From positions 310,001 through 374,000 of the forward strand of contig NZ_CP009501.1 of NCBI RefSeq assembly GCF_000969885.1: DNA of 64,000 nt, in the 5' to 3' direction. The notes under the pieces were generated by a model. That model saw only the letters and a list, made by a program, of their open reading frames with translations, did not search any database and was not told the DNA's origin. Source of the stretch: Methanosarcina thermophila TM-1 (GTDB lineage: Archaea > Halobacteriota > Methanosarcinia > Methanosarcinales > Methanosarcinaceae). Below, one piece after another: positions 1 to 64,000 of the stretch; within the stretch, counting starts at the first letter, position 1, and each line of letters opens with the position of its first letter. The position numbers and the translations under genes are program-made.

Positions 1-985
1 TACTTACTCCCTCGGCTCTTGCAATCAGGTCACTTTGCATATACAGAATTTCCTCTCCAGTCAGCCCAGGGGCTGCCATCAGTACAATGAATGCAATGTC
101 TGGAGATTTTACTGCCACCATAGGTGCAATCAGACCTCCTTCGCTGTGCCCTATCAGTCCTATTTGGTCCGGATTTATTTCAGGGCGGTTTTTTAGAAAT
201 TCAACACCTGCAAGTACATCTCCTGCAAAGTCCTCGGTTGTAGCCTGTGAAAAATTCCCAGTCGATCCTCCAATACCTCGATCATCTACCCGAAGTACGG
301 CAATACCCTGGCGTGTCAGATAATCCGAAAGTACAAGGAATGGACGGTGTCCGAAGACCTCTTCATCACGATTTTGCTGACCTGAGCCCGTTATGAGTAT
401 GACTGCCGGGAAGGGTCCCTCTGACTGTGGAAGCGTTAATGTTCCTGCCAGCTTTATTCCTGCTTCTTTATTTTCATAAACAACCTCTTCTTCAGTATAT
501 GGATATGGTTTTACAGGGTTCTGAGGTCTTTGCACTTCAGGGATCTTCTCAGTCCTGTTAAGGATAAGTGGGAAAGTTGATCCTGCCTGTTTCCATTCTC
601 CTTCAATAGTCTCGCTACTCTCCTTATATACCCCTTCAAAACTTCCCCCGATGGATTTTACCTCGAGGTTCAAAATGCCTTCTTTATAACTGACAGTATC
701 AACCGGTATACCGCTTACTCCCTGATCAGGGCTATCCATGCTGGCATTGATAGACCCATCAGGATTAGTAGAAATATTGAATACTATCCTTAACTGCAAC
801 CCACCTGGGACGGTTAAATTTCCCATCCAGATGCCTTCTATGTCGCTGAGATCTTCAACACCCTCATCAGTCGTGTTATTAATTTGTGAACTGTCTTGCT
901 GCTGTCCATCTGGTTGAAAAGTGCATCCCAGACTCATTATAGTAATAATCAGCAAGACCAAGCAAATTGTTACTTTACTTCTCAT
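1..985 (-). CDS. Exported alpha/beta-hydrolase lipoprotein (C-terminus beyond window)
   Basis: The reading frame is open from an ATG at 985 to the window edge (about 328 codons visible), so the protein is cut at its C-terminus. AGGAGA lies just upstream of the ATG. Residues 1-20 form a hydrophobic signal ending in LGC, a lipobox with Cys21 as the lipidated residue, so the protein should sit on the outer face of the membrane. A beta-rich domain of about 140 residues precedes an alpha/beta-hydrolase fold with a DDRG motif and the nucleophile elbow GHSEGG near residue 280. This arrangement is typical of secreted esterases or peptidases of the dienelactone-hydrolase type; the substrate is not evident. 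The catalytic Asp and His would lie outside the window. Confidence 0.85.
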   Translation of the reverse strand, partial: MRSKVTICLVLLIITIMSLGCTFQPDGQQQDSSQINNTTDEGVEDLSDIEGIWMGNLTVPGGLQLRIVFNISTNPDGSINASMDSPDQGVSGIPVDTVSYKEGILNLEVKSIGGSFEGVYKESSETIEGEWKQAGSTFPLILNRTEKIPEVQRPQNPVKPYPYTEEEVVYENKEAGIKLAGTLTLPQSEGPFPAVILITGSGQQNRDEEVFGHRPFLVLSDYLTRQGIAVLRVDDRGIGGSTGNFSQATTEDFAGDVLAGVEFLKNRPEINPDQIGLIGHSEGGLIAPMVAVKSPDIAFIVLMAAPGLTGEEILYMQSDLIARAEGVS

Positions 986-1339
986 AATCTCCTCTCTTTC
1001 ACATTTTTAATCTGGCGTTTTTTTTCCCTCTCTATTTGCCTCTCTTTGAATATCTGATCTTTTAATGGGATTGTTTCTGCGCTTGTAGAGTCGGAAAGGA
1101 ATGAATATTAGAAAAATGAATAAGTTAAAACTTATGGCTGAAATTCTAATTCTCAGAAGGTAAAGCTAGGAAATCACGTTTGAGGTATGATAAATGAGAT
1201 GGCAGGAAAAGAAGAAAGCAAGTTCAAGAAAAGGCAAATTAAGTAGTGAGAGTTAAAGCTATATTAGAAAAAGATAAGGAAATAGTGATAGTTGAAAGCT
1301 ATATTGGAAAAGTTAAGGAAAAATAGAATAAGTAAGAAC
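986..1339. other. Spacer with a short imperfect direct repeat
   Basis: No convincing gene is visible. Two imperfect copies of a unit beginning GTTAAAGCTATATTAG lie at 1252-1285 and 1291-1326, next to the end of the DUF47 gene. The spacer separates the 3' end of the phosphate-transport pair from the 5' end of the hydrolase gene, so it should carry the hydrolase promoter near 1000-1060, but I see no clear TATA box. Confidence 0.4.
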
Positions 1340-2029
1340 TCATCTCCTGAGAATCATTGTTCTCAGCCTATCAGCAGCGCTTGCAGACTTATCGGCAATG
1401 CCTCCTATCCTTTCGACAAGCCCTATAAGGTGGCAGACGCCTGCGCCCCCGATAGCATCCTCATTTTCGAAGATTTCTCTTAATAGGGCTGTTTCAAGCA
1501 CATCCACATCATGTTCAAGCTTTTCGACTTCAGGAATTATGGTCAGTGTTTCCTTTATCTCTTCCTTGCTGAAGGAAGTTGCAAGTAGCTTGTAAAGCTT
1601 GCCTACGAGTTCATCGTATAACCTTGCAGTTTTCAGGGAGGTGCCCATTAACTCCATAAAGCCTTCTTTAATCTTATCAGGAACATCTTTGCAGGGGCGA
1701 AGGGTCATCCAGTAAGCGGCAGCCTGGGCGTAGTCGGCAATGGAATCCTGCTGCTTAAGGAAAGAAAGAAGATCCTTTTTGTTCACTGGCAGCTTCACTG
1801 AAGAGGGAATCCCTGCCCTTATCTTCTGTTTGAGTTTGTCAGCCTCATGCTCCAGCTTGTCAATCTCTTCCGTCCTCTCTTCAAGTATGGGATAATTGCC
1901 TGCACAGTAGGCTTCCATTGCTTCAGCCAGCTTTTCAACTGCCATCACTCCCTTTTTAGCGTGTTCTTCCAGAGGCACAAAGGGAGATTCAGCGACCACG
2001 TCAAGGACGGAGCGGATATAGTCTATCAT
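1340..2029 (-). CDS. DUF47 / PhoU-like partner of the PiT phosphate transporter
   Basis: A 229-residue, largely helical cytoplasmic protein of the DUF47 (TIGR00153, PhoU-like) family. The sequence is full of charged heptad-like helices such as EEIDKLEHEADKLKQKI near residues 53-69 and has the LEHDVDVLE segment characteristic of the family. Its ATG overlaps the stop codon of the upstream PiT transporter gene by four bases (ATGA, 2026-2029), so the two are translationally coupled. Family knowledge places DUF47 proteins next to PiT transporters, where they are thought to regulate or accompany transport activity. AGGTGAT lies upstream of the start. Length is normal and the gene looks intact. Confidence 0.92.
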   Translation of the reverse strand: MIDYIRSVLDVVAESPFVPLEEHAKKGVMAVEKLAEAMEAYCAGNYPILEERTEEIDKLEHEADKLKQKIRAGIPSSVKLPVNKKDLLSFLKQQDSIADYAQAAAYWMTLRPCKDVPDKIKEGFMELMGTSLKTARLYDELVGKLYKLLATSFSKEEIKETLTIIPEVEKLEHDVDVLETALLREIFENEDAIGGAGVCHLIGLVERIGGIADKSASAADRLRTMILRR

Positions 2030-3060
2030 AAGAAGATCACCTCAAGCCCTACAAAGATCAATGCTGATGTAAGGGCAGCTATAGGAACTGTTGCTACCCA
2101 GGAAGAAATAATCCTCCATATCACGCGCAGGTCAACCGCTGCAATTCCGCCTGCAAGCCCGACCCCTATAACCGAACCTACAAGTGTGTGTGTAGTCGAA
2201 ATCGGGAGGGAACTGTAACTGTGAAGCAGAACTACAGAAGCTGTTGCAAACTGAGCAGAAAAGCCACGTGTTGGAGTGAGTTCCGTAATCTTGGAGCCGA
2301 TGGTTAGAACTACTTTATAACCCCAGGTAGCCATTCCTATTACCATTCCAAGACCTCCCATTACAAGCACCCAGATGGGGATTCCGGCTTCTGCTCCTGC
2401 CACTCCTATAACCTTAAGCGCTGCACCGAGAGGACCTACAGCGTTTGCTACATCGTTTGATCCGTGAGCAAATGCAATATAACAACCAGTTATGATTTGC
2501 AAGGATATGAATTTTTTCTCAACGAAAGGAAGGTCTATAGCTCTATGAAGGTAAATCTTTCTTACTATAGAAAAGGTAACGTAAGCAAAAACAGCCCCAA
2601 GAACTGGAGACACAAACCAGCTGACAACAATTTTTGTAATTTGTCCCCAGTGGATGTCAGAAAAAGAGATAGTTCCATTGTAGGCTGCAACCAGTCCAAA
2701 GCCGAGTACAGAGCCAACAATAGAATGGCTAGTTGAAACGGGGAGATTGTAGAAGGTTGTAAGGGTTACCCAGAAGCCTGCTGCAAGAATTGCAGCCAGC
2801 ATTCCAACTGCAACTACATCGGGATGCATGCTTCCTATTGCATCAATGGGAACAATGCCGTTTGCAATTGTCTCAGTAACACGATCACCGAAGAATACGG
2901 CGCCTAAAAACTCAAACAAAGCAGCAATAATAATTACCTGTTTAAGTGATAAAGCACCTGTTCCAACCGAAGTTCCCATAGCATTTGCGAGGTCATTTGC
3001 CCCTATATTCCAGGCCATGTAAAGACCTGCTAAAGTAAGCGCTATGATAAGTAATTCCAT
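2026..3060 (-). CDS. PiT-family inorganic phosphate transporter
   Basis: A 344-residue polytopic membrane protein of the PiT family (metal-phosphate:cation symport). The two inverted-repeat signature motifs are present: GANDLANAMG near the N-terminus and HGSNDVANAVG in the second half, with about ten hydrophobic segments. I place the start at the ATG at 3060, giving MELLIIALT, because GGAG lies nine bases upstream. The frame is open ten codons further, but that start has no ribosome site. It is the first gene of a two-gene operon with the DUF47 protein (four-base overlap). The AT-rich upstream region 3100-3330 probably contains its promoter. Confidence 0.93.
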   Translation of the reverse strand: MELLIIALTLAGLYMAWNIGANDLANAMGTSVGTGALSLKQVIIIAALFEFLGAVFFGDRVTETIANGIVPIDAIGSMHPDVVAVGMLAAILAAGFWVTLTTFYNLPVSTSHSIVGSVLGFGLVAAYNGTISFSDIHWGQITKIVVSWFVSPVLGAVFAYVTFSIVRKIYLHRAIDLPFVEKKFISLQIITGCYIAFAHGSNDVANAVGPLGAALKVIGVAGAEAGIPIWVLVMGGLGMVIGMATWGYKVVLTIGSKITELTPTRGFSAQFATASVVLLHSYSSLPISTTHTLVGSVIGVGLAGGIAAVDLRVIWRIISSWVATVPIAALTSALIFVGLEVIFL

Positions 3061-3807
3061 TTTTCTTACTCCGCAAGTTTCAAACTTCAACTTTTATAAT
3101 TGTTATAAACTTTATAATCACCGTAAAATCAACATCTTTAAGTTTTGATCAATCTTTATGTAAAATCCTTATAATTTCAAGATGCCTATTTAAATTTAGA
3201 ATTCCTATGGTATTCCAGATAATTTCATTATATTTTATAGTTTCCTTATACTTCAAGAATCTCTATATATACTATAGATCTATATACGCCTATTTTTGGT
3301 ATATTTATACTCTTTATCTCAATCGAACTTTAATTCTCCAGTAAGAATGATGAGGAGATATTCTAGAAGAAGAAAGCTTTTCCGTTATTCAAAAATAGCA
3401 AAAAGTTTTTATCCAGATGTGCCTTTCAGGGAATTTATTGAATATCTAAAAGAAGTTTAAAGGCAGTATAATTCTGAGGCATGTTTAGAGAGGATGTTTG
3501 AAAGGCTTATTGACCAATGATTTTTGCTCCGTGATACTTATCTTATTATGCATCAGTAACCTGGCTTTCAGAAGGCGAATTTTCAAAAAGCTTCTTCCAG
3601 AAGACCTTCTCCATAATGTAAAATCCCATAAAATGATTGAATTTCCCTGCAGAATCTTTTCAAAAAACAGAAAAATTAATATGAGAATATTAACTTCAAA
3701 AAAGCCAAATTTTGTATTATTTCTCTTGTTGTATTATTTTTCTTGTGTGTAGTTTCCTTATCTTACAATAGGAGCAACAAAGGAAGGTTTATAGAGAATA
3801 ATAGTTT
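3061..3807. other. AT-rich spacer between divergent or convergent blocks
   Basis: About 750 bases of very AT-rich DNA. It must hold the promoter of the phosphate-transport operon (many TATA-like stretches between 3100 and 3310). The only coding-like stretch is the small interrupted frame at 3347-3520 described separately. The rest, including a long open stretch near 3500-3750, has no ribosome site or recognisable product. Confidence 0.4.
3347..3520 (+). pseudogene. Small basic ORF with an in-frame stop; probable remnant
   Basis: Starting at tandem ATG codons at 3347, a frame encodes a very basic peptide (RRYSRRRKLFRYSK near its start) for 37 codons. It ends in TAA at 3458-3460 and then continues in the same frame for 19 more coding-looking codons to TGA at 3518. 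The composition after the TAA (many Glu, Arg and Leu) looks like the same protein, suggesting a formerly longer gene interrupted by one nonsense mutation. I do not recognise a family. It may equally be a short real peptide of 37 residues. Confidence 0.25.
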
Positions 3808-4476
3808 TCAGGCTTCCAGCTCATGAAATTCCTGATCTTTCAGCTCTTTTTCCCTTATTCTTTCTCTGAGCAGGTCAAGCACCTCTTCATCCGAGACATC
3901 GTACCATCTCTCATAAACCTGGGCAACAGCCCTGAAATATGCAGGAGTCTCAAGCACTATGAGATCGTCCACCTTTTTCTGAAGTTCCTTTGCAACCTCT
4001 CTTCCGGCTACAGGTACTGCAACCACGACCTTTCCGGCTTCTCTGTTTCTGCAAAGTTCAATGGCTGCCCGCATTGTAGATCCCATTGCAATGCCATCAT
4101 CAATAAGAATTACTGTTCTTCCCTTGATCTCCGGCAGGGGCTTGCCTCCTCTAAGGGTTTTTATGCGCCTTTCGATCTCGGCAATCTGCTGTTGTTTTAT
4201 CCTTTCAATAGTTACCCCTTCAAGCCAGTAGTATGCATCTTCTAAAATAAACGTACTCCCATCCTCGGCTATTGCCCCGAATCCGGCTTCGGGGTTATCC
4301 GGAAAAGGCAGTTTCCTTGCGATAATGAGGGAAAATTCAGCATTCAGTTTTGCTGCAACCTGCAGTCCTACCTCCACCCCTCCGCGAGGGATTGCAAGAA
4401 TCACAGGATTTTCTTCCCTGTATTTCTCAAGAGCTTTTGCAAGCTTTTCCCCTGCATCTTTACGGTTTTTGAACAT
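3808..4476 (-). CDS. Phosphoribosyltransferase-domain protein
   Basis: A 222-residue type I phosphoribosyltransferase-fold protein. The PRPP-binding signature VILIDDGIAMGSTM is intact near residues 122-135, preceded by PRGGVEVG near residue 30, the loop typical of the stand-alone family often annotated as putative phosphoribosyltransferase. The true substrate base is unknown for this family. GGGGGA lies a few bases upstream of the ATG at 4476. It is a single gene with 50 bases to the next minus-strand gene, so it may be co-transcribed downstream of the short-chain dehydrogenase at 4527-5237. Confidence 0.88.
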   Translation of the reverse strand: MFKNRKDAGEKLAKALEKYREENPVILAIPRGGVEVGLQVAAKLNAEFSLIIARKLPFPDNPEAGFGAIAEDGSTFILEDAYYWLEGVTIERIKQQQIAEIERRIKTLRGGKPLPEIKGRTVILIDDGIAMGSTMRAAIELCRNREAGKVVVAVPVAGREVAKELQKKVDDLIVLETPAYFRAVAQVYERWYDVSDEEVLDLLRERIREKELKDQEFHELEA

Positions 4477-4526
4477 ACTTCCCCCTTAAGTTCATAAACT
4501 GTTCTTTTTCTGTACAGATCTCAAAA

Positions 4527-5237
4527 TCAAACTATCCTTACAGGCCGCCTGTATATCTCGACTGAGGAGCCTGAAGGAAGCGTTGTTTCAGGCAAACAGA
4601 GCTCCAGAACTTTTTTTGCAACATCTTCGGGTTTGAGGACAGGCTCATCGGTATGCAGCGACCGGTACATGCTGGTATCCACGCTGGCAGGGCAGACCGC
4701 ATATACATGAACCCCGCCTCCGGTCTCGTAGGCAACAGACTCCGTAAAACCAATTACAGCAAATTTTGAGGCACAGTATATTGATAATTTTGGTATTCCA
4801 TGCTTTCCTGCCCCTGATGATATATTTATTATCCTGCCTTCTCCCCTTTTAAGCAGGTGGGGAAGAGCGTACTTCGTGCAGAAAAACATTCCTTTTACAT
4901 TTGTATCCATAATCTCATCATATTCTTCAGTTGAAGTCTCCACAAGATACTTTCTATACGCCACTCCTGCATTATTTACGAGGATGTCAATTCTTCCAAA
5001 GGCATTTATTGCCTTTGAAACCATATTAATGACCTCCTTTTCTTTTCTAATGTCCGTCTTTACCGCAAGAGCCCTTACACCCTGCTTTTCCACCAGCCTG
5101 GCAGTTTCTCGAATTTCTCTCTCGGTTCTTGCGACAATTACAATATTGGCTCCTTCTCCTGCCAGCGACTGGCAGATAGCCCTGCCAATTCCTCTTCCCC
5201 CACCGGTTACAATGGCTGTCTGACCCTTCAGTTTCAT
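4527..5237 (-). CDS. Short-chain dehydrogenase/reductase (SDR), paralogue 1
   Basis: A classical SDR of about 236 residues. The nucleotide-binding motif TGGGRGIG lies near residue 11, NNAG near residue 88, the catalytic Ser in INISSG and the Tyr-Lys pair in YCASK, so the catalytic set is complete. Substrate is unknown; such enzymes are often annotated 3-oxoacyl-ACP reductase by similarity only. I choose the ATG at 5237 (MKLKGQTAIVTGG) because it aligns with the paralogue at 6919-7629 (MSLAGQTALVTGG). A GTG three codons upstream (5246) is possible; neither has a strong ribosome site. The two paralogues share most of their sequence and flank a broken PepSY gene. Confidence 0.9.
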   Translation of the reverse strand: MKLKGQTAIVTGGGRGIGRAICQSLAGEGANIVIVARTEREIRETARLVEKQGVRALAVKTDIRKEKEVINMVSKAINAFGRIDILVNNAGVAYRKYLVETSTEEYDEIMDTNVKGMFFCTKYALPHLLKRGEGRIINISSGAGKHGIPKLSIYCASKFAVIGFTESVAYETGGGVHVYAVCPASVDTSMYRSLHTDEPVLKPEDVAKKVLELCLPETTLPSGSSVEIYRRPVRIV

Positions 5238-5427
5238 AGCTGTCACTTTACAGTCACTTCATTAACAGTCACTTAATTAATTATCAGGCAGGATAAGGAT
5301 ATATCTTTGGAAGCAATATTTCTGAACTGTAGTCAAGTCCGATCTCAGTATTAAAAAGAAAGAGAATAAAGAGGAATAAAAAGATTAGAACTCTTTCGAA
5401 TTTAATTTTTGAATAATCATCTCGAAT

Positions 5428-6339
5428 TTAATTTCTTGAATAATCAAAAAGCAACATTTCTCCTGAATGTGCGTCAATTAATACTGAAGCAGGAAGGCTG
5501 TCATCTCTTTCAAAACTTGAATCAATGAATCGGATCCACCATGCCAGACGAGTTTTATCTTCATTGTCCTCTTTCCAGACAAGGCTCGACGAAAGAACTT
5601 TTACAGTACTTGCTTTTTCTTCTCCTATGGGTGGTTGGCTACTCATGAATTCTTTGAGAATCTCAACTGCTTTTTCATCCGTAATGCTTGGTTCAGTATC
5701 GATGAGTGCTCTCTTCCTCATCCATAGACCAGCTTTTGTCATAGCTTAAAACTTCGCCTGTTTCTGCATTAACATCAAGCAGTATTCCATCGGAAAGAGA
5801 AGGTATTCCTCTGATAATTCTTGCATAACTTACATGATAATATCCTGGCAGATCGTCAGCGGCAGGTCCTATGTAATTTACATCTTCAAGCTCAATCTCA
5901 TTAATTTTTTCCGCTGAAACCCTGGATTCGATATATTCTTCTGCTATTTTCAGAGCATCATCTTTGCTTATACTGTCTCTGCCCTGTACATTCTTTGATC
6001 CATCATATACAAAAAGTAGCTCTCCATTAGAGGCATTTATTCCTGCAAAGATGTTTTTTCCATTAGTTGTTTTTGAGCTCACTCGCCAGATTATCCCGAA
6101 ATTTTCATCATCAATCAACTCTCCATGAATAGATTCATTGGTTACTTCCGGATTTTCTGAGATTAGCTTGTTTTTTGCATCCTCAAAACTAATATTTACG
6201 TCTGCAGTTGAGGGATCAGGGTATTTTATTTGCTTTGCATCTTCTTTTGTAAAGATTATTCCCCCCTCTTCAGAAGCAAAAGCTACAAATATTGCACACA
6301 ATAGTATCAAACCTAATTAAAAATTAGCTTAAATCTCAT
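5428..6339 (-). pseudogene. Secreted PepSY-repeat protein broken by two frameshifts
   Basis: Reading the minus strand from the ATG at 6339, which has a good AGGAG ribosome site, gives the start of a signal peptide (MRFKLIF). The frame then runs into TAG unless one base is restored near 6318; the other frame continues LGLILLCAIFVAFAS and a long PepSY-type region. A second shift near 5705-5715 moves from the frame ending SWSMDEEE into the frame starting RALIDTEPSITDEKAVEIL, which runs to the stop at 5428. Together these make one protein of about 303 residues with an N-terminal signal and several PepSY-like modules (repeated acidic segments and LxxDAxxGE-type turns). The total length is divisible by three, consistent with one lost and one gained base. 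Confidence 0.75.
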
Positions 6340-6531
6340 AATTTTCTCTCCTTTAAGCTTTTAAACACAAGTTTGAATTTCATATAATCCAGTTACTGGA
6401 AATATCTGTTGCATACCCAAGCCCCTCTTTTACTTTGTTGCTATATATCTGGTTTTTATTATTCTGTATAAGAATTATATATAAGTTCACATTCTGTTCT
6501 AAAATCTGTAAAATCTTTGTCACCTACCTGG

Positions 6532-6822
6532 GCTTATCCTTCGATTCAGGCTGCAAGACCTCACGAACGCGCTATCGCACTGGTAAGGAAAAATTCCAGC
6601 AATAATATGGCGTCTTATCATAAACGATGAGATGCATGAAGATGAGATAGGATATCAGAAGGAGTAATTCAAAAGAGGAAGATTGTTGAGACTGAGATAT
6701 TCTCAGTTGATGAAAGGATAGCAATAATTAGTGGAATGATCGCAATTATGGGAAAAAGGAAGGAGAAAGTATGTGAAAAACAAATAAATATACTTTCATG
6801 CCAAGGAAATGAGCAATCTTAA
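6532..6822 (+). mobile_element. Decayed transposase C-terminus, IS110-like
   Basis: Three successive plus-strand frames read as one protein tail: RPHERAIALVRK (6560-6595), then IPAIIWRLIINDEMHEDE after a shift near 6593, then a further shift near 6664 into VETEIFSVDERIAI and on to TAA at 6820-6822. The stretch of conserved RK, a short hydrophobic helix with IIWRLI, and the acidic tail resemble C-termini of archaeal IS110-type transposases. The assignment to that family is from memory, not alignment. No start, catalytic domain or terminal repeats remain. The last 16 bases recur at 40880-40894. Confidence 0.45.
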
Positions 6823-6918
6823 AAAGGAAAAAGCAAATCCGGCAAAAGAGTGCAGTAAGACCTGAAAACATATTGTAAGTTCGCCAAAATTGCCGGACTA
6901 TGTCCTGCTCTCTCACAA

Positions 6919-7629
6919 TCAAAGCTGAGGGACTGGAGGAGCCTGAATCTCGATTATCTTTCCTGATGTAACTCTTGAATCAGGCGAGGCAAGTTCCAGA
7001 ACCTTTTCCGCAATATGCTCGGGTTTGAGTGGGGGTCTCTCTGCAAAGAGTGACCTGTACATGTCCGTATCCACAGCACCCGGACAGACTGCATAGACTT
7101 TTATTTCTCCTTCCAGTTCGGCAGCAATGGATTCTGTTAAGCCGTTTACCCCGAACTTCGAGGCGCAGTATACAGAAAATTCAGGAAGCCCGTGTAATCC
7201 CCCTACCGAAGATATATTGATGATTTTTCCGTTCTTACTTTCTCTTATATATGGAATCGCATATTTTGTACAGAGAAAAACTCCTTTTAAGTTGGTATCC
7301 ATAATCTCGTCATATTCTTCCAGAGTGGTTTCCTCCAGCCTTTTCTTGTGAGCCACTCCTGCATTATTGATAAGAATATCAAGCCTGCCGCATTTATCGA
7401 TTGTCATTGAGATCAGACGCCTTACATCCTCTTCACTGCGGATATCAGCCTGAATAGCCATGGCTTTGCTGCCCATCGATTTTAACTTATTCATTGTCTC
7501 TTCTATCTCACTCTCATTTCTTGCTGCAATGACGACGTTTGCTCCTTCTTTTGCCAGAGCAAGGCAGATAGCTCTTCCTATCCCTTTGCTTCCCCCAGTT
7601 ACAAGAGCTGTTTGACCTGCTAAACTCAT
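6919..7629 (-). CDS. Short-chain dehydrogenase/reductase (SDR), paralogue 2
   Basis: A 236-residue classical SDR with TGGSKGIG near residue 11, NNAG near residue 88, catalytic Ser in INISSVGG and YCASK as the Tyr-Lys pair. It is clearly a duplicate of the SDR at 4527-5237: nearly every motif and the C-terminal PLKPEHIAEKVLELA block can be aligned. AGGGAT lies before the ATG at 7629. The substrate is unknown. The C-terminus ends QAPPVPQL, unlike the other copy, so the two may have specialised. It stands alone, with AT-rich DNA on both sides. Confidence 0.9.
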   Translation of the reverse strand: MSLAGQTALVTGGSKGIGRAICLALAKEGANVVIAARNESEIEETMNKLKSMGSKAMAIQADIRSEEDVRRLISMTIDKCGRLDILINNAGVAHKKRLEETTLEEYDEIMDTNLKGVFLCTKYAIPYIRESKNGKIINISSVGGLHGLPEFSVYCASKFGVNGLTESIAAELEGEIKVYAVCPGAVDTDMYRSLFAERPPLKPEHIAEKVLELASPDSRVTSGKIIEIQAPPVPQL

Positions 7630-7845
7630 TGCTATCCCTTTTATGCTTTTTTCTTACTTTTATCGCTTTTTTTCTTTGTTTGTATTATTTCTTTTACTGT
7701 TTCACTTCTTTAATCACTTCACTTTTGAACAGTTTATTTTTATCTAATCGTTTTTTATTTAATCAAGGATAAAACTGGTAAAAAAGGGGATATATTTTTT
7801 GAAATTAAGTTTCTGAAAAAAAGTTCTTTGAATATGGGTTGCAGC

Positions 7846-8682
7846 TCATGTGACTCTAACCTTGGTAAACCTCCACCTCGCAATAAGAAACATTATTCCC
7901 GCAAAAGCCAGCAGAGCTATGAAGGAAATAAGGATTCCCTGCTGGGTATAAGTATAACGGAGTCCGATTGATGAAAAATCGCTCCCTATTGCAAAGTACC
8001 TTATCCCGCTGACAAGATGTGTTAGAGGATTGATTGTAGATAGAGCTCGGAGCACAGGAGGAAAAGAGTTCACAGGATAAAGCGCATTGCTCGTGAAAAA
8101 GAAAGGCATGGTAAGCAGGGTTATTACAGCTTGCATTCCTTCCGGGCTTTCCATTGTTATGGCTATTGCAGCTGAAAGGAAAAGAAAGCCGAGTGAAAAT
8201 GCCCCTATGAAAAGCCCGATCCCCAATAGCGAGAAGATAGTTTGCGCAGGAGTATATCCTTCAAAGAACTCAACTCCAAGCAGAAGCCCGAACCCCATTA
8301 TAACACTTGCCTGGATAAGAGATTTCGTCATAGCTGAAAGCCCTATCCCTATGATTATATGGATTCTAGGGAGAGGACTTGAGAGTGTCTCCCGCATAAG
8401 CCCCCAGTTTTTGTCAAAAAGCAGGACTGTCCCCCCGAAAAGGCTTGTAAAAAGCGTGGTCATGGCAATAACGCCTGCTCCTATAAAAGTCAGGTAACCT
8501 ACAGTCTTGACCCCGGGAATGGCTGGCATGGTTGCAGTCAATCTTTCAAAGTTGTTTGACATTGCGATTCCGAAGAAGGCAAGCCAGAGGGCAGGCTGGA
8601 CAAGGGAAGCAAACAGGAGAGTCCTGAACCGAACAAACCTTAGCATATCCCGCCAGTAGATGGTAAGGAAACCTGTATGCAT
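7846..8682 (-). CDS. ABC-2 type transporter permease
   Basis: A 278-residue membrane protein with six hydrophobic segments and the ABC-2 permease layout, including the conserved SNALYPVNSFPPVLRAL-like loop near residues 197-213 and a final membrane span at the C-terminus. It follows the ATPase gene with a two-base gap and is surely its partner in an exporter of the drug/daunorubicin-resistance (DrrAB) or antibiotic-efflux type. The transported compound is not evident. AGGGGGC lies upstream of the ATG at 8682. Looks complete. Confidence 0.9.
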   Translation of the reverse strand: MHTGFLTIYWRDMLRFVRFRTLLFASLVQPALWLAFFGIAMSNNFERLTATMPAIPGVKTVGYLTFIGAGVIAMTTLFTSLFGGTVLLFDKNWGLMRETLSSPLPRIHIIIGIGLSAMTKSLIQASVIMGFGLLLGVEFFEGYTPAQTIFSLLGIGLFIGAFSLGFLFLSAAIAITMESPEGMQAVITLLTMPFFFTSNALYPVNSFPPVLRALSTINPLTHLVSGIRYFAIGSDFSSIGLRYTYTQQGILISFIALLAFAGIMFLIARWRFTKVRVT

Positions 8683-8684
8683 CT

Positions 8685-9659
8685 TTAACGCCCCCTCGCC
8701 CTCTGGGTTACAGTCGAGCCTTTTTCCATGCCGGTATCCCGCAGTTCCCTGCCTGTATAATGGACAAAAACATCATCCATTGACGGTTTTTTCAGGTTTA
8801 CGGCTCTTATCCTTATTCCTTTTTTTCTAAGCCTATCCATTATCTCGGGCAGCAGGTAGGTGCCATCCACATTGACCATAGCAACTATTCCTTTTGATTT
8901 TTCCCGTACTCCTTTTACATTCTCTAGCTTCTTCAACAGGTCTGAAGCAGTCAAGTTTTCGCTGGTTTCAAGATATATGAGATCCTGACCAAGTGTGTTT
9001 TTTAACTCCCAGGGTCGACCTGTGACAACGATCTTCCCATGATCAATAATGCTTATCCTGTCACTTAGCTGGTCGGCTTCATCCATATAATGGGTTGTCA
9101 GGAAAATGGTCGTCCCCTGCTCGTTTATATCTCTTACATAATCCCAGATTCTTATTCGTGTCTGAGGATCAAGCCCTAGTGTTGGCTCATCCATGAAAAG
9201 CACTTTCGGTCGGGTCATAAGCCCCCGCGCAATCTCAAGCCTGCGCTTCATCCCGCCGCTTAGATGCCTTGTCAGAGTATCCCGCTTTCCCTCAAGTTCT
9301 ACCAGCTCGAGAAGCTCATCAATTCTCTTTTGCCTTTCAGCTTTTGGCATGGAATAGAGCCTCCCATGATATTCCAGGATCTCTTTCACGGTCATATCCC
9401 TGTCAAGGGTCAGTTCCTGAAAAACAATCCCTATAGCTTCCCTGACCTTCTCGGGCTCTTTTTTCAAATCGTAACCCGCAATTTTCACTTCTCCTTTCTG
9501 AACGGGCAGCAGCGTTGTGAGGATATTGATCACAGTACTTTTCCCCGCTCCATTCGGTCCCAGGAAGGAGAAAATCTCCCCTTTTTTCACCGTAAAGCTG
9601 ATATTATCGACAGCTTTTATCTCGCCGAAAAAATATTCAAGACCATTTACTTCTATTAT
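8685..9659 (-). CDS. ABC transporter ATP-binding protein (DrrA-like), unusual start
   Basis: The ATPase partner of the ABC-2 permease. Walker A GPNGAGKST, signature LSGGMKRRLEIARGL, Walker B VLFMDEPTLGLD and the H-loop TTHYMDEADQL are all present, followed by a C-terminal regulatory segment. The only canonical start codon in this frame is a GTG at 9590, which would remove the first strands of the nucleotide-binding domain. The coding frame upstream clearly continues (IEVNGLEYFFGEIKAVDNISF) to about 9659, where ATA ATA follows GGAAG by five bases. Translation may begin at that ATA. Alternatively, one base may be missing from the GGGG run at 9681-9684, in which case an ATG just upstream would be in frame. 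Confidence 0.85.
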   Translation of the reverse strand: MIEVNGLEYFFGEIKAVDNISFTVKKGEIFSFLGPNGAGKSTVINILTTLLPVQKGEVKIAGYDLKKEPEKVREAIGIVFQELTLDRDMTVKEILEYHGRLYSMPKAERQKRIDELLELVELEGKRDTLTRHLSGGMKRRLEIARGLMTRPKVLFMDEPTLGLDPQTRIRIWDYVRDINEQGTTIFLTTHYMDEADQLSDRISIIDHGKIVVTGRPWELKNTLGQDLIYLETSENLTASDLLKKLENVKGVREKSKGIVAMVNVDGTYLLPEIMDRLRKKGIRIRAVNLKKPSMDDVFVHYTGRELRDTGMEKGSTVTQRARGR

Positions 9660-9837
9660 ATTGTCTTCCAGAGCCAGTACCCCATACCCAGTTTATCATT
9701 TCCTCAAGAAAAATTGAACCTTTATGATAAATAGATTCTTTGCTCCGTGAAGCCTGAACTGGATCGGGTCAAAACTTATATTCGTTCAAAATAATAAATA
9801 AAACAGAATTAAAGGGAATATTGAAATGGGGAGTTAA

Positions 9838-10200
9838 ATGATAGAAATTATAGAGGGTTTGCCGGATAATGTAGTAGCAGTTAGGGTAAGTGGAGAGGTA
9901 ACTGGGGACGATTACAGCAAGGTGCTAATTCCTGCTATTGAAGATAAGATACAAAAGTACGGAAAAATCCGGATGCTTTACCAGATGGACAAAGAACTCG
10001 AGTGGTTCACCATCAGCGCCATGCTGGAGGATGCTAAGGTTGGCATAAGGAACCTTACAGCTTTTGAAAAAATCGCAGTTGTTTCAGATGTGGACTGGAT
10101 GAACAGTGCAGTTGGGCTCTTTAAGTTTATCATTCCCTTTCCGGTGAGAACATATAAAAACGAAGAACTCTCTGAGGCAAAAGCCTGGATCAGTGAATGA
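9838..10200 (+). CDS. SpoIIAA-like (STAS-related) protein
   Basis: A 120-residue protein matching the SpoIIAA-like family (PF11964): MIEIIEGLPDNVVAVRVSG at the N-terminus, a central DVDWMNSAV motif and a C-terminal helix ending EAKAWISE. These small STAS-fold proteins occur singly in many bacteria and archaea; some bind lipids or associate with membranes, but the function here is unknown. GGGGAG is a few bases before the ATG. The gene diverges from the ABC exporter operon, with about 180 bases between the two starts. Confidence 0.88.
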   Translation: MIEIIEGLPDNVVAVRVSGEVTGDDYSKVLIPAIEDKIQKYGKIRMLYQMDKELEWFTISAMLEDAKVGIRNLTAFEKIAVVSDVDWMNSAVGLFKFIIPFPVRTYKNEELSEAKAWISE

Positions 10201-10280
10201 GTTTAGTATCCATCCTCTCACTCGTTCTTACATAACTGGTAACTATTCCACTTTTTCAATTTAATCTGTGAACTTTTGCT

Positions 10281-10721
10281 TTACCGCTCCAAAGTTTCCT
10301 TTATATTCGTTAAGCTACTCTTTATGCTTGTCAGGTTCTCTTTTATATCGGTTAAATTCTCTTTTATATCCGTAAAGTTCTCGTTTAGAGCCGTTAAATT
10401 CTCTTTTTCACGTGTTACGTTTTCTCTCATACCTTCAAGTGCAATTGTCAAATTTTCTTTTTTACTTATCAGGTCTTCTTTTGAGTCTGTTAAGTTCTCT
10501 TCTATGCCTGTTAAATTTCCTTTTTCATCTTTTAAGGTTTCTTTTATTTCTTGAACCTGATTTGTCAGGTTGTCTTTTTTCTCATTTAAGTTTTCTTTTA
10601 TGACCTCTAAGTTTCCATTTTCGTTTCCAGGCATATTTAGAAAACTGCCGGAAGATAACAGTATTAGTGAAATAAGTACCAGTACAATGAACAGAAAGCT
10701 AAAGAGTTTTATTTTTCCGAT
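10281..10721 (-). CDS. Membrane-anchored coiled-coil protein with serial N-X-T sequons
   Basis: From 10634 down to the stop at 10281 the frame encodes 117 residues of almost pure heptad repeat with the recurring theme ENLTxxK. Nine N-L/V/F-T sequons occur, spaced mostly by seven or fourteen residues. The frame upstream of the ATG at 10634 is also coding: it gives KIKLF followed by a strongly hydrophobic helix (FLFIVLVLISLILLSSG). No ATG, GTG or TTG starts that part. AGGTGA followed after four bases by ATC at 10721 is the likely start region. The protein would be a signal-anchored, extracellular coiled coil, and in an S-layer archaeon each sequon is a potential N-glycosylation site. Confidence 0.6.
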   Translation of the reverse strand: MGKIKLFSFLFIVLVLISLILLSSGSFLNMPGNENGNLEVIKENLNEKKDNLTNQVQEIKETLKDEKGNLTGIEENLTDSKEDLISKKENLTIALEGMRENVTREKENLTALNENFTDIKENLTDIKENLTSIKSSLTNIKETLER

Positions 10722-11092
10722 TGTCTCACCTTCCGTTAATGATATTGGGTATGAGAAGCTGCATCAGAGAATTATATATTCCGTGTTCATATAATTTTCT
10801 TTAATCTGCTGTGATTTCTTTGTAACAATTCCCGAAGCTCCTATCGAATATCTTTTACAGTTGTAGATTCCTCTTTGAGCGCCAGGAAGCCTGAAAAATA
10901 AAAATGAGTGATATATCTCAAAAACTTTCTCCAGATCAAAACCTCAATTTTTTTATTTGGGCGGGAAAGATTTTAAACTTAGAAATTAAGGAAAACTACA
11001 ACTTATATCCACAATTCTATAATTTTAAAAGCATTATAAGTAAATTTAAAATTACCAATCGAATGACTAGGAGTTTTTCCGGAGGGGGTAAC

Positions 11093-12106
11093 ATAGTAAG
11101 TACTAGCTTTACGCGGGATATTCAATTTCCACCTCTGCCGCTTGAAGAATGGGAAGATACGAAGAATACGCTGCATCTGTTTTTGCAGATCGTGGGGAAG
11201 GTCAAGCTTGGGTTGTCTCCGAAGATGAACCACTGGTGGCATGTCCCGTTTTATGTTTCTGTGCGCGGGCTCACGACGGGACCGATTCCTTACGAAGATA
11301 TGATTTTCGAGATGCAGTTTAATTTCCGGGACGAAGTGCACGTTTTAAGTATTGAGACCAGTGAAGGCGACTCAAGGGTAGTGCCATTAAAGGGACTGTC
11401 GGTTGCCGGATTTTATGACAGGGTGTTTTCAAGCCTGGGAGATCTCGGGATTGTGGCGGGCATCAGGCCGATGCCATATGATATACCTGAAGTGAGTACC
11501 GAGCCTTTTCCGTCCGATTTCCAGCATGCGTCCTATGACGAAGAATATGTGAACCGGTTCTGGAGAATCCTTGTGCAGGTCTCTTCTGTTTTTCAGATTT
11601 TCAGAGGCTGGTTTACAGGAAAAAGTTCACCTGTGCACTTTTTCTGGCACCATGCCGACCTTGCACTTACTCTGTATTCAGGCAGGCCTGTACCTGTTAT
11701 GGAAGGGGCAAACTCTGTCGAACGCGAGATTTTCTCAAATGAGATGATAAGCTTCGGTTTCTGGGCGGGAGATAAGAAAATGAGGGAGCCGGCTTTTTAT
11801 GCGTACATGTACCCGCAGCCAGCCGGTTTTATGAATGAGCCGTTAAGCCCGAAAGAAGCTTTCTGGAGCCATCAGTCAGGGCTTGCACTACTAAGGTATG
11901 AAGATGTCCGAAACGCAGCAGACTCCCCGGAAAAAGCGATTCTGGACTTTCTTGAGAGCGTATATCAGGCGGGAGCAAAAAGAGCAAACTGGGACATTGA
12001 AACCTTCAGGCTTCCTTCGTCCGAAAAACAATTCAAGGAGCAGGCTCAAAAGCAGTATAAAGGGCAGGCAGATATACTGGAAAAGCTGGAAAGACCTGAT
12101 GCCTAA
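11093..12106 (+). CDS. DUF5996 family protein
   Basis: A soluble protein of about 337 residues of the DUF5996 family. The hallmark blocks are FPPLPLEEWEDTKNTLHLF, NHWWHVPFYVSVRGLTTG and, later, PVHFFWHHADLALTLYSGR and EAFWSHQSGLALLRYEDVR. Function is unknown. The start is ambiguous. The frame is open upstream to an ATG at 10904 and another at 11063, but that stretch is AT-rich and spacer-like. GGAGG at 11081-11085 followed by seven bases and ATA at 11093 is the best-spaced ribosome site. I therefore give 11093; 11063 is the nearest canonical alternative. The transcript is solitary. Confidence 0.8.
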   Translation: MVSTSFTRDIQFPPLPLEEWEDTKNTLHLFLQIVGKVKLGLSPKMNHWWHVPFYVSVRGLTTGPIPYEDMIFEMQFNFRDEVHVLSIETSEGDSRVVPLKGLSVAGFYDRVFSSLGDLGIVAGIRPMPYDIPEVSTEPFPSDFQHASYDEEYVNRFWRILVQVSSVFQIFRGWFTGKSSPVHFFWHHADLALTLYSGRPVPVMEGANSVEREIFSNEMISFGFWAGDKKMREPAFYAYMYPQPAGFMNEPLSPKEAFWSHQSGLALLRYEDVRNAADSPEKAILDFLESVYQAGAKRANWDIETFRLPSSEKQFKEQAQKQYKGQADILEKLERPDA

Positions 12107-12687
12107 ATCAAAATTTCTTAATTCAAAACTACAGGGATCTTAAAGAAGAGCTTAGGGGACATCTCCTGTTTTCCCTTTTCTATCTTTTATTTTTTCTTTT
12201 GCTCTTCGGTATCGAATTCAAACAGAATTTATCTTTTATTATGCTTCGTTGTAGTCTTTTAACCCGGAAATTATTCCCGGTTGGAATAAATATATAAAGG
12301 CTATTTTTGCACATAAATCTATATATGGGGATTTTTAAAGAATATTTATGTATTTAAAAACATAATAGAGCAATAAATTCAAATTAAAGTTTTAGAAATA
12401 CTTATTATATTAATTAAACTGTTTTTGAGCCATTTTAAATGTAAGTATCCTTATATTTAATCCAGCCAATAATATAAGACTACCAATTGAGGGGAGTCTG
12501 CAAACAGTTAATAATTTCTGTAAATTCAAAGGCGGAACAGAAATTGCAGGCACCTTAAACTCTCAAACTGGTGAATTTAAAAATCGAATCCCTTACTATA
12601 AACAAGACTCACCAATTTAGAACAGATGCTCTTCAAGCTTGCATAAATTCGATTTTCAATTAGTTAAATAAATCAGAGGTATAATGT
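12107..12687. other. Spacer and probable long leader of the secreted peptide gene
   Basis: No gene is visible. The segment 12290-12470 is very AT-rich with TATA-like stretches (for example near 12448-12457), followed by about 200 bases of more mixed composition (12480-12687) directly upstream of the small secreted protein, which looks like a long transcribed leader. A short inverted repeat GGTGA...TCACC brackets 12569-12618. I cannot match it to a known riboswitch. Confidence 0.35.
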
Positions 12688-13014
12688 ATGGAAAATAAAG
12701 AATCTGGTAGAATAAAAAAGGTGCTTGCTGTTTTGCTGGTAGTCTGTTTTATATTATCAGTAACGGCAGCATCAGCAAGTGCAGCTAATAGCAGCAATGG
12801 CTACAATGACGGCTACAAGAAAGGTTACGAAGGCGGCAAAAAACAGGGTCAGAAAGACTGCAATAAATACGGCATAAAAGAAGTTCTCTCGAAGATTCCT
12901 TCCCCTTTAAATGACAAAAGATGGACCAAATTTTACAGAGATAACTATAACAGAGGCTTCCAGAAAGGGTACCTCGATGGTTACAACAAATATAGGTATC
13001 TGTGCTTAAAGTAA
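12688..13014 (+). CDS. Small secreted protein with GX3 repeats
   Basis: A 108-residue protein with a clear Sec signal (charged start, hydrophobic core VLAVLLVVCFILSV, cleavage after ASA near residue 31). The mature part contains two runs with Gly or Tyr every four residues (NGYNDGYKKGYEGGKKQG and FQKGYLDGYNKY), a pattern like the deca-GX3 motif of the Yae1 family, here in an exported protein. Two Cys residues could pair. AGAGGT lies upstream of the ATG. Its signal peptide closely resembles that of the lysine/tryptophan-rich protein at 16185-16547, so the two appear to be a related export family. Function unknown. Confidence 0.75.
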   Translation: MENKESGRIKKVLAVLLVVCFILSVTAASASAANSSNGYNDGYKKGYEGGKKQGQKDCNKYGIKEVLSKIPSPLNDKRWTKFYRDNYNRGFQKGYLDGYNKYRYLCLK

Positions 13015-13080
13015 GATGTTAAAAGGTGTTAAAAATAAAATGTTAAAGTACGATGTTAAAGTACGATGTTAAAATAAGAT

Positions 13081-13088
13081 GTACTTAG
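13081..13088. repeat. Target-site duplication, left copy (GTACTTAG)
   Basis: The eight bases GTACTTAG immediately flank the left end of the insertion sequence and recur at 14097-14104 at its right end. The identity of the copies indicates a fairly recent insertion. Confidence 0.95.
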
Positions 13089-14017
13089 GGCTCTGTAGAA
13101 ATCCTTAATTTAATCCATAATAATTGTATTACTTTTTTGTTTATATTATAGACTATTAGTTTAACTTTTACTTCTTTTACTTGATTTCTAACCTTTCTTG
13201 CTCTTAATGTTTCTCCAAATTTTCTTTTTACAACAGATATTATTGTCTCTACTATATTCCTTCTATTGTATTTGATCTTATCAAAGTCTTTGTTTAATTG
13301 TTTTCTATATTTTCCGTTTATTCTCTTTCTTTTTCTTTCTCTCAAAGGTACTATTGAATCTGCTTTTATCTCTTCTCTTATTAGAGTATGAATTTCTTCG
13401 GAATCATATCCTTTATCCATCACATAACATTGAGACTTTCTTGACTTGTTTGATTGTCTTATCAGAGTCTTTGCATGCTTGACATCATGATCTGTTTTTT
13501 GGCTAATTTTCCATCCTAATATTACTTTTTTAATAGTGTCTACTGATATTGAAGTTTTAAGGAAGCTCCTTCGGAGCTTCCCTGTTCTCTTAGAATAATA
13601 ATGACTTGCATAAGAACTCGTAAATCCTGTTGCATCAATTGCCGTAATGAGAACTTTTTCTCCATGTGAGTAAAATAGTTTTAGAGTTTTTGACAAAATT
13701 AGGTTAAACAATGAAGAGGGAATTCTGGACACAAACTTTTGAAGAGTAGTGTAATGAGGAACCTTATCAAGGTCAAGTTTTTCCTTTATACTGTTCATGA
13801 GGTCAACAAGTTCTACAAAGTCACGGTAGTCTGTACTTATATACTCCTTCAATAAAACAAGAACAAGAAGCTGATGTTGAGTATAAACACGTTTGGAATA
13901 TTTGCAGGAGTAAAGGTTCAGTCTGGAAGACTGAACCGTTTTAAGACTGAGATCAATAAATTTAATATACTTATTTGATGACAATAGCAATTGCTCCTTT
14001 GTTTTTTGTGTGGACAA
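13085..14017 (-). CDS. IS5-family (ISH1-group-like) DDE transposase
   Basis: A 310-residue DDE transposase. The three acidic catalytic positions can be placed: ITAIDATGF near residue 127, [12 protein letters not shown] near residue 198, and the glutamate in [15 protein letters not shown] near residue 260. The reading frame is intact. The frame runs through the terminal inverted repeat, which encodes the last residues ISTEP, and its stop TAA (13085-13087) is supplied by the duplicated target sequence, not by the element itself. Length, terminal repeat and 8-bp duplication fit the ISH1 group of IS5, an assignment made from memory of the group's features. Confidence 0.9.
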
Positions 14018-14096
14018 AAAAATTAAGGAGCATTTTTACAATTTTATTTTTATAATTTTTGGGTAAAAACAGAATTTAGAGGATTTCTACAGAGCC
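13089..14096. mobile_element. Complete insertion sequence, 1,008 bp, with perfect 16-bp inverted repeats
   Basis: The left end GGCTCTGTAGAAATCC (13089-13104) is an exact reverse complement of the right end GGATTTCTACAGAGCC (14081-14096). Both ends are flanked by the 8-base duplication GTACTTAG. One intact transposase gene fills the element on the minus strand. Every part required for mobility appears present. The insertion lies between the secreted GX3 protein and a decayed coding remnant, about 75 bases after the stop of the former. Confidence 0.95.
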
Positions 14097-14104
14097 GTAC
14101 TTAG
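14097..14104. repeat. Target-site duplication, right copy (GTACTTAG)
   Basis: Exact repeat of 13081-13088, directly abutting the right inverted repeat of the insertion sequence. Confidence 0.95.
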
Positions 14105-14234
14105 GTATAAAGAGCTGAAGCAAGAGTTAAAAACTCTCAAAGCCCGAGCAGGAAAATATTATTACGTGGTGGTTGCTAGACGTGCCGGCATTAAGAATTC
14201 ATGTGAAAATTACTACCTTGTAACTCCTGTTTAA
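14097..14234 (+). pseudogene. Coding remnant next to the IS insertion
   Basis: Immediately right of the insertion sequence a plus-strand frame reads V-L-R-Y-K, then KELKQELKTLKARAGKYYYV, and goes on through RRAGIKNSCENYYLVTPV to TAA at 14232-14234. It has no start codon, and a stop lies just before the target site on the left of the element. It looks like the C-terminal end of an unknown protein whose 5' part was lost before or at the insertion. No family is recognised. Confidence 0.3.
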
Positions 14235-14875
14235 CGATTTCGCTTTTGATTCACATGGTAGGCTTGTTTAGCAATCTTATCTATAGATTTTTAGCTCAAT
14301 TATAATTATAAAATTCTTTCAGGTTTATTCGCTGTGTCCGGATAAAAGTACTGGATATTATACTGTACTATAAATCGTCCTATTGCCTGTTAGCTTTATT
14401 TAAAGAGAATAATTCTGTATACAGGATATATCATGGTATTATATAATAATTAAAATATTCACATGGAATTATAACGCTAATAATAATTTAAAATCTATTT
14501 ATATGCTTGACGGACTCTTTTTGCTGCTTAAATAATATAGAAATAAATAAGAGACGAAATATTTATTTATAATTTATACTTACTTACTTGTATAACAGTA
14601 ACCGTAGCAGTCTATAAACGTGAAGAAAGTTCGCAGTGAGCCTGCTTTAAAATTACATATTTGATCTTACCAGAAGCAATTTCGTAATGTGTTCACTATC
14701 TCACTATATCAGATATATATCGGGTCATGGGGGCGGGTTAACGATATAGATCTTAAAACGAGCGGATTAAAATGAGCGGATTTCCTGTATCTGCAGAACT
14801 ATAGAGATTCATGCTTATAATTTTAGCAACTGGTTCCCATGGCCTCAATTTACAATACTGGATTTACTGGTAGAT
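14235..14875. other. AT-rich spacer upstream of the broken HTH regulator
   Basis: No gene is recognisable. Composition is AT-rich up to about 14600, then more mixed. Direct upstream sequence of the regulator (14690-14830) includes TATA-like ATATATAT near 14711 and a G-rich patch near 14726-14737. I see no coding remnant. Confidence 0.3.
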
Positions 14876-15843
14876 ATGGAATTGAGGTCATACATTATTG
14901 TTTGCACTTCTGCTTTACTCGCTCTGGGGGTATCTGCTTTACCTGTTTCAGGGGTACCCTTCCTAGCAGACAGCAACGTCACTGCAACCATTCACGGGGC
15001 AACGTATGCATGGGATACCTTTGAGCCCTGAATGATACTGTTATTAATATAAATTCCAATCCTCCTCAATCCATAGTAGCAAAAAATGGCACATATTCCT
15101 TTGAACTGGGGCCTGGGGAATATATTATTACAGCCAAATATTACCGGAACGGGACTGTGATTTATTTAAAACAAGCACCTTTAAAAATTGAAGATGAAGG
15201 CAACTATGTTTTCGATCTCCTGCTTTATCCAGTGTCCGAAAATCCGGCAACAGGAACAGTTGAAGATAAAAGTGGTTATGACGATGAGGTGAGTCCCACC
15301 GAAGAAGCCAAGACGGGCTCTTTTACTGATTTTTCTACCTTAAGTTACCTGCCAACTTTAAGTTACCTGCCAGCAACCCTTATGTTTCTCTTTCTGCTCG
15401 GCGGAGGCTATAAACTTTCCAGAAAGCTAAGTGAGATTAAAGGACGCAGCCCTCAGACAGGAAAATCCAGTACAAAGGGAATTCTGGCAAAAATTCTTGA
15501 TAAAAGTCCTGGTTTTGAGGCAAAGCCGGAGTCTGGAGGTACAGGAGAAGTAACTTCCATAAAAGGGTCAGTAATAGAGCCGGTAATAGAAACTGCAGGA
15601 TACTCTGAAATTGAGACTGCTGCTTTGAGAAAACTTCCTCTTTCAGAAGAGCTGCTTGAGATTCTGAATATAATTCGTAGTCACAAAGGCAAGATTACCC
15701 AGAAAGAACTTCGCCACAAGCTGAAGTACTCCGAAGTAAAAGTCAGCCTCCTGCTTTCAGAACTGGAAAAGAGAGGACTGATTAAGAAGCTCAAGCATGG
15801 TCGTGAGAATATTGTGGTTTTGACGGATGAGGGACGCAAATAG
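14876..15843 (+). pseudogene. Membrane-anchored HTH regulator disrupted by one frameshift
   Basis: From the ATG at 14876 a signal peptide (SYIIVCTSALLALGVSALPV) is followed by TIHGATYAWDTFEP and then TGA at 15029. Shifting by one base at the CCC run 15026-15028 restores LNDTVININSNPPQ and the rest of the protein to 15843. The repaired product has about 322 residues: exported beta-domain (residues 25-110), acidic linker, a membrane span around SYLPATLMFLFLLGGGYKL, and a cytoplasmic winged helix-turn-helix (LLEILNIIRSHKGKITQKEL onward). This topology, sensor outside and DNA-binding domain inside, is common in Methanosarcina. From the second frame alone an ATG at 15157 would give a protein lacking the signal and most of the sensor. 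The gene length leaves a remainder of two, consistent with one missing base. Confidence 0.75.
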
Positions 15844-15995
15844 GGCAACATGATATAAAGAGCCTAAAGCTTGTGTACAGAAAGGAATAATAAAACTTGT
15901 GCGGTAGATAACGAGAAATTCATGAATAACAAGAAATTCATATGACTTAGAGAGGATTTCTCTCACTGACAACAATGGAACGAAAAAAATCTAGG

Positions 15996-16092
15996 GAGGA
16001 GGTCACTATCTCTCGATGACGGTTTCATGGACCTCCTCACTCTTTGAGCAGTAAGAACCATACTGCTCTGGATCTTACGAGTTCTTGATCCA
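15996..16092. repeat. Three consecutive hairpins, possible mobile-element end or structured RNA
   Basis: Three inverted repeats follow one another: GAGGAGGTC (15996-16004) with GACCTCCTC (16030-16038); GCAGTA (16048-16053) with TACTGC (16061-16066); TGGATC (16069-16074) with GATCCA (16087-16092). GC content is above the surrounding spacer. Serial hairpins like this occur at ends of IS200/IS605-type elements and in structured RNAs. No transposase gene is nearby. The remainder of the 15844-16184 spacer shows nothing else. Confidence 0.35.
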
Positions 16093-16184
16093 AGTTCTGC
16101 TTCTTTAATCCAAAGGGGTATTCAAAGAATACTCATCGGTTTACTTTTCAGCCTTTAGCTTTCAGCCATTTCTCACAATCGGCT

Positions 16185-16547
16185 TCAGCAATACTTGTAA
16201 TAGTGGCAGATGAACTTGTTGTAACCGAAGAGCCATTTGAGGTACAGCTGGTACCATTTCATGTAAAGCATGTGCCATCTCTTGTAATCTTTGCTGTGCT
16301 TCTTAAAGTTCCATTTCTTCCTTTCATTGTCCCATTTCTTCTTTTCTCTGTCCCACTTCTTCTTCTCGTTGTCCCACTTCTTCTTCACGTTGTCCAACTT
16401 CTTTCTGTCGCCGAACTTCTTCTTATCGTCAACCTTCTTCTTATCGTCGTACTTCTTGTCTTTGTACCCGGGTGCTGCACTAACTGATGCAACTGTCACT
16501 GACAGTACAAAACAGACTGCCATGAGAACTCCAATTATTTTTCTCAT
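16185..16547 (-). CDS. Small secreted lysine/tryptophan heptad-repeat protein
   Basis: About 120 residues: a Sec signal (IIGVLMAVCFVLSVTVASVSA, cleavage near residue 25), then an extremely basic region with a seven-residue period in which one position is aromatic: KKWDNEK, KKWDREK, KKWDNER, KKWNFKK. The C-terminus keeps the same period (MKWYQLY, LKWLFGY, NKFICHY) and ends in Cys. The signal is a near match to that of the GX3 protein at 12688-13014. Start: ATG at 16547; an in-frame GTG two codons upstream (16553) is possible. Function unknown. A positively charged Trp-rich helix could bind membranes, nucleic acid or polyanionic cell-wall polymer. Confidence 0.7.
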   Translation of the reverse strand: MRKIIGVLMAVCFVLSVTVASVSAAPGYKDKKYDDKKKVDDKKKFGDRKKLDNVKKKWDNEKKKWDREKKKWDNERKKWNFKKHSKDYKRWHMLYMKWYQLYLKWLFGYNKFICHYYKYC

Positions 16548-17389
16548 ATTCACGTTTATCCACTCCGAAATCCAATTCTTTTAAACTTTTCAAAGTTTAT
16601 TTAAACTCTTCAAATAAACTCTTCAAAGTTTATCTATACCCACTTTAGTTGATCCAATTTGATGATAAGCACCGACAGATTAGCACAATTTGATGATAAA
16701 CACCGACAGATCTATACAGATTTGTTTCATATCTGTTTCTGAAGCTGTCGGTTTTGTCCTTCGTTTTTGTTTTTCTGGCTATCTGCCGGTTATTGGAGCT
16801 ATATTCAATTGTCCTGCCGCCTGATTGCGGCTTGACAATGTTAAAATTAGCTAGATTAAATATAAATATACTTATACCCAAAAACAGCTTACGGAGGATT
16901 ATTTAATAAAATAATAGTTTAAAATTGTTATATTGAATAAATAAGCCTTTATAAAGTTTATAATCTAATTATATAGATTTATAATGAGTTTTAATCGAAT
17001 TAGAGGTTTTAAACTTTAGTTTTTGAGGGTAGATAGTTGGAATTCAGGTATAAAAATCTCTTCACATTTTGTGGGTCATCAAAATATGTTTGTTTTCCAA
17101 ACTGGATAAGTATTCATCATTTCTTAGCTCGTGATTTTATATTCTGAGCATCCTTTTTATTCAGAGCATTCTCTTAGCCCTGCAAATGCCCCTATCAATT
17201 ATTGATTAAAAGTTTTTCTCATCTGAAATACAAACAATTCTAAATCAGAAAAAGTTTAAAGGTGATATTCCAGGAATAAGTTTTTTTAAACTTTTTATTG
17301 TCAGAATAACCTTAAAAATGTTTTTAATTTCCTAAAGATCCTTCTAGAAATGTAAGATTTGGAAATTATGCAATATATTTGCCTGTTAA
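16548..17389. other. AT-rich spacer
   Basis: No gene is supported here. A minus-strand open stretch at 16645-16881 lacks a ribosome site and spans the direct repeat at 16655-16711, so I do not call it. The rest is AT-rich with scattered TATA-like runs. Confidence 0.35.
16655..16711. repeat. Two 26-base direct repeats, period 31
   Basis: CAATTTGATGATAAGCACCG at 16655 onward and CAATTTGATGATAAACACCG at 16686 onward each continue with ACAGAT. The copies differ at one base. They lie upstream of the start of the lysine/tryptophan-rich secreted protein, about 110-160 bases from its ATG, so they could be operator-like sites. Confidence 0.7.
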
Positions 17390-17717
17390 TATATTTCAAA
17401 CACAAGCATTAAACTCGCCTTAGCTGCTGAAAGCACGGATTCCGGACGGATCTCTCGGTTGCCTGAACATTGTGTCGCCGCTCTCTGTCATTGGCTCACA
17501 GAACGTGCAGGAGATAGCATTGTGTACATTTGCCCTGTCCGGGATTCGTATAATGTGTTACCCTGACCGAATTTGAAAATAAGTGTACAGGTGTGGAACG
17601 TGTGGAAGGTTTCTGGTATGAAACTGTGTGCCGAAAAATAAAAGGTACTATCACGCATATGCAATAGCAACGATATCGCTGGAGAAAAAAGGATACAAAA
17701 AATATGGCATTAATTGA
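17390..17717 (+). pseudogene. GC-richer coding remnant
   Basis: This stretch has a clearly higher GC content than the flanking spacer. In one plus-strand frame it reads LPEHCVAALCHWLTERAGDS and on to a stop near 17560; another frame gives CTGVERVEGFWYETVCRKIK; a third ends YHAYAIATISLEKKGYKKYG and TGA at 17715-17717. Together these look like the decayed 3' portion of one gene with several shifts. No family recognised. Confidence 0.3.
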
Positions 17718-17719
17718 AA

Positions 17720-17812
17720 TTGGGCATCCGGTTATTGGGAGTTGGGGGAGGGGGTATGGGGGGGTTATTAAAAAGAGCTAAAAGGTCTCTTATGACCTTC
17801 CCAGATGCCCAA
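17720..17812. other. Long inverted repeat enclosing a G-quadruplex motif
   Basis: TTGGGCATCCGG (17720-17731) pairs with CCAGATGCCCAA (17801-17812) with one mismatch. Between the arms, 17737-17764 carries four or more G-runs separated by loops of one to four bases (GGGAGTTGGGGGAGGGGGTA followed by TGGGGGGG), a strong G-quadruplex motif. A second small stem (AAGGTC with GACCTT) lies at 17782-17799. Such a strong G-run cluster stands out in this AT-rich genome. Role unknown: structured RNA, terminator-like or recombination hotspot are all possible. Confidence 0.6.
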
Positions 17813-17817
17813 TACCG

Positions 17818-18115
17818 TAGAGTACTTCATTGTATATAAACTTAAAGATTTAATCGCAAACTGGCGAAGTATAGTCAATCCATCTAACAGATAAACGGGC
17901 ATGTGCGACCTTATGCTGGAATGGCGACATTTAAACAAAACTTTTAAACTTATGGCAGCTAAATTATTACTGCTTTTATAGGATGATCTTAAATTTACGA
18001 TCTTGCATACGATGTATTATTTCAGGGCTGGCGCCCGTATATGGGCTCTTACTTAAGAAGATCGTTACTTAAGGGGATTAATACCAGAGGGCGAAATTAA
18101 AACTCGGGAGATAGA
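17818..18115. other. Spacer with no recognised feature
   Basis: Mixed-composition noncoding DNA between the quadruplex hairpin and the 3' end of the HepT pseudogene. A short palindromic element GGGC...GCCC occurs near 18027-18036. Nothing else stands out. Confidence 0.3.
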
Positions 18116-18464
18116 TTATCTTTCGTTCAGAATTCTTACAATCAATGGCTTTAAGGATGAAACGTATTCCACTGCTGTGTTCCAGATAGCCTCAAGATCA
18201 AGACCAAAATCGCCGTAGACCATTTTGTCGCGCAGTCCGGATATTTCTCTCCACGGAATCTCAGGATGTTTCAGTTTCAAGGAATCCGGCAAAATCTTTC
18301 GTAGCCTCTCCAATAATTTCAAGAGCCAGAATCGCAGCGTATATGGTTTTATCATCTGCAGAAAAATCCTCAAATTCAAATCCCTCAATGAAACTCTCGA
18401 TTTTTTCAATTGAATCAAGAATGTCAATCAAAGAATCTTCCGGATCTCTTTCTTCGGCTCGCAT
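18116..18464 (-). pseudogene. HepT-like (DUF86) toxin gene with one extra base
   Basis: From the ATG at 18464 the frame encodes a HepT-type N-terminus (DILDSIEKIESFIEGF, YAAILALEIIGEATK). It then runs out of phase; the remaining domain (LPDSLKLKHPEIPWREISGL, then RDKMVYGDFGLDLEAIWNTA) is in another frame starting near 18300. Total length has a remainder of one, fitting a single inserted base. Even when repaired, the RNase motif R-x4-6-H-x-Y reads RDKMVYGDF, so the catalytic His is gone. The minimal nucleotidyltransferase (MNT) antitoxin normally beside HepT is not present. GAGGT lies upstream of the start. Confidence 0.7.
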
Positions 18465-18720
18465 AAAGCCATTACCTCGTTCAGAGCTCTCATCTCAAAA
18501 AAAATATGTTTCGTATATACTTGTTACTTTCTCCTGCTTTTTCCTGTATAAGAGAGCCGGGATACAATGCGCTTCCCTGGAAATGATCACCCAGCAACTT
18601 TGAGTAAAATCGTCGATGAAATCGGGAAAGTAATGGCAGTATGGGAAAATAGCAGCTTAGAAAAAAATAGAAACACAGATGAAATTAGAAAAATAATAAG
18701 AATAGTTGAAGTCGGGAATT

Positions 18721-19044
18721 TTACCTTGCGCACAGCTGCTGCTGTCTTGCATCGTCCAGAACAAGTCCAGAAACCAGGAAGAAGAAAGCCATTATAAACT
18801 GATAAAGCTGCCCGCTAATAAATCCGTAAATAAATAAAATGAGACCTGAAGTCATAAGCAGTACGCATAGAAGGAAGATCGACGATTCTTCATGGTTCAA
18901 ATTAAAGAAGTGATAAAAGATTTCACTGAAAAGGTGTCTCCTTGCGCCGCCCGTGTCCGTGTAATTGCCTGAATCAATAGAATTCCCCGAAACAATATCT
19001 CCAGAATTTATACTATTTGAAGAGACTGATTCGCTGTCCACCAA
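18721..19044 (-). CDS. Small two-span membrane protein
   Basis: 107 residues: a Ser/Asn/Gly-rich N-terminal tail of about 40 residues, then two hydrophobic spans (IFLLCVLLMTSGLILFIYGF and FIMAFFFLVSGLVL). Start is GTG at 19044, preceded by GGGGGGT at the expected distance. No recognised family. The opposite strand also has a frame over part of it, but that lacks a ribosome site. Confidence 0.55.
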   Translation of the reverse strand: MVDSESVSSNSINSGDIVSGNSIDSGNYTDTGGARRHLFSEIFYHFFNLNHEESSIFLLCVLLMTSGLILFIYGFISGQLYQFIMAFFFLVSGLVLDDARQQQLCAR

Positions 19045-19606
19045 AATACCCCCCTTCCAATGTTGTTTTTAAATTTGGCTGCTTTTTCGTTATAGTTAAT
19101 ATTACAATCTTCCTAAATTTAAGTTTACTGTGGGGGTGCGTTCTCATATTGCTCTTTCAATTGCAGACTTATGGGATCTGAACAATACTCTATCCTTATT
19201 AAAATTGCTTGATAGGAAGAATTAGAGGGGTGATAGTAGTTATTGTCCTCCTGTCCGCTGTTCTTTATTGCCAGAGGAAGAGGAGGGTGTTGAAGGGAAT
19301 AAACATAGGATTCGGTAAATAGAGCTAAAATTTAGCAAAACCAGACATATATTAAATGGAAACTCTGTATCCAAATGTAAAGATATCAGGATAAATAGTA
19401 AAAAAATAAAAAGTGGTGTGTATTATGAATGGGTATCTGTAAAAAGGCGAGGTCAGAGTATTAATAAAACTCCTGGATTTGTTTTGAGACGTGCCTTCTC
19501 AGAAATCCGTACTAACCATTACCTTTCGAGTATATAATAGGAAGGTATCTTAAAGTATACTGTGCTTTCATCTTCTTAAGAAGAGTCAATACAAGTTTTA
19601 CCGACT
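19045..19606. other. Spacer with a possible 30-residue membrane peptide
   Basis: Mostly noncoding. A GTG at 19230 opens a 30-codon frame to TAG at 19320-19322 encoding a hydrophobic helix (VVIVLLSAVLYC) and a basic tail. The purine-rich sequence before it is too close to be a good ribosome site, so I only mention it. Promoter-like AT-rich DNA lies near 19330-19420. Confidence 0.25.
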
Positions 19607-20344
19607 TCAAAGCACGTATTTCCAGCCGTCTTTTTTCAGATTGTCCCTGTGTACCTGATAATCAGGCATCAGTTCCCTGACCAGCTTCCAGAACCGCAAA
19701 GAATGATTTTTCTCTTTTACGTGGCAGAGTTCATGTACTACCACATACTCAAGCTGATCGGGAGGAGCCATGATAAGCTGGAAATTTATCCTCAGGACAT
19801 TGTCTGCGGAACAACTTCCCCAGCGCCGTTTCTGATGCTTCACTTTAAAAACCGGAGTAACTACCCCGAGTTTTTTCGAATAAATCTTCAGAAGTTTCTC
19901 AATCTCCTCTCTGGCACGTTCACTATAAAAACTCCAGATCGCTTCTTTCACCAGGAACGGAATTTGATCTTCAGAAGTATTCCCAGGAATTTCAACTCTA
20001 AGTTCAGAATCCTTAAGAAGAGCCAGGGGTTTTTTAATACTATTTTTGAATACGATTTTTAGAGGATATTCCTTGCCGAGATAAAGATAGCTTTCACCTT
20101 CGGAATACTGCTTACTCGGATCAGGCAGCCTGTTTGCCTCGAAAAATTCAAGTTTTTTAACAATCCACTGCGCTTTTCTTTCGACCATTTTCCTGATAAT
20201 ATCCACATTCAAACCCTGAGGCGCCCGGAATTCAATTCTCAGGTCGGGGCGGACTAAAATAGCTGCTCTTTTTCTCTTTTTACTATAAATAATTTCATAA
20301 CTTATAGTTCGGTCACAGGCTTTTATACTGTCGTATTTTCTCAT
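19607..20344 (-). CDS. YgjP-like (DUF45) zinc metallopeptidase-domain protein
   Basis: 245 residues, full length for the YgjP/DUF45 (M48-type) family. The zinc-binding motif HELCH is in VVVHELCHVKEKNHSLRFW near residues 203-221, with the further conserved His and Phe-Trp. The N-terminal half carries the usual KKLEFFE helix and KQYSEGESYLYLGKEYPL region. Members are presumed metal-dependent peptidases and are often found near restriction-modification genes. None is next to it here, although the RelE pair lies upstream. Start ATG at 20344 with a weak GAG upstream. Confidence 0.88.
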   Translation of the reverse strand: MRKYDSIKACDRTISYEIIYSKKRKRAAILVRPDLRIEFRAPQGLNVDIIRKMVERKAQWIVKKLEFFEANRLPDPSKQYSEGESYLYLGKEYPLKIVFKNSIKKPLALLKDSELRVEIPGNTSEDQIPFLVKEAIWSFYSERAREEIEKLLKIYSKKLGVVTPVFKVKHQKRRWGSCSADNVLRINFQLIMAPPDQLEYVVVHELCHVKEKNHSLRFWKLVRELMPDYQVHRDNLKKDGWKYVL

Positions 20345-20419
20345 ATTGATTTCTCGATTAAATCTCGACTCTTGTTGATCTTACATCAGGCTCCGTTTTA
20401 ACTTTTCCCTTTTTTCTCA

Positions 20420-20540
20420 ACAAACCGCTGCACCGTTTGACCACGCCGTCATGCCGGTTTTCGCTCAAGCCTTTTTTCGAAAGGCTTGTGATCAAGCAGT
20501 TTTTTTAAAAAAGTCTGCGCTGCAACCCTTTTACAAAGAG
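20420..20540. repeat. Interspersed hairpin repeat, copy A
   Basis: Contains CGCTCAAGCCTTTTTTCGAA followed by AGGCTTGTGATCAAGC and CTGCGCTGCAACCC, matching the element at 31060-31215 (copy B) over roughly 120 bases with one internal unit fewer. The core AAGCCTTTTTT...AAAGGCTT folds into a hairpin. It lies between the RelE-type toxin gene and the YgjP-like gene. Having two copies in 64 kb suggests a genome-wide family. Confidence 0.75.
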
Positions 20541-20606
20541 GCTTTACTGAAAAGCTTTTGCAGAAGAAAGTTAGTAGGAAGGTTTATGGAGTTCGGGAGT
20601 GAGACC

Positions 20607-20888
20607 TCACACATAAGCGGTATACATATTGTATGCCCGTGTATAGTGTTCGAGAACAAGCAAGGTAAGGATGTTCGTGGTTTTGTCGAAAGTATAGACA
20701 AGCACAAAGGGACCGATATGTATTCTCCATTTTCCCTGAAATTCGGTTTCAAGAGGGATGCCCATCTCTGGTCTGTAAGCCAGAAGGCTGAGGCGGTGTT
20801 TTACGTAATCGTAACTTTGCCTGTCAAGTCGGTACAGGTTTTTAAGGTTTCTGCGGACCGAGGGGTGAAGGGCTACTCTGTATGTCAT
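20607..20888 (-). CDS. RelE/ParE-superfamily toxin
   Basis: A 93-residue protein with the RelE/ParE fold pattern: YRVALHPSVRRNLKNL at the N-terminus, YRPEMGIPLETEFQGKWRI and VLVYTFDKTTNILTLLVLEH, including the conserved GKWRI and the late beta-strand pair. Family members cleave ribosome-bound mRNA or poison gyrase; which applies cannot be told. The ATG overlaps the stop of the upstream antitoxin gene by four bases, the usual toxin-antitoxin layout with antitoxin first. Confidence 0.85.
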   Translation of the reverse strand: MTYRVALHPSVRRNLKNLYRLDRQSYDYVKHRLSLLAYRPEMGIPLETEFQGKWRIHIGPFVLVYTFDKTTNILTLLVLEHYTRAYNMYTAYV

Positions 20889-21091
20889 TCCTCTACCTTT
20901 TCGAAAAGTTCATTAAGCTCAAAAGCAGGCAGGTTATGGAGTAAGCTATCCTGTTCCGCTTTCCGGATCTTAGAAGCGAAGGACGGCTGAAATGCAGTCT
21001 CTGGCGGATACTTGATTTCATTGAATTTTTTCTCGAGCTCTTTTAGCTGGCTGAAAATTTCCTCAAGCATCATACTCATCAACTCGTTCAA
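20885..21091 (-). CDS. Antitoxin of the RelE-type pair
   Basis: A small acidic, helical protein (about 64-68 residues; LEEIFSQLKELEKKFNEIKY then a C-terminal LNELFEKVEE) directly upstream of, and overlapping, the toxin gene. The farthest start is TTG at 21091; an ATG at 21079 is an alternative, and neither has a good ribosome site. No clear DNA-binding domain can be named. Identification as antitoxin rests on size, charge and position. Confidence 0.7.
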   Translation of the reverse strand: MNELMSMMLEEIFSQLKELEKKFNEIKYPPETAFQPSFASKIRKAEQDSLLHNLPAFELNELFEKVEE

Positions 21092-21441
21092 TCCACAGAT
21101 CCATCTAATAATCCCAGGATTAAATCAGGCAACTTCCCGGATTAGTTTATTAATTCCCGGTCTGACTCCGCCGATTAGCAGTGGAATTTAAAAGTTTATA
21201 CTGGACTTTAATGTCAGGCTTTAAGCACTGTTTCTCATTATTTTTGAACCTTTGTTTAAAGGAGAGTTTAATATACTCGTTTATATAAATTTCGGGTTTT
21301 TAAATATGGTTTAGAATACATTCCATACAATTACCCACGTACTATTTATATTTTTAAATAAAATATATCTCCGCATTTTTAATCTAATGCGCCCCAATTA
21401 CAAAGAATCCCAATTCTAAAAAATGGACAGGAGGCATTTAA
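21092..21441. other. Divergent promoter region
   Basis: Region between the minus-strand toxin-antitoxin pair and the plus-strand HyuA-like gene. AT-rich with several TATA-like runs; the best for the plus-strand gene is listed separately. Nothing else is seen. Confidence 0.4.
21345..21360 (+). promoter_or_regulatory. Candidate TATA box of the HyuA-like gene
   Basis: TTTATATTTTTAAATA matches an archaeal TATA element and is followed by a purine-poor stretch. A start site some 25 bases downstream would give a leader of about 70 bases that includes the GGAGG ribosome site at 21430-21434. Confidence 0.4.
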
Positions 21442-23364
21442 ATACAATACAGCATGGGCATTGACGCAGGAGGCACCTACACAGATTCGGTCATTATTCG
21501 GGATTCCGATGGTAAAGTGATGGATTCTAGCAAAGCGCCTACCACCTATCCAGACCTGCTTGAAGGAATAAGGAACTCCATAGATGGGCTGGATGAAAGA
21601 TATCTAAAAGATGTAAAAATGGTTTCGGTCTCTACCACGCTTGCAACGAACACAATCCTTGAGAAAAATGGCTATCCTGTAGGCTTGATTCTTGTAGGAG
21701 ACTACGAAGTTCCGGAAAAAATGGATATTGAGTTCTATACTATTGTAAAAGGAGGTCACGACCACCACGGAGCCGAACTTACTTCTCTTGATCTGGAAGC
21801 TGTAGAAGCCTTTGTCCGTAAGGTTAAGGACAAAGTCTCGGCTTTTGCAGTCTCTTCCTACTTCAGTGTTCGAAATCCTGCCCATGAACTGGCAGTCAAA
21901 GCCCTCATTAAGGAGCTTACCGGAATGCCTGTAGTCTGCGGGCACGAACTCTCTCTTGACCTTGGAGCCTATGAGAGAGGGATTACAGCCTACCTGAATG
22001 CTCAGCTTATTCCTGTTGCAAATCAGTTCATCCGTTCAATCAGGGAAGAAATTTCCAGGCGGGGAATGAATTCGAGGCTGCTCATGCTCAAATGCGATGG
22101 CTCGGTCGTGGGCATTAACGAAGCTCTGGAAAAACCAATCGAGTCCATCTTTTCGGGCCCTGCAGCAAGCCTTGTAGGAGCCTCTTACCTTTCAGGGCTT
22201 GATACCTGTGCGGTTATTGATGTAGGCGGGACAAGTACGGATGTTTCCATGCTCGAAAACGGGCTTCCTGAACTCTGTGCCGACGGGGCTGTAGTCGGAG
22301 GCTGGCAGACAAAGGTTAAAGCTATCAGGATGGAAACTTCGGCAATGGGAGGAGACAGCCATATCTGGGTCCGAAATATGAAAATAAACATCGGTCCAAG
22401 ACGAGTTATTCCACTCTGCGTTGCAGCTGTCAAATACCCGGGTTTTCTCGAAACCCTGAGAAAAGGAAGAATCCCCGGAACTATGCACCTTGAGGAAAAT
22501 GTGCAGCCTACCAAGTTTTTTGTAAGGACAGGGCTCGAACCTTCCGACCTCGGAAAGCTTGAAAAGGAACTCTTTGACAGGATAGGGGATTTCCCGACAT
22601 CTCTTAACGATATCTTCTGGGAGACCCAGAAAACGCTTTTTCCGGGCTTGCTTGATTCGCTCATAAGGAAACGTCTGATACAGGCAATTGGGTTTACTCC
22701 AACGGATGCGCTTCACGTGCTTGGGGAATATACCGAATGGGATGAAGAAGCTTCAAAGGTTGGAGCAAAACTTCTGGAGCGCTATACTCAGATCGACCAT
22801 ATCGAGCTCTGCAAACAGATAAAAAAAGATGTTGCGCGGAACATGGCTCTAAACCTGTTATCTTTTGTTCTCAAGGATGTGCCTCCGAAGGAAATCGAGA
22901 AAATCCTCCTTTCCGACAGGTTTATACAGTTCAGGATGAAAATTCCAGTAGTGCTCATTGGAGGCCCAGTAGTTGCATACATAAAAGAACTGAAACAGAT
23001 TCTTGATGCTGAAATTATAGTCCCTGAACATGCCAAGGTAGGAAACGCAGTCGGAGCTGTTATGGGCAAGGGCATAAAAAGGCTTGAAATCCTGATCAAA
23101 AGCACATATTCAAAAGACAAGAAGAGAATGGTTCTTTTATTCTCCCCACTGGGCAGGGAGATCTTCGGAAGCTATCCCGAGGCTCTGGAATACGCTGATA
23201 CCCTTGGAAGAAGACTTGTCATGGAATATATGACCGAATCAGGTTTCGATAAAGGGCAGGTTCAGATAGAAGTTAGCAAAAAAGATATCTCTTTGAGTGA
23301 AACCGGAGCAATACCTGTAGAGACAAAGCTTGTTTTTGTAGGTGTCGGGCTGCCAAATGTCTGA
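21442..23364 (+). CDS. Hydantoinase/oxoprolinase HyuA-family protein
   Basis: About 640 residues of the HyuA / 5-oxoprolinase ATPase-fold family: GIDAGGTYTDSVIIRD at the start, VSTTLATNTILEKNG, a central CAVIDVGGTSTDVSML phosphate-binding block near residue 255 and GDSHIW. The real substrate is unknown; archaeal homologues are not proven hydantoinases. A GGAGG ribosome site at 21430 is seven bases before ATA at 21442 and nineteen before the first ATG (21454). ATA would give IQYSMGIDAGG; a stop codon directly precedes it. A decayed tandem copy follows, then pdaD. Confidence 0.85.
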   Translation: MQYSMGIDAGGTYTDSVIIRDSDGKVMDSSKAPTTYPDLLEGIRNSIDGLDERYLKDVKMVSVSTTLATNTILEKNGYPVGLILVGDYEVPEKMDIEFYTIVKGGHDHHGAELTSLDLEAVEAFVRKVKDKVSAFAVSSYFSVRNPAHELAVKALIKELTGMPVVCGHELSLDLGAYERGITAYLNAQLIPVANQFIRSIREEISRRGMNSRLLMLKCDGSVVGINEALEKPIESIFSGPAASLVGASYLSGLDTCAVIDVGGTSTDVSMLENGLPELCADGAVVGGWQTKVKAIRMETSAMGGDSHIWVRNMKINIGPRRVIPLCVAAVKYPGFLETLRKGRIPGTMHLEENVQPTKFFVRTGLEPSDLGKLEKELFDRIGDFPTSLNDIFWETQKTLFPGLLDSLIRKRLIQAIGFTPTDALHVLGEYTEWDEEASKVGAKLLERYTQIDHIELCKQIKKDVARNMALNLLSFVLKDVPPKEIEKILLSDRFIQFRMKIPVVLIGGPVVAYIKELKQILDAEIIVPEHAKVGNAVGAVMGKGIKRLEILIKSTYSKDKKRMVLLFSPLGREIFGSYPEALEYADTLGRRLVMEYMTESGFDKGQVQIEVSKKDISLSETGAIPVETKLVFVGVGLPNV

Positions 23365-23379
23365 TTTCCAGAAATTTTC

Positions 23380-24256
23380 TGGGACACTTCTATTATCTTA
23401 ACCTGCACTGTAATTGACGTCCGCAGGACAAGTACCGATGTCTCACTGATACAGAAAGGGCTTCCTCACCCTAGCGAAACTGAAGCGGTTATCGGCGGTT
23501 GGTAGACAAAAGTCCAGGCACTTCGCATGGAGACTTCGGCTACGGGTGGGGACAGCCACATCTGGGTGCAGGGCGGCAATTTCCGGACAGACTAAAACTG
23601 GATGAACATATCCAGGCAGTAAAATTCCTTGTCCGAACAGAATAGAAGCCTGTTTTTTGAAATCGGGGCTACCTTACTTGCAAACATGTTTGAAGCTAAT
23701 TTCTTCTGCCGTTTTAAAGTGGATATTCCTGTTGTCCTTCTGGGGGGTCCCATCTAGAGCTTATGTGAACGAAATGAGAAAGCTAATAGATGCTGAAATT
23801 TTTGTTCCTGAGTATTCAGATGTTAGAAATGGGGTCGGAGCTCTTGCAGGAAATGGGACAAAACGTATCGGGATAATCGTGCGTATGCTTTACAGTGGGT
23901 CAAAGTACGACCTTAAAAAACAGAAAGTATTTTTGTATGTACCCCTAACGGAAGGAGGGATTTCATGATAGGAATGAAGCCATGGATTTCGTTGAAGAAT
24001 TTGGAAAAAAGTTGATTCTTGATTACATGACTGAGCCTGAATTTTTACCTGAGCAGGTTACAGTTAGTGTAGAAAAGAAAGATATAAAAATCCATGCAGG
24101 TGAAATTCAGTGGAAATGAGATTTATCTTTGAAGGAATTGCGAATTACAATGTCTATGAAAAAGCTCTATCTGGACAGGATAAATCCGACGAGGGCTTCA
24201 GAGAACTAACTGAATTGAATTCCCCTCTGGACTGCACCTCAAATTTGAGGTGTTAA
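23380..24256 (+). pseudogene. Decayed second copy of the HyuA-like gene
   Basis: The segment begins with V-I-D-V-R-R-T-S-T-D-V-S, corresponding to the central phosphate-binding block of the intact neighbour, and continues through a TAG where the intact copy has Gln (GGWQTK) to METSATGGDSHIW. A large internal deletion and several stops follow. Later pieces match the C-terminal third (RKLIDAEIFVPEYSDVRNGV; FGKKLILDYMTEPEF) and end near 24256. The 5' 250 codons are missing. This is a tandem duplicate of 21442-23364 that has degenerated. Confidence 0.85.
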
Positions 24257-24443
24257 GTCTTTTAAAGCTGAAGTTAATATGATAAAGTTCATAACTCTGG
24301 TGTACATTTCAGTGATGAAAAATAGGACTATCAACCCAATAGTTCAGTTTACTACTTTAAAAAAACCTTAAACTATCTATGTGTATTGGTTGCTTGTACA
24401 ATGAACCCGCATAGTAGACACATAAAATCCTTAAGGAGTTAGC

Positions 24444-24989
24444 ATGATCCCAAGAAAAGCATTTATGACAAAGGGTACTGGGGTACACAAAGACAGACTG
24501 GCATCTTTTGAACTTGCGCTGAGGGATGCAAAAATCGAGAAATATAACCTTGTAAGTGTCTCAAGCATCCTGCCTCCCAACTGCAAAATAATACCCAGAG
24601 AAGAAGGACTCTTAGAGTTGAAAGCTGGTTCCATTGTCCATTGTGTACTTGCAAGGAACGATACTAATGAGCCTCATCGTTTAATGGCTGCAGCTATAGG
24701 AACTGCGATACCTGTAAACGAAGAAAACTACGGGTACATCTCCGAACACCACTCCTTTGGAGAAGAAGAAATTATTGCAGGAGAATATGCTGAAGATCTG
24801 GCAGCAACTATGCTTGCAACCACCCTTGGTATAGAATTTGATGCAGAAGCCGCCTGGCACGAGAGAGAGCAGGTCTACAAAGCAAGCGGGCACATTTTCG
24901 ATACGTTCCACATCTGCCAGACTGCAAAAGGCGATAAGAACGGAAAATGGACTACTGTTGTAGCTGCACTGGTCTTTATTACAGAGTAA
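24444..24989 (+). CDS. pdaD: Pyruvoyl-dependent arginine decarboxylase
   Basis: 181 residues matching archaeal PvlArgDC. The self-cleavage site SVSSILPP lies at residues 38-45; cleavage between Ser40 and Ser41 would yield the beta chain and the pyruvoyl-bearing alpha chain. Downstream blocks include [16 protein letters not shown] and [16 protein letters not shown]. The enzyme makes agmatine from arginine, the first step of archaeal polyamine synthesis, and agmatine is also used for tRNA-Ile agmatidine. AAGGAG precedes the ATG. It stands alone in the plus direction with a decayed gene upstream. Confidence 0.95.
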
Positions 24990-25398
24990 GATCAGTTAAA
25001 GAAAATAAATTAGGGCTATTTTTAATTGGGTTAAGGGGAAGAAATTCCAGCCTTCCCCCCATCTAATAAAAGATCAAGGGCTGGAAGAGCTCGTCCCCAA
25101 TCCCGAAATTTTTTAATTTTTTCCATCAGGTGGAAATCTGTAGCCTGGAACGCAGGTTAATGAATCAATTGAACCTTCTGAATTCCTATACTTAATTCCA
25201 ATGTATTATTACTCTTTTCCAATGTATTATTACTCTTTTCCAATGTATTATTAGTCTTTGGCCCTGGGAAGTTACATGGTCTTTCTACGCTTTCAGGTAC
25301 ATTCAGGAGAACGATATTTTTTTCCTGTTTAAAGCGGCTGGAACATTTACTGTACCTGAATCAGTGTTTATGATTTGTTTATTCTGAGAAAACACCTT
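24990..25398. other. Convergent spacer with a triple tandem repeat
   Basis: Between convergent pdaD and the giant helicase gene. It contains the 21-base tandem repeat listed separately and, near 25043-25090, a C-rich and a GC-rich patch (CCAGCC with GGCTGG) able to form a hairpin that may terminate pdaD transcription. No gene. Confidence 0.4.
25196..25258. repeat. 21-base tandem repeat, three copies
   Basis: TTCCAATGTATTATTACTCT plus T occurs three times head to tail (25196-25216, 25217-25237, 25238-25258); the third copy has AGTCTT instead of ACTCTT. It lies about 140 bases beyond the stop of the helicase gene. Confidence 0.9.
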
Positions 25399-28300
25399 TT
25401 ATTCTGCAAAATAGATCATTTTATTGGGCAGAACTGTCAGTTCGCTATCCTCGATTCCTGAAAGGATAAGTTTCTCTATCCTTCCCGAGGTATTTTTACG
25501 GGTAGTTTTTATCCCGAGAACCCTTGAAGTCTGGACAATAAGATCCTCAAGTGGGGTTGAATACTGGTTGTTCAGGACAAAACGAATAGCTTCTTTTATT
25601 TCCTCGTCGCAGATCCATTCGATTTTTGCAGGTGCGTCTCCAGCACGCCTGCGCAGGAGACAGGCAGGTTCCGAAACCGGCCAGTAAAACTCACCTTTTA
25701 CTCGAATTTTCCCGGAATTTTCGGCAGCCTCCACAGCATCATATATTCGCTGTTTTATCTTCCCGAGCATGCGGGGAATTCCTGTATGCGATTTTATCCG
25801 CTGCGGCAGGAGTTCTGCATGAATAGGACCCTCACATGCTACAATCCTTATAATTGCTTCCTCAAGCTGCTTATCAGAAACCTCAGAAAGATCTCTGGAT
25901 TGCGGAAGTCCTGAGGAAAGGCAGACTTGGTAAAGGGGTACCATCGCTTCTAATGAATTATCTTTCCCGGACTGTTTTTCAGGCTCGTTTTCTGGATAAT
26001 CATCTTCTAAGTCAGGTTCGGATTCAAAATAACCTTCCGAACCGTAGATATAAGCAAACTCATTAAGTCGCCTGCGCTTCTTTCTTTTCTCGGGAACTGA
26101 ACTGAAATCTATCTCAGGATAAGCCTGGAAGAAACTTACTTTCTCAGGCTCAGGCTCAGGTATGGGTTCAGTTCTGTCTTTGTCCGATCGAGGGTTTGCA
26201 TTAAATCTAAGAAGTTTTGATTTTCCTGACCTTCTCACAGGCTTCTTGCGGGAGTTTGCGTTGGCAACCTTAACCAGTGACTCTGCCCTTGAGGTCATTT
26301 CTGGCAGAAAGTCCTTACTTGAAGGGGCAGTAAGCCCTTCTTCCAGTCTGAAATATGCGCCTGAATAAGGCTCTTTAACTTCGGTTCCAAAGGAAGTCTC
26401 GGGAAGAAGTTCGGCTTCGAAAGATTCTGAAAGGGAGCTTCGGTCAAAAAACCCGGTTTCAAATTCCTCGCTACCTGCATTCTCATTACTTTCTGCGGGC
26501 AAAGCCGAAACAGAGAATACTGGGTTTTCAGGGGAATCCGAAAACTTTCCTGCAGGAGTGTAATTTAAGGGTTCAGCCCAGGAAGATGGTTCGTTTATAA
26601 CAGGAATTTCGGGCATGGCTTCGGGTTTTGCCTGTTGCTTTGCCTGTTTTACAGCTTCTCTTACAGCTTCAAGCAGTTTCTCCCTGCTTTCTTTCGGATG
26701 CAGGTACCAGTCCGTTGACCAGACTCTGTAGATCTTCCAGCCAAGCCCCTCGAGTACCTGCTGGCGCAGACGATCACGATCCCGTGCAACATGCAGGGAA
26801 TAATAATCTGCTCCGTCACACTCTATTCCAAGCACATAGTGTCCTGAATGAACAGGGTCAGGGACTGCAAGGTCGAGCCTGTAACCTGCGCAGCCTATCT
26901 GCCTGTGGACTTCGAAGCCATTTTCTGTCAGGAAAGCAAAAACTGCCTCTTCGAAAGGCAAATCGAAGGTTTCCCCACTGCATGCGGGCGAGGGAAGCCT
27001 GCCGCTCTCAGCAAACTCAAGGAAGACTTTCAGGGCTCGGAGCCCGAAAGGCGAATTTTCTTCCAGATTTAAATCCCTTGATGTAAAGTTTGAGAAAACA
27101 ACGCATTTTTCCCTGGCGCGTGTAATAAGAACATTGAGGCGTCTTTCCCCCCCTTCACGGTTAAGGGGACCGAAATTAAGAGAAAGCTTTCGGTTGCTAT
27201 CAAAACCGAAACCCACACTCAGAAATATGACATCCCTTTCATCGCCCTGAATAGTTTCGAGATTCTTAACGAAGAAGTGCTCTCCTTTTTCATTTACCGA
27301 ATTCAGGTCAAATCCCGGATTTACTTTAAGCAGGGCTTCGATTTCTTCCTGGATGGCTTCCTGCTGTTTCACATTAAAAGTCCCTACACCGAGGCTTTTG
27401 TCGGGATACCTGCTGAAGTGTTCGAGAACCGCCCTTGCAACAACTCTTGCTTCTAACCGATTAACTCCGCTTTTACCCCTGTCATAAACCGCATCCGGAA
27501 GGTGCACGAACTTCAGCCCGAGCTTTTCGTCTTTTTGCATTGGCGAAGGGTAAACATAGAGCTGGTTATCGTAAAATTCCTGATTTGAAATCGCGATAAG
27601 GGATTCATGCCTGCTCCTGTAGTGCCAGCGCAGGGTCTTTACCGGGAAGCTGCGTTTGCAGACATTCAGGATGCTTTCCATATCCCCGGCTGCAGTATAG
27701 TCATCTGGATCACTCTCAGGAGCGAGTACAGTATCGAAAAATTCTGTTGGAGGAAGCTGCTTTGAGTCTCCCATTACCACTACCTGTTTTCCGCGCAGGA
27801 GAGCTCCAACTGCATCTTCGGGTCTGACCTGACTTGCTTCGTCAAAGATTATCACATCAAAACGGGTGCTTCTGGGGTCAAGATACTGTGCAATGGAAAG
27901 CGGGCTCATCAGGAAACAGGGCTTGATCTTCTGAATGATGCCACCTGCTTTCTTCATAAGGGTGCGGATAGGCATATGCCCTCTTTTCCGGTTGAACTCA
28001 TTGAGTAAAATGCCTGCTTCCGAAGCCCTTGAAGCACCTGAATTCAATTTTGGGGCTTCTTCATAAGCCAAACAGATTACCCTTCTTTGGTTTTCCAGAA
28101 GCACTTTTTTGTCAAGTTCCCTGAACTTTTCAAGTTTACTTTCGTGCAGCTCACGGATGAAAGTAGAGAGCGCAGGTCTCTCCCTGAAGGCTCGATTCAG
28201 GAGGATCTCGGCGTAGTTACCTTCAAAAGCAGGAATCGCATCCGAGACATCAAGTTTTCCGGATTCAAGATCCTCTATCATAGGTGCTGCCTTTGTTTCC

Positions 28301-30759
28301 AGACATGCCTGCCGGTATCCGAGATACTGGCTCCAGAGTATCAGGGAAGAAGTTTCGTTTTTCCATTTCATTATACGGGATTTTAACAGGCTCAATTTTA
28401 CAGTTTCCAGGCTATGTCCAAACATTTTATTGAAATCCGCGCCTATTCGAATCCCAAACTTATTAAGTGACTCCAGAAACTCCTGCTTTGCAGCAAGCAC
28501 CCGGTTGGCTGCCGATTCAAGAGCTGTATTGTCAATTCCGGCTGCTATAAGCCTGAAACTTCTGTCCGTCAGAATTCCTTCTTTCAGGTATTTCCGGAAG
28601 GGAATTACCCACTGACTGTATTCCTCAAGGAGAGCAGGATCGCTTTCTAAACCTTTCCAGTAATCTCCAAAATACTTTTTACCTTTTGAATCCGAATTTT
28701 CAAGCTCCAGCCTGCAGGCCTTATATTCGGAAAGCGAAGCAAGATCAAGAAGGATTTTGCTGTCCCGCAAAGGTGCTCCTGAGCGATAGCAGGCTGAAAT
28801 CTCTTTCCTGAGCTTCCTGTATTTTGGGTTTAAAAACTTGAGGAGACTGCTGGAAAGCTCCTCGAATTTAGAGGTATCAAGATCAAAAATCGCAGGGTTA
28901 AAGGTTTTCTCCACAAAAGTCCTGAGCTCAATATACCGTCTGAAGCTCGAAAGCAGAGCGTCAGCCCCAGCTCTTGAGGTTTCAGATTCCCACTCCAGAT
29001 TCTGAAGCATTCTTTCAGGCAGGGGGTTTGTTTTCCCCAGAAGCCTTGCGGCTTCGATTGCAGTTTCAATTCCTTCGAGAGTTCTGGGCTTTGAGGTTGC
29101 AGAGAGGTCATTAAATGTTTTTATGGCTGTTTCCAGGGCTTCAAAAGCTGCTGCACATTCGTCTGTAAGGACTTCGATTTCTCCGAGATCTGAAGGCAGT
29201 ACGAGCCCAGGTTTGCAGCCATACCAGGGATTTTTCCGGATAGGACTGAGAAAAGGAAGTACCTGACCCAGTTTTTCCAGAACAGTTTTTGCATCGGTCC
29301 AGGCTTCAGGCTCCCAGGTTTCAGGCTCTTGAAATTTGTAAGCAGGCATTTTCAGATTTTTTGATTCGAAGTAAGCCTTTGTTTTCTCCCTTATGCCATA
29401 AAGGGTATAGAGGCTGGGATAGAGATTTCCAGCAGGCTTTCCAAGGGACAGGGCATACTGGTTGAGTTCATGTTTTAGCTTCTCGAGCTCATTGAGATCT
29501 CTGTCAGGGCGTATTGGGGAGGGGGCTGCACGATTCAGGGTTTTCTCCAGTTCTTCAAGCACGGCTTTTTTCCGGGTCTGGTTGCTGTGAATTTCAAGAC
29601 AGAGTTCTCCCAGACCAGCCGAGTCCAGCCTGCTCTTTACCACCTGAAGGGCAGCCATTTTTTCACTCACGAAAAGTACGCTTTTTCCCTGTGCTATAAG
29701 CTCTGCAATGGCATTAGCAATTGTCTGGGACTTGCCGGTTCCGGGCGGTCCCTCAACGACAAGATTCTTTCCGGCTTTTATGTCTTCAATAACCGCGATC
29801 TGGGAAGAATCGGCATCCATTATCAGGTACGTGTCTTTTGCTGAGAGTTTCAGGTCAACCTCATCTTCAAGGAAGCCGGAATCCTCACAATCGGGATCCC
29901 CAGGATTAAAAACTTTCTGAATCAGGGGATGGTCAGCAGGAGTCATGTCCTCAGGCCAGGTTGCAGGATCGAGATCCTTATACATTACAAATTTTTTGAA
30001 ATTAAAAAGGTCAAGACAGACCTCAGGCAGGAGTTTCCAGTCTTCTTTTTCGCGGATTTCCCGGGATACAGCCCTGAAGTATTCTTCAATGCCTGCAGCT
30101 TCTTCAGGCATCTCGAATTCGGGAAGAAAGATTCCAAATTCCTTCATTTTTGCCTGGAGAGTAATTGAAGTAAAGATTTCGTCTCCTGTCCACTGGATGC
30201 TGAAAACACGGCTTTTTCCTACGCGTTTGAGTTCGACAGGAACCAGGAGAAGGGGAGCTTTAGGATTTTTTACGGCTACCCTGCTGTCGTTCCACTGCAG
30301 AAAACCCAGAGCAAGGTAGAGCACAGGATATCCCTGTTCTTCAAAAATAGAATTTGCTTGATTAAAAACATAAAAAAGCTTCTTATCAAGGGTTTCGCTG
30401 TCATCCGGGGTTTCCAGGAAGGATTCAGAACGGAAACTCCGGATATTGTCTTCTTTCTGGGATCTGTCTTCTTCGGAAATAAGGGTTTTTCTTATTGTTC
30501 TCAAAAGTTTGCTTTCCTTTTCCGAAGTCTCATCTTCTTCCCCAGTTTTGGTTTTTCTTCCTTTCTTGGACCTGGTTTTTGCTCTGAACCTCAATGACTT
30601 TTCATGAAGGACAAAAAGTTCATAAATCTCTTCTGGCTTTCTGCCTGAGATTAAGATTGTCCTTCTCTGAGAAGGGCGGTAATTGAGAAGATTGTTTCGA
30701 AGGGACAGATCAAGCAAATTCTGCCTCAGTGCTTCCAATTCCTTAGCTACATCTACCAT
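25399..30759 (-). CDS. Giant DUF4011 - SF1 helicase - Vsr-like nuclease - DUF3320 protein
   Basis: 1,786 residues. Order: DUF4011-type N-terminus (LRQNLLDLSLRNNLLNYRP at residues 12-30); Walker A VVEGPPGTGKSQTIANAI near 338; a long helical insertion (400-930); Walker B VIIFDEASQVRPEDA near 970 with VVMGDSKQLPP; helicase motifs WHYRSRHESLIAIS, ETIQGDERDVIF and NVLITRAREKCVVFS; a Vsr/MTES_1575-type nuclease near 1256-1333 (GYRLDLAVPD, GIECDGADYY, VWSTDW); a Ser/Glu-rich linker (1340-1600); and a DUF3320 domain near 1630-1700. To my knowledge this is the domain order of the single-gene antiviral system called Hhe. All motifs are intact, so it is probably active in DNA degradation or surveillance. 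The preceding spacer carries hairpin repeat copy B. Confidence 0.9.
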   Translation of the reverse strand: MVDVAKELEALRQNLLDLSLRNNLLNYRPSQRRTILISGRKPEEIYELFVLHEKSLRFRAKTRSKKGRKTKTGEEDETSEKESKLLRTIRKTLISEEDRSQKEDNIRSFRSESFLETPDDSETLDKKLFYVFNQANSIFEEQGYPVLYLALGFLQWNDSRVAVKNPKAPLLLVPVELKRVGKSRVFSIQWTGDEIFTSITLQAKMKEFGIFLPEFEMPEEAAGIEEYFRAVSREIREKEDWKLLPEVCLDLFNFKKFVMYKDLDPATWPEDMTPADHPLIQKVFNPGDPDCEDSGFLEDEVDLKLSAKDTYLIMDADSSQIAVIEDIKAGKNLVVEGPPGTGKSQTIANAIAELIAQGKSVLFVSEKMAALQVVKSRLDSAGLGELCLEIHSNQTRKKAVLEELEKTLNRAAPSPIRPDRDLNELEKLKHELNQYALSLGKPAGNLYPSLYTLYGIREKTKAYFESKNLKMPAYKFQEPETWEPEAWTDAKTVLEKLGQVLPFLSPIRKNPWYGCKPGLVLPSDLGEIEVLTDECAAAFEALETAIKTFNDLSATSKPRTLEGIETAIEAARLLGKTNPLPERMLQNLEWESETSRAGADALLSSFRRYIELRTFVEKTFNPAIFDLDTSKFEELSSSLLKFLNPKYRKLRKEISACYRSGAPLRDSKILLDLASLSEYKACRLELENSDSKGKKYFGDYWKGLESDPALLEEYSQWVIPFRKYLKEGILTDRSFRLIAAGIDNTALESAANRVLAAKQEFLESLNKFGIRIGADFNKMFGHSLETVKLSLLKSRIMKWKNETSSLILWSQYLGYRQACLETKAAPMIEDLESGKLDVSDAIPAFEGNYAEILLNRAFRERPALSTFIRELHESKLEKFRELDKKVLLENQRRVICLAYEEAPKLNSGASRASEAGILLNEFNRKRGHMPIRTLMKKAGGIIQKIKPCFLMSPLSIAQYLDPRSTRFDVIIFDEASQVRPEDAVGALLRGKQVVVMGDSKQLPPTEFFDTVLAPESDPDDYTAAGDMESILNVCKRSFPVKTLRWHYRSRHESLIAISNQEFYDNQLYVYPSPMQKDEKLGLKFVHLPDAVYDRGKSGVNRLEARVVARAVLEHFSRYPDKSLGVGTFNVKQQEAIQEEIEALLKVNPGFDLNSVNEKGEHFFVKNLETIQGDERDVIFLSVGFGFDSNRKLSLNFGPLNREGGERRLNVLITRAREKCVVFSNFTSRDLNLEENSPFGLRALKVFLEFAESGRLPSPACSGETFDLPFEEAVFAFLTENGFEVHRQIGCAGYRLDLAVPDPVHSGHYVLGIECDGADYYSLHVARDRDRLRQQVLEGLGWKIYRVWSTDWYLHPKESREKLLEAVREAVKQAKQQAKPEAMPEIPVINEPSSWAEPLNYTPAGKFSDSPENPVFSVSALPAESNENAGSEEFETGFFDRSSLSESFEAELLPETSFGTEVKEPYSGAYFRLEEGLTAPSSKDFLPEMTSRAESLVKVANANSRKKPVRRSGKSKLLRFNANPRSDKDRTEPIPEPEPEKVSFFQAYPEIDFSSVPEKRKKRRRLNEFAYIYGSEGYFESEPDLEDDYPENEPEKQSGKDNSLEAMVPLYQVCLSSGLPQSRDLSEVSDKQLEEAIIRIVACEGPIHAELLPQRIKSHTGIPRMLGKIKQRIYDAVEAAENSGKIRVKGEFYWPVSEPACLLRRRAGDAPAKIEWICDEEIKEAIRFVLNNQYSTPLEDLIVQTSRVLGIKTTRKNTSGRIEKLILSGIEDSELTVLPNKMIYFAE

Positions 30760-31039
30760 AAGAATACCAGGTTCTTTTCAAATAATCAATGAATGTATAC
30801 GATAAATAAGATGCAGAACATTTATTTAATAAATTTTACTCTGTTCTGCCAGCCATAAAGTTTGGAATGGAGGAGAAATACAACCCGGCTCGATGAGAGC
30901 TCCTTTAAAAGGAACATATTTAAGAATAATACATTTAAGAATATTTTCCTTCTTATATCTGAAAACAATTCCTCTACTATTAGAGTTTTTCTTTATGTTA
31001 CGATTACTCCTCCCAGAGCTTTGAACGCAGTTATTGTGT
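30760..31039. other. Upstream spacer of the giant helicase gene
   Basis: AT-rich region that must hold the helicase promoter (TATA-like stretches near 30800-30830). Overlapping open stretches on the minus strand across 30826-31247 run through the hairpin repeat and are not credible genes. Confidence 0.35.
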
Positions 31040-31231
31040 CGAAACCGTTGCGCCGGTTTATCACCAAGCGTTGCGCCGCTTGACCACGCCGTTGCTTGGG
31101 GTTTTCGCTCAAGCCTTTTTTGAAAAGGCTTGTGATCAAACTTTTTTCTAAAAAGTTTGTGATCAAATATTTTTTCCAAAAAGTTTGCGCTGCAACCTTT
31201 TTATGAAAAGGCTTGCCGAAACCGTTGTTCC
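31040..31231. repeat. Interspersed hairpin repeat, copy B
   Basis: Core 31060-31215 matches copy A (20420-20540). The shared units include TTGACCACGCCGT, TTTTCGCTCAAGCCTTTTTT, AAAAGGCTTGTGATCAA and TGCGCTGCAACC. Copy B has an extra unit (CTTTTTTCTAAAAAGTTTGT then GATCAA). The edges AAACCGTTGCGCCGGTTT (31042-31059) and AAACCGTTGTTCCGGTTT (31219-31236) are two similar hairpins bracketing the element, so the whole is a chain of four or five hairpins between direct repeats. Confidence 0.75.
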
Positions 31232-31259
31232 GGTTTATAACGCTCATGAGCCCTGTTAA

Positions 31260-31412
31260 TTAAAGAATCGAATTTGTGAATATGGTTGTCACCTCGAGGA
31301 GGGGCTCGAGAAGGTTCTTGATAAGCCCTGTTTCAGGAGACTGCCATATACCAAAAAGCGCAAACAGCCCGAAAAGAGATACCCGGGTTGCTGGCAGCCT
31401 TTTATAAATCAC
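31260..31412 (-). CDS. Possible 50-residue membrane peptide or gene fragment
   Basis: A GTG at 31412 opens a 50-codon minus-strand frame to TAA at 31260-31262: basic start, hydrophobic span (VSLFGLFALFGIW), then an amphipathic LIKNLLEPLLEVTTIF. Composition looks coding, but a ribosome site is lacking and a stop is just upstream. It lies about 290 bases beyond the stop of the downstream-facing tatC. It could be a remnant. No family recognised. Confidence 0.3.
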   Translation of the reverse strand: MIYKRLPATRVSLFGLFALFGIWQSPETGLIKNLLEPLLEVTTIFTNSIL

Positions 31413-31522
31413 GACTTAGCAACACTGTCAAAAAAATCATTTTATAAAAGTAATTTCGATAATCTTAAATCCTGTCAAAACAAAATATATGGCGGATAGG
31501 CGAGTGCGGAAAAGATTAATAA

Positions 31523-31578
31523 AAGGCGTGTTTGGGTTGCTTTCTCAACTATCATCACATCACCCCCAAACACGCCTT
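31523..31578. terminator. Strong hairpin beyond tatC
   Basis: AAGGCGTGTTTGGG (31523-31536) and CCCAAACACGCCTT (31565-31578) are perfect 14-base inverted repeats with a 28-base loop, about 130 bases downstream of the minus-strand tatC stop. A T-rich stretch follows on the minus strand only weakly. It may be a transcript end structure or a remnant of a mobile element end. Confidence 0.4.
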
Positions 31579-31705
31579 GCCTCATGTTCGTGTATCTTCC
31601 TGAAGCCACCCACTTTTTTTTGCTGCTTTTCTTTTTTCAGCTTTGGGAATTACAGATCTTCCCTCATACTCTTTTACTGTATCCTTTTTTTAATTTCCTC
31701 GTGAT

Positions 31706-32491
31706 TTAGTTTTTCCTCGTAGCCCCGAATGCAGATGCCGACGTGTTAGACTTGGGAAGTTTGCTCTTGACTCCAAGTATCCTGACAATAATCAGGCTTA
31801 TTTCAAAGAAGATTACCATGGGCACGGCAAGCATTATCTGACTGAATACATCCGCTCCCGGGGTTATGGCGGCTGCAATAATCATTATAAGGACATAAAG
31901 ATGCTTTCTATAAGTTACAAGTGTGCTGTATTTTACAAATCCATTTCGGGTAAGGAAGGTGAGTATTATCGGAAGTTCGAATACCAGACCGAACATTGCC
32001 GTTCCTGTGGCTACGAACGAGATGAACTTGAAGATAGAATAAGTTGCAGTTACCCCTGAACCGGCTGCATCCATATAGAGGTATTTGAGGAAGAGGGGCA
32101 GCATGAGGAAGTAGGCATATGAAGCCCCGAGGATGAACATAATAATGGCACTGATGCCCAGTACAACAATCTGACCTTTTCCTATCGAGATTGGAATCCG
32201 AATTGAGTACCGCCTCGAAATAGCCCTGTAGATATAAAATGCGATAAGAGGCAGGGTAATGAGCAGCCCTATTAACACCGATAGTTTGAGCTGCAGCATC
32301 ATTACTTCCAGAGGGGAAATGTAAATAAGTTTTGCACCCTCTGGGAGGAGATCTTCTTTCATCCTTTCTATCAGGGGTCCGGTAAACTGAAATGAGAGAA
32401 TTATACCTGTAATAAGGACCCCTGCAATCACAAGTAGCTTATTTCGCAGGGTCAGCAGGATTACACTGAGATTTTCAATGGCTTCAGACAT
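31706..32491 (-). CDS. tatC: Twin-arginine translocase subunit TatC (copy 1)
   Basis: 261 residues, six predicted spans, with the TatC pattern: an N-terminal amphipathic segment ending LRNKLLVIAGV, the periplasmic ISPLEVMMLQLKLSV motif (conserved Pro-Leu-Glu and small-residue helix), LGASYAYFLMLP and GLVFELPIILTF with the conserved Glu. TatC binds the RR signal of folded exported proteins. This copy faces away from the tatC-tatA-tatA cluster, with nearly 900 bases of AT-rich DNA between the two tatC starts. The C-terminus carries a basic tail (KSKLPKSNTS). Confidence 0.9.
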   Translation of the reverse strand: MSEAIENLSVILLTLRNKLLVIAGVLITGIILSFQFTGPLIERMKEDLLPEGAKLIYISPLEVMMLQLKLSVLIGLLITLPLIAFYIYRAISRRYSIRIPISIGKGQIVVLGISAIIMFILGASYAYFLMLPLFLKYLYMDAAGSGVTATYSIFKFISFVATGTAMFGLVFELPIILTFLTRNGFVKYSTLVTYRKHLYVLIMIIAAAITPGADVFSQIMLAVPMVIFFEISLIIVRILGVKSKLPKSNTSASAFGATRKN

Positions 32492-32789
32492 ATGGAGTAC
32501 CTATCCGGAAAAGCAAAAGAAAGTTCCTTCTCCCGTTTAAGGGAATTCTGGTTCATTGCAGGAGCCCAGGGCAAGGAGAACTATTCACTGCAGTGGTTCT
32601 TATCATCAACTTTCTTTTACCTATTTTGTTTTTTCGTTCTTGGTTTGTTTGGCTCTTTTCACGGAATCCTTTGAATGTTCCACGGAACTGCCAGCCATCC
32701 AGGAGGAATTCGGTTAAAGAGAGCCAAAGTTCGAGTATGTGATAAGGATGGCAAAGTGCAGATGACCGGGAAATAGCAGTTACCTTAAT

Positions 32790-33060
32790 AAGTTACCTAA
32801 ATAGGTTATATTAATTATAATAAATATATTATATTAATTATCTTAATCGAGTTTTATAATCCTTCAGATTATATCAACTATCTTAATCTGATTAAGTAAT
32901 TACCATAACTATATTAAACAAATTTCTCAAATAAATTATATCAATTGCGATAACTATATTATATAAATTATCTTAATTAGGTTATATTAATTACCATGAT
33001 GCAATAAAATAATTATCTTAATTTGGTTATATTAATCATTTTAAGTGTTTTCCATTATAT
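32790..33060. repeat. Degenerate AT repeat array
   Basis: Repeated variants of GGTTATATTAATTA and TTATCTTAATT recur about seven times (for example near 32809, 32843, 32958, 32970, 33010 and 33025). There is almost no GC. It resembles decayed tandem duplication rather than a designed operator. Confidence 0.5.
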
Positions 33061-33212
33061 TTAGTAACTCAGCTGCCATAAGTTTTCAGGTACGCCCTTC
33101 TTAAGGTATGCTATAATCAAATATAAAAAATGCAGTAGAAGATATTACGAAAAGAAACCGTGAAATGAACTTCAAGTTCCCCTGCACAGGCAAATCGGAA
33201 CCCTGGCAGAAG

Positions 33213-33310
33213 GTTTGTAGATTCACATTTAATAGTATTTACATTTAATAAGATTCAGATTAATAATATTTACATTTGATAAGATTCACATTTAATAATA
33301 TTACATTTAA
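33213..33310. repeat. Tandem repeat of TTCACATTTAATA-type units
   Basis: Units beginning GATTCACATTTAATAGTATT, then TACATTTAATAAGATTCAGA, TTAATAATATTTACATTTGA and TAAGATTCACATTTAATAAT follow each other to about 33310, ending 50 bases before the second tatC. It forms an AT-rich promoter-proximal block. Confidence 0.6.
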
Positions 33311-33360
33311 TATTATGTTCCGATATTAATATATTTATCCAGTACATATGAGCGGAAAAA

Positions 33361-34143
33361 ATGGACTCACAGCACACAGACAACGGAAAAATAATTTCTA
33401 CCGGACAGGTATCGGGAACGAATATTTATACCTCAGGTGTTCCGGGAGATATTGAAGTACCTATTACTGCCCACCTGTTCGAGCTAAGGAACCGGCTGGC
33501 AATCGTTTTAGTCTGGCTCTTTCTGGGAATAATTCTCGCTTTTCCATTTTCGGCAAAAGGGATGCTGCTTCTCTGGAAGGAGTTTATAAGTACTGACCTT
33601 TACATGACAGCATACTCCCCCCTTGAATGGACTTTTGCCCGCCTCAAGCTCTGCCTGGTCTTCGCCCTTGCAATCTCAGTTCCGCAGTTCTTCTACCAGC
33701 TTTATAGATTTGCGGGCAAGGGACTTTATCCGCATGAGAAACGGTTTTTCCTCAAGGTTATTCCGGCGTCTTTCCTGCTTTTTCTCTTCGGAGTGGCTCT
33801 GGGTTACTTTGTTGTCCTGCCTGTGATGTTCAAATACATCCTCCTTTACTCGGGCGATATGGCTACAGCTCAGCTCTCAGTTCAGAACACCCTCTCAGCC
33901 GTAACTACGATCCTGGCAGGCTTCGGAATTGTGTTCCAACTTCCCCTGCTTTTAGTCTTTGCCGTAAAGATGGGGCTTGTGGAGTACCAGACCCTCAAAA
34001 AGCAGAGAATACTGGTCTACAGTATAATTCTGGCAGTTTCGTTATTTCTATCCCCAGATCCAACTTTTATCGCCCAGATGGTTGTAGCACTTCTACTGGG
34101 ATTACTGTTTGAGTTCAGCCTGCTGCTTGTCAGGTTATTTTGA
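33361..34143 (+). CDS. tatC: Twin-arginine translocase subunit TatC (copy 2)
   Basis: 260 residues. A 40-residue hydrophilic N-terminal extension precedes the classical TatC start PITAHLFELRNRL. The periplasmic motif is YSPLEWTFARLKL, followed by PQFFYQLYRFAGKGLYPHEK, FGVALGYFVVLP and FGIVFQLPLLLV; here the usual Glu in the last motif is Gln. CGGAAAAA precedes the ATG. It is followed by two tatA genes in the same direction and is probably the main TatC of the cluster. Having two divergent copies suggests separate substrates or heteromeric complexes. Confidence 0.92.
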   Translation: MDSQHTDNGKIISTGQVSGTNIYTSGVPGDIEVPITAHLFELRNRLAIVLVWLFLGIILAFPFSAKGMLLLWKEFISTDLYMTAYSPLEWTFARLKLCLVFALAISVPQFFYQLYRFAGKGLYPHEKRFFLKVIPASFLLFLFGVALGYFVVLPVMFKYILLYSGDMATAQLSVQNTLSAVTTILAGFGIVFQLPLLLVFAVKMGLVEYQTLKKQRILVYSIILAVSLFLSPDPTFIAQMVVALLLGLLFEFSLLLVRLF

Positions 34144-34272
34144 GATTAGTCTGTCTATTTAATATAATTTCTTTCTTTTAAAATATAAACTACTCTAAAA
34201 AACCTCAAAGTAAGCCAGTCCACCGATCTTTTTACAAGAACTTTTATATTTGATTGTTGATAATAACCAGCA

Positions 34273-34614
34273 ATGATAGGTACACCAGAATTGATAGCAA
34301 TCATCGTTGCTGCTCTCTTCCTCTTTGGACCCCAGAAGCTTCCTGAGCTTGCACGGTCTTTGGGAAGTGCAATGGGAGAATTTAAAAAAGCACAGCGTGC
34401 GGCTGAGCTTGATCTCACTCAATTCGATGCCTATACCCAAAAATCCAGTAATACGGCAGCTCCAGGAGAGAAAGAGAAGGAACAAGAGGACACTCCGGGC
34501 AGCAGTAAAGAAGCAAAAACTGATGCAGGTTTAAATGTCAATAATACAGGCATGGAAAATTCGCTCGAAGCCGAAAAATCTGCCACTGGACCGGAAGAGC
34601 CCAGAAAAAACTGA
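34273..34614 (+). CDS. tatA: Twin-arginine translocase subunit TatA (copy 1)
   Basis: 113 residues: short periplasmic start, one membrane helix (LIAIIVAALFLFG), the FGPQKLPELARSLGSAMGEFKKA amphipathic hinge typical of TatA, then a hydrophilic acidic tail rich in Glu, Lys and Asn. TatA oligomers form the translocation patch with TatC. It lies 129 bases after tatC. Start ATG at 34273, with no strong ribosome site. Confidence 0.93.
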   Translation: MIGTPELIAIIVAALFLFGPQKLPELARSLGSAMGEFKKAQRAAELDLTQFDAYTQKSSNTAAPGEKEKEQEDTPGSSKEAKTDAGLNVNNTGMENSLEAEKSATGPEEPRKN

Positions 34615-34876
34615 AATTCAGGACTTAGCTGTGATGAAAAGAAGGTCTGGAGGATAGATTTAAGGAGAGAGCCAGGGAGATAGACTGAATGGAAAAATGA
34701 AATAAAAAGAGTTAAATATATAAAATATCTTACATAAAATATCTTATAACAAATAAAGTAGAAGCTTTATATATTATAAAAAAACTTAGCTTAACTTAGC
34801 TATATTTAAAATTTTTATCCCATTATTGCTGAATCAATTATATTTATTTAAGAAAGCGATAGTTGAGGCCAAGCCA

Positions 34877-35182
34877 ATGATAGGCACAAATGAACTCTTA
34901 ATGATTTTCGGAGTAATTGTACTCCTTTTCGGGGCATCCAAACTTCCGGAACTTGCCCGCTCCATGGGAAGTTCAATGGGAGAATTTAAGAAAGCCCAGA
35001 GAGAATCGGAACTAAGTCTGAAGGAATTTGAAAGGTCCCTTAAGGAGCCCGCAGCTTCGAAGAGCAAGATACAGGAAACCGCCGAGAAACTCGGGATTGA
35101 TATAAGAGGTAAAACCGACGAACAGCTCCTGGATGAAATCCAGAAATCTGCAGAAAAGCCAAAGGAAGTCTCCGAACCCTGA
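34877..35182 (+). CDS. tatA: Twin-arginine translocase subunit TatA (copy 2)
   Basis: 101 residues beginning MIGTNELLMIFGVIVLLFG, then GASKLPELARSMGSSMGEFKKA, clearly a paralogue of the preceding tatA. I set the start at the ATG at 34877, which aligns with MIGTPELIAI of the other copy and has GAGG upstream; the open frame continues 17 codons further upstream without a ribosome site. It lies 262 bases after the first tatA, with AT-rich DNA between them that could carry a separate promoter (TATA-like runs near 34715-34760). Confidence 0.92.
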   Translation: MIGTNELLMIFGVIVLLFGASKLPELARSMGSSMGEFKKAQRESELSLKEFERSLKEPAASKSKIQETAEKLGIDIRGKTDEQLLDEIQKSAEKPKEVSEP

Positions 35183-35337
35183 GAATACCTGAAAAGTTGC
35201 TTCTCTGCTTTTCATGGCATTTAACTCAGGTTTAACCTTTTATCGAAGCCTGTCATTTTAATTTTATTTTAGCTCATATTCTTAATTTTATTTTCAATCG
35301 GGTCCGGATAGTGTTATAATTCATCAGGAGACCTTTT

Positions 35338-35859
35338 GTGGTTGAGTTAATCAGCGAAGTTGACAAAAACGATAACTTTCTCAGACTACGTGATCGAGAG
35401 GATTTTTATTCAGGAGAACACATCCACAGGGCTGCTCAGCTTATCCTGCTTAACCCTGAGAATGAAATGCTCGTACAGAAAAGGTCGTCTAGAAAACGCT
35501 GGTATCCGAACCGTTACACATACTCGGTAAGCGGTACTGTAGCGGACGAATCTTATGAAGCCTGCATGATGCGGGAAATGCGTGAAGAGATCGGAATCTC
35601 AGTTCCTTTCCGGAAACTATTTAAGATCTCCTGTATTTTCGGAAACAAAGGAGCCTTCCACATGATATTTTCAGGTCGATGCTCGGCAAAAATTGCAAAC
35701 TTAATTCGACCAGATCCCGAAGAAGCCGATTATGTTGAATGGATAGATCTGGAAGAATTGTACAGGGCTGTCAGAGCCGAACCTGAAAAATATACGCCTT
35801 CCCTGCGAGCAGGAATTATAAAAATCTTCCAGGAAGGATATGAAAAATATCTCTTCTGA
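35338..35859 (+). CDS. Nudix hydrolase (IPP-isomerase-like type)
   Basis: 173 residues. The Nudix box runs from G-T-V-A-D-E through CMMREMREEIGI near residues 66-88 and is complete. The N-terminal HIHRAAQLILLNPENEMLVQ block and C-terminal EEADYVEWIDLEEL resemble the isopentenyl-diphosphate-isomerase-like subgroup of Nudix enzymes, but a single box cannot prove the substrate. Start is GTG at 35338, preceded by AGGAG at good distance. It is solitary, downstream of the Tat cluster. Confidence 0.88.
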   Translation: MVELISEVDKNDNFLRLRDREDFYSGEHIHRAAQLILLNPENEMLVQKRSSRKRWYPNRYTYSVSGTVADESYEACMMREMREEIGISVPFRKLFKISCIFGNKGAFHMIFSGRCSAKIANLIRPDPEEADYVEWIDLEELYRAVRAEPEKYTPSLRAGIIKIFQEGYEKYLF

Positions 35860-36579
35860 CAAAGTAATAACTTTTTTTTCTAAGTAATGAAAACCTTTTC
35901 TTAACTTTTTCTTAAAGAGATTGGAGCTTATATTTCTAAAAACAAAGTCTCAATAGAATGAAAAGATAGTAGATTGGATACATTCAGAATCTGGTCTCAT
36001 ATAAATGGCGCGTCAGAATCACATCCTCAAATTTTGAAAGAAAAATTTGAAAGAACAAATCTGGATAAAGAGATCATACAAAATCACTCTTAATCTGCGA
36101 TAAATGAAGCCATTGATTAATCAAAAAGGAAATGGAAACCTTTCAGGCTGAGAAAAGAATCCATGATGCAATTCTGGTATGGTTCATTTCTCTTTTATGA
36201 AAAGCGACTTTAGAGCTTTTTTCCAGTCACAACACGCCAATATACTGAGAAATATTAAAAGAATTGTCCAGCAAAGCAATGATAAAAACATAATAGTTAT
36301 TATCAACACATAATTAAATAGTTTATCATGTTATCGACAAGAAATTAGCGTGTTATCAACAAGAAATTAAATAGTTTAGCATGTAGTAGAAAATAAGCCA
36401 GAGAAATGATTACCGGAGTAAAAAGAAACCGTGGAAATTCAGCTATCTTGCAGGATGATAGATTACGATATTTCTGAAAGAAATTTCAGATAGGCTTTTT
36501 CCTGAATTCCGGGCACTCTCCTGTTTTTTTTACTGGCTCTCACTACTTCCGGGCTTCCTGACACTTATATTTATCCGGC
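35860..36579. other. Spacer with decayed, short repeats
   Basis: About 720 bases. No recognisable gene. A short plus-strand frame (36197-36313, beginning M-K-S-D-F-R-A-F-F) lacks a ribosome site. Near 36300-36390 the phrase CAAGAAATTA(AATAGTTTA) with ATGTTATC recurs three times. The region contains convergent 3' ends of the Nudix gene and amrS. Confidence 0.3.
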
Positions 36580-37644
36580 TCAGTATCCATATTCATCTGA
36601 TGCTTCTTTTAAGCCAGCGTATTCACCTATAATGGGAATATGTTCCCCGCACTTTGGACAGGTCTTCTCAGGTGTAATATCATACTTCTCGATCGCAAAT
36701 AAGCCCCGGGCAATTAGCAGTTTTCCGCAATTCGGGCAGAAGGTATTGTTTCTCTCACTGCCAGGCACATTGCCCATGTAAACATATTTAAGCCCTTCCT
36801 CAGTTGCGATTTTACAGGCTTCTTGCATAGTTTTTATAGGTGTGGGGGAGACGTTCTGCATCTTGTACTGCGGGTGGAAACGTGTAAAATGCAGGGGGGT
36901 CTCAGGTCCCAGGTTTTTGTAGACCCATTTTGAGAGCTCCCTGAGTTCATCAAGGGAATCGTTTGCACCCGGTATGATCAGGGTTGTAATCTCTACATGT
37001 ATGCCGAGCTGTTTTGCAAGGACTGAAGCCTCAAGCACAGGAGCCAGTTTTGCGCTGGCGACATTGTGGTAAAATTTTTCATTAAAAGCTTTAATGTCGA
37101 TATTTGCGGCATCCAGATAAGGCGCAATATGTTTTAGGGCATCAGGCGTCATGTACCCGTTTGTCACATAAATTGTTGCAAGCCCTGCGTCCTTTGCCAG
37201 TTTTGCACACTCGTAAGTGTACTCGTGCCAGATCGTGGGTTCGTTATAGGTCCAGGCAATTGAACTTGAACGTGAGAGAAGCGCCCTTTCAATCAGCTCA
37301 CCAGGAAGGATATCCATTGTATAAGCTTCTTCTAGGCAAGCCTGGGAAATTGCCCAGTTCTGGCAGTGCTTGCAGCGGAAATTGCATCCTATCGACCCTA
37401 CTGAGTAAGCATAAGATCCCGGATAAAAGTGATAAAGAGGTTTCTTTTCTATAGGGTCAACGGCTTCGCTTGAGACTGTCCCGTAAATAAGCGTATATAA
37501 TTGTCCGTCCCTGTTTTCCCTGACCCCACAAAAGCCCCTTTTCCCCGGAGGAATTTTACAACTCTGGGCGCAGAGATTACAATGTACTTTGTTGTCCCCG
37601 ATTTTCTCGTAAAGCATGGCATCTTTTATCACATCGATCCCCAT
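36580..37644 (-). CDS. amrS: AmmeMemoRadiSam radical SAM enzyme AmrS
   Basis: 354 residues. N-terminal CNLCAQSCKIPPGKRGFC with conserved Cys, then the radical-SAM cluster motif C-N-F-R-C-K-H-C (C87, C91, C94) following YSVGSIG, and SIAWTYNEPTIWHEY. The C-terminus has a zinc-ribbon-like pair of CPNCGK and CPKCGE. This is the AmrS member of the Memo/AMMECR1 system, found widely in archaea, whose reaction is not established. AmrA/Memo and AmrB partner genes are not in the window. Start ATG at 37644 has no ribosome site; GTG at 37632, preceded by GGGGAT, is an alternative that would give IKDAMLYEK as N-terminus. Confidence 0.9.
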   Translation of the reverse strand: MGIDVIKDAMLYEKIGDNKVHCNLCAQSCKIPPGKRGFCGVRENRDGQLYTLIYGTVSSEAVDPIEKKPLYHFYPGSYAYSVGSIGCNFRCKHCQNWAISQACLEEAYTMDILPGELIERALLSRSSSIAWTYNEPTIWHEYTYECAKLAKDAGLATIYVTNGYMTPDALKHIAPYLDAANIDIKAFNEKFYHNVASAKLAPVLEASVLAKQLGIHVEITTLIIPGANDSLDELRELSKWVYKNLGPETPLHFTRFHPQYKMQNVSPTPIKTMQEACKIATEEGLKYVYMGNVPGSERNNTFCPNCGKLLIARGLFAIEKYDITPEKTCPKCGEHIPIIGEYAGLKEASDEYGY

Positions 37645-37702
37645 CTAGAAATTGTTTTTTTGTATAATAACGGTTGCTGTTATTATATTTCCCTCTGTTC
37701 TA

Positions 37703-37985
37703 GAAGCAAGTGAAATACTCTTTTCTGTTACTAGAAAATTGAAATTGCCAGAAAGACGAGGGAAAAATACAGCATGCTCAAGGATTTTCTCATGCACTTC
37801 GGGCTTGATGAAACACCGCAGAAGAAGATGCCTGCAAAATTGAGCATATCCTTAATCCAAAAACAGCACGTACATTGGAAAAATTTATAGAATTTATGGA
37901 TAAGGAAGAAGAATCTAAAATCTGGATAGATCATTTCAGATATTTTGTTATTTTTTATGTACTCTTGTTTAAACTGACACTTTAA
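37703..37985 (+). pseudogene. Decayed DtxR/MntR-type metal-dependent regulator
   Basis: Plus-strand fragments in shifting frames read EASEILFSVTRKLKLPERR (37703 on), then MLKDFLMHFGLDE (37772 on), then AEEDACKIEHILNPKTARTL and EKFIEFMDKEEES, to TAA at 37983-37985. The third block, with the AEEDAC-IEH motif, is characteristic of the dimerisation/metal-binding domain of DtxR-family (IdeR/MntR) repressors. The DNA-binding N-terminus is missing and at least one frameshift occurs near 37812. The gene is clearly dead. Confidence 0.65.
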
Positions 37986-38025
37986 ATGGAAAATTCAGAG
38001 CAAGAAAATAATTTAAAAAAGGAAT

Positions 38026-38211
38026 TTAGAAAGACGCGTCTACGTAATCGACCGGTCTTTTAAAAACAGCTGTTATCATACCGTTTTCATCAATTTCATC
38101 CGCAAACTTGATGAGTTCCCAGCCTTCAACTCCAAGTCGGTTAAGATCTTCTTTTGTCTTTGACCACTCACTGAACCTTATCTCTTTAACATCATATTCC
38201 CAGATGGTCAT
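38026..38211 (-). CDS. DUF4177-like small protein
   Basis: 61 residues: MTIWEYDVKEI, then NRLGVEGWELIKFADEI and a C-terminal VFKRPVD. This arrangement (aromatic start, LGxxGWEL, final FKR) matches DUF4177-type small beta proteins of unknown function. GGAGATGATTAA precedes the ATG at perfect distance. It lies alone between the DtxR remnant and the DUF362 gene. Confidence 0.7.
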   Translation of the reverse strand: MTIWEYDVKEIRFSEWSKTKEDLNRLGVEGWELIKFADEIDENGMITAVFKRPVDYVDASF

Positions 38212-38430
38212 TTAATCATCTCCAGTAAAGTTGGGTAAAGTTAACTCATATATTAAGTTGTGGCATCTGCTATATTTATCTTTTTAAAAAATAGAATTGC
38301 GATCAAAGCAAGTAAAGTTGAGTTATAGTTTGATCTGGGAATTGATCTTGAAATTGGGTTGACACCCGGGTTTCTTGAGAGGAATGAGTAAAAAGGAAAA
38401 ATTGTTGAGAGTTGATTTAAACAAATCAAT

Positions 38431-39540
38431 TCAAATCTCAACCAGTTTATACTCCCGGCTTCCAAGCCCGATTTCTTCTCCATATTTGAGCTGATGAGTT
38501 CCGTCAACCTTTGGCCAGGCGCCCTTGAATTTATCGGCTCCGGCTTCGTGGTTAAATTGCAGGGAGGAGCTGACAAGCCCTTTCTGATTATTTACGAGGT
38601 CGTAACTTGCCTGGTCAAGGGCAACAGGATCAGTTGAAGCCAGGATTCCTATATCCGGCACAATAGGCGCATCGCTCCAGGGCACACAGTCGCAGTCAGG
38701 TGTAATTTTAAGCAGGAAATTAATATAACCTACCCTGTTTTCCTTTCCTTTCACCGCGCCATATGCGTATTCTGTAACGCATTCCAGAAACTCCGGGATG
38801 TCGTTTTCCCAGTCGATATCAATTGCCTCCGACGGACAGGCTTCCATACATTGCCCGCAGCTTATGCAGATATTAGGCTCGATCATTGAAACCTCGCCTA
38901 CAAGAGCAGAAGCTCCAACCGGACAGATCTCAACGCATTTCCCGCAGGCTACGCACTTTTCTTCAACAACGTGCGGGCTTGTCCTGAAGTGCTGTTCTTT
39001 CTTGCCGGCTGCGGGAGCACAGCCCATAGCAAGATTTTTGATAGCCCCTCCAAAACCGGCTACGATATGCCCCTTAAAATGGGACATCACAATCATGGAG
39101 TCCGCAGCAGCAATATCTGACCCTATTTTTACGGAATTGAAATGCTTCAGCCCGATCTCGACCTCTGCCGCGTTCTGGCTCTTCAAGCCGTCCGATATAA
39201 TAAGTGGAGCCCGGACGACGGAATAATCAAAACCATGTTCTATTGCTGTTGTCAGATGATCGACGGCATTATGCCGGCTGCCCGAATAAAGTGTATTCGT
39301 ATCCGTGATAAACGGTTTTGCCCCGGCTGCCCGGACCTTTTCTACAACCTGCCGTACAAAGACCGGATTTATGTATCCATCGTTCCCATACTCTCCAAAA
39401 TGAACCTTTATTGCAGTCAGGTCGTCTGACCCCAGAAGCTCAACAAACCCTGCTTCATCAAAAAGCCTCTGAATCTTGCTGATGGTATTTACCTGTGGGT
39501 TTCTAGCCCTGAGATCTGCAAAATAAACTTTACTTGCCGT
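38431..39540 (-). CDS. DUF362 protein with two [4Fe-4S] ferredoxin motifs; ACG start likely
   Basis: 369 residues. N-terminal half is a DUF362 domain (KVYFADLRARNPQVNTISKI, HFGEYGNDGYINPVFVRQVV, TDTNTLYSGSRHNAVDHL, HFKGHIVAGFGGAIKNLAMG). The second half has two C-x2-C-x2-C-x3-CP clusters (CVACGKCVEICP and CISCGQCMEACP), so it is an iron-sulfur electron-transfer protein of unknown partner. No ATG, GTG or TTG starts the domain; the first canonical start, a TTG at 39186, would drop 118 conserved residues. The frame is closed on the 5' side by TAA at 39541-39543, and AGGAGG is seven bases before the following ACG at 39540. Hence ACG is the likely start. Confidence 0.85.
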   Translation of the reverse strand, partial: TASKVYFADLRARNPQVNTISKIQRLFDEAGFVELLGSDDLTAIKVHFGEYGNDGYINPVFVRQVVEKVRAAGAKPFITDTNTLYSGSRHNAVDHLTTAIEHGFDYSVVRAPLIISDGLKSQNAAEVEIGLKHFNSVKIGSDIAAADSMIVMSHFKGHIVAGFGGAIKNLAMGCAPAAGKKEQHFRTSPHVVEEKCVACGKCVEICPVGASALVGEVSMIEPNICISCGQCMEACPSEAIDIDWENDIPEFLECVTEYAYGAVKGKENRVGYINFLLKITPDCDCVPWSDAPIVPDIGILASTDPVALDQASYDLVNNQKGLVSSSLQFNHEAGADKFKGAWPKVDGTHQLKYGEEIGLGSREYKLVEI

Positions 39541-39829
39541 TTACGTCCCTCCTAATCTAGATTTATGCTTTATCCTGAATGTGAAATTAAAAGTGTGAAG
39601 TTAAGAAAGTGTTTTTTATTTTTAGGTATTGCGCTGGATGGAAAGAAAAGTTACTGGTCAATAAAGTTCACATATCACAAAGATTCTGTAAAAAATTTAA
39701 AATATGTTTGGATGGCGATAAATTCCTGATAATTCTTAATTCTTGGTAATTCCTGCCTAAAATCGAAATATCTTATAAATCTTATCTTACGACTTTCCAG
39801 TAAATCTCTTATATTTTTAATATCCACCG

Positions 39830-40348
39830 CTATTTTCTTGAATCTTTCCTTTTCAAGCCGCTTTTGTTAAGTAAAATTACAGGTCTTGCCCCGGAGGAAT
39901 ATACAATTGCGAGATACCTTTCAAGTCTTTTAAGGTTGAGATCCTTTCCCACGGCAGTCACAATAAAAATGGTATCAAGATTTGCAGCAATTACCTGCTC
40001 CTCACCCTCGTTTCCTGCTGCCCCTCTTGAGAGGCAGGTTCTCCTGGGAAGGACATTAACAATCATTCGGGAGCCCAGTTCTGGCTGGTCAAACAAAACG
40101 ACATAATCTCCTACAGCTGGCTGCTTCCCGATTTTCTGGAGTGCACCGGAAATTCCAGCCTGCACGACAGCTCCAGGGATAAGAACCTCACAGACCGTTT
40201 TATGCCTTGATGCGACTCTTCCGGGAATGTAAGAACCCTTGTAAGCAGAAAAAGCCAGTTCAAGCTTTTTGTTCCAGCCTGGAATAGTATCGGCGTCGCT
40301 GTGGACTGAATTATGACCTGAACTCTCTGTTTCTCTATGATTGTTCAT
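39830..40348 (-). pseudogene. RsgA-type GTPase truncated before its G domain
   Basis: From about 40348 the minus strand encodes the N-terminal OB-like domain of RsgA ([60 protein letters not shown]) and the start of the circularly permuted GTPase ([29 protein letters not shown]). It then ends after a short unrelated tail (KRKDSRK) at 39830. The G1 to G3 loops and the C-terminal zinc domain are missing. Normal RsgA has about 330-360 residues; this has 172. It is a 3'-deleted copy; a complete copy may exist elsewhere. Confidence 0.7.
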
Positions 40349-40547
40349 GAAGTGGAAGTATCTGATTAAATGGATAAATATTTTGATATTTGCCTTTTCT
40401 CGGTCAGATTGTTCCTGAAAATTTCTTTCCTGCCGGCTGCAAAAGTTTTCCTGCCCGATAACTGGCTCTATTATAAATCCCTTTTCTCTACTTCCCTTTT
40501 TCTCTATTTTCAAATTCTTTTTATAGTAAAGTAGTAAATTCAAAATA

Positions 40548-40874
40548 ATGATCGATTCTGCATCTTTACAAATAACTGCAGTTTTTATTGTCATCGTTAT
40601 AGCTATTTTACTTATACCCTTACATTTATGGAAAAGGCTCTATAAGGCTGAAAAATATATTGGAAGCTCTACTGAAGAGAAAGAAAATGAGAGCGAGGAT
40701 GAAAAAGAGGATTCGGTGGCGCTTGATCTTTCCCTTGGCATATCATTCGGTTTGATACTTGGCCTTTTGATAGACGATATGATCCTGGGAATTGCTCTCG
40801 GACCTGCTCTTGGAATGGTTTTTGGAGCTATATATGAGGAAAAAGAAAAGAAAAAGGACGTGAAAGATAAATAA
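40548..40874 (+). CDS. Small membrane protein with GxxxG-rich span
   Basis: 108 residues: an N-terminal hydrophobic span ([20 protein letters not shown]), an acidic linker ([15 protein letters not shown]), and a second Gly-rich hydrophobic hairpin ([37 protein letters not shown]) followed by a charged tail. The second part looks like a glycine-zipper insertion. No ribosome site is visible; a TATA-like TTTTTATA about 35 bases upstream could give a leaderless or short-leader transcript. Unknown function. Confidence 0.55.
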
Positions 40875-41174
40875 TAACGTACTTTCATGCCAAGTAAAGG
40901 AGATACATTTTCAAGGCTGAAAACTTCAGGACTTTTTCTTTGTTCATCAAGTGTGAGACCAATCAATAGATGACAAACTAATTTGTTCCTATAGATTCTC
41001 AACAAAAAACATCTCAAGGTGGGAATGCAGCTATTTTCATCAGGAGTTATTTCATATGTTTTTTGTCTGTAGTTTAGGAGATCAAATACAACCATGACTA
41101 CTTATTTTTATAACTGCAAAACATAGGATTTAGAGTAAAAAGTAGTATTTGAGTGAGTTCTGAGAGGGGTTTGA
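40875..41174. other. Spacer with possible transposase tail
   Basis: TACTTTCATGCCAAG (40880-40894) repeats the end of the decayed transposase at 6790-6805. In the plus frame both copies encode L-S-C-Q near the end of an open frame (here [15 protein letters not shown], stop at 40922), so this may be the last bit of another transposase copy. The rest is noncoding. A minus-strand open stretch here overlaps the membrane-protein gene and is not called. Confidence 0.3.
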
Positions 41175-41875
41175 ATGGATCTTTCTATAGATATCGTACC
41201 TGTATCTGTGAAAATGATAAATGCATTTATTATCAGAGATGAAGGGACCATCCTGGTCGATTCTGGATGTCCGGGGAGTGAAGATACCATACTTGAAAAA
41301 CTGCATGAGATAGGGGGTTGACCTGAAGATATCCGGCTCATAGTCCTCACACACGGACATGCGGACCATGCAGGAAGCGCCGCTGCCCTCAGGGAAAAAA
41401 CAGGTGCAAAGGTTGCTGTGCACCGCCTGGATGCAGACAAAGTTCGCGAAGGAAGGCAGGGGGGAAGCTACTTCCTACTGGAATTACGGGAAGGATTCTT
41501 GGGCTCTTTTTAGGTCAGGAAGCACTCTCCAGATACCCGGCTTTTGAACCTGATATTCTTATTGACGAATCCCTGGAACTGGAGGAATATGGAGTCCGAG
41601 GACGGGTGATCCACACACCAGGCCATTCTCCGGGCTGCGTTTTCGTCCTTCTGAAAAATGGGGATGCAATTACAGGAGACCTTATATTTCCTTCAATTCT
41701 TTCAGGAAAGCCGTCCCTTCCTTTCTGGGCAGATGATCCGGCTGAGGCCAGAAGGAGCATAAAAAAACTGATTGACATTACATCCGGAAAGATTTATATT
41801 GCTCACTGGAAACCGTTCAGTTCTGCGGAAGTAAAAAGGAGTTTTTCAAGCCTTTTTGAAGGCACTAATCCGTAA
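41175..41875 (+). pseudogene. MBL-fold metallo-hydrolase with a stop codon and a frameshift
   Basis: From the ATG at 41175 (AGGGGT upstream) the frame encodes MDLSIDIVPVSVKMINAFII, then TILVDSGCPGSE, and hits TGA at about 41319 inside what should be the loop before RLIVLTHGHADHAGS (the zinc-binding H-x-H-x-D-H motif). Further on, a frameshift in the G-run at 41458-41463 leads into GITGRILGLFLGQEALSRYP, RGRVIHTPGHSPGC and ITGDLIFPS, to TAA at 41873. The total length leaves a remainder of two. When intact it would be a glyoxalase-II-like metallo-beta-lactamase-fold hydrolase of about 233 residues. Confidence 0.8.
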
Positions 41876-41998
41876 AAACTCAGACGTAGAGTAAAACTCC
41901 GCAAGCACAGGTTTTAAAGTAAGCCTATATATTCTAGGGACATAACTTTTAGGAAAGTAAGATTCGCGAACTGTTTGCTCTTCCATTATGCTTACAAT

Positions 41999-42121
41999 CT
42001 ACATTTCATCTAGGTATCTCTGCAGCTTATCCGCAAGTTTGCCAATATGAATTCCATCAACGATGAACTTGGACTGCAAAAGCATCATAAGTTTGCTTTC
42101 TCTTTTATGATATGTGTCCAT
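41999..42121 (-). CDS. Possible 40-residue helical protein
   Basis: A minus-strand ATG at 42121 opens a frame to TAG at 41999-42001 encoding M-D-T-Y-H-K-R-E, then KLMMLLQSKFIVDGIHIGKL and ADKLQRYLDEM: an amphipathic helical peptide with coding-like composition. No ribosome site. It could be a conserved small ORF or the end of a lost gene. It lies next to the left member of the repeat pair flanking the catalase. Confidence 0.3.
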   Translation of the reverse strand: MDTYHKRESKLMMLLQSKFIVDGIHIGKLADKLQRYLDEM

Positions 42122-42172
42122 CAGTATTTAAAAAGTAAATATTACAATATTCCAAAATAATTAAAAAAAGGA

Positions 42173-42253
42173 ATTATCAAGTCTATGAGGATTAAGAACT
42201 ATTTCAGCTACATTCAAGCCTGTAAATTGTTTATTCCTCTAGACCTGATAGTA
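42173..42253. repeat. Imperfect direct repeat flanking the catalase, left copy
   Basis: TTATCAAGTCTATGAG, then CTGTAAATTGTTTATTCCTC and TAGACCTGATAGTACC, resemble 44028-44109 (TTATCAAGTCCATTAG, then ATGTAAACTATTTCTTCCCC and ATAGACCTGACGAGCC) over about 80 bases at roughly 60-65% identity by eye. The pair brackets the catalase gene exactly. Confidence 0.45.
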
Positions 42254-42275
42254 CCGCTAATGGCAATTTTAATAG

Positions 42276-43973
42276 TTACAAAAGCCACGGATCATCTTCG
42301 GGCTCAATGTAAGGATCGCCGTTAGTATCAATTTCCCTACCTGAATCTTTTTTCTCTGTAGGTTGATTTAATTCAGGATGCTTATTGTTTGCTTCATAGT
42401 TGGCTTGTCTTGAAGTACGCGCTGGCAAATTTAAATCAACAGTTGAGATGTCTATCCCCAGTGCTTTTGCAACGCCCTCACCATATTTAGGATCTGCCTG
42501 ATAGCAATTGTAAATGTGCCTGTGTTTGATTTGGAGAGTAGAATCGCCCATATTTCTGGCGGTATTTTCAAACAAAACCTGCTGCTGATCAGGAGTCATA
42601 GCTCTGAACAACTCTCCTGGCTGGGTGTAATAGTCATTGTCATCTTCTCTGAAATCATACCTCATGATATCTGTTGAACCTGTTTTTTCAACTGGAAGTG
42701 CATATTGAGGTTGATCTTTCCAGTTTCCATAGCTATTGGGCTCATAATTCAGTTGACTTCCTCTATTGCCATCAACTCTCATCTTTCCGTCTCTATGGAA
42801 ACTGTGATAGTTTTTAACACCCTGAGGAGAATTCACAGGTATCTGATGGTGATTCACACCCAATCTATACCTCTGTGCGTCTCCGTAAGAGAACAAACGT
42901 CCCTGCAACATGCGGTCCGGAGAAAAACTAATTCCTGGGACTACGTTAGCCGGTGAAAAAGCAGCCTGTTCCACGTCTGCAAAGTAGTTTTCAGGATTTT
43001 TGTTTAACTCAAATTCACCCACAGGTATCAGTGGAAAATCCTTTTTATACCACATTTTGGTCAGATCAAAGGGGTTATTCTTCATAGAGTTAGCCTGTTC
43101 CTCTGTCATAACCTGTATATACATTTTCCATTTTGGGAAATTGCCTTTTTCAATGGCTTCGTAAAGGTCTCTTTGATGGCTTTCGCGATCCATTCCAATA
43201 ACTCTTTCAGCTTCCTGGTCAGTGAGGTTTCTTATACCCTGTTGTGACCTGAAATGGAACTTTACCCATACCCGTTCATTATCTTTATTTATTAAACTGT
43301 AAGCATGACTGCTAAATCCATGCATGTGCCTGTAAGAAGAAGGTATTCCACGATCACCCATAATAATAGTTATCTGTAGCAGAGCTTCCGGTAATGATGT
43401 CCAGAAGTCCCAGTTAGTATTCGGGCTACGCATATTGGTACGCGGATCACGTTTAATAGCGTGGTTCAAATCAGGAAACTTTAGAGGGTCTCTGAAAAAG
43501 AATACAGGCGTGTTATTCCCTACCATGTCCCAATTGCCCTCTTCAGTGTAAAACTTCAAAGCAAAACCACGAATATCACGCTCTGCATCAGCTGCTCCAC
43601 GCTCACCCGCTACAGTAGAAAAGCGTGCAAACATTTTGGTTTGCTTTCCTATTTCAGAGAATATAGCTGCTTTAGTGTAATTGGTAATATCATGAGTTAC
43701 AGTAAATGTTCCAAATGCTCCTGAGCCTTTTGCATGCATTCTGCGTTCTGGAATTACTTCTCTGTCAAAATGTGCTAATTTTTCTAGAAACCAGATATCC
43801 TGTAGCATAAGAGGTCCGCGTCTACCGCTTGTCATGCTGTCCTGATTGTTTTCCACTGGAGCTCCTGCTACCGTAGTTAATTCAGGAGTGTCTCCCACTG
43901 TTTGATTTCTGCTTGGAAGTGGCTCCCCTAATTCATTTTTATCCATTGGATTTTTATAGTTGTCACCTATCAT
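42276..43973 (-). CDS. katA: Heme catalase (monofunctional, clade 3-like)
   Basis: 565 residues, full length. Catalytic His80 ([14 protein letters not shown]), Asn154 ([11 protein letters not shown]) and the proximal heme Tyr363 ([14 protein letters not shown]) are all present. It decomposes hydrogen peroxide; in a methanogen it supports survival of oxygen exposure. A hydrophilic C-terminal tail ends in [19 protein letters not shown] precedes the ATG at 43973. Monofunctional catalases are mainly bacterial, so lateral transfer is likely. It is flanked by an 80-base imperfect direct repeat. No adjacent regulator is seen. Confidence 0.96.
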
Positions 43974-44027
43974 AAAATACCCTCAACTATATGCTCTCAC
44001 GTAACTTTTTCATATTCACATTTGAAG

Positions 44028-44109
44028 TTATCAAGTCCATTAGAAAAAAAACCATTTCCAGCAGAAATTAAGCATGTAAACTATTTCTTCCCCATAGACC
44101 TGACGAGCC
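44028..44109. repeat. Imperfect direct repeat flanking the catalase, right copy
   Basis: Counterpart of 42173-42253, lying 55-136 bases upstream of the catalase ATG in the same orientation. It could be a relic of duplication or of the event that brought the catalase in. Confidence 0.45.
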
Positions 44110-44234
44110 TCAAAATCTCTTCAACTATAAAAGCAAATTTCTTTGCTACTTAGTTTACTATACAGTTAGAACCTTATATTAGTTCTGGTTAACATTTTTT
44201 GTTATATTTGTCCAACCTTTGTGCATTACTAGCA

Positions 44235-44419
44235 TCATCGGGATGGATGAATGAGGATAGCCTTATCGTAAAACTGAGAGAATTTATGCCCTTCCCCGAA
44301 AAATACTTTGCCAGCCCAAAGTCCCTGATCATAAACCCCTCCTGAGCCGTGTAGCAATAAGACAGTTTTCCCTTCCCCTCTATAGCATACTCAATATCCC
44401 CATACCCTATTTCAAAAGA
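44235..44419 (-). pseudogene. Fragment of an alpha/beta-hydrolase
   Basis: Minus-strand reading gives EIGYGDIEYAIEGKG, then, after a one-base shift near 44363, TVLLLHGSGGVYDQGLWAGK and a tail to TGA at 44235. The LLLHGSGG oxyanion-loop motif near the N-terminus is typical of alpha/beta-hydrolases. Only the first 60 or so residues remain. Nothing else of the gene is nearby. The rest of 43974-44483 is noncoding. Confidence 0.55.
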
Positions 44420-44531
44420 GTACTGTTATTAATCATTCCGACTTTCCATACATAACTCAAACTCATTTGAAGAATATGTAAGTTTGAAGAAATTGAGGGA
44501 GAAGGAGAGATGGAAAGAGGAGAAAAAAGGA

Positions 44532-46166
44532 ATGACAAGGGAAAGAGAAATGAGAAGTGAGGATAGGAACGAATGTGAGCAGGTCAAAGAAAAAGAATGC
44601 CGAATATCCACCTTTAGTTTCCTGGAACCTGCAGATGACAGATATAAATATCTGAGAAAAGATTCAGAAGAGCCTCTTGCAAAATCATATTCAAGTCTTC
44701 CAGAAAAAGAGAAAATAATAGAAGAACTCCTTCGACTCAGTTCGGATCCGAACCCGCAGATAAGAAGAAGCGCAATCGATTCTCTTCTTACTATTTATTC
44801 GCTAAAATCAGGCAAAGAACAGGATATATGGAATGAACTTCTAAGAATATCTGGTGATACGGACACAGGTGTTAGAAAAGGTGCTGCAAGCATGCTTTCG
44901 CGTGTCTTTCCGGTAGTTGAGGAAAAATCTACCGTTTTTTCTGACCTTGTAAAGCTTACTGAGAGTCAGGACTCCCAGCTCAGGAAGAAAGCTGCAGAGC
45001 TTTTTACTGCCGCATTTGCATACTCAGATGATAAACAAAAAACATGGAATGATCTTGTGAAGCTTACATCTGCTGAAGACAGAGAGGTAAGAAGAGAGGC
45101 TGTACTCGCTCTTTCGTCAGGTTATTCAGAAGTTCCGGATAAAGCGAAAGTCTGGAGCGACCTTATCAGACTTTCGACTCATGGTGATAGCTTTGTTCAA
45201 AGGGTAGCAGCAAGAACTCTTGGATCTGCCTTTTTTTATGTGCCTGATAAAACACAGGCATTTAAAGACTTGCAGGTTCTTATTGGCAACCCTTATATCT
45301 ACGTCCAGATTTACGCACTTCGATCCCTTGGAAAAGCTTCCCTCTGGAAGGCTCTCAAGGCTGAAAACGAAGCTACTTATCTTTTCGGGCTTAAAGAAGC
45401 GGTCAAATATTTTAAAGAATCGAATGAGGCTTCTACCAGCACTGCTATTCCCGAATTATACTATCCCTTTTACAATGCTCTCTTACAGATTCTTTTCGGG
45501 GAAAGATCCTCAAAACTTGAAAGTGAACGATATATCTCAGAGGTAACCCATAAGATCAATCTGGAAGAAGACAAGAGGCTTCTTAAAATTATGGAAGAAT
45601 TCTCAGACCTCCTTCTAGCAGCAGGAAATCTGACTGCTGGAGATTTACCTGTCCGGAAGAAACTTCTTGAAGCCAGCATTGAGGCTTTTGAAAGAGCTTC
45701 AGGACTTCTGGACATTATGGAAGAAGACGCTATTCTTGAGCAAAAAAACTTGAGAAAAGAGTGTTCAATAACAGGAAAAGTAATTACGGAACAGAAGCTA
45801 AAAGAGATTCTTTCCGGAATCAGGTATAAAGCAAGAACAGCATGCTTTAAGGCAAAAGGCAAGCCTACGGAAAAAATTACATGTGCTGTAAATGAGAGGG
45901 TCAAGACATGGAGTTTCCAGGATCTTGAGAAAGATAGGAAAGAACTGGACAGGCAGCTTGAGTCTTTGCTCAGCACTCTTAGAGTTCAAATTCCCTTTAT
46001 TCCTGAAAATATGTCTATTTTTCAAAAGCTTGATGATATCAGCCAGGAGCAGTGCCTTCTTGAGCGTTACAGGCATGTCAGTAGATTATTAAGCCTGATC
46101 CCCGGAGCTAAGATGCATTCAAGAGCCTCAGATAAGAGAATCCAGAGGATAGGGTATGAAAGATAG
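44532..46166 (+). CDS. HEAT-repeat protein
   Basis: About 544 residues. From residue 55 to 275 there are five or six degenerate helical repeats of about 38-40 residues, each with a pattern like SSDPNPQIRRSAIDSLLTIY, GDTDTGVRKGAASMLSRVF, SQDSQLRKKAAELFTAAFAY and SAEDREVRREAVLALSSGY, followed by P-D-K. The C-terminal half is a long helical region. HEAT arrays are protein-interaction scaffolds; similar multi-copy proteins occur in Methanosarcina. I choose the ATG at 44532, preceded by AGGAG. The frame is open upstream to a TTG at 44484. Partner unknown. Confidence 0.8.
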   Translation: MTREREMRSEDRNECEQVKEKECRISTFSFLEPADDRYKYLRKDSEEPLAKSYSSLPEKEKIIEELLRLSSDPNPQIRRSAIDSLLTIYSLKSGKEQDIWNELLRISGDTDTGVRKGAASMLSRVFPVVEEKSTVFSDLVKLTESQDSQLRKKAAELFTAAFAYSDDKQKTWNDLVKLTSAEDREVRREAVLALSSGYSEVPDKAKVWSDLIRLSTHGDSFVQRVAARTLGSAFFYVPDKTQAFKDLQVLIGNPYIYVQIYALRSLGKASLWKALKAENEATYLFGLKEAVKYFKESNEASTSTAIPELYYPFYNALLQILFGERSSKLESERYISEVTHKINLEEDKRLLKIMEEFSDLLLAAGNLTAGDLPVRKKLLEASIEAFERASGLLDIMEEDAILEQKNLRKECSITGKVITEQKLKEILSGIRYKARTACFKAKGKPTEKITCAVNERVKTWSFQDLEKDRKELDRQLESLLSTLRVQIPFIPENMSIFQKLDDISQEQCLLERYRHVSRLLSLIPGAKMHSRASDKRIQRIGYER

Positions 46167-46408
46167 GTGCTTTATAGATCTGCAGCTTCGGGACTTTCTG
46201 ACTATGAAAGGCAAGAGAGGCGGAAACAGAGATAAAGTCTTCCTCTTAACCTTCGTCCAAACTATCCTTCAGTGAGAAGTACAAATACTTCAAATCTTAA
46301 CTTATCCTCAGCTAAAACTTGCGGTTCTCTCTTACTATATCTTTGCCCGCCAGTGTTTAAGTCCTGTATAGTATCATCCTTTGAAACCTCAATATCTGAG
46401 ATGGAAGC

Positions 46409-47014
46409 ATGTTGGAAAGCAAAATTATAGCCGCACAATCGGATGACAATTTTATAGAAAGGATGCGCTTTGAAAGCGAGATTATTTCGGACCTCGATAT
46501 TGCAAGGATAGATTTTGAATCGGTAGAGTTTATACAATGCCAGTTCAACAAATGTGATTTTTCAAAAACCAGCTTTTATAATTCTGTGTTTGATAACTGC
46601 AATTTTGCAAATTGCATTTTTATAGGGAGCTACTGGAAAGGCTCCAAAGTTTTAACGTGCAAGGGTGATGGCAGCAACTTCAGCAAAAGCCACATGAAAG
46701 AAACCTCTCTAGCGGATAGTTCGTTCAGATATGCAAATTTTTCAAGTTCTGTACTGGAGAACTGTGCCATTCATGGCTGCAATTTCATGGAAGCCTTATT
46801 ATCCGAGATTCGGTTAAAGAAGCCCACGCTGAAAGAGGTTAATTTCACAGGAGCAGACTTCTTTAAAACTTCACTCAAAGACATCGACTTATCGGATTGT
46901 ATCATTGACGGGATGATAGTATCTGATATATGCAACGAACTAAGAGGGGCTATAGTCAATGCCTGGCAAGCAACAGAACTTGCTGCAAGGTTTCTGGGAA
47001 TCAAAATTGTCTGA
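46409..47014 (+). CDS. Pentapeptide-repeat protein
   Basis: 201 residues with a central run of pentapeptide repeats of the A(D/N)LxX type, here C/F-rich: FNKCDFSKTSFYNSVFDNCN, FANCIFIGSYWKGSK, GSNFSKSHMKETSLADSSF, RYANFSSSVLENCAIHGCNF and LKEVNFTGADFFKTSLKDID. This forms a right-handed quadrilateral beta helix, often DNA-mimicking or of unknown role. Start ATG at 46409; the upstream GAGATGGAAGC is weak. It follows the HEAT gene by 240 bases in the same direction. Confidence 0.85.
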   Translation: MLESKIIAAQSDDNFIERMRFESEIISDLDIARIDFESVEFIQCQFNKCDFSKTSFYNSVFDNCNFANCIFIGSYWKGSKVLTCKGDGSNFSKSHMKETSLADSSFRYANFSSSVLENCAIHGCNFMEALLSEIRLKKPTLKEVNFTGADFFKTSLKDIDLSDCIIDGMIVSDICNELRGAIVNAWQATELAARFLGIKIV

Positions 47015-47327
47015 AAATAATCGCTACCGCGCCCGAAATGAATACTATCGAACAGGTTCATTATGAGCCTGGACTGCAAATGGCATTATAAATCTGTCTT
47101 CTCTCGTAATATCTCCCCAATGAAATATTGGCTGCACTTTTTCCCTGTTTCTGAGATTTGTGTGCAGAATATGTGTAAATGTTGTTCACGGCAGTATAGA
47201 ATTGAGATGTATCATTTTGTAAAAGAGGCAAAAAGGATTAAAAATGGCTTCTGGGGCAGCTCGGCGATAAAAATTACAGATTCAACATTAATAAATAAAG
47301 ATAAACAGTATTCATATTGTGATAAAT
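47015..47327. other. Spacer, no feature seen
   Basis: Noncoding. An open stretch at 47063-47338 lacks a ribosome site and has atypical composition. AT-rich promoter-like DNA lies just upstream of the VOC gene near 47285-47315. Confidence 0.3.
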
Positions 47328-47678
47328 ATGAAAGTTAAATACGCTACCATCATAGTTGAGGATATGGATGAGTCGATTAAATTTTACACGGAAGTTATGG
47401 GACTTAAAATAGATAGCCAGCACAACCCTCAACCTGGAGTAACAATCACATTATTGAAAGGGGAAGGAGATGCTATGATAGAGCTTATAAAGGATACAGA
47501 ACATGATACTGGCTTGTTTTCAGTGGGAATGGATGTTGAAGACATAAGCACCACAGTGAAAGAACTCAAATCCAAAGGTGCCAAAATCACAATGGAACCC
47601 ACACCCATAACTGTTGGAACCCTTGCCTTCTTAGAAGATCCAAACGGAGTCAAAATAGCGCTAATTCAACATCACTGA
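47328..47678 (+). CDS. VOC-superfamily (glyoxalase/bleomycin-resistance-like) protein
   Basis: 116 residues: [40 protein letters not shown], then [20 protein letters not shown] and a C-terminal [16 protein letters not shown]. This is one VOC monomer with two beta-alpha-beta-beta-beta modules and a late conserved Glu and DPNG. Metal-dependent lyase, isomerase or dioxygenase activity is possible; substrate unknown. The ATG at 47328 is preceded by GTGAT at proper distance; a GTG three codons upstream is less likely. Confidence 0.88.
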
Positions 47679-47816
47679 TCTTTTTTTCAATTCAGTACAG
47701 TTACAGGTAAGATCAGAAGTTCAAAAATTGTTGAAAAGCTGGCAAAAAAGACAAAAAGAAAGTTGAAAATCATATTTAGCAAGATAGACGAAATTTTTCA
47801 GGACCCTCATTGGTAC

Positions 47817-48683
47817 TTAAACTTCCATCCCTTCTTCTTTAAGGAAATGGTCTATCAGCTTTCTTGCAATGCTTATTTTTCCAGGCAATACAGGCAAATC
47901 CCCAACTGGGAACCACCGGGCGTCTTCGATTTCAAACCCATCGGGCTGGATTTCCCCTGAACTGTATTCTGCAGTAAACCCGATCATAAGAGAATTAGGA
48001 AACGGCCATGCCTGTGTTCCGAAGTAAGTGATATTTTTAACCTCGATTCCCACTTCTTCCCTGATTTCCCTAACAACTGCGGCTTCAGCAGACTCTCCGG
48101 GCTCAATGAAGCCGGCTATCAAACCATACATGCCCTCTGGGAAGTTTGGAGATCTGGCAAGTAAAATTTCATGTCCTTTCCGGATAAGTACGATAACGGC
48201 AGGCGATATTCTCGGATAAAACAGCTCCCCGCAATCAGGGCACTCCTTTCCCCTTTCTCCGGGCTTTTGCAGGGTTTTTGCCCCGCACCTGCTGCAAAAC
48301 TGGCTCGTCCGGTCCCATTCCATGATCTGAACGGCTTTATTAACAAGTGCAAAACACTTTTCACCTATTTCTGTATATGCCTGCCTGAGATCCATAAATT
48401 CCATTCCTTCAGGTGGCTGCGCGTTTTTCGGAAGCTCCACGGAATAGCAGTGTGTTCCGCCAAGGGCTCCAAGATACTGTTCCCTGATACCTGAAAGCCC
48501 AAGCTCTCCCAGGTCAATCAGCCTGGGAATTGCTCCGGGATTTTTATTAAGCTTGAGGAGAATCTCACGGTCCCGGAAAATAAACCAGAGTGCTTTTTCG
48601 GTCCTATTGGCTGGCGGCTCTACACCTATGACAAATTCCGGGAAGGTAGGATCTTCCCTTTTTATTGAAGTCATAATGTTCAT
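47817..48683 (-). CDS. nudC: NADH pyrophosphatase NudC
   Basis: 288 residues. A zinc ribbon (CSRCGAK and CPDCGE, Cys130, 133, 148, 151) precedes the Nudix box GFIEPGESAEAAVVREIREE (residues 191-210). The NudC-specific SQPWPFPxS motif follows as TQAWPFPNS (223-231). These identify the NADH/NAD-cap hydrolase family. The enzyme hydrolyses NADH to NMNH and AMP and can decap NAD-capped RNA in bacteria. The start ATG at 48683 or the ATG at 48674 are both possible; neither has a strong ribosome site. Confidence 0.95.
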   Translation of the reverse strand: MNIMTSIKREDPTFPEFVIGVEPPANRTEKALWFIFRDREILLKLNKNPGAIPRLIDLGELGLSGIREQYLGALGGTHCYSVELPKNAQPPEGMEFMDLRQAYTEIGEKCFALVNKAVQIMEWDRTSQFCSRCGAKTLQKPGERGKECPDCGELFYPRISPAVIVLIRKGHEILLARSPNFPEGMYGLIAGFIEPGESAEAAVVREIREEVGIEVKNITYFGTQAWPFPNSLMIGFTAEYSSGEIQPDGFEIEDARWFPVGDLPVLPGKISIARKLIDHFLKEEGMEV

Positions 48684-48748
48684 ACTTATTGTTTTTCGTT
48701 CTATATATGATTACAGTAGCATTTTTATTCTATTGCTTATTCTGCTGT

Positions 48749-48904
48749 TTATTCTTTCAGTTTCATTGGCTCTCCACAACAGTCCATATCCCCCGCACAG
48801 CCTGTAGCACAGTCGTGATCTATGCATTCACTTATCACTTTAAGTTCAATCCCGCATCTTTCACAAACAAGAATTTGATCAGTTTTCAGATCATTACAAT
48901 TCAT
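48749..48904 (-). CDS. Cys-rich desulforedoxin-like small protein
   Basis: A 51-residue protein starting at the ATG at 48904, with GGGGTGAT upstream at good distance. It has eight Cys: MNCND, then VCERCGIELK, SECIDHDC, TGC and DMDCCGEPMKLK. A CxxC near residue 19 and a late CCGEPM are the hallmark of desulforedoxin / desulfoferrodoxin N-terminal-type Fe(Cys)4 sites. Extra Cys residues in the middle are unusual. It may be an electron carrier or metal-binding peptide in oxidative defence. It lies between malic enzyme and NudC, about 180 bases after the former's stop. Confidence 0.7.
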   Translation of the reverse strand: MNCNDLKTDQILVCERCGIELKVISECIDHDCATGCAGDMDCCGEPMKLKE

Positions 48905-49011
48905 TTCAATCACCCCTATATACCTGATGAAAAAGTATGTAATTTAGATTCAAATTGCTTGCGAAACATCAATTCTGAAGTTTGGTTTGTGAACCTGGAG
49001 TTAAGATTAAG

Positions 49012-49020
49012 AAAAAAAAA
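49012..49020 (-). terminator. T-run terminator of the malic enzyme gene
   Basis: Nine consecutive A on the plus strand read as T9 on the minus strand, about 65 bases after the malic enzyme stop codon. Oligo-T tracts like this terminate archaeal transcription. Confidence 0.5.
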
Positions 49021-49086
49021 GTAAAAGGGAGTGATGAACCAGAAAAAGTGGAAAAACTCCTGCAAACTGAACTTTAAACCGGTTTT

Positions 49087-50385
49087 TCAGGCTTTGTATT
49101 CGTCAATCTCCCTGGCAACACAACTCTCAAGTGACGCATCTGCGACGGCTTTTGCAACCGCGGGCACTACACGTCTATCAAGAGGATGAGGAATTATGTA
49201 ATCTTCTGAAAGCTCACTGACTTTTACGACGTCAGCAAGCGCATGGGCTGCAGCCATTTCCATTTCAGGCGTTATTTTCCTTGCACAGGTGCTCAGAGCC
49301 CCTTTGAAAACCCCGGGGAAGCTCAGGCAATTATTAAGCTGGTTTGGAAAATCCGACCTGCCTGTTGCAATAATTCTTGCTCCTGCCCGTTTTGCAGCAT
49401 CTGGCATAATCTCAGGGATAGGATTTGCCATCGCCATAATAATTGCATCTTTTGCCATAGAGCGAACCATATCCTCGGTAACTATGCCTCCTACCGAGAC
49501 CCCTATGAAAAGATCAGCTCCCGGGAAAGCTTTTTCGAGTCCTCCTTTCAATTTTCCGGGGTTTGTAAGCCTGGCAATTTCTTCCTTTACAGAGTTCATG
49601 CCATCCTTTCGGCCCTGGTAAACGAGCCCTTTGCTGTCGCAGGTAAGAATTTTGGCGGGATTTGCCCCTGCACGAACCAGAAACCGAAAAATCGCAACAC
49701 CTGCAGCACCAAGACCTGAGATCACGATTTTAAGCTCATTTAACTCTTTATTCACAATTTTAAGGGCATTTATAAGCCCAGCAAAAACTACAATTGCTGT
49801 ACCGTGCTGATCATCGTGCATAACTGGCAGTTCGAGTTCCTCACGCAGCCTGGATTCGATTTCAAAGCAGCGGGGAGCACTGATATCTTCAAGGTTAATG
49901 CCTCCGAAAGCAGGAGCAAGGTACTTTACTGCTTTTATCACCTCTTCGGTTTCCTGTGTATCCAGACAGATAGGAAAGGCATCAATGCCTGCAAATTCCT
50001 TGAAAATTATCGCTTTTCCTTCCATGACAGGCAGGGCAGCATGGGGTCCTATATTCCCAAGCCCGAGCACTGCAGACCCGTCAGTGACAACAGCAATGGT
50101 ATTTCTCTTCAGGGTATAAAGGTAAGCGAGCTCCGGGTCTTCGCTTATTTTCCTGCACGGCTCGGCAACTCCTGGCGTATAAGCAACGCTGAGATCGTGT
50201 ATAGTTCGAAGGTGGATTTTACTTGCAACCTCCAGTACACCCCCAAGCTGCCGGTGAATTGCAAGCGATTCTTTATACAGGGATATGTGTGTATCATTGC
50301 CTTTTTCTTGGTATTTTCCAGCATCCATTCCAGAGTTTTTCTCCAGGCTCGTTTCTGGGTCTGAAACCGAGTGTATATCTTTTAT
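49087..50385 (-). CDS. Malic enzyme (malate dehydrogenase, decarboxylating)
   Basis: About 432 residues. YTPGVAEPCRKI, DGSAVLGLGNIGP, the metal/substrate block LPVMHDDQHGTAIV near residue 185, the NAD(P)-binding LKIVISGLGAAGVAIFRFL and FPNQLNNCLSFPGVFKGAL identify an NAD(P)-dependent malic enzyme (malate to pyruvate and carbon dioxide). The family-specific core begins near residue 34. The start is uncertain: AGGGGGT lies six bases before ATA at 50385, whereas a TTG at 50403 and an ATG at 50331 lack well-placed ribosome sites. I give 50385. A T9 terminator follows. Confidence 0.9.
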   Translation of the reverse strand: MKDIHSVSDPETSLEKNSGMDAGKYQEKGNDTHISLYKESLAIHRQLGGVLEVASKIHLRTIHDLSVAYTPGVAEPCRKISEDPELAYLYTLKRNTIAVVTDGSAVLGLGNIGPHAALPVMEGKAIIFKEFAGIDAFPICLDTQETEEVIKAVKYLAPAFGGINLEDISAPRCFEIESRLREELELPVMHDDQHGTAIVVFAGLINALKIVNKELNELKIVISGLGAAGVAIFRFLVRAGANPAKILTCDSKGLVYQGRKDGMNSVKEEIARLTNPGKLKGGLEKAFPGADLFIGVSVGGIVTEDMVRSMAKDAIIMAMANPIPEIMPDAAKRAGARIIATGRSDFPNQLNNCLSFPGVFKGALSTCARKITPEMEMAAAHALADVVKVSELSEDYIIPHPLDRRVVPAVAKAVADASLESCVAREIDEYKA

Positions 50386-50676
50386 TCTAGTACCCCCTGA
50401 CAATATTCAGCACTGAGAGCTAAGCTTCAATCCAACAAGGCTCTGAGAAATAAAATCTCCTGTACAATAGTTCTATGCAAACCATAAATAAACCCGCTGC
50501 CAGATAATTTCAGAGTCTGACCTGTCGAGCAAAATGTTCTCACAAAATTAGCAGCCTTTTAAACCCGCGAAAACTTCAGTTATTAAGCAGTTGGGGTAAA
50601 AAATCGCTCTAATCTAATCGGCGCACTCGGCAGTCATTACCTCAGAAAATATACCTTTTCAGGAGAATAATCCCTT
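50386..50676. other. Divergent promoter region
   Basis: Spacer between the malic enzyme gene and the divergent JAMM-domain gene. No repeat or coding remnant is evident; promoters for both genes should lie here. Confidence 0.3.
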
Positions 50677-51078
50677 ATGCAAATTAAAGGAATAGCCCGC
50701 GATACCCTCGACTTTATTCTTGAGGCTAGCAAATCCATGGCTCCTCAAGAATTTGCCGGACTTTTGCAGGAAAAAGGGGGCATCATCACTGAAGTTCTTA
50801 TATTGCCTGGCACAGAATCAAGTAATAAGAGCGCAATTCTCAGGCTTTATATGATGCCAAACATCAAAGCCGTAGGTTCGGTCCACAGCCATCCGGGCAC
50901 GAACCGCAGCCCCTCTCAGGCTGATCTTCGTCTCTTCTCGAGAACAGGGAACTACCATATCATAGTGGGGCGCCCCTACAATAAAAAAAGCTGGACATGC
51001 TATAACAGAGAAGGAGAGATTATTGAGCTGCCTGTACTCGATGTGGAATTTGAGGATAATGAGGAAAATCTGATTTAA
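50677..51078 (+). CDS. JAMM/MPN+ metalloprotease-like protein
   Basis: 133 residues, essentially a bare JAB1/MPN domain. The zinc-binding set is present: Glu25 (PQEFAGLL), His70 and His72 (VHSHPGTNRSPSQADL) and Asp83. Such archaeal JAMM proteins can remove ubiquitin-like SAMP modifiers or act in sulfur-carrier processing. AGGAGAATAATC precedes the ATG. Three 18-base repeats follow its stop codon. Confidence 0.9.
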   Translation: MQIKGIARDTLDFILEASKSMAPQEFAGLLQEKGGIITEVLILPGTESSNKSAILRLYMMPNIKAVGSVHSHPGTNRSPSQADLRLFSRTGNYHIIVGRPYNKKSWTCYNREGEIIELPVLDVEFEDNEENLI

Positions 51079-51103
51079 GGTCAAGTCTGTAAAGCTGCAA
51101 ATC

Positions 51104-51157
51104 ACAGGCAAATGACAAACTACAGGCAAATGACAAACTACAGGCAAATGGCAAACT
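51104..51157. repeat. 18-base tandem repeat, three copies
   Basis: ACAGGCAAATGACAAACT occurs at 51104-51121 and 51122-51139; the third copy (51140-51157) has GGCAAACT in place of GACAAACT. It follows the JAMM gene stop by about 25 bases. The rest of the spacer to 51414 has no gene; the region 51310-51400 is probably the leader of the next gene. Confidence 0.95.
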
Positions 51158-51414
51158 GCTGGCAAAAGCTTTCTAATATATAAATAACTTTAATTATTTG
51201 TTGTAATTCTCCGGCGATTGCCCTGATGTAGACCTACCTTGTTTCTGATAGCCACCAAAAATGTTTTATTTACAGATACATATTATTTAGAGGATACATC
51301 CCTGTAATTAAGAAATCTGAGGAGAAATGATTTCTTGCCTCAGAGGTTGTATCCGGGCAACCACTCTGGGATAAAAACCGGGTGGCTTTTACATATTTGG
51401 AGGTAGTAATCCAA

Positions 51415-51588
51415 ATGCCTACATGCCAAGATTGTAGATTTTATACGGCTATTGATGAGATTAAAGGCGAATGTTTCAGCCTGGGCTTTGAGGTGCATGG
51501 GAAAACCGATTCTAAGAAATGCCCGGAGAGGGCCTTCAGACCAAACAAAGGACATAAATCAAAAAAATCCGGAGCCCACAGTTATTAA
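51415..51588 (+). CDS. Small Cys-rich protein
   Basis: 57 residues: MPTCQDCRFYTAIDEIKGEC, then a loop and KKCPERAFRPNKGHK. Four Cys (CxxC near residue 4, C20, C36) could bind one metal or iron-sulfur cluster, similar in pattern to small subunits of glycyl-radical enzymes. That similarity is only by cysteine spacing. GGAGGT lies ten bases upstream of the ATG. The tail is very basic. Function unknown. Confidence 0.7.
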   Translation: MPTCQDCRFYTAIDEIKGECFSLGFEVHGKTDSKKCPERAFRPNKGHKSKKSGAHSY

Positions 51589-51899
51589 GAGAATGTGAAA
51601 AACAAAGGTAGATAAGGTAAGGCATAAGAAGTTAAAGCAAGGCATAAGAAGTTCGAGTTTACAAAAAGAACTCAAAAAAGAGGTTAACGTATAAAATGAA
51701 TTGAAACAACCTCCAGCCCTGATAGAAATTCCGGAGCATTAATTACTTTTCTTTGCTTCTTTGCTGCCGGAACTAAACGAGCTAAAAGAAATCCTATTAA
51801 TTTTTTCTATTCCTGCATACTTTATGTTTCATAATGGCATCCATGTCGCATTTTATACATAACAAAATTTTTTAAAATACTAATTTCAAACCATATCTA
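51589..51899. other. Spacer with a duplicated 15-mer
   Basis: AAGGCATAAGAAGTT occurs twice in a row near 51620-51655. No gene. The rest is AT-rich and convergent 3' ends meet here. Confidence 0.35.
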
Positions 51900-52166
51900 T
51901 CAACTGATCTGACATGGAGAGCGTGCCTCATTTGTGACTTCAAGGATTTCCTGGGCAATCTGGATAAGCCTGAGCCAGGTATTGAGGGCTGAACGAAGGG
52001 AAACGACATCTGCGGCTTTTACGCTCAATACCAGCCTGTTTTTGTCCTCAAGGGACAGGTCTATTACAGACCTTTCGGAAAAGCTCTCACTGAGCTCGGG
52101 CAGGAGAGCCCTGTAGATTATTTCTGCGGTTTCGGTTTCAAAGGTGAATTCTGCGAAAAGTTTCAA
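51900..52166 (-). CDS. pcc1: KEOPS complex subunit Pcc1-like protein
   Basis: 88 residues with the Pcc1/CTAG fold pattern: KLFAEFTFETETAEIIYRAL, then DLSLEDKNRLVLSVKAADVV and SLRSALNTWLRLIQIAQEIL. Pcc1 is the dimerising subunit of KEOPS, which makes tRNA t6A. Start is TTG at 52166, preceded by AGGAGGA with five bases between, so TTG use is well supported. The gene is solitary here. Confidence 0.75.
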   Translation of the reverse strand: MKLFAEFTFETETAEIIYRALLPELSESFSERSVIDLSLEDKNRLVLSVKAADVVSLRSALNTWLRLIQIAQEILEVTNEARSPCQIS

Positions 52167-52277
52167 GGAATTCCTCCTGAAGAATCCTGTTTTTAGTATT
52201 TTAATCGTTTTAACGGTTTTTGAGTTAGATAGAGGAATCGATTTATAAAAGCCAGTTATAAAATAAAAGTCTGGAGG

Positions 52278-52652
52278 TCAGTACTTTTTAAAACCCCGGA
52301 GATTAAGTTTAAAAAGTGACTTTCCGCTGCCAATAAAATCGATATACTCTTCCCTGATAACTATCAGAGTGGAATTCGGAGGAAGCTGATCGATTTTGTC
52401 GCTTTCAACCCTCTTGAACTGGAAAAAGGACTCAAAGGCGTCTGCAATCTCTCCCTGACCTGAGAGCGCGGGTTCGGCGCCAGGGAACCAGTAGGAATCA
52501 GCTTCCTCGGAATACCAGTCCGTAAACCTGATCGAGAAAAGGAGCTTCCCATTTTCATCATAAAAGCTGAGTTCTCCTGGATTTCCGTGGTACTCCCCTA
52601 TAATTATGAGAGGTCCGCCATCCGCAAATTCCAGGAGTTCTTTCATGCCCAT
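52278..52652 (-). CDS. Conserved hypothetical protein
   Basis: About 124 residues from the ATG at 52652 (or 52646): [20 protein letters not shown], then [31 protein letters not shown] and a C-terminal [20 protein letters not shown]. Soluble alpha/beta protein with no recognised family. Upstream CGGAAAAA is a modest ribosome site. The frame is open 33 codons further upstream, but that part has different composition. Confidence 0.65.
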
Positions 52653-53282
52653 TTTTCCGCGTGTTATACACCTGCCGGCTATAAACCGTGAAATTAACTT
52701 GCAAAGCGACCTGGTCCTTACAGAAGGTTTTCGAGAGGTGGTAATTAGCATACTTCCCCTGATAGATTGGAAGTATATATTAATTTCTCCTCGCAGGGTT
52801 AAGATTTATTCTGTTTAGAGGTTGTTAATGAGTTTTCCACATTAAGCCTATCCCAATATTCAAGGTTTACTTTTTGGAGCTCATATTTTAAGTGATTAGT
52901 CATGCTAACACTATGCAGCTAATCTTAGAAATTTCTGTATTTTAAAATAAATATAGTTTTTCTGATATTTTATAATAAATATAGTTTTAAAGTTGACTCT
53001 AAAAATAAATCTTTTGATAACTTTTACTCCTCTTGCCTAAAAGATACAGGAAATATTAATAGTTCAAATTAATAATTAACATGAAAGGCTTTTATATTTT
53101 TGTTATAATATCCTTATATTGTGGTAGGATAATGTGGGGCTGTTAAGTAATTTCCCAACTTTCCTGAGATTCTGTCAGGATTATGGAAGCTAAGGTGTTT
53201 TTTCAGCTACACTTGAGCCTTTAAATGACTAGCCCTCGTAAATTTGAAAGTACAGCAAATTGTAGAAAGGGGTGGAATCTTA
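52653..53282. other. AT-rich spacer with a 26-base near-duplicate
   Basis: TGTATTTTAAAATAAATATA at 52936 on and GATATTTTATAATAAATATA at 52964 on are consecutive near-copies, each ending GTTTT. Promoter-like AT-rich DNA continues to 53110. No credible gene before the small HTH gene. Confidence 0.35.
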
Positions 53283-53456
53283 ATGAGTCGCCGATCTCCT
53301 CCAAAAAGGAGAGGTCAGAAACCAAAATTCGATCACGAAAAAATCGAAGAACTCCTCAGAGCAGGTGAGAAACCTGTTAAAATTATGCTTCTGGTTGGTT
53401 GTTCGTATGGGGTTTTACGATATGTACGAAAGAAAATGGGGAGAAAGAAAGTATAA
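53283..53456 (+). CDS. Small HTH protein
   Basis: 57 residues, very basic: SRRSPPKRRGQKPKFDHEKI, then a resolvase/Hin-like HTH (IEELLRAGEKPVKIMLLVGC, SYGVLRYVRKKM). AGGGGTGG precedes the ATG at 53283. It looks like a single DNA-binding domain. Could be a regulator or a mobile-element relic. The frame is open upstream to 53244, but the ribosome site points to 53283. Confidence 0.6.
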   Translation: MSRRSPPKRRGQKPKFDHEKIEELLRAGEKPVKIMLLVGCSYGVLRYVRKKMGRKKV

Positions 53457-53617
53457 AGAAGCATAACTCTGAAGAGAAAATATATTTCTGAAAAGATATT
53501 TATTTGCATTGGGTTAAGGTAAGATCTATAAGAAATATGTTGCTTTTAATGTGTTTTCCTGTTAGCCAATTATTACGTTTATTGAATTAATTATTGAGTT
53601 GTTGAGGGGTGAAAAAT

Positions 53618-53917
53618 ATGGCTAAAAGAATAGTTGCAATCGCTCTTACCTCCTTACTCATAGTAGGACATATGTTCAGGCGGTGGAAACATATGCAAAA
53701 ATCTCCTGTCTGGAGAGGATTTCTAAGCGAATCTATGTGGATAGATGACTATAGAAACCTATCGCTTTTCAAGAAACTGATTTTCTGGGTGAATTATCCG
53801 TTCTCTTATGCTAAGTATTTATGGGTTGTTGTATGGGATCGTATTGATAGACTGTCCTTTAGAGATTCAAAAGCAAGGTATGCTAAAATAGGGATGGAAT
53901 ACCAGAGAGCTTATTAA
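53618..53917 (+). CDS. Small membrane-anchored protein
   Basis: 99 residues: an N-terminal hydrophobic segment (IVAIALTSLLIVGHMF), then a basic/aromatic region (RRWKHMQKSPVWRGF) and a weaker second hydrophobic stretch (LIFWVNYPFSYAKYLWVVVW). AGGGGTGAAAAAT precedes the ATG at 53618 in good register. No family recognised. Confidence 0.6.
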   Translation: MAKRIVAIALTSLLIVGHMFRRWKHMQKSPVWRGFLSESMWIDDYRNLSLFKKLIFWVNYPFSYAKYLWVVVWDRIDRLSFRDSKARYAKIGMEYQRAY

Positions 53918-54012
53918 ATGCAATGACCACGGAAAAGTTAAGTTTTGTTTAATCGCCTGACAACTTGCCAGTATCTCTTTTAACTATTTCAATATCTCTT
54001 TTAATATTTCTT

Positions 54013-55311
54013 TTATACTGACACATCGATTATTTTTTGTTTCTTCTCCATTTTCTCAAAGAAGATATAATAAAGGACAGTAGCCGCTACATATAGGATG
54101 CATGTCAGGAGGAAGGGAAGGGTATAGAGACCATGAGCCATCATCAGGCCGCCTGCATAGGTACTTAATCCTACAAAGGTGTAGCAGCTCATCCAGATCA
54201 GGCTGTTCACAGTTGCCCTTTGATCTTCACTGACTATCTCCATATTGAAACTGCTCAATACTGGATTTGACATATTCATTATAGCTGACCTCATAACAAA
54301 TCCAAAAGCAGCTATTGCAAGTATGGATGTGGATATAAAGAGCAGGAGAAAAGGTATTGAGGCAAGCTGAACCAGGGCTACAACTTTTACCTTCCCGAGA
54401 CCTTCTGTAAGTATGGGAACAAACAGTAAGGTAAACATCATCACCAGCTGAGAAAGAGAAAAGATTGCGCCTATTTGCTCCGGGCTGGCTCCTAATACAA
54501 TATCAAAATATACATTAAAATAGGGAAGGGCAAGTCCCCATCCCATGCCTATTAACCCGTTTACAAGAATCAATTTTCGAATTGTCACTGACCTTAAAGT
54601 GGAAAAAAGGGTGGAAAATGCGGCTGATCTTTCCACCAGGTTGTTTCTCTTACTATCAATGAATATTAAAGGTAACAGGGAAATTAATACAGCGGCAAGT
54701 GACGCATATAATGAAAGCTGGTAAGCAGCCGGTCCTGTAGGGTTAATGTCGAGGAAACTGGTGAATATTTGCGGCAAATTGCCTCCTGCAAAGTTTCCTA
54801 TCATGACCCCTACAGTGTATAGCAAGTAGTACATCGAAAACAGGTGCATTCTCTCATAGCTCGTAGAGTTCTCAACCATGAATGTGGGCGCTGTAACAAT
54901 CTTGAGCGATGAGGATACACCGTAGACAATGCTGAAAAAAGCTAGCAGGAATTTTGAGGTGGTAGTGTACAGGATTGAAAAGGATAATAGGAGAAGCGAG
55001 CAGGACAATAACAAGGTATTCTTTCTACCTGCCCTATCGCAGAACATGGCTGCAGGTATTGCGGACAGTCCGGTAGATATGGAAACAAGTGAGAGCATAA
55101 AACCGAGAAAATCCTCTCTGTATCCAAGCCTTAAGATGTATAGATTGAAAATCACTTCGTAGATTCCCAGACTCAAAGAGATGAGAAATACGTATACTAA
55201 AAACAAGCATGCATTTCTACTGAAGCCGTTTAGCTTTGCCCTGTACCCGGCAACCGCACTTATGGCTGTATTTAGAACAAGCTTACTGTTAAATGATGGG
55301 TATTTTCTCAT
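54013..55311 (-). CDS. MFS transporter, last gene of the ABC-methyltransferase operon
   Basis: 432 residues, twelve hydrophobic spans, MFS type. The cytoplasmic loop 2-3 motif is DRAGRKNTLLLS near residue 89, with ASPEQIGAIFSLSQ in the second half. It lies 35 bases after the second permease gene, so it is probably the last gene of the transport operon. In bacterial metallophore loci the MFS partner exports the chelator before the ABC importer retrieves the metal complex; that role is a hypothesis here. The start ATG at 55311 has a weak ribosome site. Confidence 0.88.
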   Translation of the reverse strand: MRKYPSFNSKLVLNTAISAVAGYRAKLNGFSRNACLFLVYVFLISLSLGIYEVIFNLYILRLGYREDFLGFMLSLVSISTGLSAIPAAMFCDRAGRKNTLLLSCSLLLLSFSILYTTTSKFLLAFFSIVYGVSSSLKIVTAPTFMVENSTSYERMHLFSMYYLLYTVGVMIGNFAGGNLPQIFTSFLDINPTGPAAYQLSLYASLAAVLISLLPLIFIDSKRNNLVERSAAFSTLFSTLRSVTIRKLILVNGLIGMGWGLALPYFNVYFDIVLGASPEQIGAIFSLSQLVMMFTLLFVPILTEGLGKVKVVALVQLASIPFLLLFISTSILAIAAFGFVMRSAIMNMSNPVLSSFNMEIVSEDQRATVNSLIWMSCYTFVGLSTYAGGLMMAHGLYTLPFLLTCILYVAATVLYYIFFEKMEKKQKIIDVSV

Positions 55312-55346
55312 GGTAACTACTCTGAAGAAATATAGAACATAGGGTC

Positions 55347-56180
55347 TTAGTCAATGTCCTTCTTTTCTCTTGGGTCAAGCAGGTCCCTTAATTCATCTCC
55401 TAGGTAATTAAATGCCATAACCGTAAGCATGATGGCAATCCCCGGGAAAATCATGATGTAGGGGACGGATCGAATGTATGTTTTTCCTTCACTTAGCATG
55501 GAACCCCATTCCGGAGTAGGCGGCTGCACACCAAAACCCAGGAAGCTGAGCCCTGCTGCAGACAGTATCACATATCCCATTCCTATAGTTGCCATTACTA
55601 TGAGGGGAGATATGATATTTGGAATTACATGGCGCAGGATCACATGCATATCTCCTGCCCCAAGCCCTTTAGCAGCCTTGATGTAATCCTGTTCTTTTAC
55701 TGTCAGGACAGAACCCCTGGCAAGACGGGCATAGCCAGCCCAATCCACTGTTATTAGGGCTATGACCAGATTCATGAATCCTGCACCGAAAAGCCCGGCT
55801 ATACCAAGTGCCAGCAGCAGGCTAGGAAAAGCCAGGAAAGCGTCAACAACCCGCATAACTATCTCATCTAGCCACCCCCCATAATATCCAGACAGAGTAC
55901 CAATGGCAAGACCTAAAACAAAGGAGGAACTCACTACCAGAAGTCCTACTAATAACGATACTCTTGCGCCAAAAATTATGCGGCTTAGTATGCAACGGCC
56001 AAGATGATCGGTTCCAAACGGGTACTCTCTGCACGGCTCTTTAAGTCGGAGTTCAAGATTTGCTTTTTCAGGGTCGTGGGGAGCTATATATCCTGCAAAA
56101 AGTGCTGCAAGTATGAAAAAAATGAGGATCCCTGCACTGAGAAACAGTCCCAGATTGTTGTTTTTAAGTCTTGCTTTCAT
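55347..56180 (-). CDS. ABC importer permease, DppC/NikC/OppC type
   Basis: 277 residues, six spans. The BPD-transport permease EAA loop is GLGAGDMHVILRHVIPNIIS near residue 185. The N-terminal block (NNNLGLFLSAGILIFFILAA and YPFGTDHLGRCILSRIIFGA) is typical of DppC/NikC. I choose the ATG at 56180 (MKARLKNNN), which overlaps the end of the upstream permease gene by 17 bases; the frame is open 20 codons further without a ribosome site. It partners the permease at 56164-57108. Confidence 0.93.
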   Translation of the reverse strand: MKARLKNNNLGLFLSAGILIFFILAALFAGYIAPHDPEKANLELRLKEPCREYPFGTDHLGRCILSRIIFGARVSLLVGLLVVSSSFVLGLAIGTLSGYYGGWLDEIVMRVVDAFLAFPSLLLALGIAGLFGAGFMNLVIALITVDWAGYARLARGSVLTVKEQDYIKAAKGLGAGDMHVILRHVIPNIISPLIVMATIGMGYVILSAAGLSFLGFGVQPPTPEWGSMLSEGKTYIRSVPYIMIFPGIAIMLTVMAFNYLGDELRDLLDPREKKDID

Positions 56181-57108
56181 ATCTGATCTTTGGGTTAAGG
56201 TAAGCATAGGATATATCCACTGCAAAATTAACCAGGACAAATATCACAGCAATGAAAAGCACACAGCCCTGTATCATGGGGTAATCCTTGCTGAGTATGG
56301 ATGAAACGATGAGGTTGCCTATCCCTGGCCAGGAAAATATTGTCTCAACTATGACAGAGCCGTTCAGAAGATACCCGAAATTCAGCCCTGCAACCGTTAC
56401 AACAGGGATGAGTGAGTTCTTTAAAGCATGCTTAAGAATTATTATATGTTCAGGAACTCCTTTGGCTCTGGCTGCCCGGATGTAATCTTGCTGCATCACG
56501 TCCAGCATACTTGCTCTCATCAGTCTCATGGTTACAGCTGCATAACTCGTTCCAAGGGTGATGGCAGGCAAAAAAATGTAAGTCAGGCTTCCATCTCCAT
56601 ATCCTGATGAAGGCAAAATCTCCAGGATAAGCGCGAAGACTATGATCAGGATATAAGCTTGCCAGAAGCTGGGCATTGAGACTCCTGTAAGGGCAAATAA
56701 CCTGCAGGCAGCATCCACAGCTGTTCCTTTTCTCAGGGCTGAGAGAATGCCTAAGGGGATTGCAATGATAAGGGAGACCAGCATACTGATTACAGCAAGT
56801 TTCAGGGTGACTTTAAAGCATCTGAGAATTGCCTCCGAGACATTCTCACCTGTCATGTACGATTCTCCAAGGTCTCCACGGAGGACTTTCTCCATCCAGT
56901 TAATGTACTGGATATGTACAGGGTTATCAAGCCCTGTTTTAGCCCTGAATTCTTCTACGGCTCTCTGATCGACACCTCCCATGGGATTCATAAGTGCATT
57001 CTCTGCCGTATCTCCAGGTGAGATATAGGTTATAGAAAAACTGATAACAGAGACCAAGAAAAGGACAGGGAGAAGAAGTAAAAACCTTCGAGTTATGAAC
57101 TCTATCAC
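56164..57108 (-). CDS. ABC importer permease, DppB/NikB/OppB type
   Basis: 314 residues. DppB-type N-terminus (LLLLPVLFLVSVISFSITYI, SPGDTA), and the EAA loop RAKGVPEHIIILKHALKNSL near residues 205-224. Start is GTG at 57108. It is in the middle of the operon, 44 bases after the methyltransferase gene and overlapping the next permease gene. Together the pair forms the membrane channel for an oligopeptide, nickel or metallophore importer. Confidence 0.93.
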   Translation of the reverse strand: MIEFITRRFLLLLPVLFLVSVISFSITYISPGDTAENALMNPMGGVDQRAVEEFRAKTGLDNPVHIQYINWMEKVLRGDLGESYMTGENVSEAILRCFKVTLKLAVISMLVSLIIAIPLGILSALRKGTAVDAACRLFALTGVSMPSFWQAYILIIVFALILEILPSSGYGDGSLTYIFLPAITLGTSYAAVTMRLMRASMLDVMQQDYIRAARAKGVPEHIIILKHALKNSLIPVVTVAGLNFGYLLNGSVIVETIFSWPGIGNLIVSSILSKDYPMIQGCVLFIAVIFVLVNFAVDISYAYLNPKIRYESKT

Positions 57109-57152
57109 AGGTCATTTCTCCTTTATATGTCCAAAATTTCTTTCCAGGTTGC

Positions 57153-57863
57153 TTATTTTTCTGCTTTGATGAAGTAAATCGGATCGGAGGAATCATGTTT
57201 ATCAAACAAACTGTCTTTCTCCTTTTCAAATTTACAAAAGTCCTCCATCCGTGTTATACTGACAGTTCCAAATCCGGAATCCTTAAAGATTTTAGATAAA
57301 TACTCAGGCTTTAAACTGAATAAAGGAAGATCTTTTTTAATGGGCTCATACTGCTTTCTGAAAATCTTCATGTAATTTTCTTCCTTCTTTCTTCCGGACA
57401 GGCTTTGCTGATTCCACTCTCCATCTATTGCAATTATTTTTCCGCCATCTTTCAGGACTCTCCTCCATTCCATCAATGCTTTTCTGGGATCTGGAAGAGT
57501 CCAGAGTAGATATTTATTAACAACTACGTCGAAATATGCATCAGGTAGCTGGAGGTTTTCCGCATCCCCCTGGAGGAAGTCTATCTTAAGTGATCTTTTT
57601 AATGCATTTCTTCTCGCCTTCTCCAGCATGTTATTTGATAGATCAACCGCTGTTACTTCATTTCCCATTTCAGCGAATAATAGCGCCAGAAAACCAGGGC
57701 CGGTTCCTACGTCAAGGACTTTCAAGCCTTTTTTTCCCTCTACAGCTTTTAAAAGCATAGCTTTCCAGGCATTGCGTCCTTCTTCAGAATTTTCGATAAC
57801 TCCGTTGTTATAACTCTCACTGCGGTAATCCCAGTAGCTCTGGATAATTTTTTTAGTGTCCAT
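57153..57863 (-). CDS. SAM-dependent class I methyltransferase (copy 1)
   Basis: 236 residues. Begins MDTKKIIQSYWDYRSESYNN. Motif I LKVLDVGTGPGFLALLFAEM near residues 48-67, the acidic end of strand 2 in TAVDLSNNMLEKARRNAL, and post-motif LQGDAENLQLPDAYFDVVV mark a class I, UbiE-like methyltransferase. It starts one base after the stop of the binding-protein gene and precedes the permeases, so it is embedded in the transport operon. A close paralogue (62211-62957) diverges from the operon. Substrate unknown; methylation of the transported chelator, of a corrinoid or of a nickel cofactor precursor are possibilities. Confidence 0.9.
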   Translation of the reverse strand: MDTKKIIQSYWDYRSESYNNGVIENSEEGRNAWKAMLLKAVEGKKGLKVLDVGTGPGFLALLFAEMGNEVTAVDLSNNMLEKARRNALKRSLKIDFLQGDAENLQLPDAYFDVVVNKYLLWTLPDPRKALMEWRRVLKDGGKIIAIDGEWNQQSLSGRKKEENYMKIFRKQYEPIKKDLPLFSLKPEYLSKIFKDSGFGTVSITRMEDFCKFEKEKDSLFDKHDSSDPIYFIKAEK

Positions 57864-57864
57864 A

Positions 57865-59466
57865 TTATTCCTCCAGGTAAATGTCTTTGGTCAGGAATGA
57901 CACTTCATTTGGAAATTGTTTAAATCCGCCAACCTTTGCATTTGCTCCGACTATAGAATTCTGGTAGAACACGAAAAGTTCAGGACAGTCTTCCATTACC
58001 TGCATTTGCACACTGTCATAGTATTCCTTTCTTTGTGCCGGGTCCATGGTCTGCCTTCCCGCTTCAATCCATTCATCTACCTGGGGATTTGAGTAGCCAG
58101 TTCTCTGTGCCTCGCTCCCAGTAGACTCAAAATGTTTAGAAAGGATGTAGTCAGGATCTCCAGTAGGAGCTACTCCCCAGGCATAGAGAGAAAGGTCATA
58201 GTTTCCGTTATCCATGTCGGTTTCAATTGCACCACTTTGCAGGATACTGACACTGGTTTTTAGCCCAATTGATTCAAACTGAGATTCGATTACCTCTGCT
58301 GCAGGCTTAAGCTGTGGGCGGGTAGTATAAGTCTTTATATTTAATTCAAAGGGCTCTCCATTATATTCCAGCCAGCCGTCTGCATCAACATCACTAAAAC
58401 CTGCTTCTGTCAATAATTTTTTAGCTTTCTGCTCATCACGGGAAAGAGCATCTATCTTATCATTAATCGACCATTCCATTACAGATGGGAATATACTCTT
58501 TGCAGGGGTTCCCCCTACACCTTCAAGTGCAGAATCCACAATTTGCTGGCGATCAAGGGCACAATTCAGAGCCTGTCTTACTTTTACGTCATCAAATGGT
58601 GCCTTTTTCGTGTTGATATACAGGAAATATGTTCTTAGCGTTTCTTTGTCGTATACAGTAAAATCAATATTATTGCTCAGCCTCTCCACTTCGGATTGGG
58701 GAATATCGCTAGCGATGTCAACTTCATTATTTTCCAGCTTGAAGATTCTGGACATTTCATCAGGTACGTAATATATGATTGCCCCATGGAGCCTGGGAAT
58801 ACCGTTCCAGTAATCTTCGTTCCTTTCCACAACAAGGCTTACATCCCTGCTGAAGCTTTTAAATTTAAAAGGACCTGTCCCAACTGGATTGGTACTGAGA
58901 TCTTTCGCACTAGGACTGACTATTGATGTAACAGGGTCTGTGAGGCTTGCTATGGTAGGAGCGTATGGATATTTTGTTTTTATTGTGACGACATTCTCAG
59001 AATCTTTGGTTATGTACTCAATAAAGTCATATTCCCCTTTTCTTGAATTATTAGAGTCCAGCACCCTGTTAAGAGAATATATTACCGCATCTGCATCCAA
59101 TGGGGTGCCGTCATGGAACTTTACTCCCTCCCTAATATGGATCTTCCATTCAGTATCTGAGATCTGTTCATATTTCTCAGCAAGTTCGGGTTGAAGGTCC
59201 ATATTTTCATCATAACTGAAGAGGGTTTCATATATCCCGGCTTCTCGCATAGACCAGCCAGTCCATTTTATCGCCGGGTCAAGAGTATCAGTAGGGATAG
59301 AAGCATCGGCATATCTCAATATTCCTCCCTGGCTCGATATATTGGTCTGGTTTGCAGATGCCGTTTTTTCTCCACTACTCTGGTCGATACACAACGATCC
59401 CAGGACTGTAGCCATGACTACCAGCATGACGGGAACTGTAATCCTATATTTTTTATTGATGTACAT
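57865..59466 (-). CDS. Extracellular solute-binding lipoprotein (SBP_bac_5 family)
   Basis: 533 residues. An N-terminal signal (VPVMLVVMATVLGSLC) ends with lipobox Cys26. Family 5 binding-protein blocks follow: YETLFSYDENMDLQPELAEK, REGVKFHDGTPLDADAVIYS, NPVGTGPFKFKSF, VRQALNCALDRQQIVDSALE and DYILSKHFES. The ligand could be a peptide, nickel or a metallophore complex. Located between the ATPase genes and the methyltransferase gene, it is the capture protein of the importer. Confidence 0.95.
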   Translation of the reverse strand: MYINKKYRITVPVMLVVMATVLGSLCIDQSSGEKTASANQTNISSQGGILRYADASIPTDTLDPAIKWTGWSMREAGIYETLFSYDENMDLQPELAEKYEQISDTEWKIHIREGVKFHDGTPLDADAVIYSLNRVLDSNNSRKGEYDFIEYITKDSENVVTIKTKYPYAPTIASLTDPVTSIVSPSAKDLSTNPVGTGPFKFKSFSRDVSLVVERNEDYWNGIPRLHGAIIYYVPDEMSRIFKLENNEVDIASDIPQSEVERLSNNIDFTVYDKETLRTYFLYINTKKAPFDDVKVRQALNCALDRQQIVDSALEGVGGTPAKSIFPSVMEWSINDKIDALSRDEQKAKKLLTEAGFSDVDADGWLEYNGEPFELNIKTYTTRPQLKPAAEVIESQFESIGLKTSVSILQSGAIETDMDNGNYDLSLYAWGVAPTGDPDYILSKHFESTGSEAQRTGYSNPQVDEWIEAGRQTMDPAQRKEYYDSVQMQVMEDCPELFVFYQNSIVGANAKVGGFKQFPNEVSFLTKDIYLEE

Positions 59467-59520
59467 AGAACCCTATCCATATTACATTCATTCTTTCATT
59501 TCTAAGATCCAGCAACGAGG

Positions 59521-60504
59521 TCAGGCAACAAGCTGATCACTGGTAACACCCGTTTTACCTGCGTACCTGTCCTGATAAGGCTGCTGAGTACTTTTTTCAA
59601 GTACATGATGACATGCAACAAGTTGATTTTTCAGCTCTTTCAATTCTGGAGTTTTTGTGAGGCAGATTTCTGACCTGAGGAGACATTCCTGATAATACGG
59701 ACAGGTAGTTCTCAAAGTCTTTTTGATTTCACTGACATTAACCTCAGAATCAGCTTCCTCTGCCAGCAACAATTGTGTGTAAGGGTGTAGAGGGGAGTGA
59801 AAGATGTCTTCTATTTTTCCAGTTTCCACAATCTTTCCCCTATACATCACAGCTACCCTGTCGCACATATGTTTGATCAACTCAAGATCGTGCGAGATGA
59901 ACAGCATAGTAAGGGCATACTTTTCTTTCAGGTGTCTTAGCAGGTTCAATATCTGTGCCTGTACCGAGATATCCAGGGAGGCGGTTGGCTCATCAGCAAC
60001 AATAAAAACAGGTTTAAGAGCAAGCGCTCTTGCGATAACTGCTCTCTGGTTCTGGCCTCCACTGAGCTGGTAGGGAAAGCGGTTGACATGTTCGGGACTC
60101 AGCCCAACCTGCCTGATAAGCTCTAAGACCCTGCTTTTAACCGCCTCCCGATTGTTACCCTTAAGTTTTAGTGGTTCAGCTATGCTCTGCCCAATTGTCA
60201 TTTTGGGATCAAGGGAAGAGTCAGGGTCCTGAAATATCATCTGCATGCAGGGACGGATGTTATTCAACGCCTTATTATCAAGCGCGGTCAATTCTATTCC
60301 ATTAAAAATAATCTTTCCTGCTGTTGGTTCTATAAGCCTGAGGATACACTGTCCCAGAGTAGATTTCCCACTCCCGCTTTCCCCTACAATGCCAAGAGTC
60401 TCCCCTTTTTCTATGTGAAAGGATACATCATCCACTGCTTTGATTCTGGTTCTGGGAAGGAAGCCGGAAGTAAATATTTTTTTAAGGCCTTTTACCTCAA
60501 GCAT
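59521..60504 (-). CDS. ABC importer ATPase, DppF/OppF type
   Basis: 327 residues. Walker A GESGSGKSTLG near residue 40, Q-loop MIFQDPDSSLDP, signature LSGGQNQRAVIARAL, Walker B VFIVADEPTASLD and the C-terminal oligopeptide-type extension with Cys pairs (CPYYQECLLRSEIC). An MLEVKGLKKIF start overlaps the upstream ATPase gene by eight bases. With the DppD-type gene it forms the heterodimeric motor of the importer. Confidence 0.93.
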   Translation of the reverse strand: MLEVKGLKKIFTSGFLPRTRIKAVDDVSFHIEKGETLGIVGESGSGKSTLGQCILRLIEPTAGKIIFNGIELTALDNKALNNIRPCMQMIFQDPDSSLDPKMTIGQSIAEPLKLKGNNREAVKSRVLELIRQVGLSPEHVNRFPYQLSGGQNQRAVIARALALKPVFIVADEPTASLDISVQAQILNLLRHLKEKYALTMLFISHDLELIKHMCDRVAVMYRGKIVETGKIEDIFHSPLHPYTQLLLAEEADSEVNVSEIKKTLRTTCPYYQECLLRSEICLTKTPELKELKNQLVACHHVLEKSTQQPYQDRYAGKTGVTSDQLVA

Positions 60505-61429
60505 AGAGAAAACACCTCACAGTCCTGCCATTTTTTTCGAGCATGAGAGGGTGTTCGGTTTTACACCTATCACTGCAATAACTGCAACGAGGATGGAATC
60601 TGCATCCCTTGGGAGGATCGATTAAAGAAGGGCTGCTGCCTTTTATTGGTTTAAGCCCCCTTGCAGGGAGAGAGTTAAAAAAGCCCCTTGTGTAGGGATG
60701 CAGCGGGTTTTTAAATATTAATGCTGCAGGTGCAATCTCCACTAATTCTCCTGCATACATCACAGCAACCCTATTGCATACTTTCTCTGCAACCTCCAGG
60801 TCATGGGTGATGATTAACATCGTATTTTTTTCAGAAATGTCTCTTAAAAGTCTCACTATTTTCCTTTTTACAGTTATATCCAGACCCTTTGTTGGTTCAT
60901 CGGCAATGATAAATCGAGGTTCACTGGCAATACCCATGGCTATTACTGCCCGCTCTTTCATCCCTCCGCTAAACTGGTGAGGGTAATTTTTTGCTCTTTT
61001 CCGAGGTTCTTTGATCTTTACGAGCCCCAGAAGCTTCTCTGCCATCTCAATAGCCAGGCTGCCTTTTACTTTTTTATGCAACATTATAGGCTCAGCTATC
61101 TGAGAGCCGACTGTCAATCCTGGATTAAGAGAACTTCCAGGGTTCTGGAGTATCACGCCAATTTCCTTGCCCCTGAGTTTTCTCATGGCGTCTTCTTCAA
61201 TCGAATACAGGTTTTTTCCACAGTAGAGAATCTCCCCTTTGAGAATAACATCTTCCTGCAGTAACCTCATGACAGAAAGTCCAAGTACGCTTTTGCCACA
61301 GCCTGATTCCCCGATAAGTCCTAAAACTTCATTCATTTTTATGGAAAGGTCTACCCCATTTACTGCCCTGACCAGACCGTCGTCAGTGGGAAAATCCACG
61401 TATAAACTGGAAATTGTGAGTAAATTCAA
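60497..61429 (-). CDS. ABC importer ATPase, DppD/OppD type; first gene of the operon
   Basis: 310 residues. Walker A GESGCGKSVLG near residue 38, signature FSGGMKERAVIAMGI, Walker B FIIADEPTKGLD, H-loop IITHDLEVAEK, and the C-terminal oligo_HPY-like CRFHPRCSYCSDRC block whose Cys can bind an iron-sulfur cluster in some members. It heads the minus-strand operon of seven genes (to 54013) and faces the divergent second methyltransferase gene. Confidence 0.93.
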   Translation of the reverse strand: MNLLTISSLYVDFPTDDGLVRAVNGVDLSIKMNEVLGLIGESGCGKSVLGLSVMRLLQEDVILKGEILYCGKNLYSIEEDAMRKLRGKEIGVILQNPGSSLNPGLTVGSQIAEPIMLHKKVKGSLAIEMAEKLLGLVKIKEPRKRAKNYPHQFSGGMKERAVIAMGIASEPRFIIADEPTKGLDITVKRKIVRLLRDISEKNTMLIITHDLEVAEKVCNRVAVMYAGELVEIAPAALIFKNPLHPYTRGFFNSLPARGLKPIKGSSPSLIDPPKGCRFHPRCSYCSDRCKTEHPLMLEKNGRTVRCFLYA

Positions 61430-62210
61430 TAAAAATCACTCTCTTATTAATTTGGATATAAAGCAACGCTCCTGCATTTGCTGGAGTAGTTTTTTATAAC
61501 AGATACTTCCAATGTTTTTCATTTTTAAAACACTATATCATATGAATAATGAATTTAATAAAACTAAATATTAATAATTTCTAAATTTTTATGCTAGGAA
61601 TAAACATAAAACATGATCATTATAAAACTTTCGAATTTATCCTGTATGTAAAAGTAATAATATTGGTTCATTTTTATTGCAAAAATATGAGGATAAAAGT
61701 AACAATAATGTTTCTTTTAAGATATACCTTTTAGATGCATTTTTTAAGATACGGCTTTTAAGACATACCTTAAATTTTGATTTAAGGTTATTATTGATCA
61801 AAACTGCTGCTAAATAATTCTGAGAATAGTTTAATTCTGCTTTACAGGAGTTTAATAAATTTAATGTTGATTTTCAGGTATTTGGTTAGAGATTTACTGT
61901 CTCTTTTCTCTCATTCCTATGACAGAAAAATCAATTGTTTCTCATTTCTGTTTTCTCATTGTTTCCTGTAAACTTACATTTTTAAGCGGATTTTTCTTTT
62001 TTCTATCTTACTCATTCTTATGGATTTTATTATATCAAATCTTACGGATTTTATTATATCGATTCAAACTAATGTTAAAAAAAGTTAATATTTTATATGC
62101 TTATAAGATATAGTGTTACGTTTAATGAGATATTTATTCACACACTTGGTCATTTTAATTAATTTGCCCTTAGGCAAATGATTTTCTTAACTCATCTTAT
62201 GGGTGAACAT
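61430..62210. promoter_or_regulatory. Divergent regulatory region of the ABC-methyltransferase locus
   Basis: 781 bases of AT-rich DNA between the operon start and the divergent methyltransferase. It contains a 24-base tandem duplication (62016-62039, 62040-62063) with core GGATTTTATTATATC, and TTTTAAGATA followed by TTTTAAG-type phrases near 61718-61770. TATA-like runs lie near 62088-62105 upstream of the plus-strand gene. No NikR, Fur-like or other known operator is recognised. Confidence 0.45.
62016..62063. repeat. 24-base tandem duplication upstream of the second methyltransferase
   Basis: TCTTATGGATTTTATTATAT followed by CAAA, then TCTTACGGATTTTATTATAT followed by CGAT, lie head to tail about 150 bases upstream of the ATG at 62211. 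Two adjacent copies of a site like this suggest a cooperative operator, but the AT content makes chance duplication plausible. Confidence 0.6.
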
Positions 62211-62957
62211 ATGGAAATTAAAGAAATGATTAGAGATTACTGGGATTACCGCAGTGAGGTTTATAGCACTGGCATTGTAGAATACTCAGAAGAAGAGCGC
62301 ACTGCTTGGAAAAACATGCTTTCATCAGCATTAAACCGAAGAGAACAGCTCGAAATTCTCGATGTCGGTACAGGTCCAGGTCAACTTGCTTTGATGTTTG
62401 CAGAGATGGGACATCATGTGACTGCAGTTGACCTTTCAACCAATATGCTGGATAAAGCTAGAAAAAATGCCTTGAAGAGATCTCTGGACATAAATTTCAT
62501 TCAGGGAGATGCAGAGGATCTGCCGTTTCCGGACATGCAATTTGACGTAGTATCCAGCAAATTTCTCCTGTGGACGCTTCCTAACCCGCAAAAAGCTCTG
62601 TCCGAGTGGGGGCGGGTATTGAAGAAAGACGGAATGGTCATTGCTATCGACGGCGACTGGTTCAACTCAGGGATATTCCTGAGATCGATACGTACGGTAT
62701 CGGATTGCATACGTTCCATAAAGGAAAGAAAACACCAAAATCCCTATAAGCAACACTATAACCTGATTAAAAACGACCTGCCTCTTTATAGCTTGAAACC
62801 TGACCGGGTATTCAGGTTCTTAAACGATGCAGGTTTTGAGAAGATTAATATTGAGCGTATGGATTCCCTCTGCCGTTCAGCCAGGAAAAAAGGGAGCCTT
62901 CTGGATAAGCTCGACTATGCTCATCCTATTTATTGTATAAAGGCTGTTAAAAGATAG
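62211..62957 (+). CDS. SAM-dependent class I methyltransferase (copy 2)
   Basis: 248 residues. Paralogue of 57153-57863: MEIKEMIRDYWDYRSEVYST, motif I LEILDVGTGPGQLALMFAEM near residues 48-67, TAVDLSTNMLDKARKNAL, and IQGDAEDLPFPDMQFDVV. It contains an insertion near residues 155-175 (FLRSIRTVSDCIRSIKERK) relative to copy 1, plus a C-terminal YAHPIYCIKAV. GGTGAACAT precedes the ATG at 62211 in perfect register. It is transcribed away from the transport operon and may share control with it. Confidence 0.9.
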   Translation: MEIKEMIRDYWDYRSEVYSTGIVEYSEEERTAWKNMLSSALNRREQLEILDVGTGPGQLALMFAEMGHHVTAVDLSTNMLDKARKNALKRSLDINFIQGDAEDLPFPDMQFDVVSSKFLLWTLPNPQKALSEWGRVLKKDGMVIAIDGDWFNSGIFLRSIRTVSDCIRSIKERKHQNPYKQHYNLIKNDLPLYSLKPDRVFRFLNDAGFEKINIERMDSLCRSARKKGSLLDKLDYAHPIYCIKAVKR

Positions 62958-63390
62958 TTATTATAACTCTGTTGCAGGGGAACTAGGTTTTTAAATTGTT
63001 AAAAAATAAACTGTCAGAAATCTTAGGCAATACCGTTCAATTCTTTTCTTCGAACAACCTCAATTAGCAAGCAAAAGAAGTTAAAAAGAAATTTTCGGCA
63101 AAGATGTCGATCTTTACTTCCATTGGGAAACAAGATCATATAAACCTGGTATTAAGCCATTTCTGGAACTGAACCCAGATACTACAGAAGAAATCAGGGG
63201 ATTATTTCAAAATAAATTTTCAGATCTTTAACCTTGATAGAAAATATATTTTTAAAAGTATTCGTTTTTCTGTTTATCCTATACATCGAATAATTAGATA
63301 GTAGGATTAGATAGTAGGGCTCATGTTCACAGAAGCCCGGTCTTTATCTAATACTTCATTTGCTTGCCGAAAAATTATAAAGAAACTCCT
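62958..63390. other. Spacer with a decayed gene end
   Basis: A plus-strand fragment at 63085-63231 is listed separately. Otherwise AT-rich, with TATA-like DNA near 63240-63295. It separates the methyltransferase gene from the convergent rpo12. Confidence 0.3.
63085..63231 (+). pseudogene. C-terminal remnant of an unknown protein
   Basis: After a stop at 63082-63084 an open plus-strand frame reads EIFGKDVDLYFHWETRSYKP, then IKPFLELNPDTTEEIRGLFQ and ends NKFSDL, TAA at 63229. Composition is coding-like but there is no start codon or ribosome site. I do not recognise the family. Confidence 0.35.
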
Positions 63391-63528
63391 TTATTCGGCC
63401 TTAATGCGCTTGATGGTTGTAGGACGCTCTTTTACCAGGATTCTGTGCCCGCAGTAGGGACATCTTATACCTGTGTACTCGTAGTCGATTTCCACTTTCT
63501 GCTTACATCGAGTGCATTTGTATCCCAT
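63391..63528 (-). CDS. rpo12: DNA-directed RNA polymerase subunit Rpo12 (RpoP)
   Basis: 45 residues: [20 protein letters not shown] then [20 protein letters not shown] and RIKAE. The two Cys pairs (CTRC and CPYC) form the zinc ribbon of archaeal Rpo12 / eukaryotic RPB12. The C-terminal [16 protein letters not shown] is diagnostic. It is 20 bases downstream of the ribosomal protein L37Ae gene and co-transcribed with it, a usual archaeal pairing. Only a weak ribosome site is visible. Confidence 0.95.
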
Positions 63529-63548
63529 ACAACCACAACCTTACAGAT

Positions 63549-63926
<378 letters not shown>

Positions 63927-63980
63927 TCAGATTCCTTTGTCACTTATTGCCGTGTACTTAGACCGTAATACTGGCATTTC

Positions 63981-63994
63981 ATATTTATATTTAA
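63981..63994 (-). promoter_or_regulatory. TATA box of the rpl37ae-rpo12 operon
   Basis: On the minus strand TTAAATATAAATAT is a strong archaeal TATA element. A start site 25 bases downstream, near 63957, would give a leader of about 125 bases before the ATG at 63833. The leader includes the inverted GGGT...ACCC pair at 63900-63923, which might act as a control element. Confidence 0.55.
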
Positions 63995-64000
63995 TTAATC

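Follow-up and report, generated by a model that had tools for sequence, protein, structure and literature searches.

A putative headless helical stalk with sequons along one face and a likely AUC start in Methanosarcina thermophila, and its relation to FAS1 lipoproteins

Braun-type Lpp is a small, headless, lipid-anchored helical rod that is bacterial, linked to peptidoglycan and not glycosylated. In archaea, the SlaB stalk of the Sulfolobus S-layer is a membrane-anchored helix of 132 residues along which six N-glycosylation sites are predicted (PMC10903991), and the tetrabrachion stalk of Staphylothermus is a surface coiled-coil glycoprotein stalk with 11-residue repeats (PMC5744192). Some surface proteins of M. 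mazei have been reported to be glycosylated (PMC4350412). Here we describe a gene in a 64,000-nt stretch of the M. thermophila TM-1 genome (the whole of which we call the window) that, in a reading we consider rather probable, encodes a headless, N-terminally anchored, extracytoplasmic single-helix rod. This rod would derive from the signal and sequon-bearing linker of a FAS1 lipoprotein, lengthened by 7- and 11-residue repeats; it would be glycosylated on one face by AglB (STT3) and translated from an AUC codon. In the literature listings and passages that we consulted, we recognized no account of this protein or of AUU or AUC starts in Methanosarcina.

Gene, anchor and predicted rod

The coding region occupies positions 10281..10721 on the minus strand of the window and, translated from a predicted AUC start (10721-10719), comprises 146 codons followed by TAA, with the frame conserved from codon 1. 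A Shine-Dalgarno sequence, GGAAGGTGA, was read at 10726..10734 (minus strand), ending 4 nt before the AUC, and relatives carry GGTGA or GGGGGA at this position; a TATA-box-like TATATAA (10772..10778, minus strand), lying some 50 nt ahead of the start codon, is a putative promoter element. Domain searches and region comparison identified the neighbors as a convergent SpoIIAA-like gene (PF11964; 9838..10200, plus strand), which marks the syntenic slot discussed below, and a divergent gene for a DUF5996 protein (PF19459; 10904..12106, plus strand). A DDE transposase (PF01609), also near the stalk gene at 13085-14017, gave no tblastn match in any of the five regions under comparison. Two antisense open reading frames on the plus strand (92 and 63 aa) were considered and rejected in favor of the minus frame on the basis of changes by codon position (24, 13 and 36 at positions one, two and three between the window's own genome, G000, and G006) together with dN/dS, a ratio that is not decisive alone since antisense frame rc1 gives a similar value (0.29).

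AlphaFold2, run as a monomer on two sequences (the window protein and its G006 relative), predicted for the window protein a helix at residues 2-25, a low-confidence break at residues 26-33 and one unbroken helix at residues 34-145 (112 residues), with a ten-residue mean pLDDT of 93-98 from residue 41 on, reaching 97-98 along most of the stalk. At 1.5 Å per residue, the 112 residues of the stalk (10287..10622, minus strand) would form a rod of ~17 nm. The first helix coincides with a signal or membrane-anchor segment (residues 1-26, IGKIKLFSFLFIVLVLISLILLSSGS; 10644..10721, minus strand) that aligns with the lipoprotein signals of relatives. Alignment also revealed a lipobox remnant, LSSGS (10644..10658, minus strand), in which Cys is replaced by Ser: the Cys after the signal peptide is absent in the window protein, G000 and G020 both having SSGS, and the lipobox is intact (SSGC or ASGC) in G006, G014 and G024. 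The sequence-only reading had proposed a coiled-coil rod held outside the cell by an N-terminal hydrophobic anchor. That anchor is present, and the signal and lipobox SGC of the relatives support a location outside the cell; of the coiled coil, the predicted structure bears out a rod-like single helix. The best fixed heptad register of the window stalk has 62% hydrophobic residues at a/d (hydrophobic stripe R 0.65), and the stripe is regular in both G000 and G006. Searches of the window protein against Pfam and NCBIfam returned, among the best 25 matches shown, only matches below cut-off, which we read as coiled-coil noise.

Sequon register in the window protein and other stalks

The open reading frame contains the nine N-X-T sequons that had been counted earlier (seven NLT, one NVT and one NFT), at residues 51, 69, 76, 90, 101, 108, 115, 122 and 129 (starting at window positions 10571, 10517, 10496, 10454, 10421, 10400, 10379, 10358 and 10337). 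Residue shuffles of the 120-residue mature part contained 2.5 sequons on average, and nine were reached by only 5 of 100,000 shuffles. The spacings (18, 7, 14, 11, 7, 7, 7 and 7) agree with the mostly seven-residue register described before and consist solely of 7, 11 and sums of these, thereby placing all nine sequons on one helix face; 7 and 11 residues are two common repeat lengths of long helices. The proposal that Asn recurs on the same face was likewise confirmed (R = 0.97), with none of 2,000 random placements as coherent, in a null that ignores that tandem repeats multiply a period. This value for the full set of nine indicates that the spacings other than 7 also hold the same face; the best helical period of the stalk was 3.545 residues per turn. 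The suggested likeness to an archaeal mucin fits poorly, given 5 Ser, 12 Thr and 1 Pro per 120 residues and a predicted helix.

The 117-aa ORF as listed, used as a query, found matches in 4 of 59 genomes (its own included), all in its own genus, and a 160-aa query taken from G006 found matches in 18 of 30 genus genomes, most of them to other sequon-rich proteins. A scan of genome contigs yielded a single relative, Methanosarcina sp. MSH10X1, whose contig is that of G006. Stalk-only ORFs were recognized in at least six of the 30 genus genomes (G000, G020, G006, G014, G024 and, as a short one, G005), a count that covers matches for which a locus was read and leaves some weak matches aside. Identity to the window protein was about 90% (89-90%) in G020, 75% in G006 and 42% in G014, with signal and stalk common to all.

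Homologues that keep the heptads and lose N-X-T were largely not seen, although the window copy itself has lost three of 12 alignable sequons as well as its lipobox Cys (nine sites are kept in G000 and ten in G020). Across G000, G020 and G006, the N and T/S columns of the sequons were invariant in 19 of 24 cases, only slightly more often than the remaining mature columns (55 of 84), and the X columns in 10 of 12; among the other mature columns, 13 of 18 hydrophobic and 42 of 66 polar ones were invariant. Conservation of sequon spacing, which the earlier reading had proposed to look for, was found as a one-face register in all seven family stalks (four orthologues, two stalks in G024 and the linker of the G014 FAS1 protein), whose repeats differ, but the sequon sites themselves are barely better conserved than the rest. 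All seven are sequon-enriched, and R ranged from 0.93 to 0.97 in these and in four of four other stalks; the enrichment is partly built in, since the eleven stalks were picked for being sequon-rich, a choice that does not extend to the spacing. Of two control linkers, one had three sequons, which was also above expectation (P = 0.006), and the other had one. The G014 stalk usually has Ser as the third sequon residue and has K at alternate d positions, indicating that the sequon register outlives the hydrophobic heptad. Spacings in the 98-aa G024 stalk are 11, 7 and 4, and the G014 FAS1 linker repeats VENETGI. Relative to G006, dN/dS was 0.25 for G000 and 0.32 for G020, and it was low over residues 1-26 as well (0.28 and 0.16, respectively); the value between G000 and G020 (0.48) is uninformative, as it rests on 26 changes only and does not differ from that of other frames.

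Enriched, one-face sequons also occur in stalks that seem unrelated to these: in small ATG-started lipoproteins with AENVTEDVEM repeats (L122, L128) from g5, a different genus of the family, in a Methanosarcina protein with YNNVTTA repeats behind a membrane helix (L036) and in a heptad rod of GNASERL repeats (L134, in G105) whose PGF-CTERM anchor scored over both curated cut-offs. We also observed that four g5 lipoproteins (L122, L124, L128 and L137), small and ATG-started, are largely built from copies of one 11-residue sequon repeat (AENVTEDVEM), with nothing further. Further Methanosarcina surface proteins (L016, L030, L031, L033, L025-L027, L035-L036) have seven-residue sequon repeats (PEENVTV, PEDNVTI, GPETNVT, MENMTGR, YNNVTTA), some with Pro and so non-helical.

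FAS1 lipoproteins, the syntenic slot and the start codon

In each of the four further genomes compared (G020, G006, G014 and G024), the slot is again marked by the SpoIIAA-like gene. The slot holds a stalk only in G000, G020 and G006, a FAS1 lipoprotein followed by a stalk in G014, and a 65-aa stalk followed by a FAS1 lipoprotein in G024, whose 98-aa stalk lies elsewhere. The G014 slot neighbor matched PF02469 with E = 1.3e-37, and FAS1 matches were found in 24 of the 30 genus genomes; the sole match in G000 is at C1:717310-717675, and the window protein itself gave 67 weak domain hits, the best 25 of which did not include PF02469. Seven FAS1 proteins (L015, L018, L019, L020, L021, L024 and L039) begin with the signal seen in the window protein and its relatives and continue with a lipobox SGC, a linker like APENETKKVENESENLTKEAE and the fasciclin domain. 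The window protein has that signal, linker and locus; like these lipoproteins, it combines signal, lipobox region, N-X-T/S linker, non-AUG start context and slot, and unlike them it has no FAS1 head and a linker lengthened to ~110 residues. On the common signal, lipobox and slot, the gene is best read as a paralogue of a FAS1 lipoprotein that consists of a headless stalk whose repeats have expanded. The account of the rod made from the window alone had contained neither this origin nor the non-AUG start, both of which came from comparison with relatives; the FAS1-lipoprotein stalk origin and the conserved non-AUG start context are the more solid of the new points. A FAS1 lipoprotein gene of the same subfamily at G026:C1:2803904-2804487 has a TGA inside the domain and is apparently broken.

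No ATG, GTG or TTG occurs in the stretch that separates the preceding stop from the AUC at 10721. The earliest such in-frame codon is ATG 10634, from which the 117-aa ORF is listed; it lies behind the anchor, so that a protein started there would lack it. The earlier placement of the gene's end at 10721 keeps the frame and implies an AUC start, whereas the listed ORF begins at the ATG; judged by relatives, the AUC is most likely the start. Among 31 distinct family genes, all from Methanosarcina (25 FAS1 lipoproteins and six stalks), the aligned start codon was ATT, ATC or ATA in 30 and ATG in one (L024), the first two bases being partly built in because the script sought only I or M there. L019 has an ATG one codon before the aligned position, and a gene represented by L063 and L091, alike in sequence, was dropped from an earlier, similar script for a regex reason only and has ATT. 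Thirteen of the 30 genes, including all six stalks, have no in-frame upstream ATG, GTG or TTG; the others have an upstream TTG or ATG, mostly 5-8 codons up and before or overlapping the Shine-Dalgarno sequence, which stays an alternative start for the non-stalk-type genes having one. In the sister genus g21, ATT was found in four of four genes printed (L150, L156 and two in L157), and g3, g5 and g6 have ATG at this place, or GTG in L148 and L149, with the surrounding context shared, as seen for ggggggcgactt-ATG of L151.

The pattern GGGGGA-N6-ATH-ARR-AAR occurred at 34 places in 19 of the 30 genus genomes (backwards control, 6), and its ATG version at 12 places (control, 1); the 30 ATH loci that were read include 14 at which a FAS1-type lipoprotein begins and many more at which nothing opens. 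Scanning the 64-kb window for Shine-Dalgarno sequences followed by ATH ORFs gave two hits compared with two for reversed decoys, showing no excess, and the stalk gene was the sole hit with a signal-like start. A programmed frameshift from an out-of-frame ATG or GTG overlapping the Shine-Dalgarno sequence fails generally as an explanation, such a codon being absent in many members (GGGGGAGAG or GGGGGAAAA contexts); in the window gene, the frame of the out-of-frame GTG stops after six codons. Three other ORFs (L096, L099 and L077 at position 1513) open with ATA or ATC behind GGGGGA and have no upstream in-frame start; two are long, secreted-looking paralogues and one has a cis-prenyltransferase-like motif.

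In the available part of a Ribo-seq study of M. mazei, unannotated small ORFs are reported with ATG, TTG, GTG and CTG only (PMC11456600). We would give about even chances to the wider interpretation that a conserved AUU, AUC or AUA start replaces AUG lineage-wide, in a fixed Shine-Dalgarno context, in surface lipoproteins of Methanosarcina and its sister genus, possibly as a translational brake, and that its product here is a glycan-faced helical rod of a type that is seen several times among Methanosarcinaceae, on anchors of different kinds (lipobox, membrane helix, PGF-CTERM). Were this so, an archaeal surface gene set would have retained AUU/AUC initiation from the common ancestor of two genera onwards, annotation limited to ATG, GTG, TTG and CTG would miss genes started in this way, and the N-termini, hence the signal peptides, of AUU/AUC-started genes would be wrong or absent in standard annotation.

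Alternative explanations and comparison with known stalks

In the mechanism that we propose, the protein would be exported by its N-terminal signal, and AglB (STT3; one of three enzymes) would glycosylate many Asn residues during export, before the helix forms; PF02516 (STT3 family) gave three matches over cut-off in G000. Because sequons make poor acceptors once their helix has formed, the sugars would have to be transferred before folding. The product would be a rod with one sugar-coated face beside a hydrophobic stripe and, with the latter lying ~80 degrees off the sequon stripe in G000, G020 and G006, the sugars would flank rather than block coiled-coil contact. Such a rod may serve as a spacer or a shield for the zone that separates the membrane from the S-layer. 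Copies of the ancestral type would have been lipid-anchored, and the window copy, with Ser in place of Cys, would stay attached through an uncleaved membrane helix. Comparison of the aligned genes establishes the signal/lipobox origin, the slot in common with FAS1 lipoproteins, the one-face sequon register and purifying selection; N-glycosylation of the predicted sites on one face is probable, and the putative glycosylated rod is plausible.

An exported, anchored coiled-coil rod could instead have gained its N-X-T triplets incidentally, through amplification of a 21-bp unit such as the one encoding ENLTDIK, and act as a plain spacer or oligomeric coil free of sugars. A 21-bp unit did expand recently in G006, giving three copies of GIEENLT, and the near-average conservation of the sequon columns in three orthologues and the regular hydrophobic stripe of G000 and G006 fit this explanation as well. 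We nevertheless consider it unlikely, since the repeats ENLTDIK, ENITEKRENLSNLS, KKAENESENLT, VENETGI, AENVTEDVEM, GNASERL and YNNVTTA have only N-X-T/S and helical spacing in common, and since the T/S swaps of G014 preserve the sequon.

Loss of function is a further candidate: the window lineage may hold a decaying remnant of a FAS1 lipoprotein, as its missing FAS1 head, lipobox Cys and three sequons, the dN/dS of 0.48 with G020 on few changes and the internal TGA of the G026 FAS1 copy might suggest. This is quite improbable given a frame open in three species, a dN/dS of ~0.25 relative to G006, about 90% identity to G020 and a stalk that, far from being eroded, exceeds the FAS1-protein linkers in length. 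A start at ATG 10634, the first in-frame ATG, GTG or TTG, would yield a cytosolic coiled coil of 117 aa in which the sequons are meaningless; we regard this as very improbable, because the aligned codon in G006 is GTA and the mature part of that protein has no Met, and because the upstream sequence has been conserved in the form of a lipobox-bearing signal peptide (dN/dS 0.16-0.28 over residues 1-26 relative to G006).

If the glycosylated rod is real, it offers a small natural test of whether an archaeal oligosaccharyltransferase decorates one helix face at helical spacing, and a test object for the role of headless glycosylated stalks under the S-layer. Lpp resembles it as a headless helical rod and differs in being bacterial, peptidoglycan-linked and unglycosylated. 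The tetrabrachion stalk is likewise an archaeal surface stalk, with 11-residue repeats to be compared with the 11-residue sequon repeats of some stalks described here, and differs as a 70-nm tetramer with large arms, to which we claim no homology (PMC5744192). SlaB is similar in being a long membrane-anchored helix with predicted N-glycosylation sites along it, whereas it is C-terminally anchored and trimeric and has three beta-sandwich domains facing the SlaA canopy (PMC10903991); AlphaFold2 predicted for the window protein an N-terminal anchor and helix only, with neither a C-terminal transmembrane helix nor beta-sandwich domains of the SlaB type. By likeness in features, and with no homology claimed, SlaB may serve as the nearest working analogue of the stalk described here.

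Follow-up and report, generated by a model that had tools for sequence, protein, structure and literature searches.

The described systems closest to this locus are the nickel importers NikA (Opp5A)/NikBCDE (Opp2BCDF) of Staphylococcus aureus and NikABCDE of Escherichia coli, together with the staphylopine, pseudopaline and yersinopine (Cnt) loci, which, like the locus described here, combine an Opp-type importer, an MFS protein and SAM-dependent enzymes. To our knowledge, the operon of the S. aureus nickel system contains no methyltransferase (MTase) or MFS gene, and no secreted metallophore has been characterised from a methanogen. A search of the open-licence full-text literature found no methanogen metallophore, and no description of an MTase paired with a Nik-type importer was found in the open-licence literature. 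Few organisms use more nickel and cobalt than methanogens, and both metals are in short supply in the sulfidic environments where these archaea live. Zhang et al. report NikABCDE in three of five Methanosarcinales (PMC2667541).

The window analysed here, a 64,000-nucleotide stretch of the single-contig, 3,127,379-base genome of Methanosarcina thermophila TM-1, carries a seven-gene operon on the minus strand (61429-54013) and a divergent MTase gene on the plus strand, all with open frames. The first operon gene encodes an OppD/NikD-type ATPase (AtpD, 60497-61429; PF00005 plus oligo_HPY, with an OppD/NikD-type best NCBIfam model, under cut-offs) and overlaps by 8 nt the gene of an OppF/NikE-type ATPase (AtpE, 59521-60504; Pfam and NCBIfam matches). 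After a gap of 54 nt follows a NikA/Opp5A-like solute-binding protein of family 5 (SBP, 57865-59466; PF00496, E 3.6e-92) and, 1 nt further on, MT1, a class I SAM-dependent MTase of a metal-transporter-associated clade (57153-57863). A gap of 44 nt leads to a NikB-type permease (56164-57108; NCBIfam Opp2B, 'nickel ABC transporter permease'), whose gene overlaps that of a NikC-type permease (55347-56240, with an inner ATG start likely; NCBIfam Opp2C, 'nickel transporter permease'), and 35 nt beyond lies the gene of an MFS protein, a candidate exporter (54013-55311; PF07690, E 1.3e-31). The coordinates, families and spacing confirm the initial annotation, which had described seven linked minus-strand genes with a divergent paralogous MTase, gaps of 1-54 bases and two overlapping gene pairs. 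The divergent gene, MT2 (62211-62957), is a paralogue of MT1 (56% identity) with orthologues in five relatives (G080, G104, G083, G077 and G079); its start is more likely at 62211 than at 62178, because the relatives align from METKEVIRNYW. A single-sequence scan of the genome contigs gave three weak matches.

The importer is predicted to be of the nickel type, with the S. aureus nickel system as its closest counterpart, because both permeases clear the curated NCBIfam nickel cut-offs (373 vs 350 bits for Opp2B, 325 vs 300 bits for Opp2C) and S. aureus NikA is the first structural match of the binding-protein model (pLDDT 90; Z 43.9, 26% identity). The earlier assignment to a Nik/Opp-type importer is upheld by the permease scores and the family matches. 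Unlike its S. aureus counterpart, the system has an archaeal host, and its binding protein scores under the cut-off of its best NCBIfam model, Opp5A_nikA (340 vs 600 bits); AtpE, like AtpD, is below the NCBIfam cut-offs. High structural matches also include the Bacillus halodurans nickel ABC binding protein, CcNikZ-II and NikZ, and peptide-binding and other family members score high likewise. The matched S. aureus NikA structure carries a Ni-histidine-thiazolidine chelate, and Arg278 and Arg383 of the window protein, candidate ligand contacts, are matched in alignment by arginines of both S. aureus NikA and the B. halodurans protein. The chelate residues of E. coli NikA are replaced: R97, R137, Y402 and H416 (listed in PMC2667541) correspond to S, V, T and G.

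For MT1 and MT2, the top-scoring named models are UbiE/MenG and CpaM, at approximately 40-60% of their cut-offs, the UbiE/MenG scores being 81.5 and 91.7 bits against a curated 158. The UbiE-like character suggested at the outset stands, with UbiE/MenG among the best-scoring named models; unlike UbiE/MenG and CpaM, the window enzymes sit in a metal-transport context and not in one of quinones or a corrinoid protein. Structure comparison assigns the MTase a generic class I fold of the small-molecule type. Nothing supports MT1 as an aminobutanoyl transferase resembling nicotianamine synthase (NAS); the folds matched are those of ordinary methyltransferases, in a list from which absence excludes nothing. 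In a maximum-likelihood tree, MTases linked to NAS are nested within the importer-linked clade that holds MT1 and MT2 (support 99/98), and one sub-clade mixes NAS-linked and importer-linked members (99/95). The same enzyme type therefore serves both settings.

A single MTase clade is conservedly associated with metal-chelate importers and with NAS/Cbi genes. When all SBP_bac_5 genes and all MTase-profile matches of four complete genomes (G000, G061, G075 and G078) are compared, 20 of the 29 high-scoring clade MTases have an SBP_bac_5 gene no more than 5 kb away, as opposed to 3 of the 49 class I methyltransferases with lower scores (Fisher p 5e-9), with a chance expectation of 1-3% of positions. 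The three exceptions belong to a second methyltransferase type adjoining other binding proteins, and most of the nine clade members far from SBP_bac_5 reside in Fec or NAS loci. Among fetched loci, a set partly picked by binding-protein matches and containing some repeats, all but about 8 of 135 clade members have a metal-transporter or NAS gene at a distance of 2.5 kb or less. Co-directional SBP-MTase pairs spaced within 200 bp number 55, and neighbouring SBP and MTase diverge together (r 0.73 over 32 pairs, reached in 0 of 2000 permutations), which shows co-inheritance, not function.

The order of the genes across relatives, which the initial annotation had proposed as a check, recurs in many genera, so the clustering is not due to chance. 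The unit of SBP, MTase, NikB and NikC with the ATPases is found across eight or more genera of the Methanosarcinaceae, the MTase usually lying between SBP and permeases. Elsewhere in the phylum, an MTase likewise adjoins the binding-protein orthologues of several other families (L216-L219, L223-L226), whereas three loci on short contigs (L220-L222) show none. Distant importer paralogues own MTase paralogues, sometimes at both ends (L106, L149-L156, L169-L174), and Fec-type loci carry up to three of them (L105, L154, L182-L186). Judged by these sequence comparisons, the MTase clade appears to be no bystander of the importer.

The link to chelator synthesis comes from several Methanosarcina and related genomes, where a clade MTase adjoins NAS (PF03059) and CbiM/CbiQ/CbiO-type genes; at L081, CbiM, a 148-aa frame, CbiQ, an ATPase and NAS follow one another on one strand, and a convergent MTase comes next. 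The window genome encodes one NAS (G000:C1:302161-302973), which, at 173 bits, exceeds the PF03059 cut-off. Aligned with the thermonicotianamine synthase of Methanothermobacter (MtNAS), it keeps both E81 and Y107; AtNAS1 requires the corresponding residues (PMC10248798). The NAS gene lies 59 kb from the operon. NAS was not detected in about 12 genomes that have importer and MTase, several of them complete, and the NAS product is therefore not a universal substrate.

The comparison with Cnt loci gains from this NAS, a relative of CntL, and is limited by its position. Unlike Cnt loci, the window locus contains no CntL-like enzyme and has MTases of the methylating type instead, and its importer scores far below the cut-offs of the Cnt importer models. 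The opine dehydrogenase CntM (PF10100) is found in 0 of 112 genomes of the family, with control genomes equally silent, and the MFS_1 protein of the locus is a candidate counterpart of CntE. The parallel with staphylopine loci drawn in the initial annotation is borne out by close MTase kin beside NAS and CbiM/Q/O and by the NAS in the genome, and it fails at the locus itself, from which NAS is missing.

The reading that we favour, with a rough probability of 0.45, is that the locus forms a module for acquiring metal chelates, with nickel or cobalt as the most likely metal, in which the MTases tailor a chelator, the MFS protein exports it and the Nik-type importer retrieves it. From family and fold, the NikA-like protein would bind a low-molecular-weight metal chelate extracellularly, and the NikBCDE-like ABC transporter would take in the bound chelate. 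The MTases would act on an organic chelator and not on protein or membrane, tailoring a ligand derived from amino acids and possibly similar to nicotianamine; in this organism the MFS protein would export it and the ABC importer would bring it back. We infer the chelator as the target of modification and, likewise, the substrate, the metal and the order of methylation, before export or after import. A more doubtful extension is that the Methanosarcinaceae and their relatives run an archaeal metallophore family, whose dedicated MTase clade tailors small chelators, nicotianamine-like or other, for nickel, cobalt or iron and provides each importer type (Nik/Opp, Fec and Cbi) with an MTase partner.

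Gene content among orthologous loci bears on how the parts of the module belong together. The MFS gene is present in some lineages only, and MFS proteins of a different group recur in sister loci (L100, L162, L168, L224, L226); as a component of the locus it is present here and optional elsewhere. In two relatives (G104 and G083) the operon persists but has no MT1, and the MT2 gene of G083 is located elsewhere. In two others (G077 and G079) the importer is lost, and MT2 and an intact MFS gene remain at the two ends, with a 75-residue remnant of the first ATPase between them in G079. The initial annotation had proposed a cycle in which a metal ligand is made or methylated, exported and retrieved, and had held that orthologous loci without the MFS or MTase genes but with unchanged transport would speak against it; the importer, the MTases and the NAS kin agree with the proposal, while importers without MT1, loci without the MFS gene and the survival of MT2 and the MFS gene after loss of the importer weaken it in part, on the side of gene content.

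These losses also touch a second explanation, according to which a chelate, perhaps the product of other organisms, is imported, the MTase alters the ligand in the cytoplasm so that the metal is freed, and the MFS protein, in loci that have one, expels the spent ligand. A dispensable MFS gene suits such processing after import, as does an MTase that stays with importers even in genomes without NAS and accompanies Nik/Opp, Fec and Cbi importers alike. The NAS-linked MTases suggest biosynthesis instead, and the retention of MT2 and the MFS gene without this importer in G077 and G079 makes MTase and exporter separable. Separable parts fit better with making and exporting a ligand than with pure post-import processing, a preference tempered by the other Nik/Opp importers that both genomes still possess. 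Overall, we regard processing after import as unlikely.

The tailoring and retrieval of a secreted chelator also has to be set against an ordinary nickel or oligopeptide importer, with MTases and MFS protein as unrelated passengers, engaged for example in drug modification or efflux. The MFS matches in Pfam and NCBIfam are generic, the class I fold of the MTases is equally so, and the absence of MT1 from G104 and G083 is what an unrelated gene might show. Such an arrangement is improbable in view of the linkage enrichment, the recurrence in several families and the co-divergence. Least probable of all is salvage of corrinoids or nickel tetrapyrroles, akin to the cofactor modification that the initial annotation had named as its alternative, with the importer or its partners handling corrinoids or F430-like molecules that the MTases modify: sister loci (g5, g10, g13, G054, G075) encode a 4Fe-4S protein from the QueG/reductive-dehalogenase superfamily, in which the known members depend on cobalamin, and other MTases lie in Fec/Btu-type loci (L105, L154), but that 4Fe-4S protein was not found in the window genome at E 1e-20, the NAS linkage favours small chelators, and we know of no NikA-type importer that carries corrinoids.

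The preferred reading, acquisition of a metal chelate, would give another meaning to proteins annotated as oligopeptide importers. In Methanosarcina barkeri, proteins annotated as oligopeptide-, dipeptide- or nickel-binding, among them two adjacent OppA pairs, are much less abundant with Fe(II)/cysteine than with FeS2 (pyrite) or sulfide, a pattern that the authors of that proteomic study read as cell-cell recognition (PMC10846266) and that is compatible with metal limitation. Five loci (L100-L104) contain tandem binding proteins flanked by MTases, and our guess is that these are the M. barkeri OppA pairs. The operon and the linkage of its MTase clade point to uncharacterised metal-scavenging chemistry in methanogens. 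A clade that tracks chelate importers and NAS offers a direct genetic handle on it, with specific enzymes, binding proteins and an organism for testing.

Upstream of MT2, two tandem 24-mers (62017-62064) had been put forward as operators; as an operator array they are not conserved, because the close relative G080 holds a single copy. The palindrome TTTGCCCTTAGGCAAA (62163-62178) is not proposed as an element: it is intact in the window, is disrupted in G080 and is missing before other MT2 genes. No Rfam riboswitch match was obtained between 52000 and 64000 at E values up to 1, and two NikR homologues are encoded elsewhere in the genome. A promoter-like 11-mer, GATATAGTGTT, occurs once before the operon (61529-61539, minus strand, approximately 100 nt upstream) and once, as GATATAGTGTT(AC), before MT2 (62107-62117, plus strand, approximately 104 nt upstream), in identical orientation relative to each gene. 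Allowing one mismatch, the window holds 3 matches where 1.0 would be expected, which is weak alone. The element may form part of a shared promoter. Before MT2 it is conserved in four relatives (G080, G104, G077 and G079), with 0-1 mismatches in GATATAGTGTTAC. Exact copies of ATATAGTGTTAC are intergenic only upstream of MT2 genome-wide, and one further match falls inside a coding frame.

In the relative G079, the first ATPase gene is reduced to a 75-residue scar (neighbourhood L076:5462-5689, minus strand) flanked by intact MFS and intact MT2 genes, indicating that the locus lost its importer but retained both ends. In the window species, the lipobox region of the binding protein (window 59340-59400, minus strand) reads GSLC versus SGC in relatives, and its lipid anchoring is uncertain. 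The other Opp cluster of this genome (L138:10261-17129, corresponding to G000:C1:2422482-2425651) includes two tandem binding proteins but no methyltransferase, providing a useful contrast.

The Fec/Btu-type ABC loci contain up to three paralogous methyltransferases of the MT1/MT2 clade each (L105, L154, L182-L186). A second, more distant methyltransferase type of about 300 aa, located outside this clade, directly adjoins other SBP_bac_5 genes in three relatives (G075:C1:980838, G078:C1:1691542 and G061:C1:1159673).

Several Nik-type loci contain or adjoin a gene for a 4Fe-4S member of the QueG/reductive-dehalogenase superfamily (L082:10926-11738, minus strand; L092:13496-14194, plus strand), with counterparts in L078, L079, L093, L094, L095 and L098. 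Cobalamin may be its ligand. A genome search at E 1e-20 found no such protein in the window genome.

Tandem pairs of Nicotianamine synthase genes are frequent in Methanosarcina (L080, L083, L086, L088, L089, L145, L147). Several matches carry one in-frame stop, so that part of the copies may be degenerating or reflect assembly errors.
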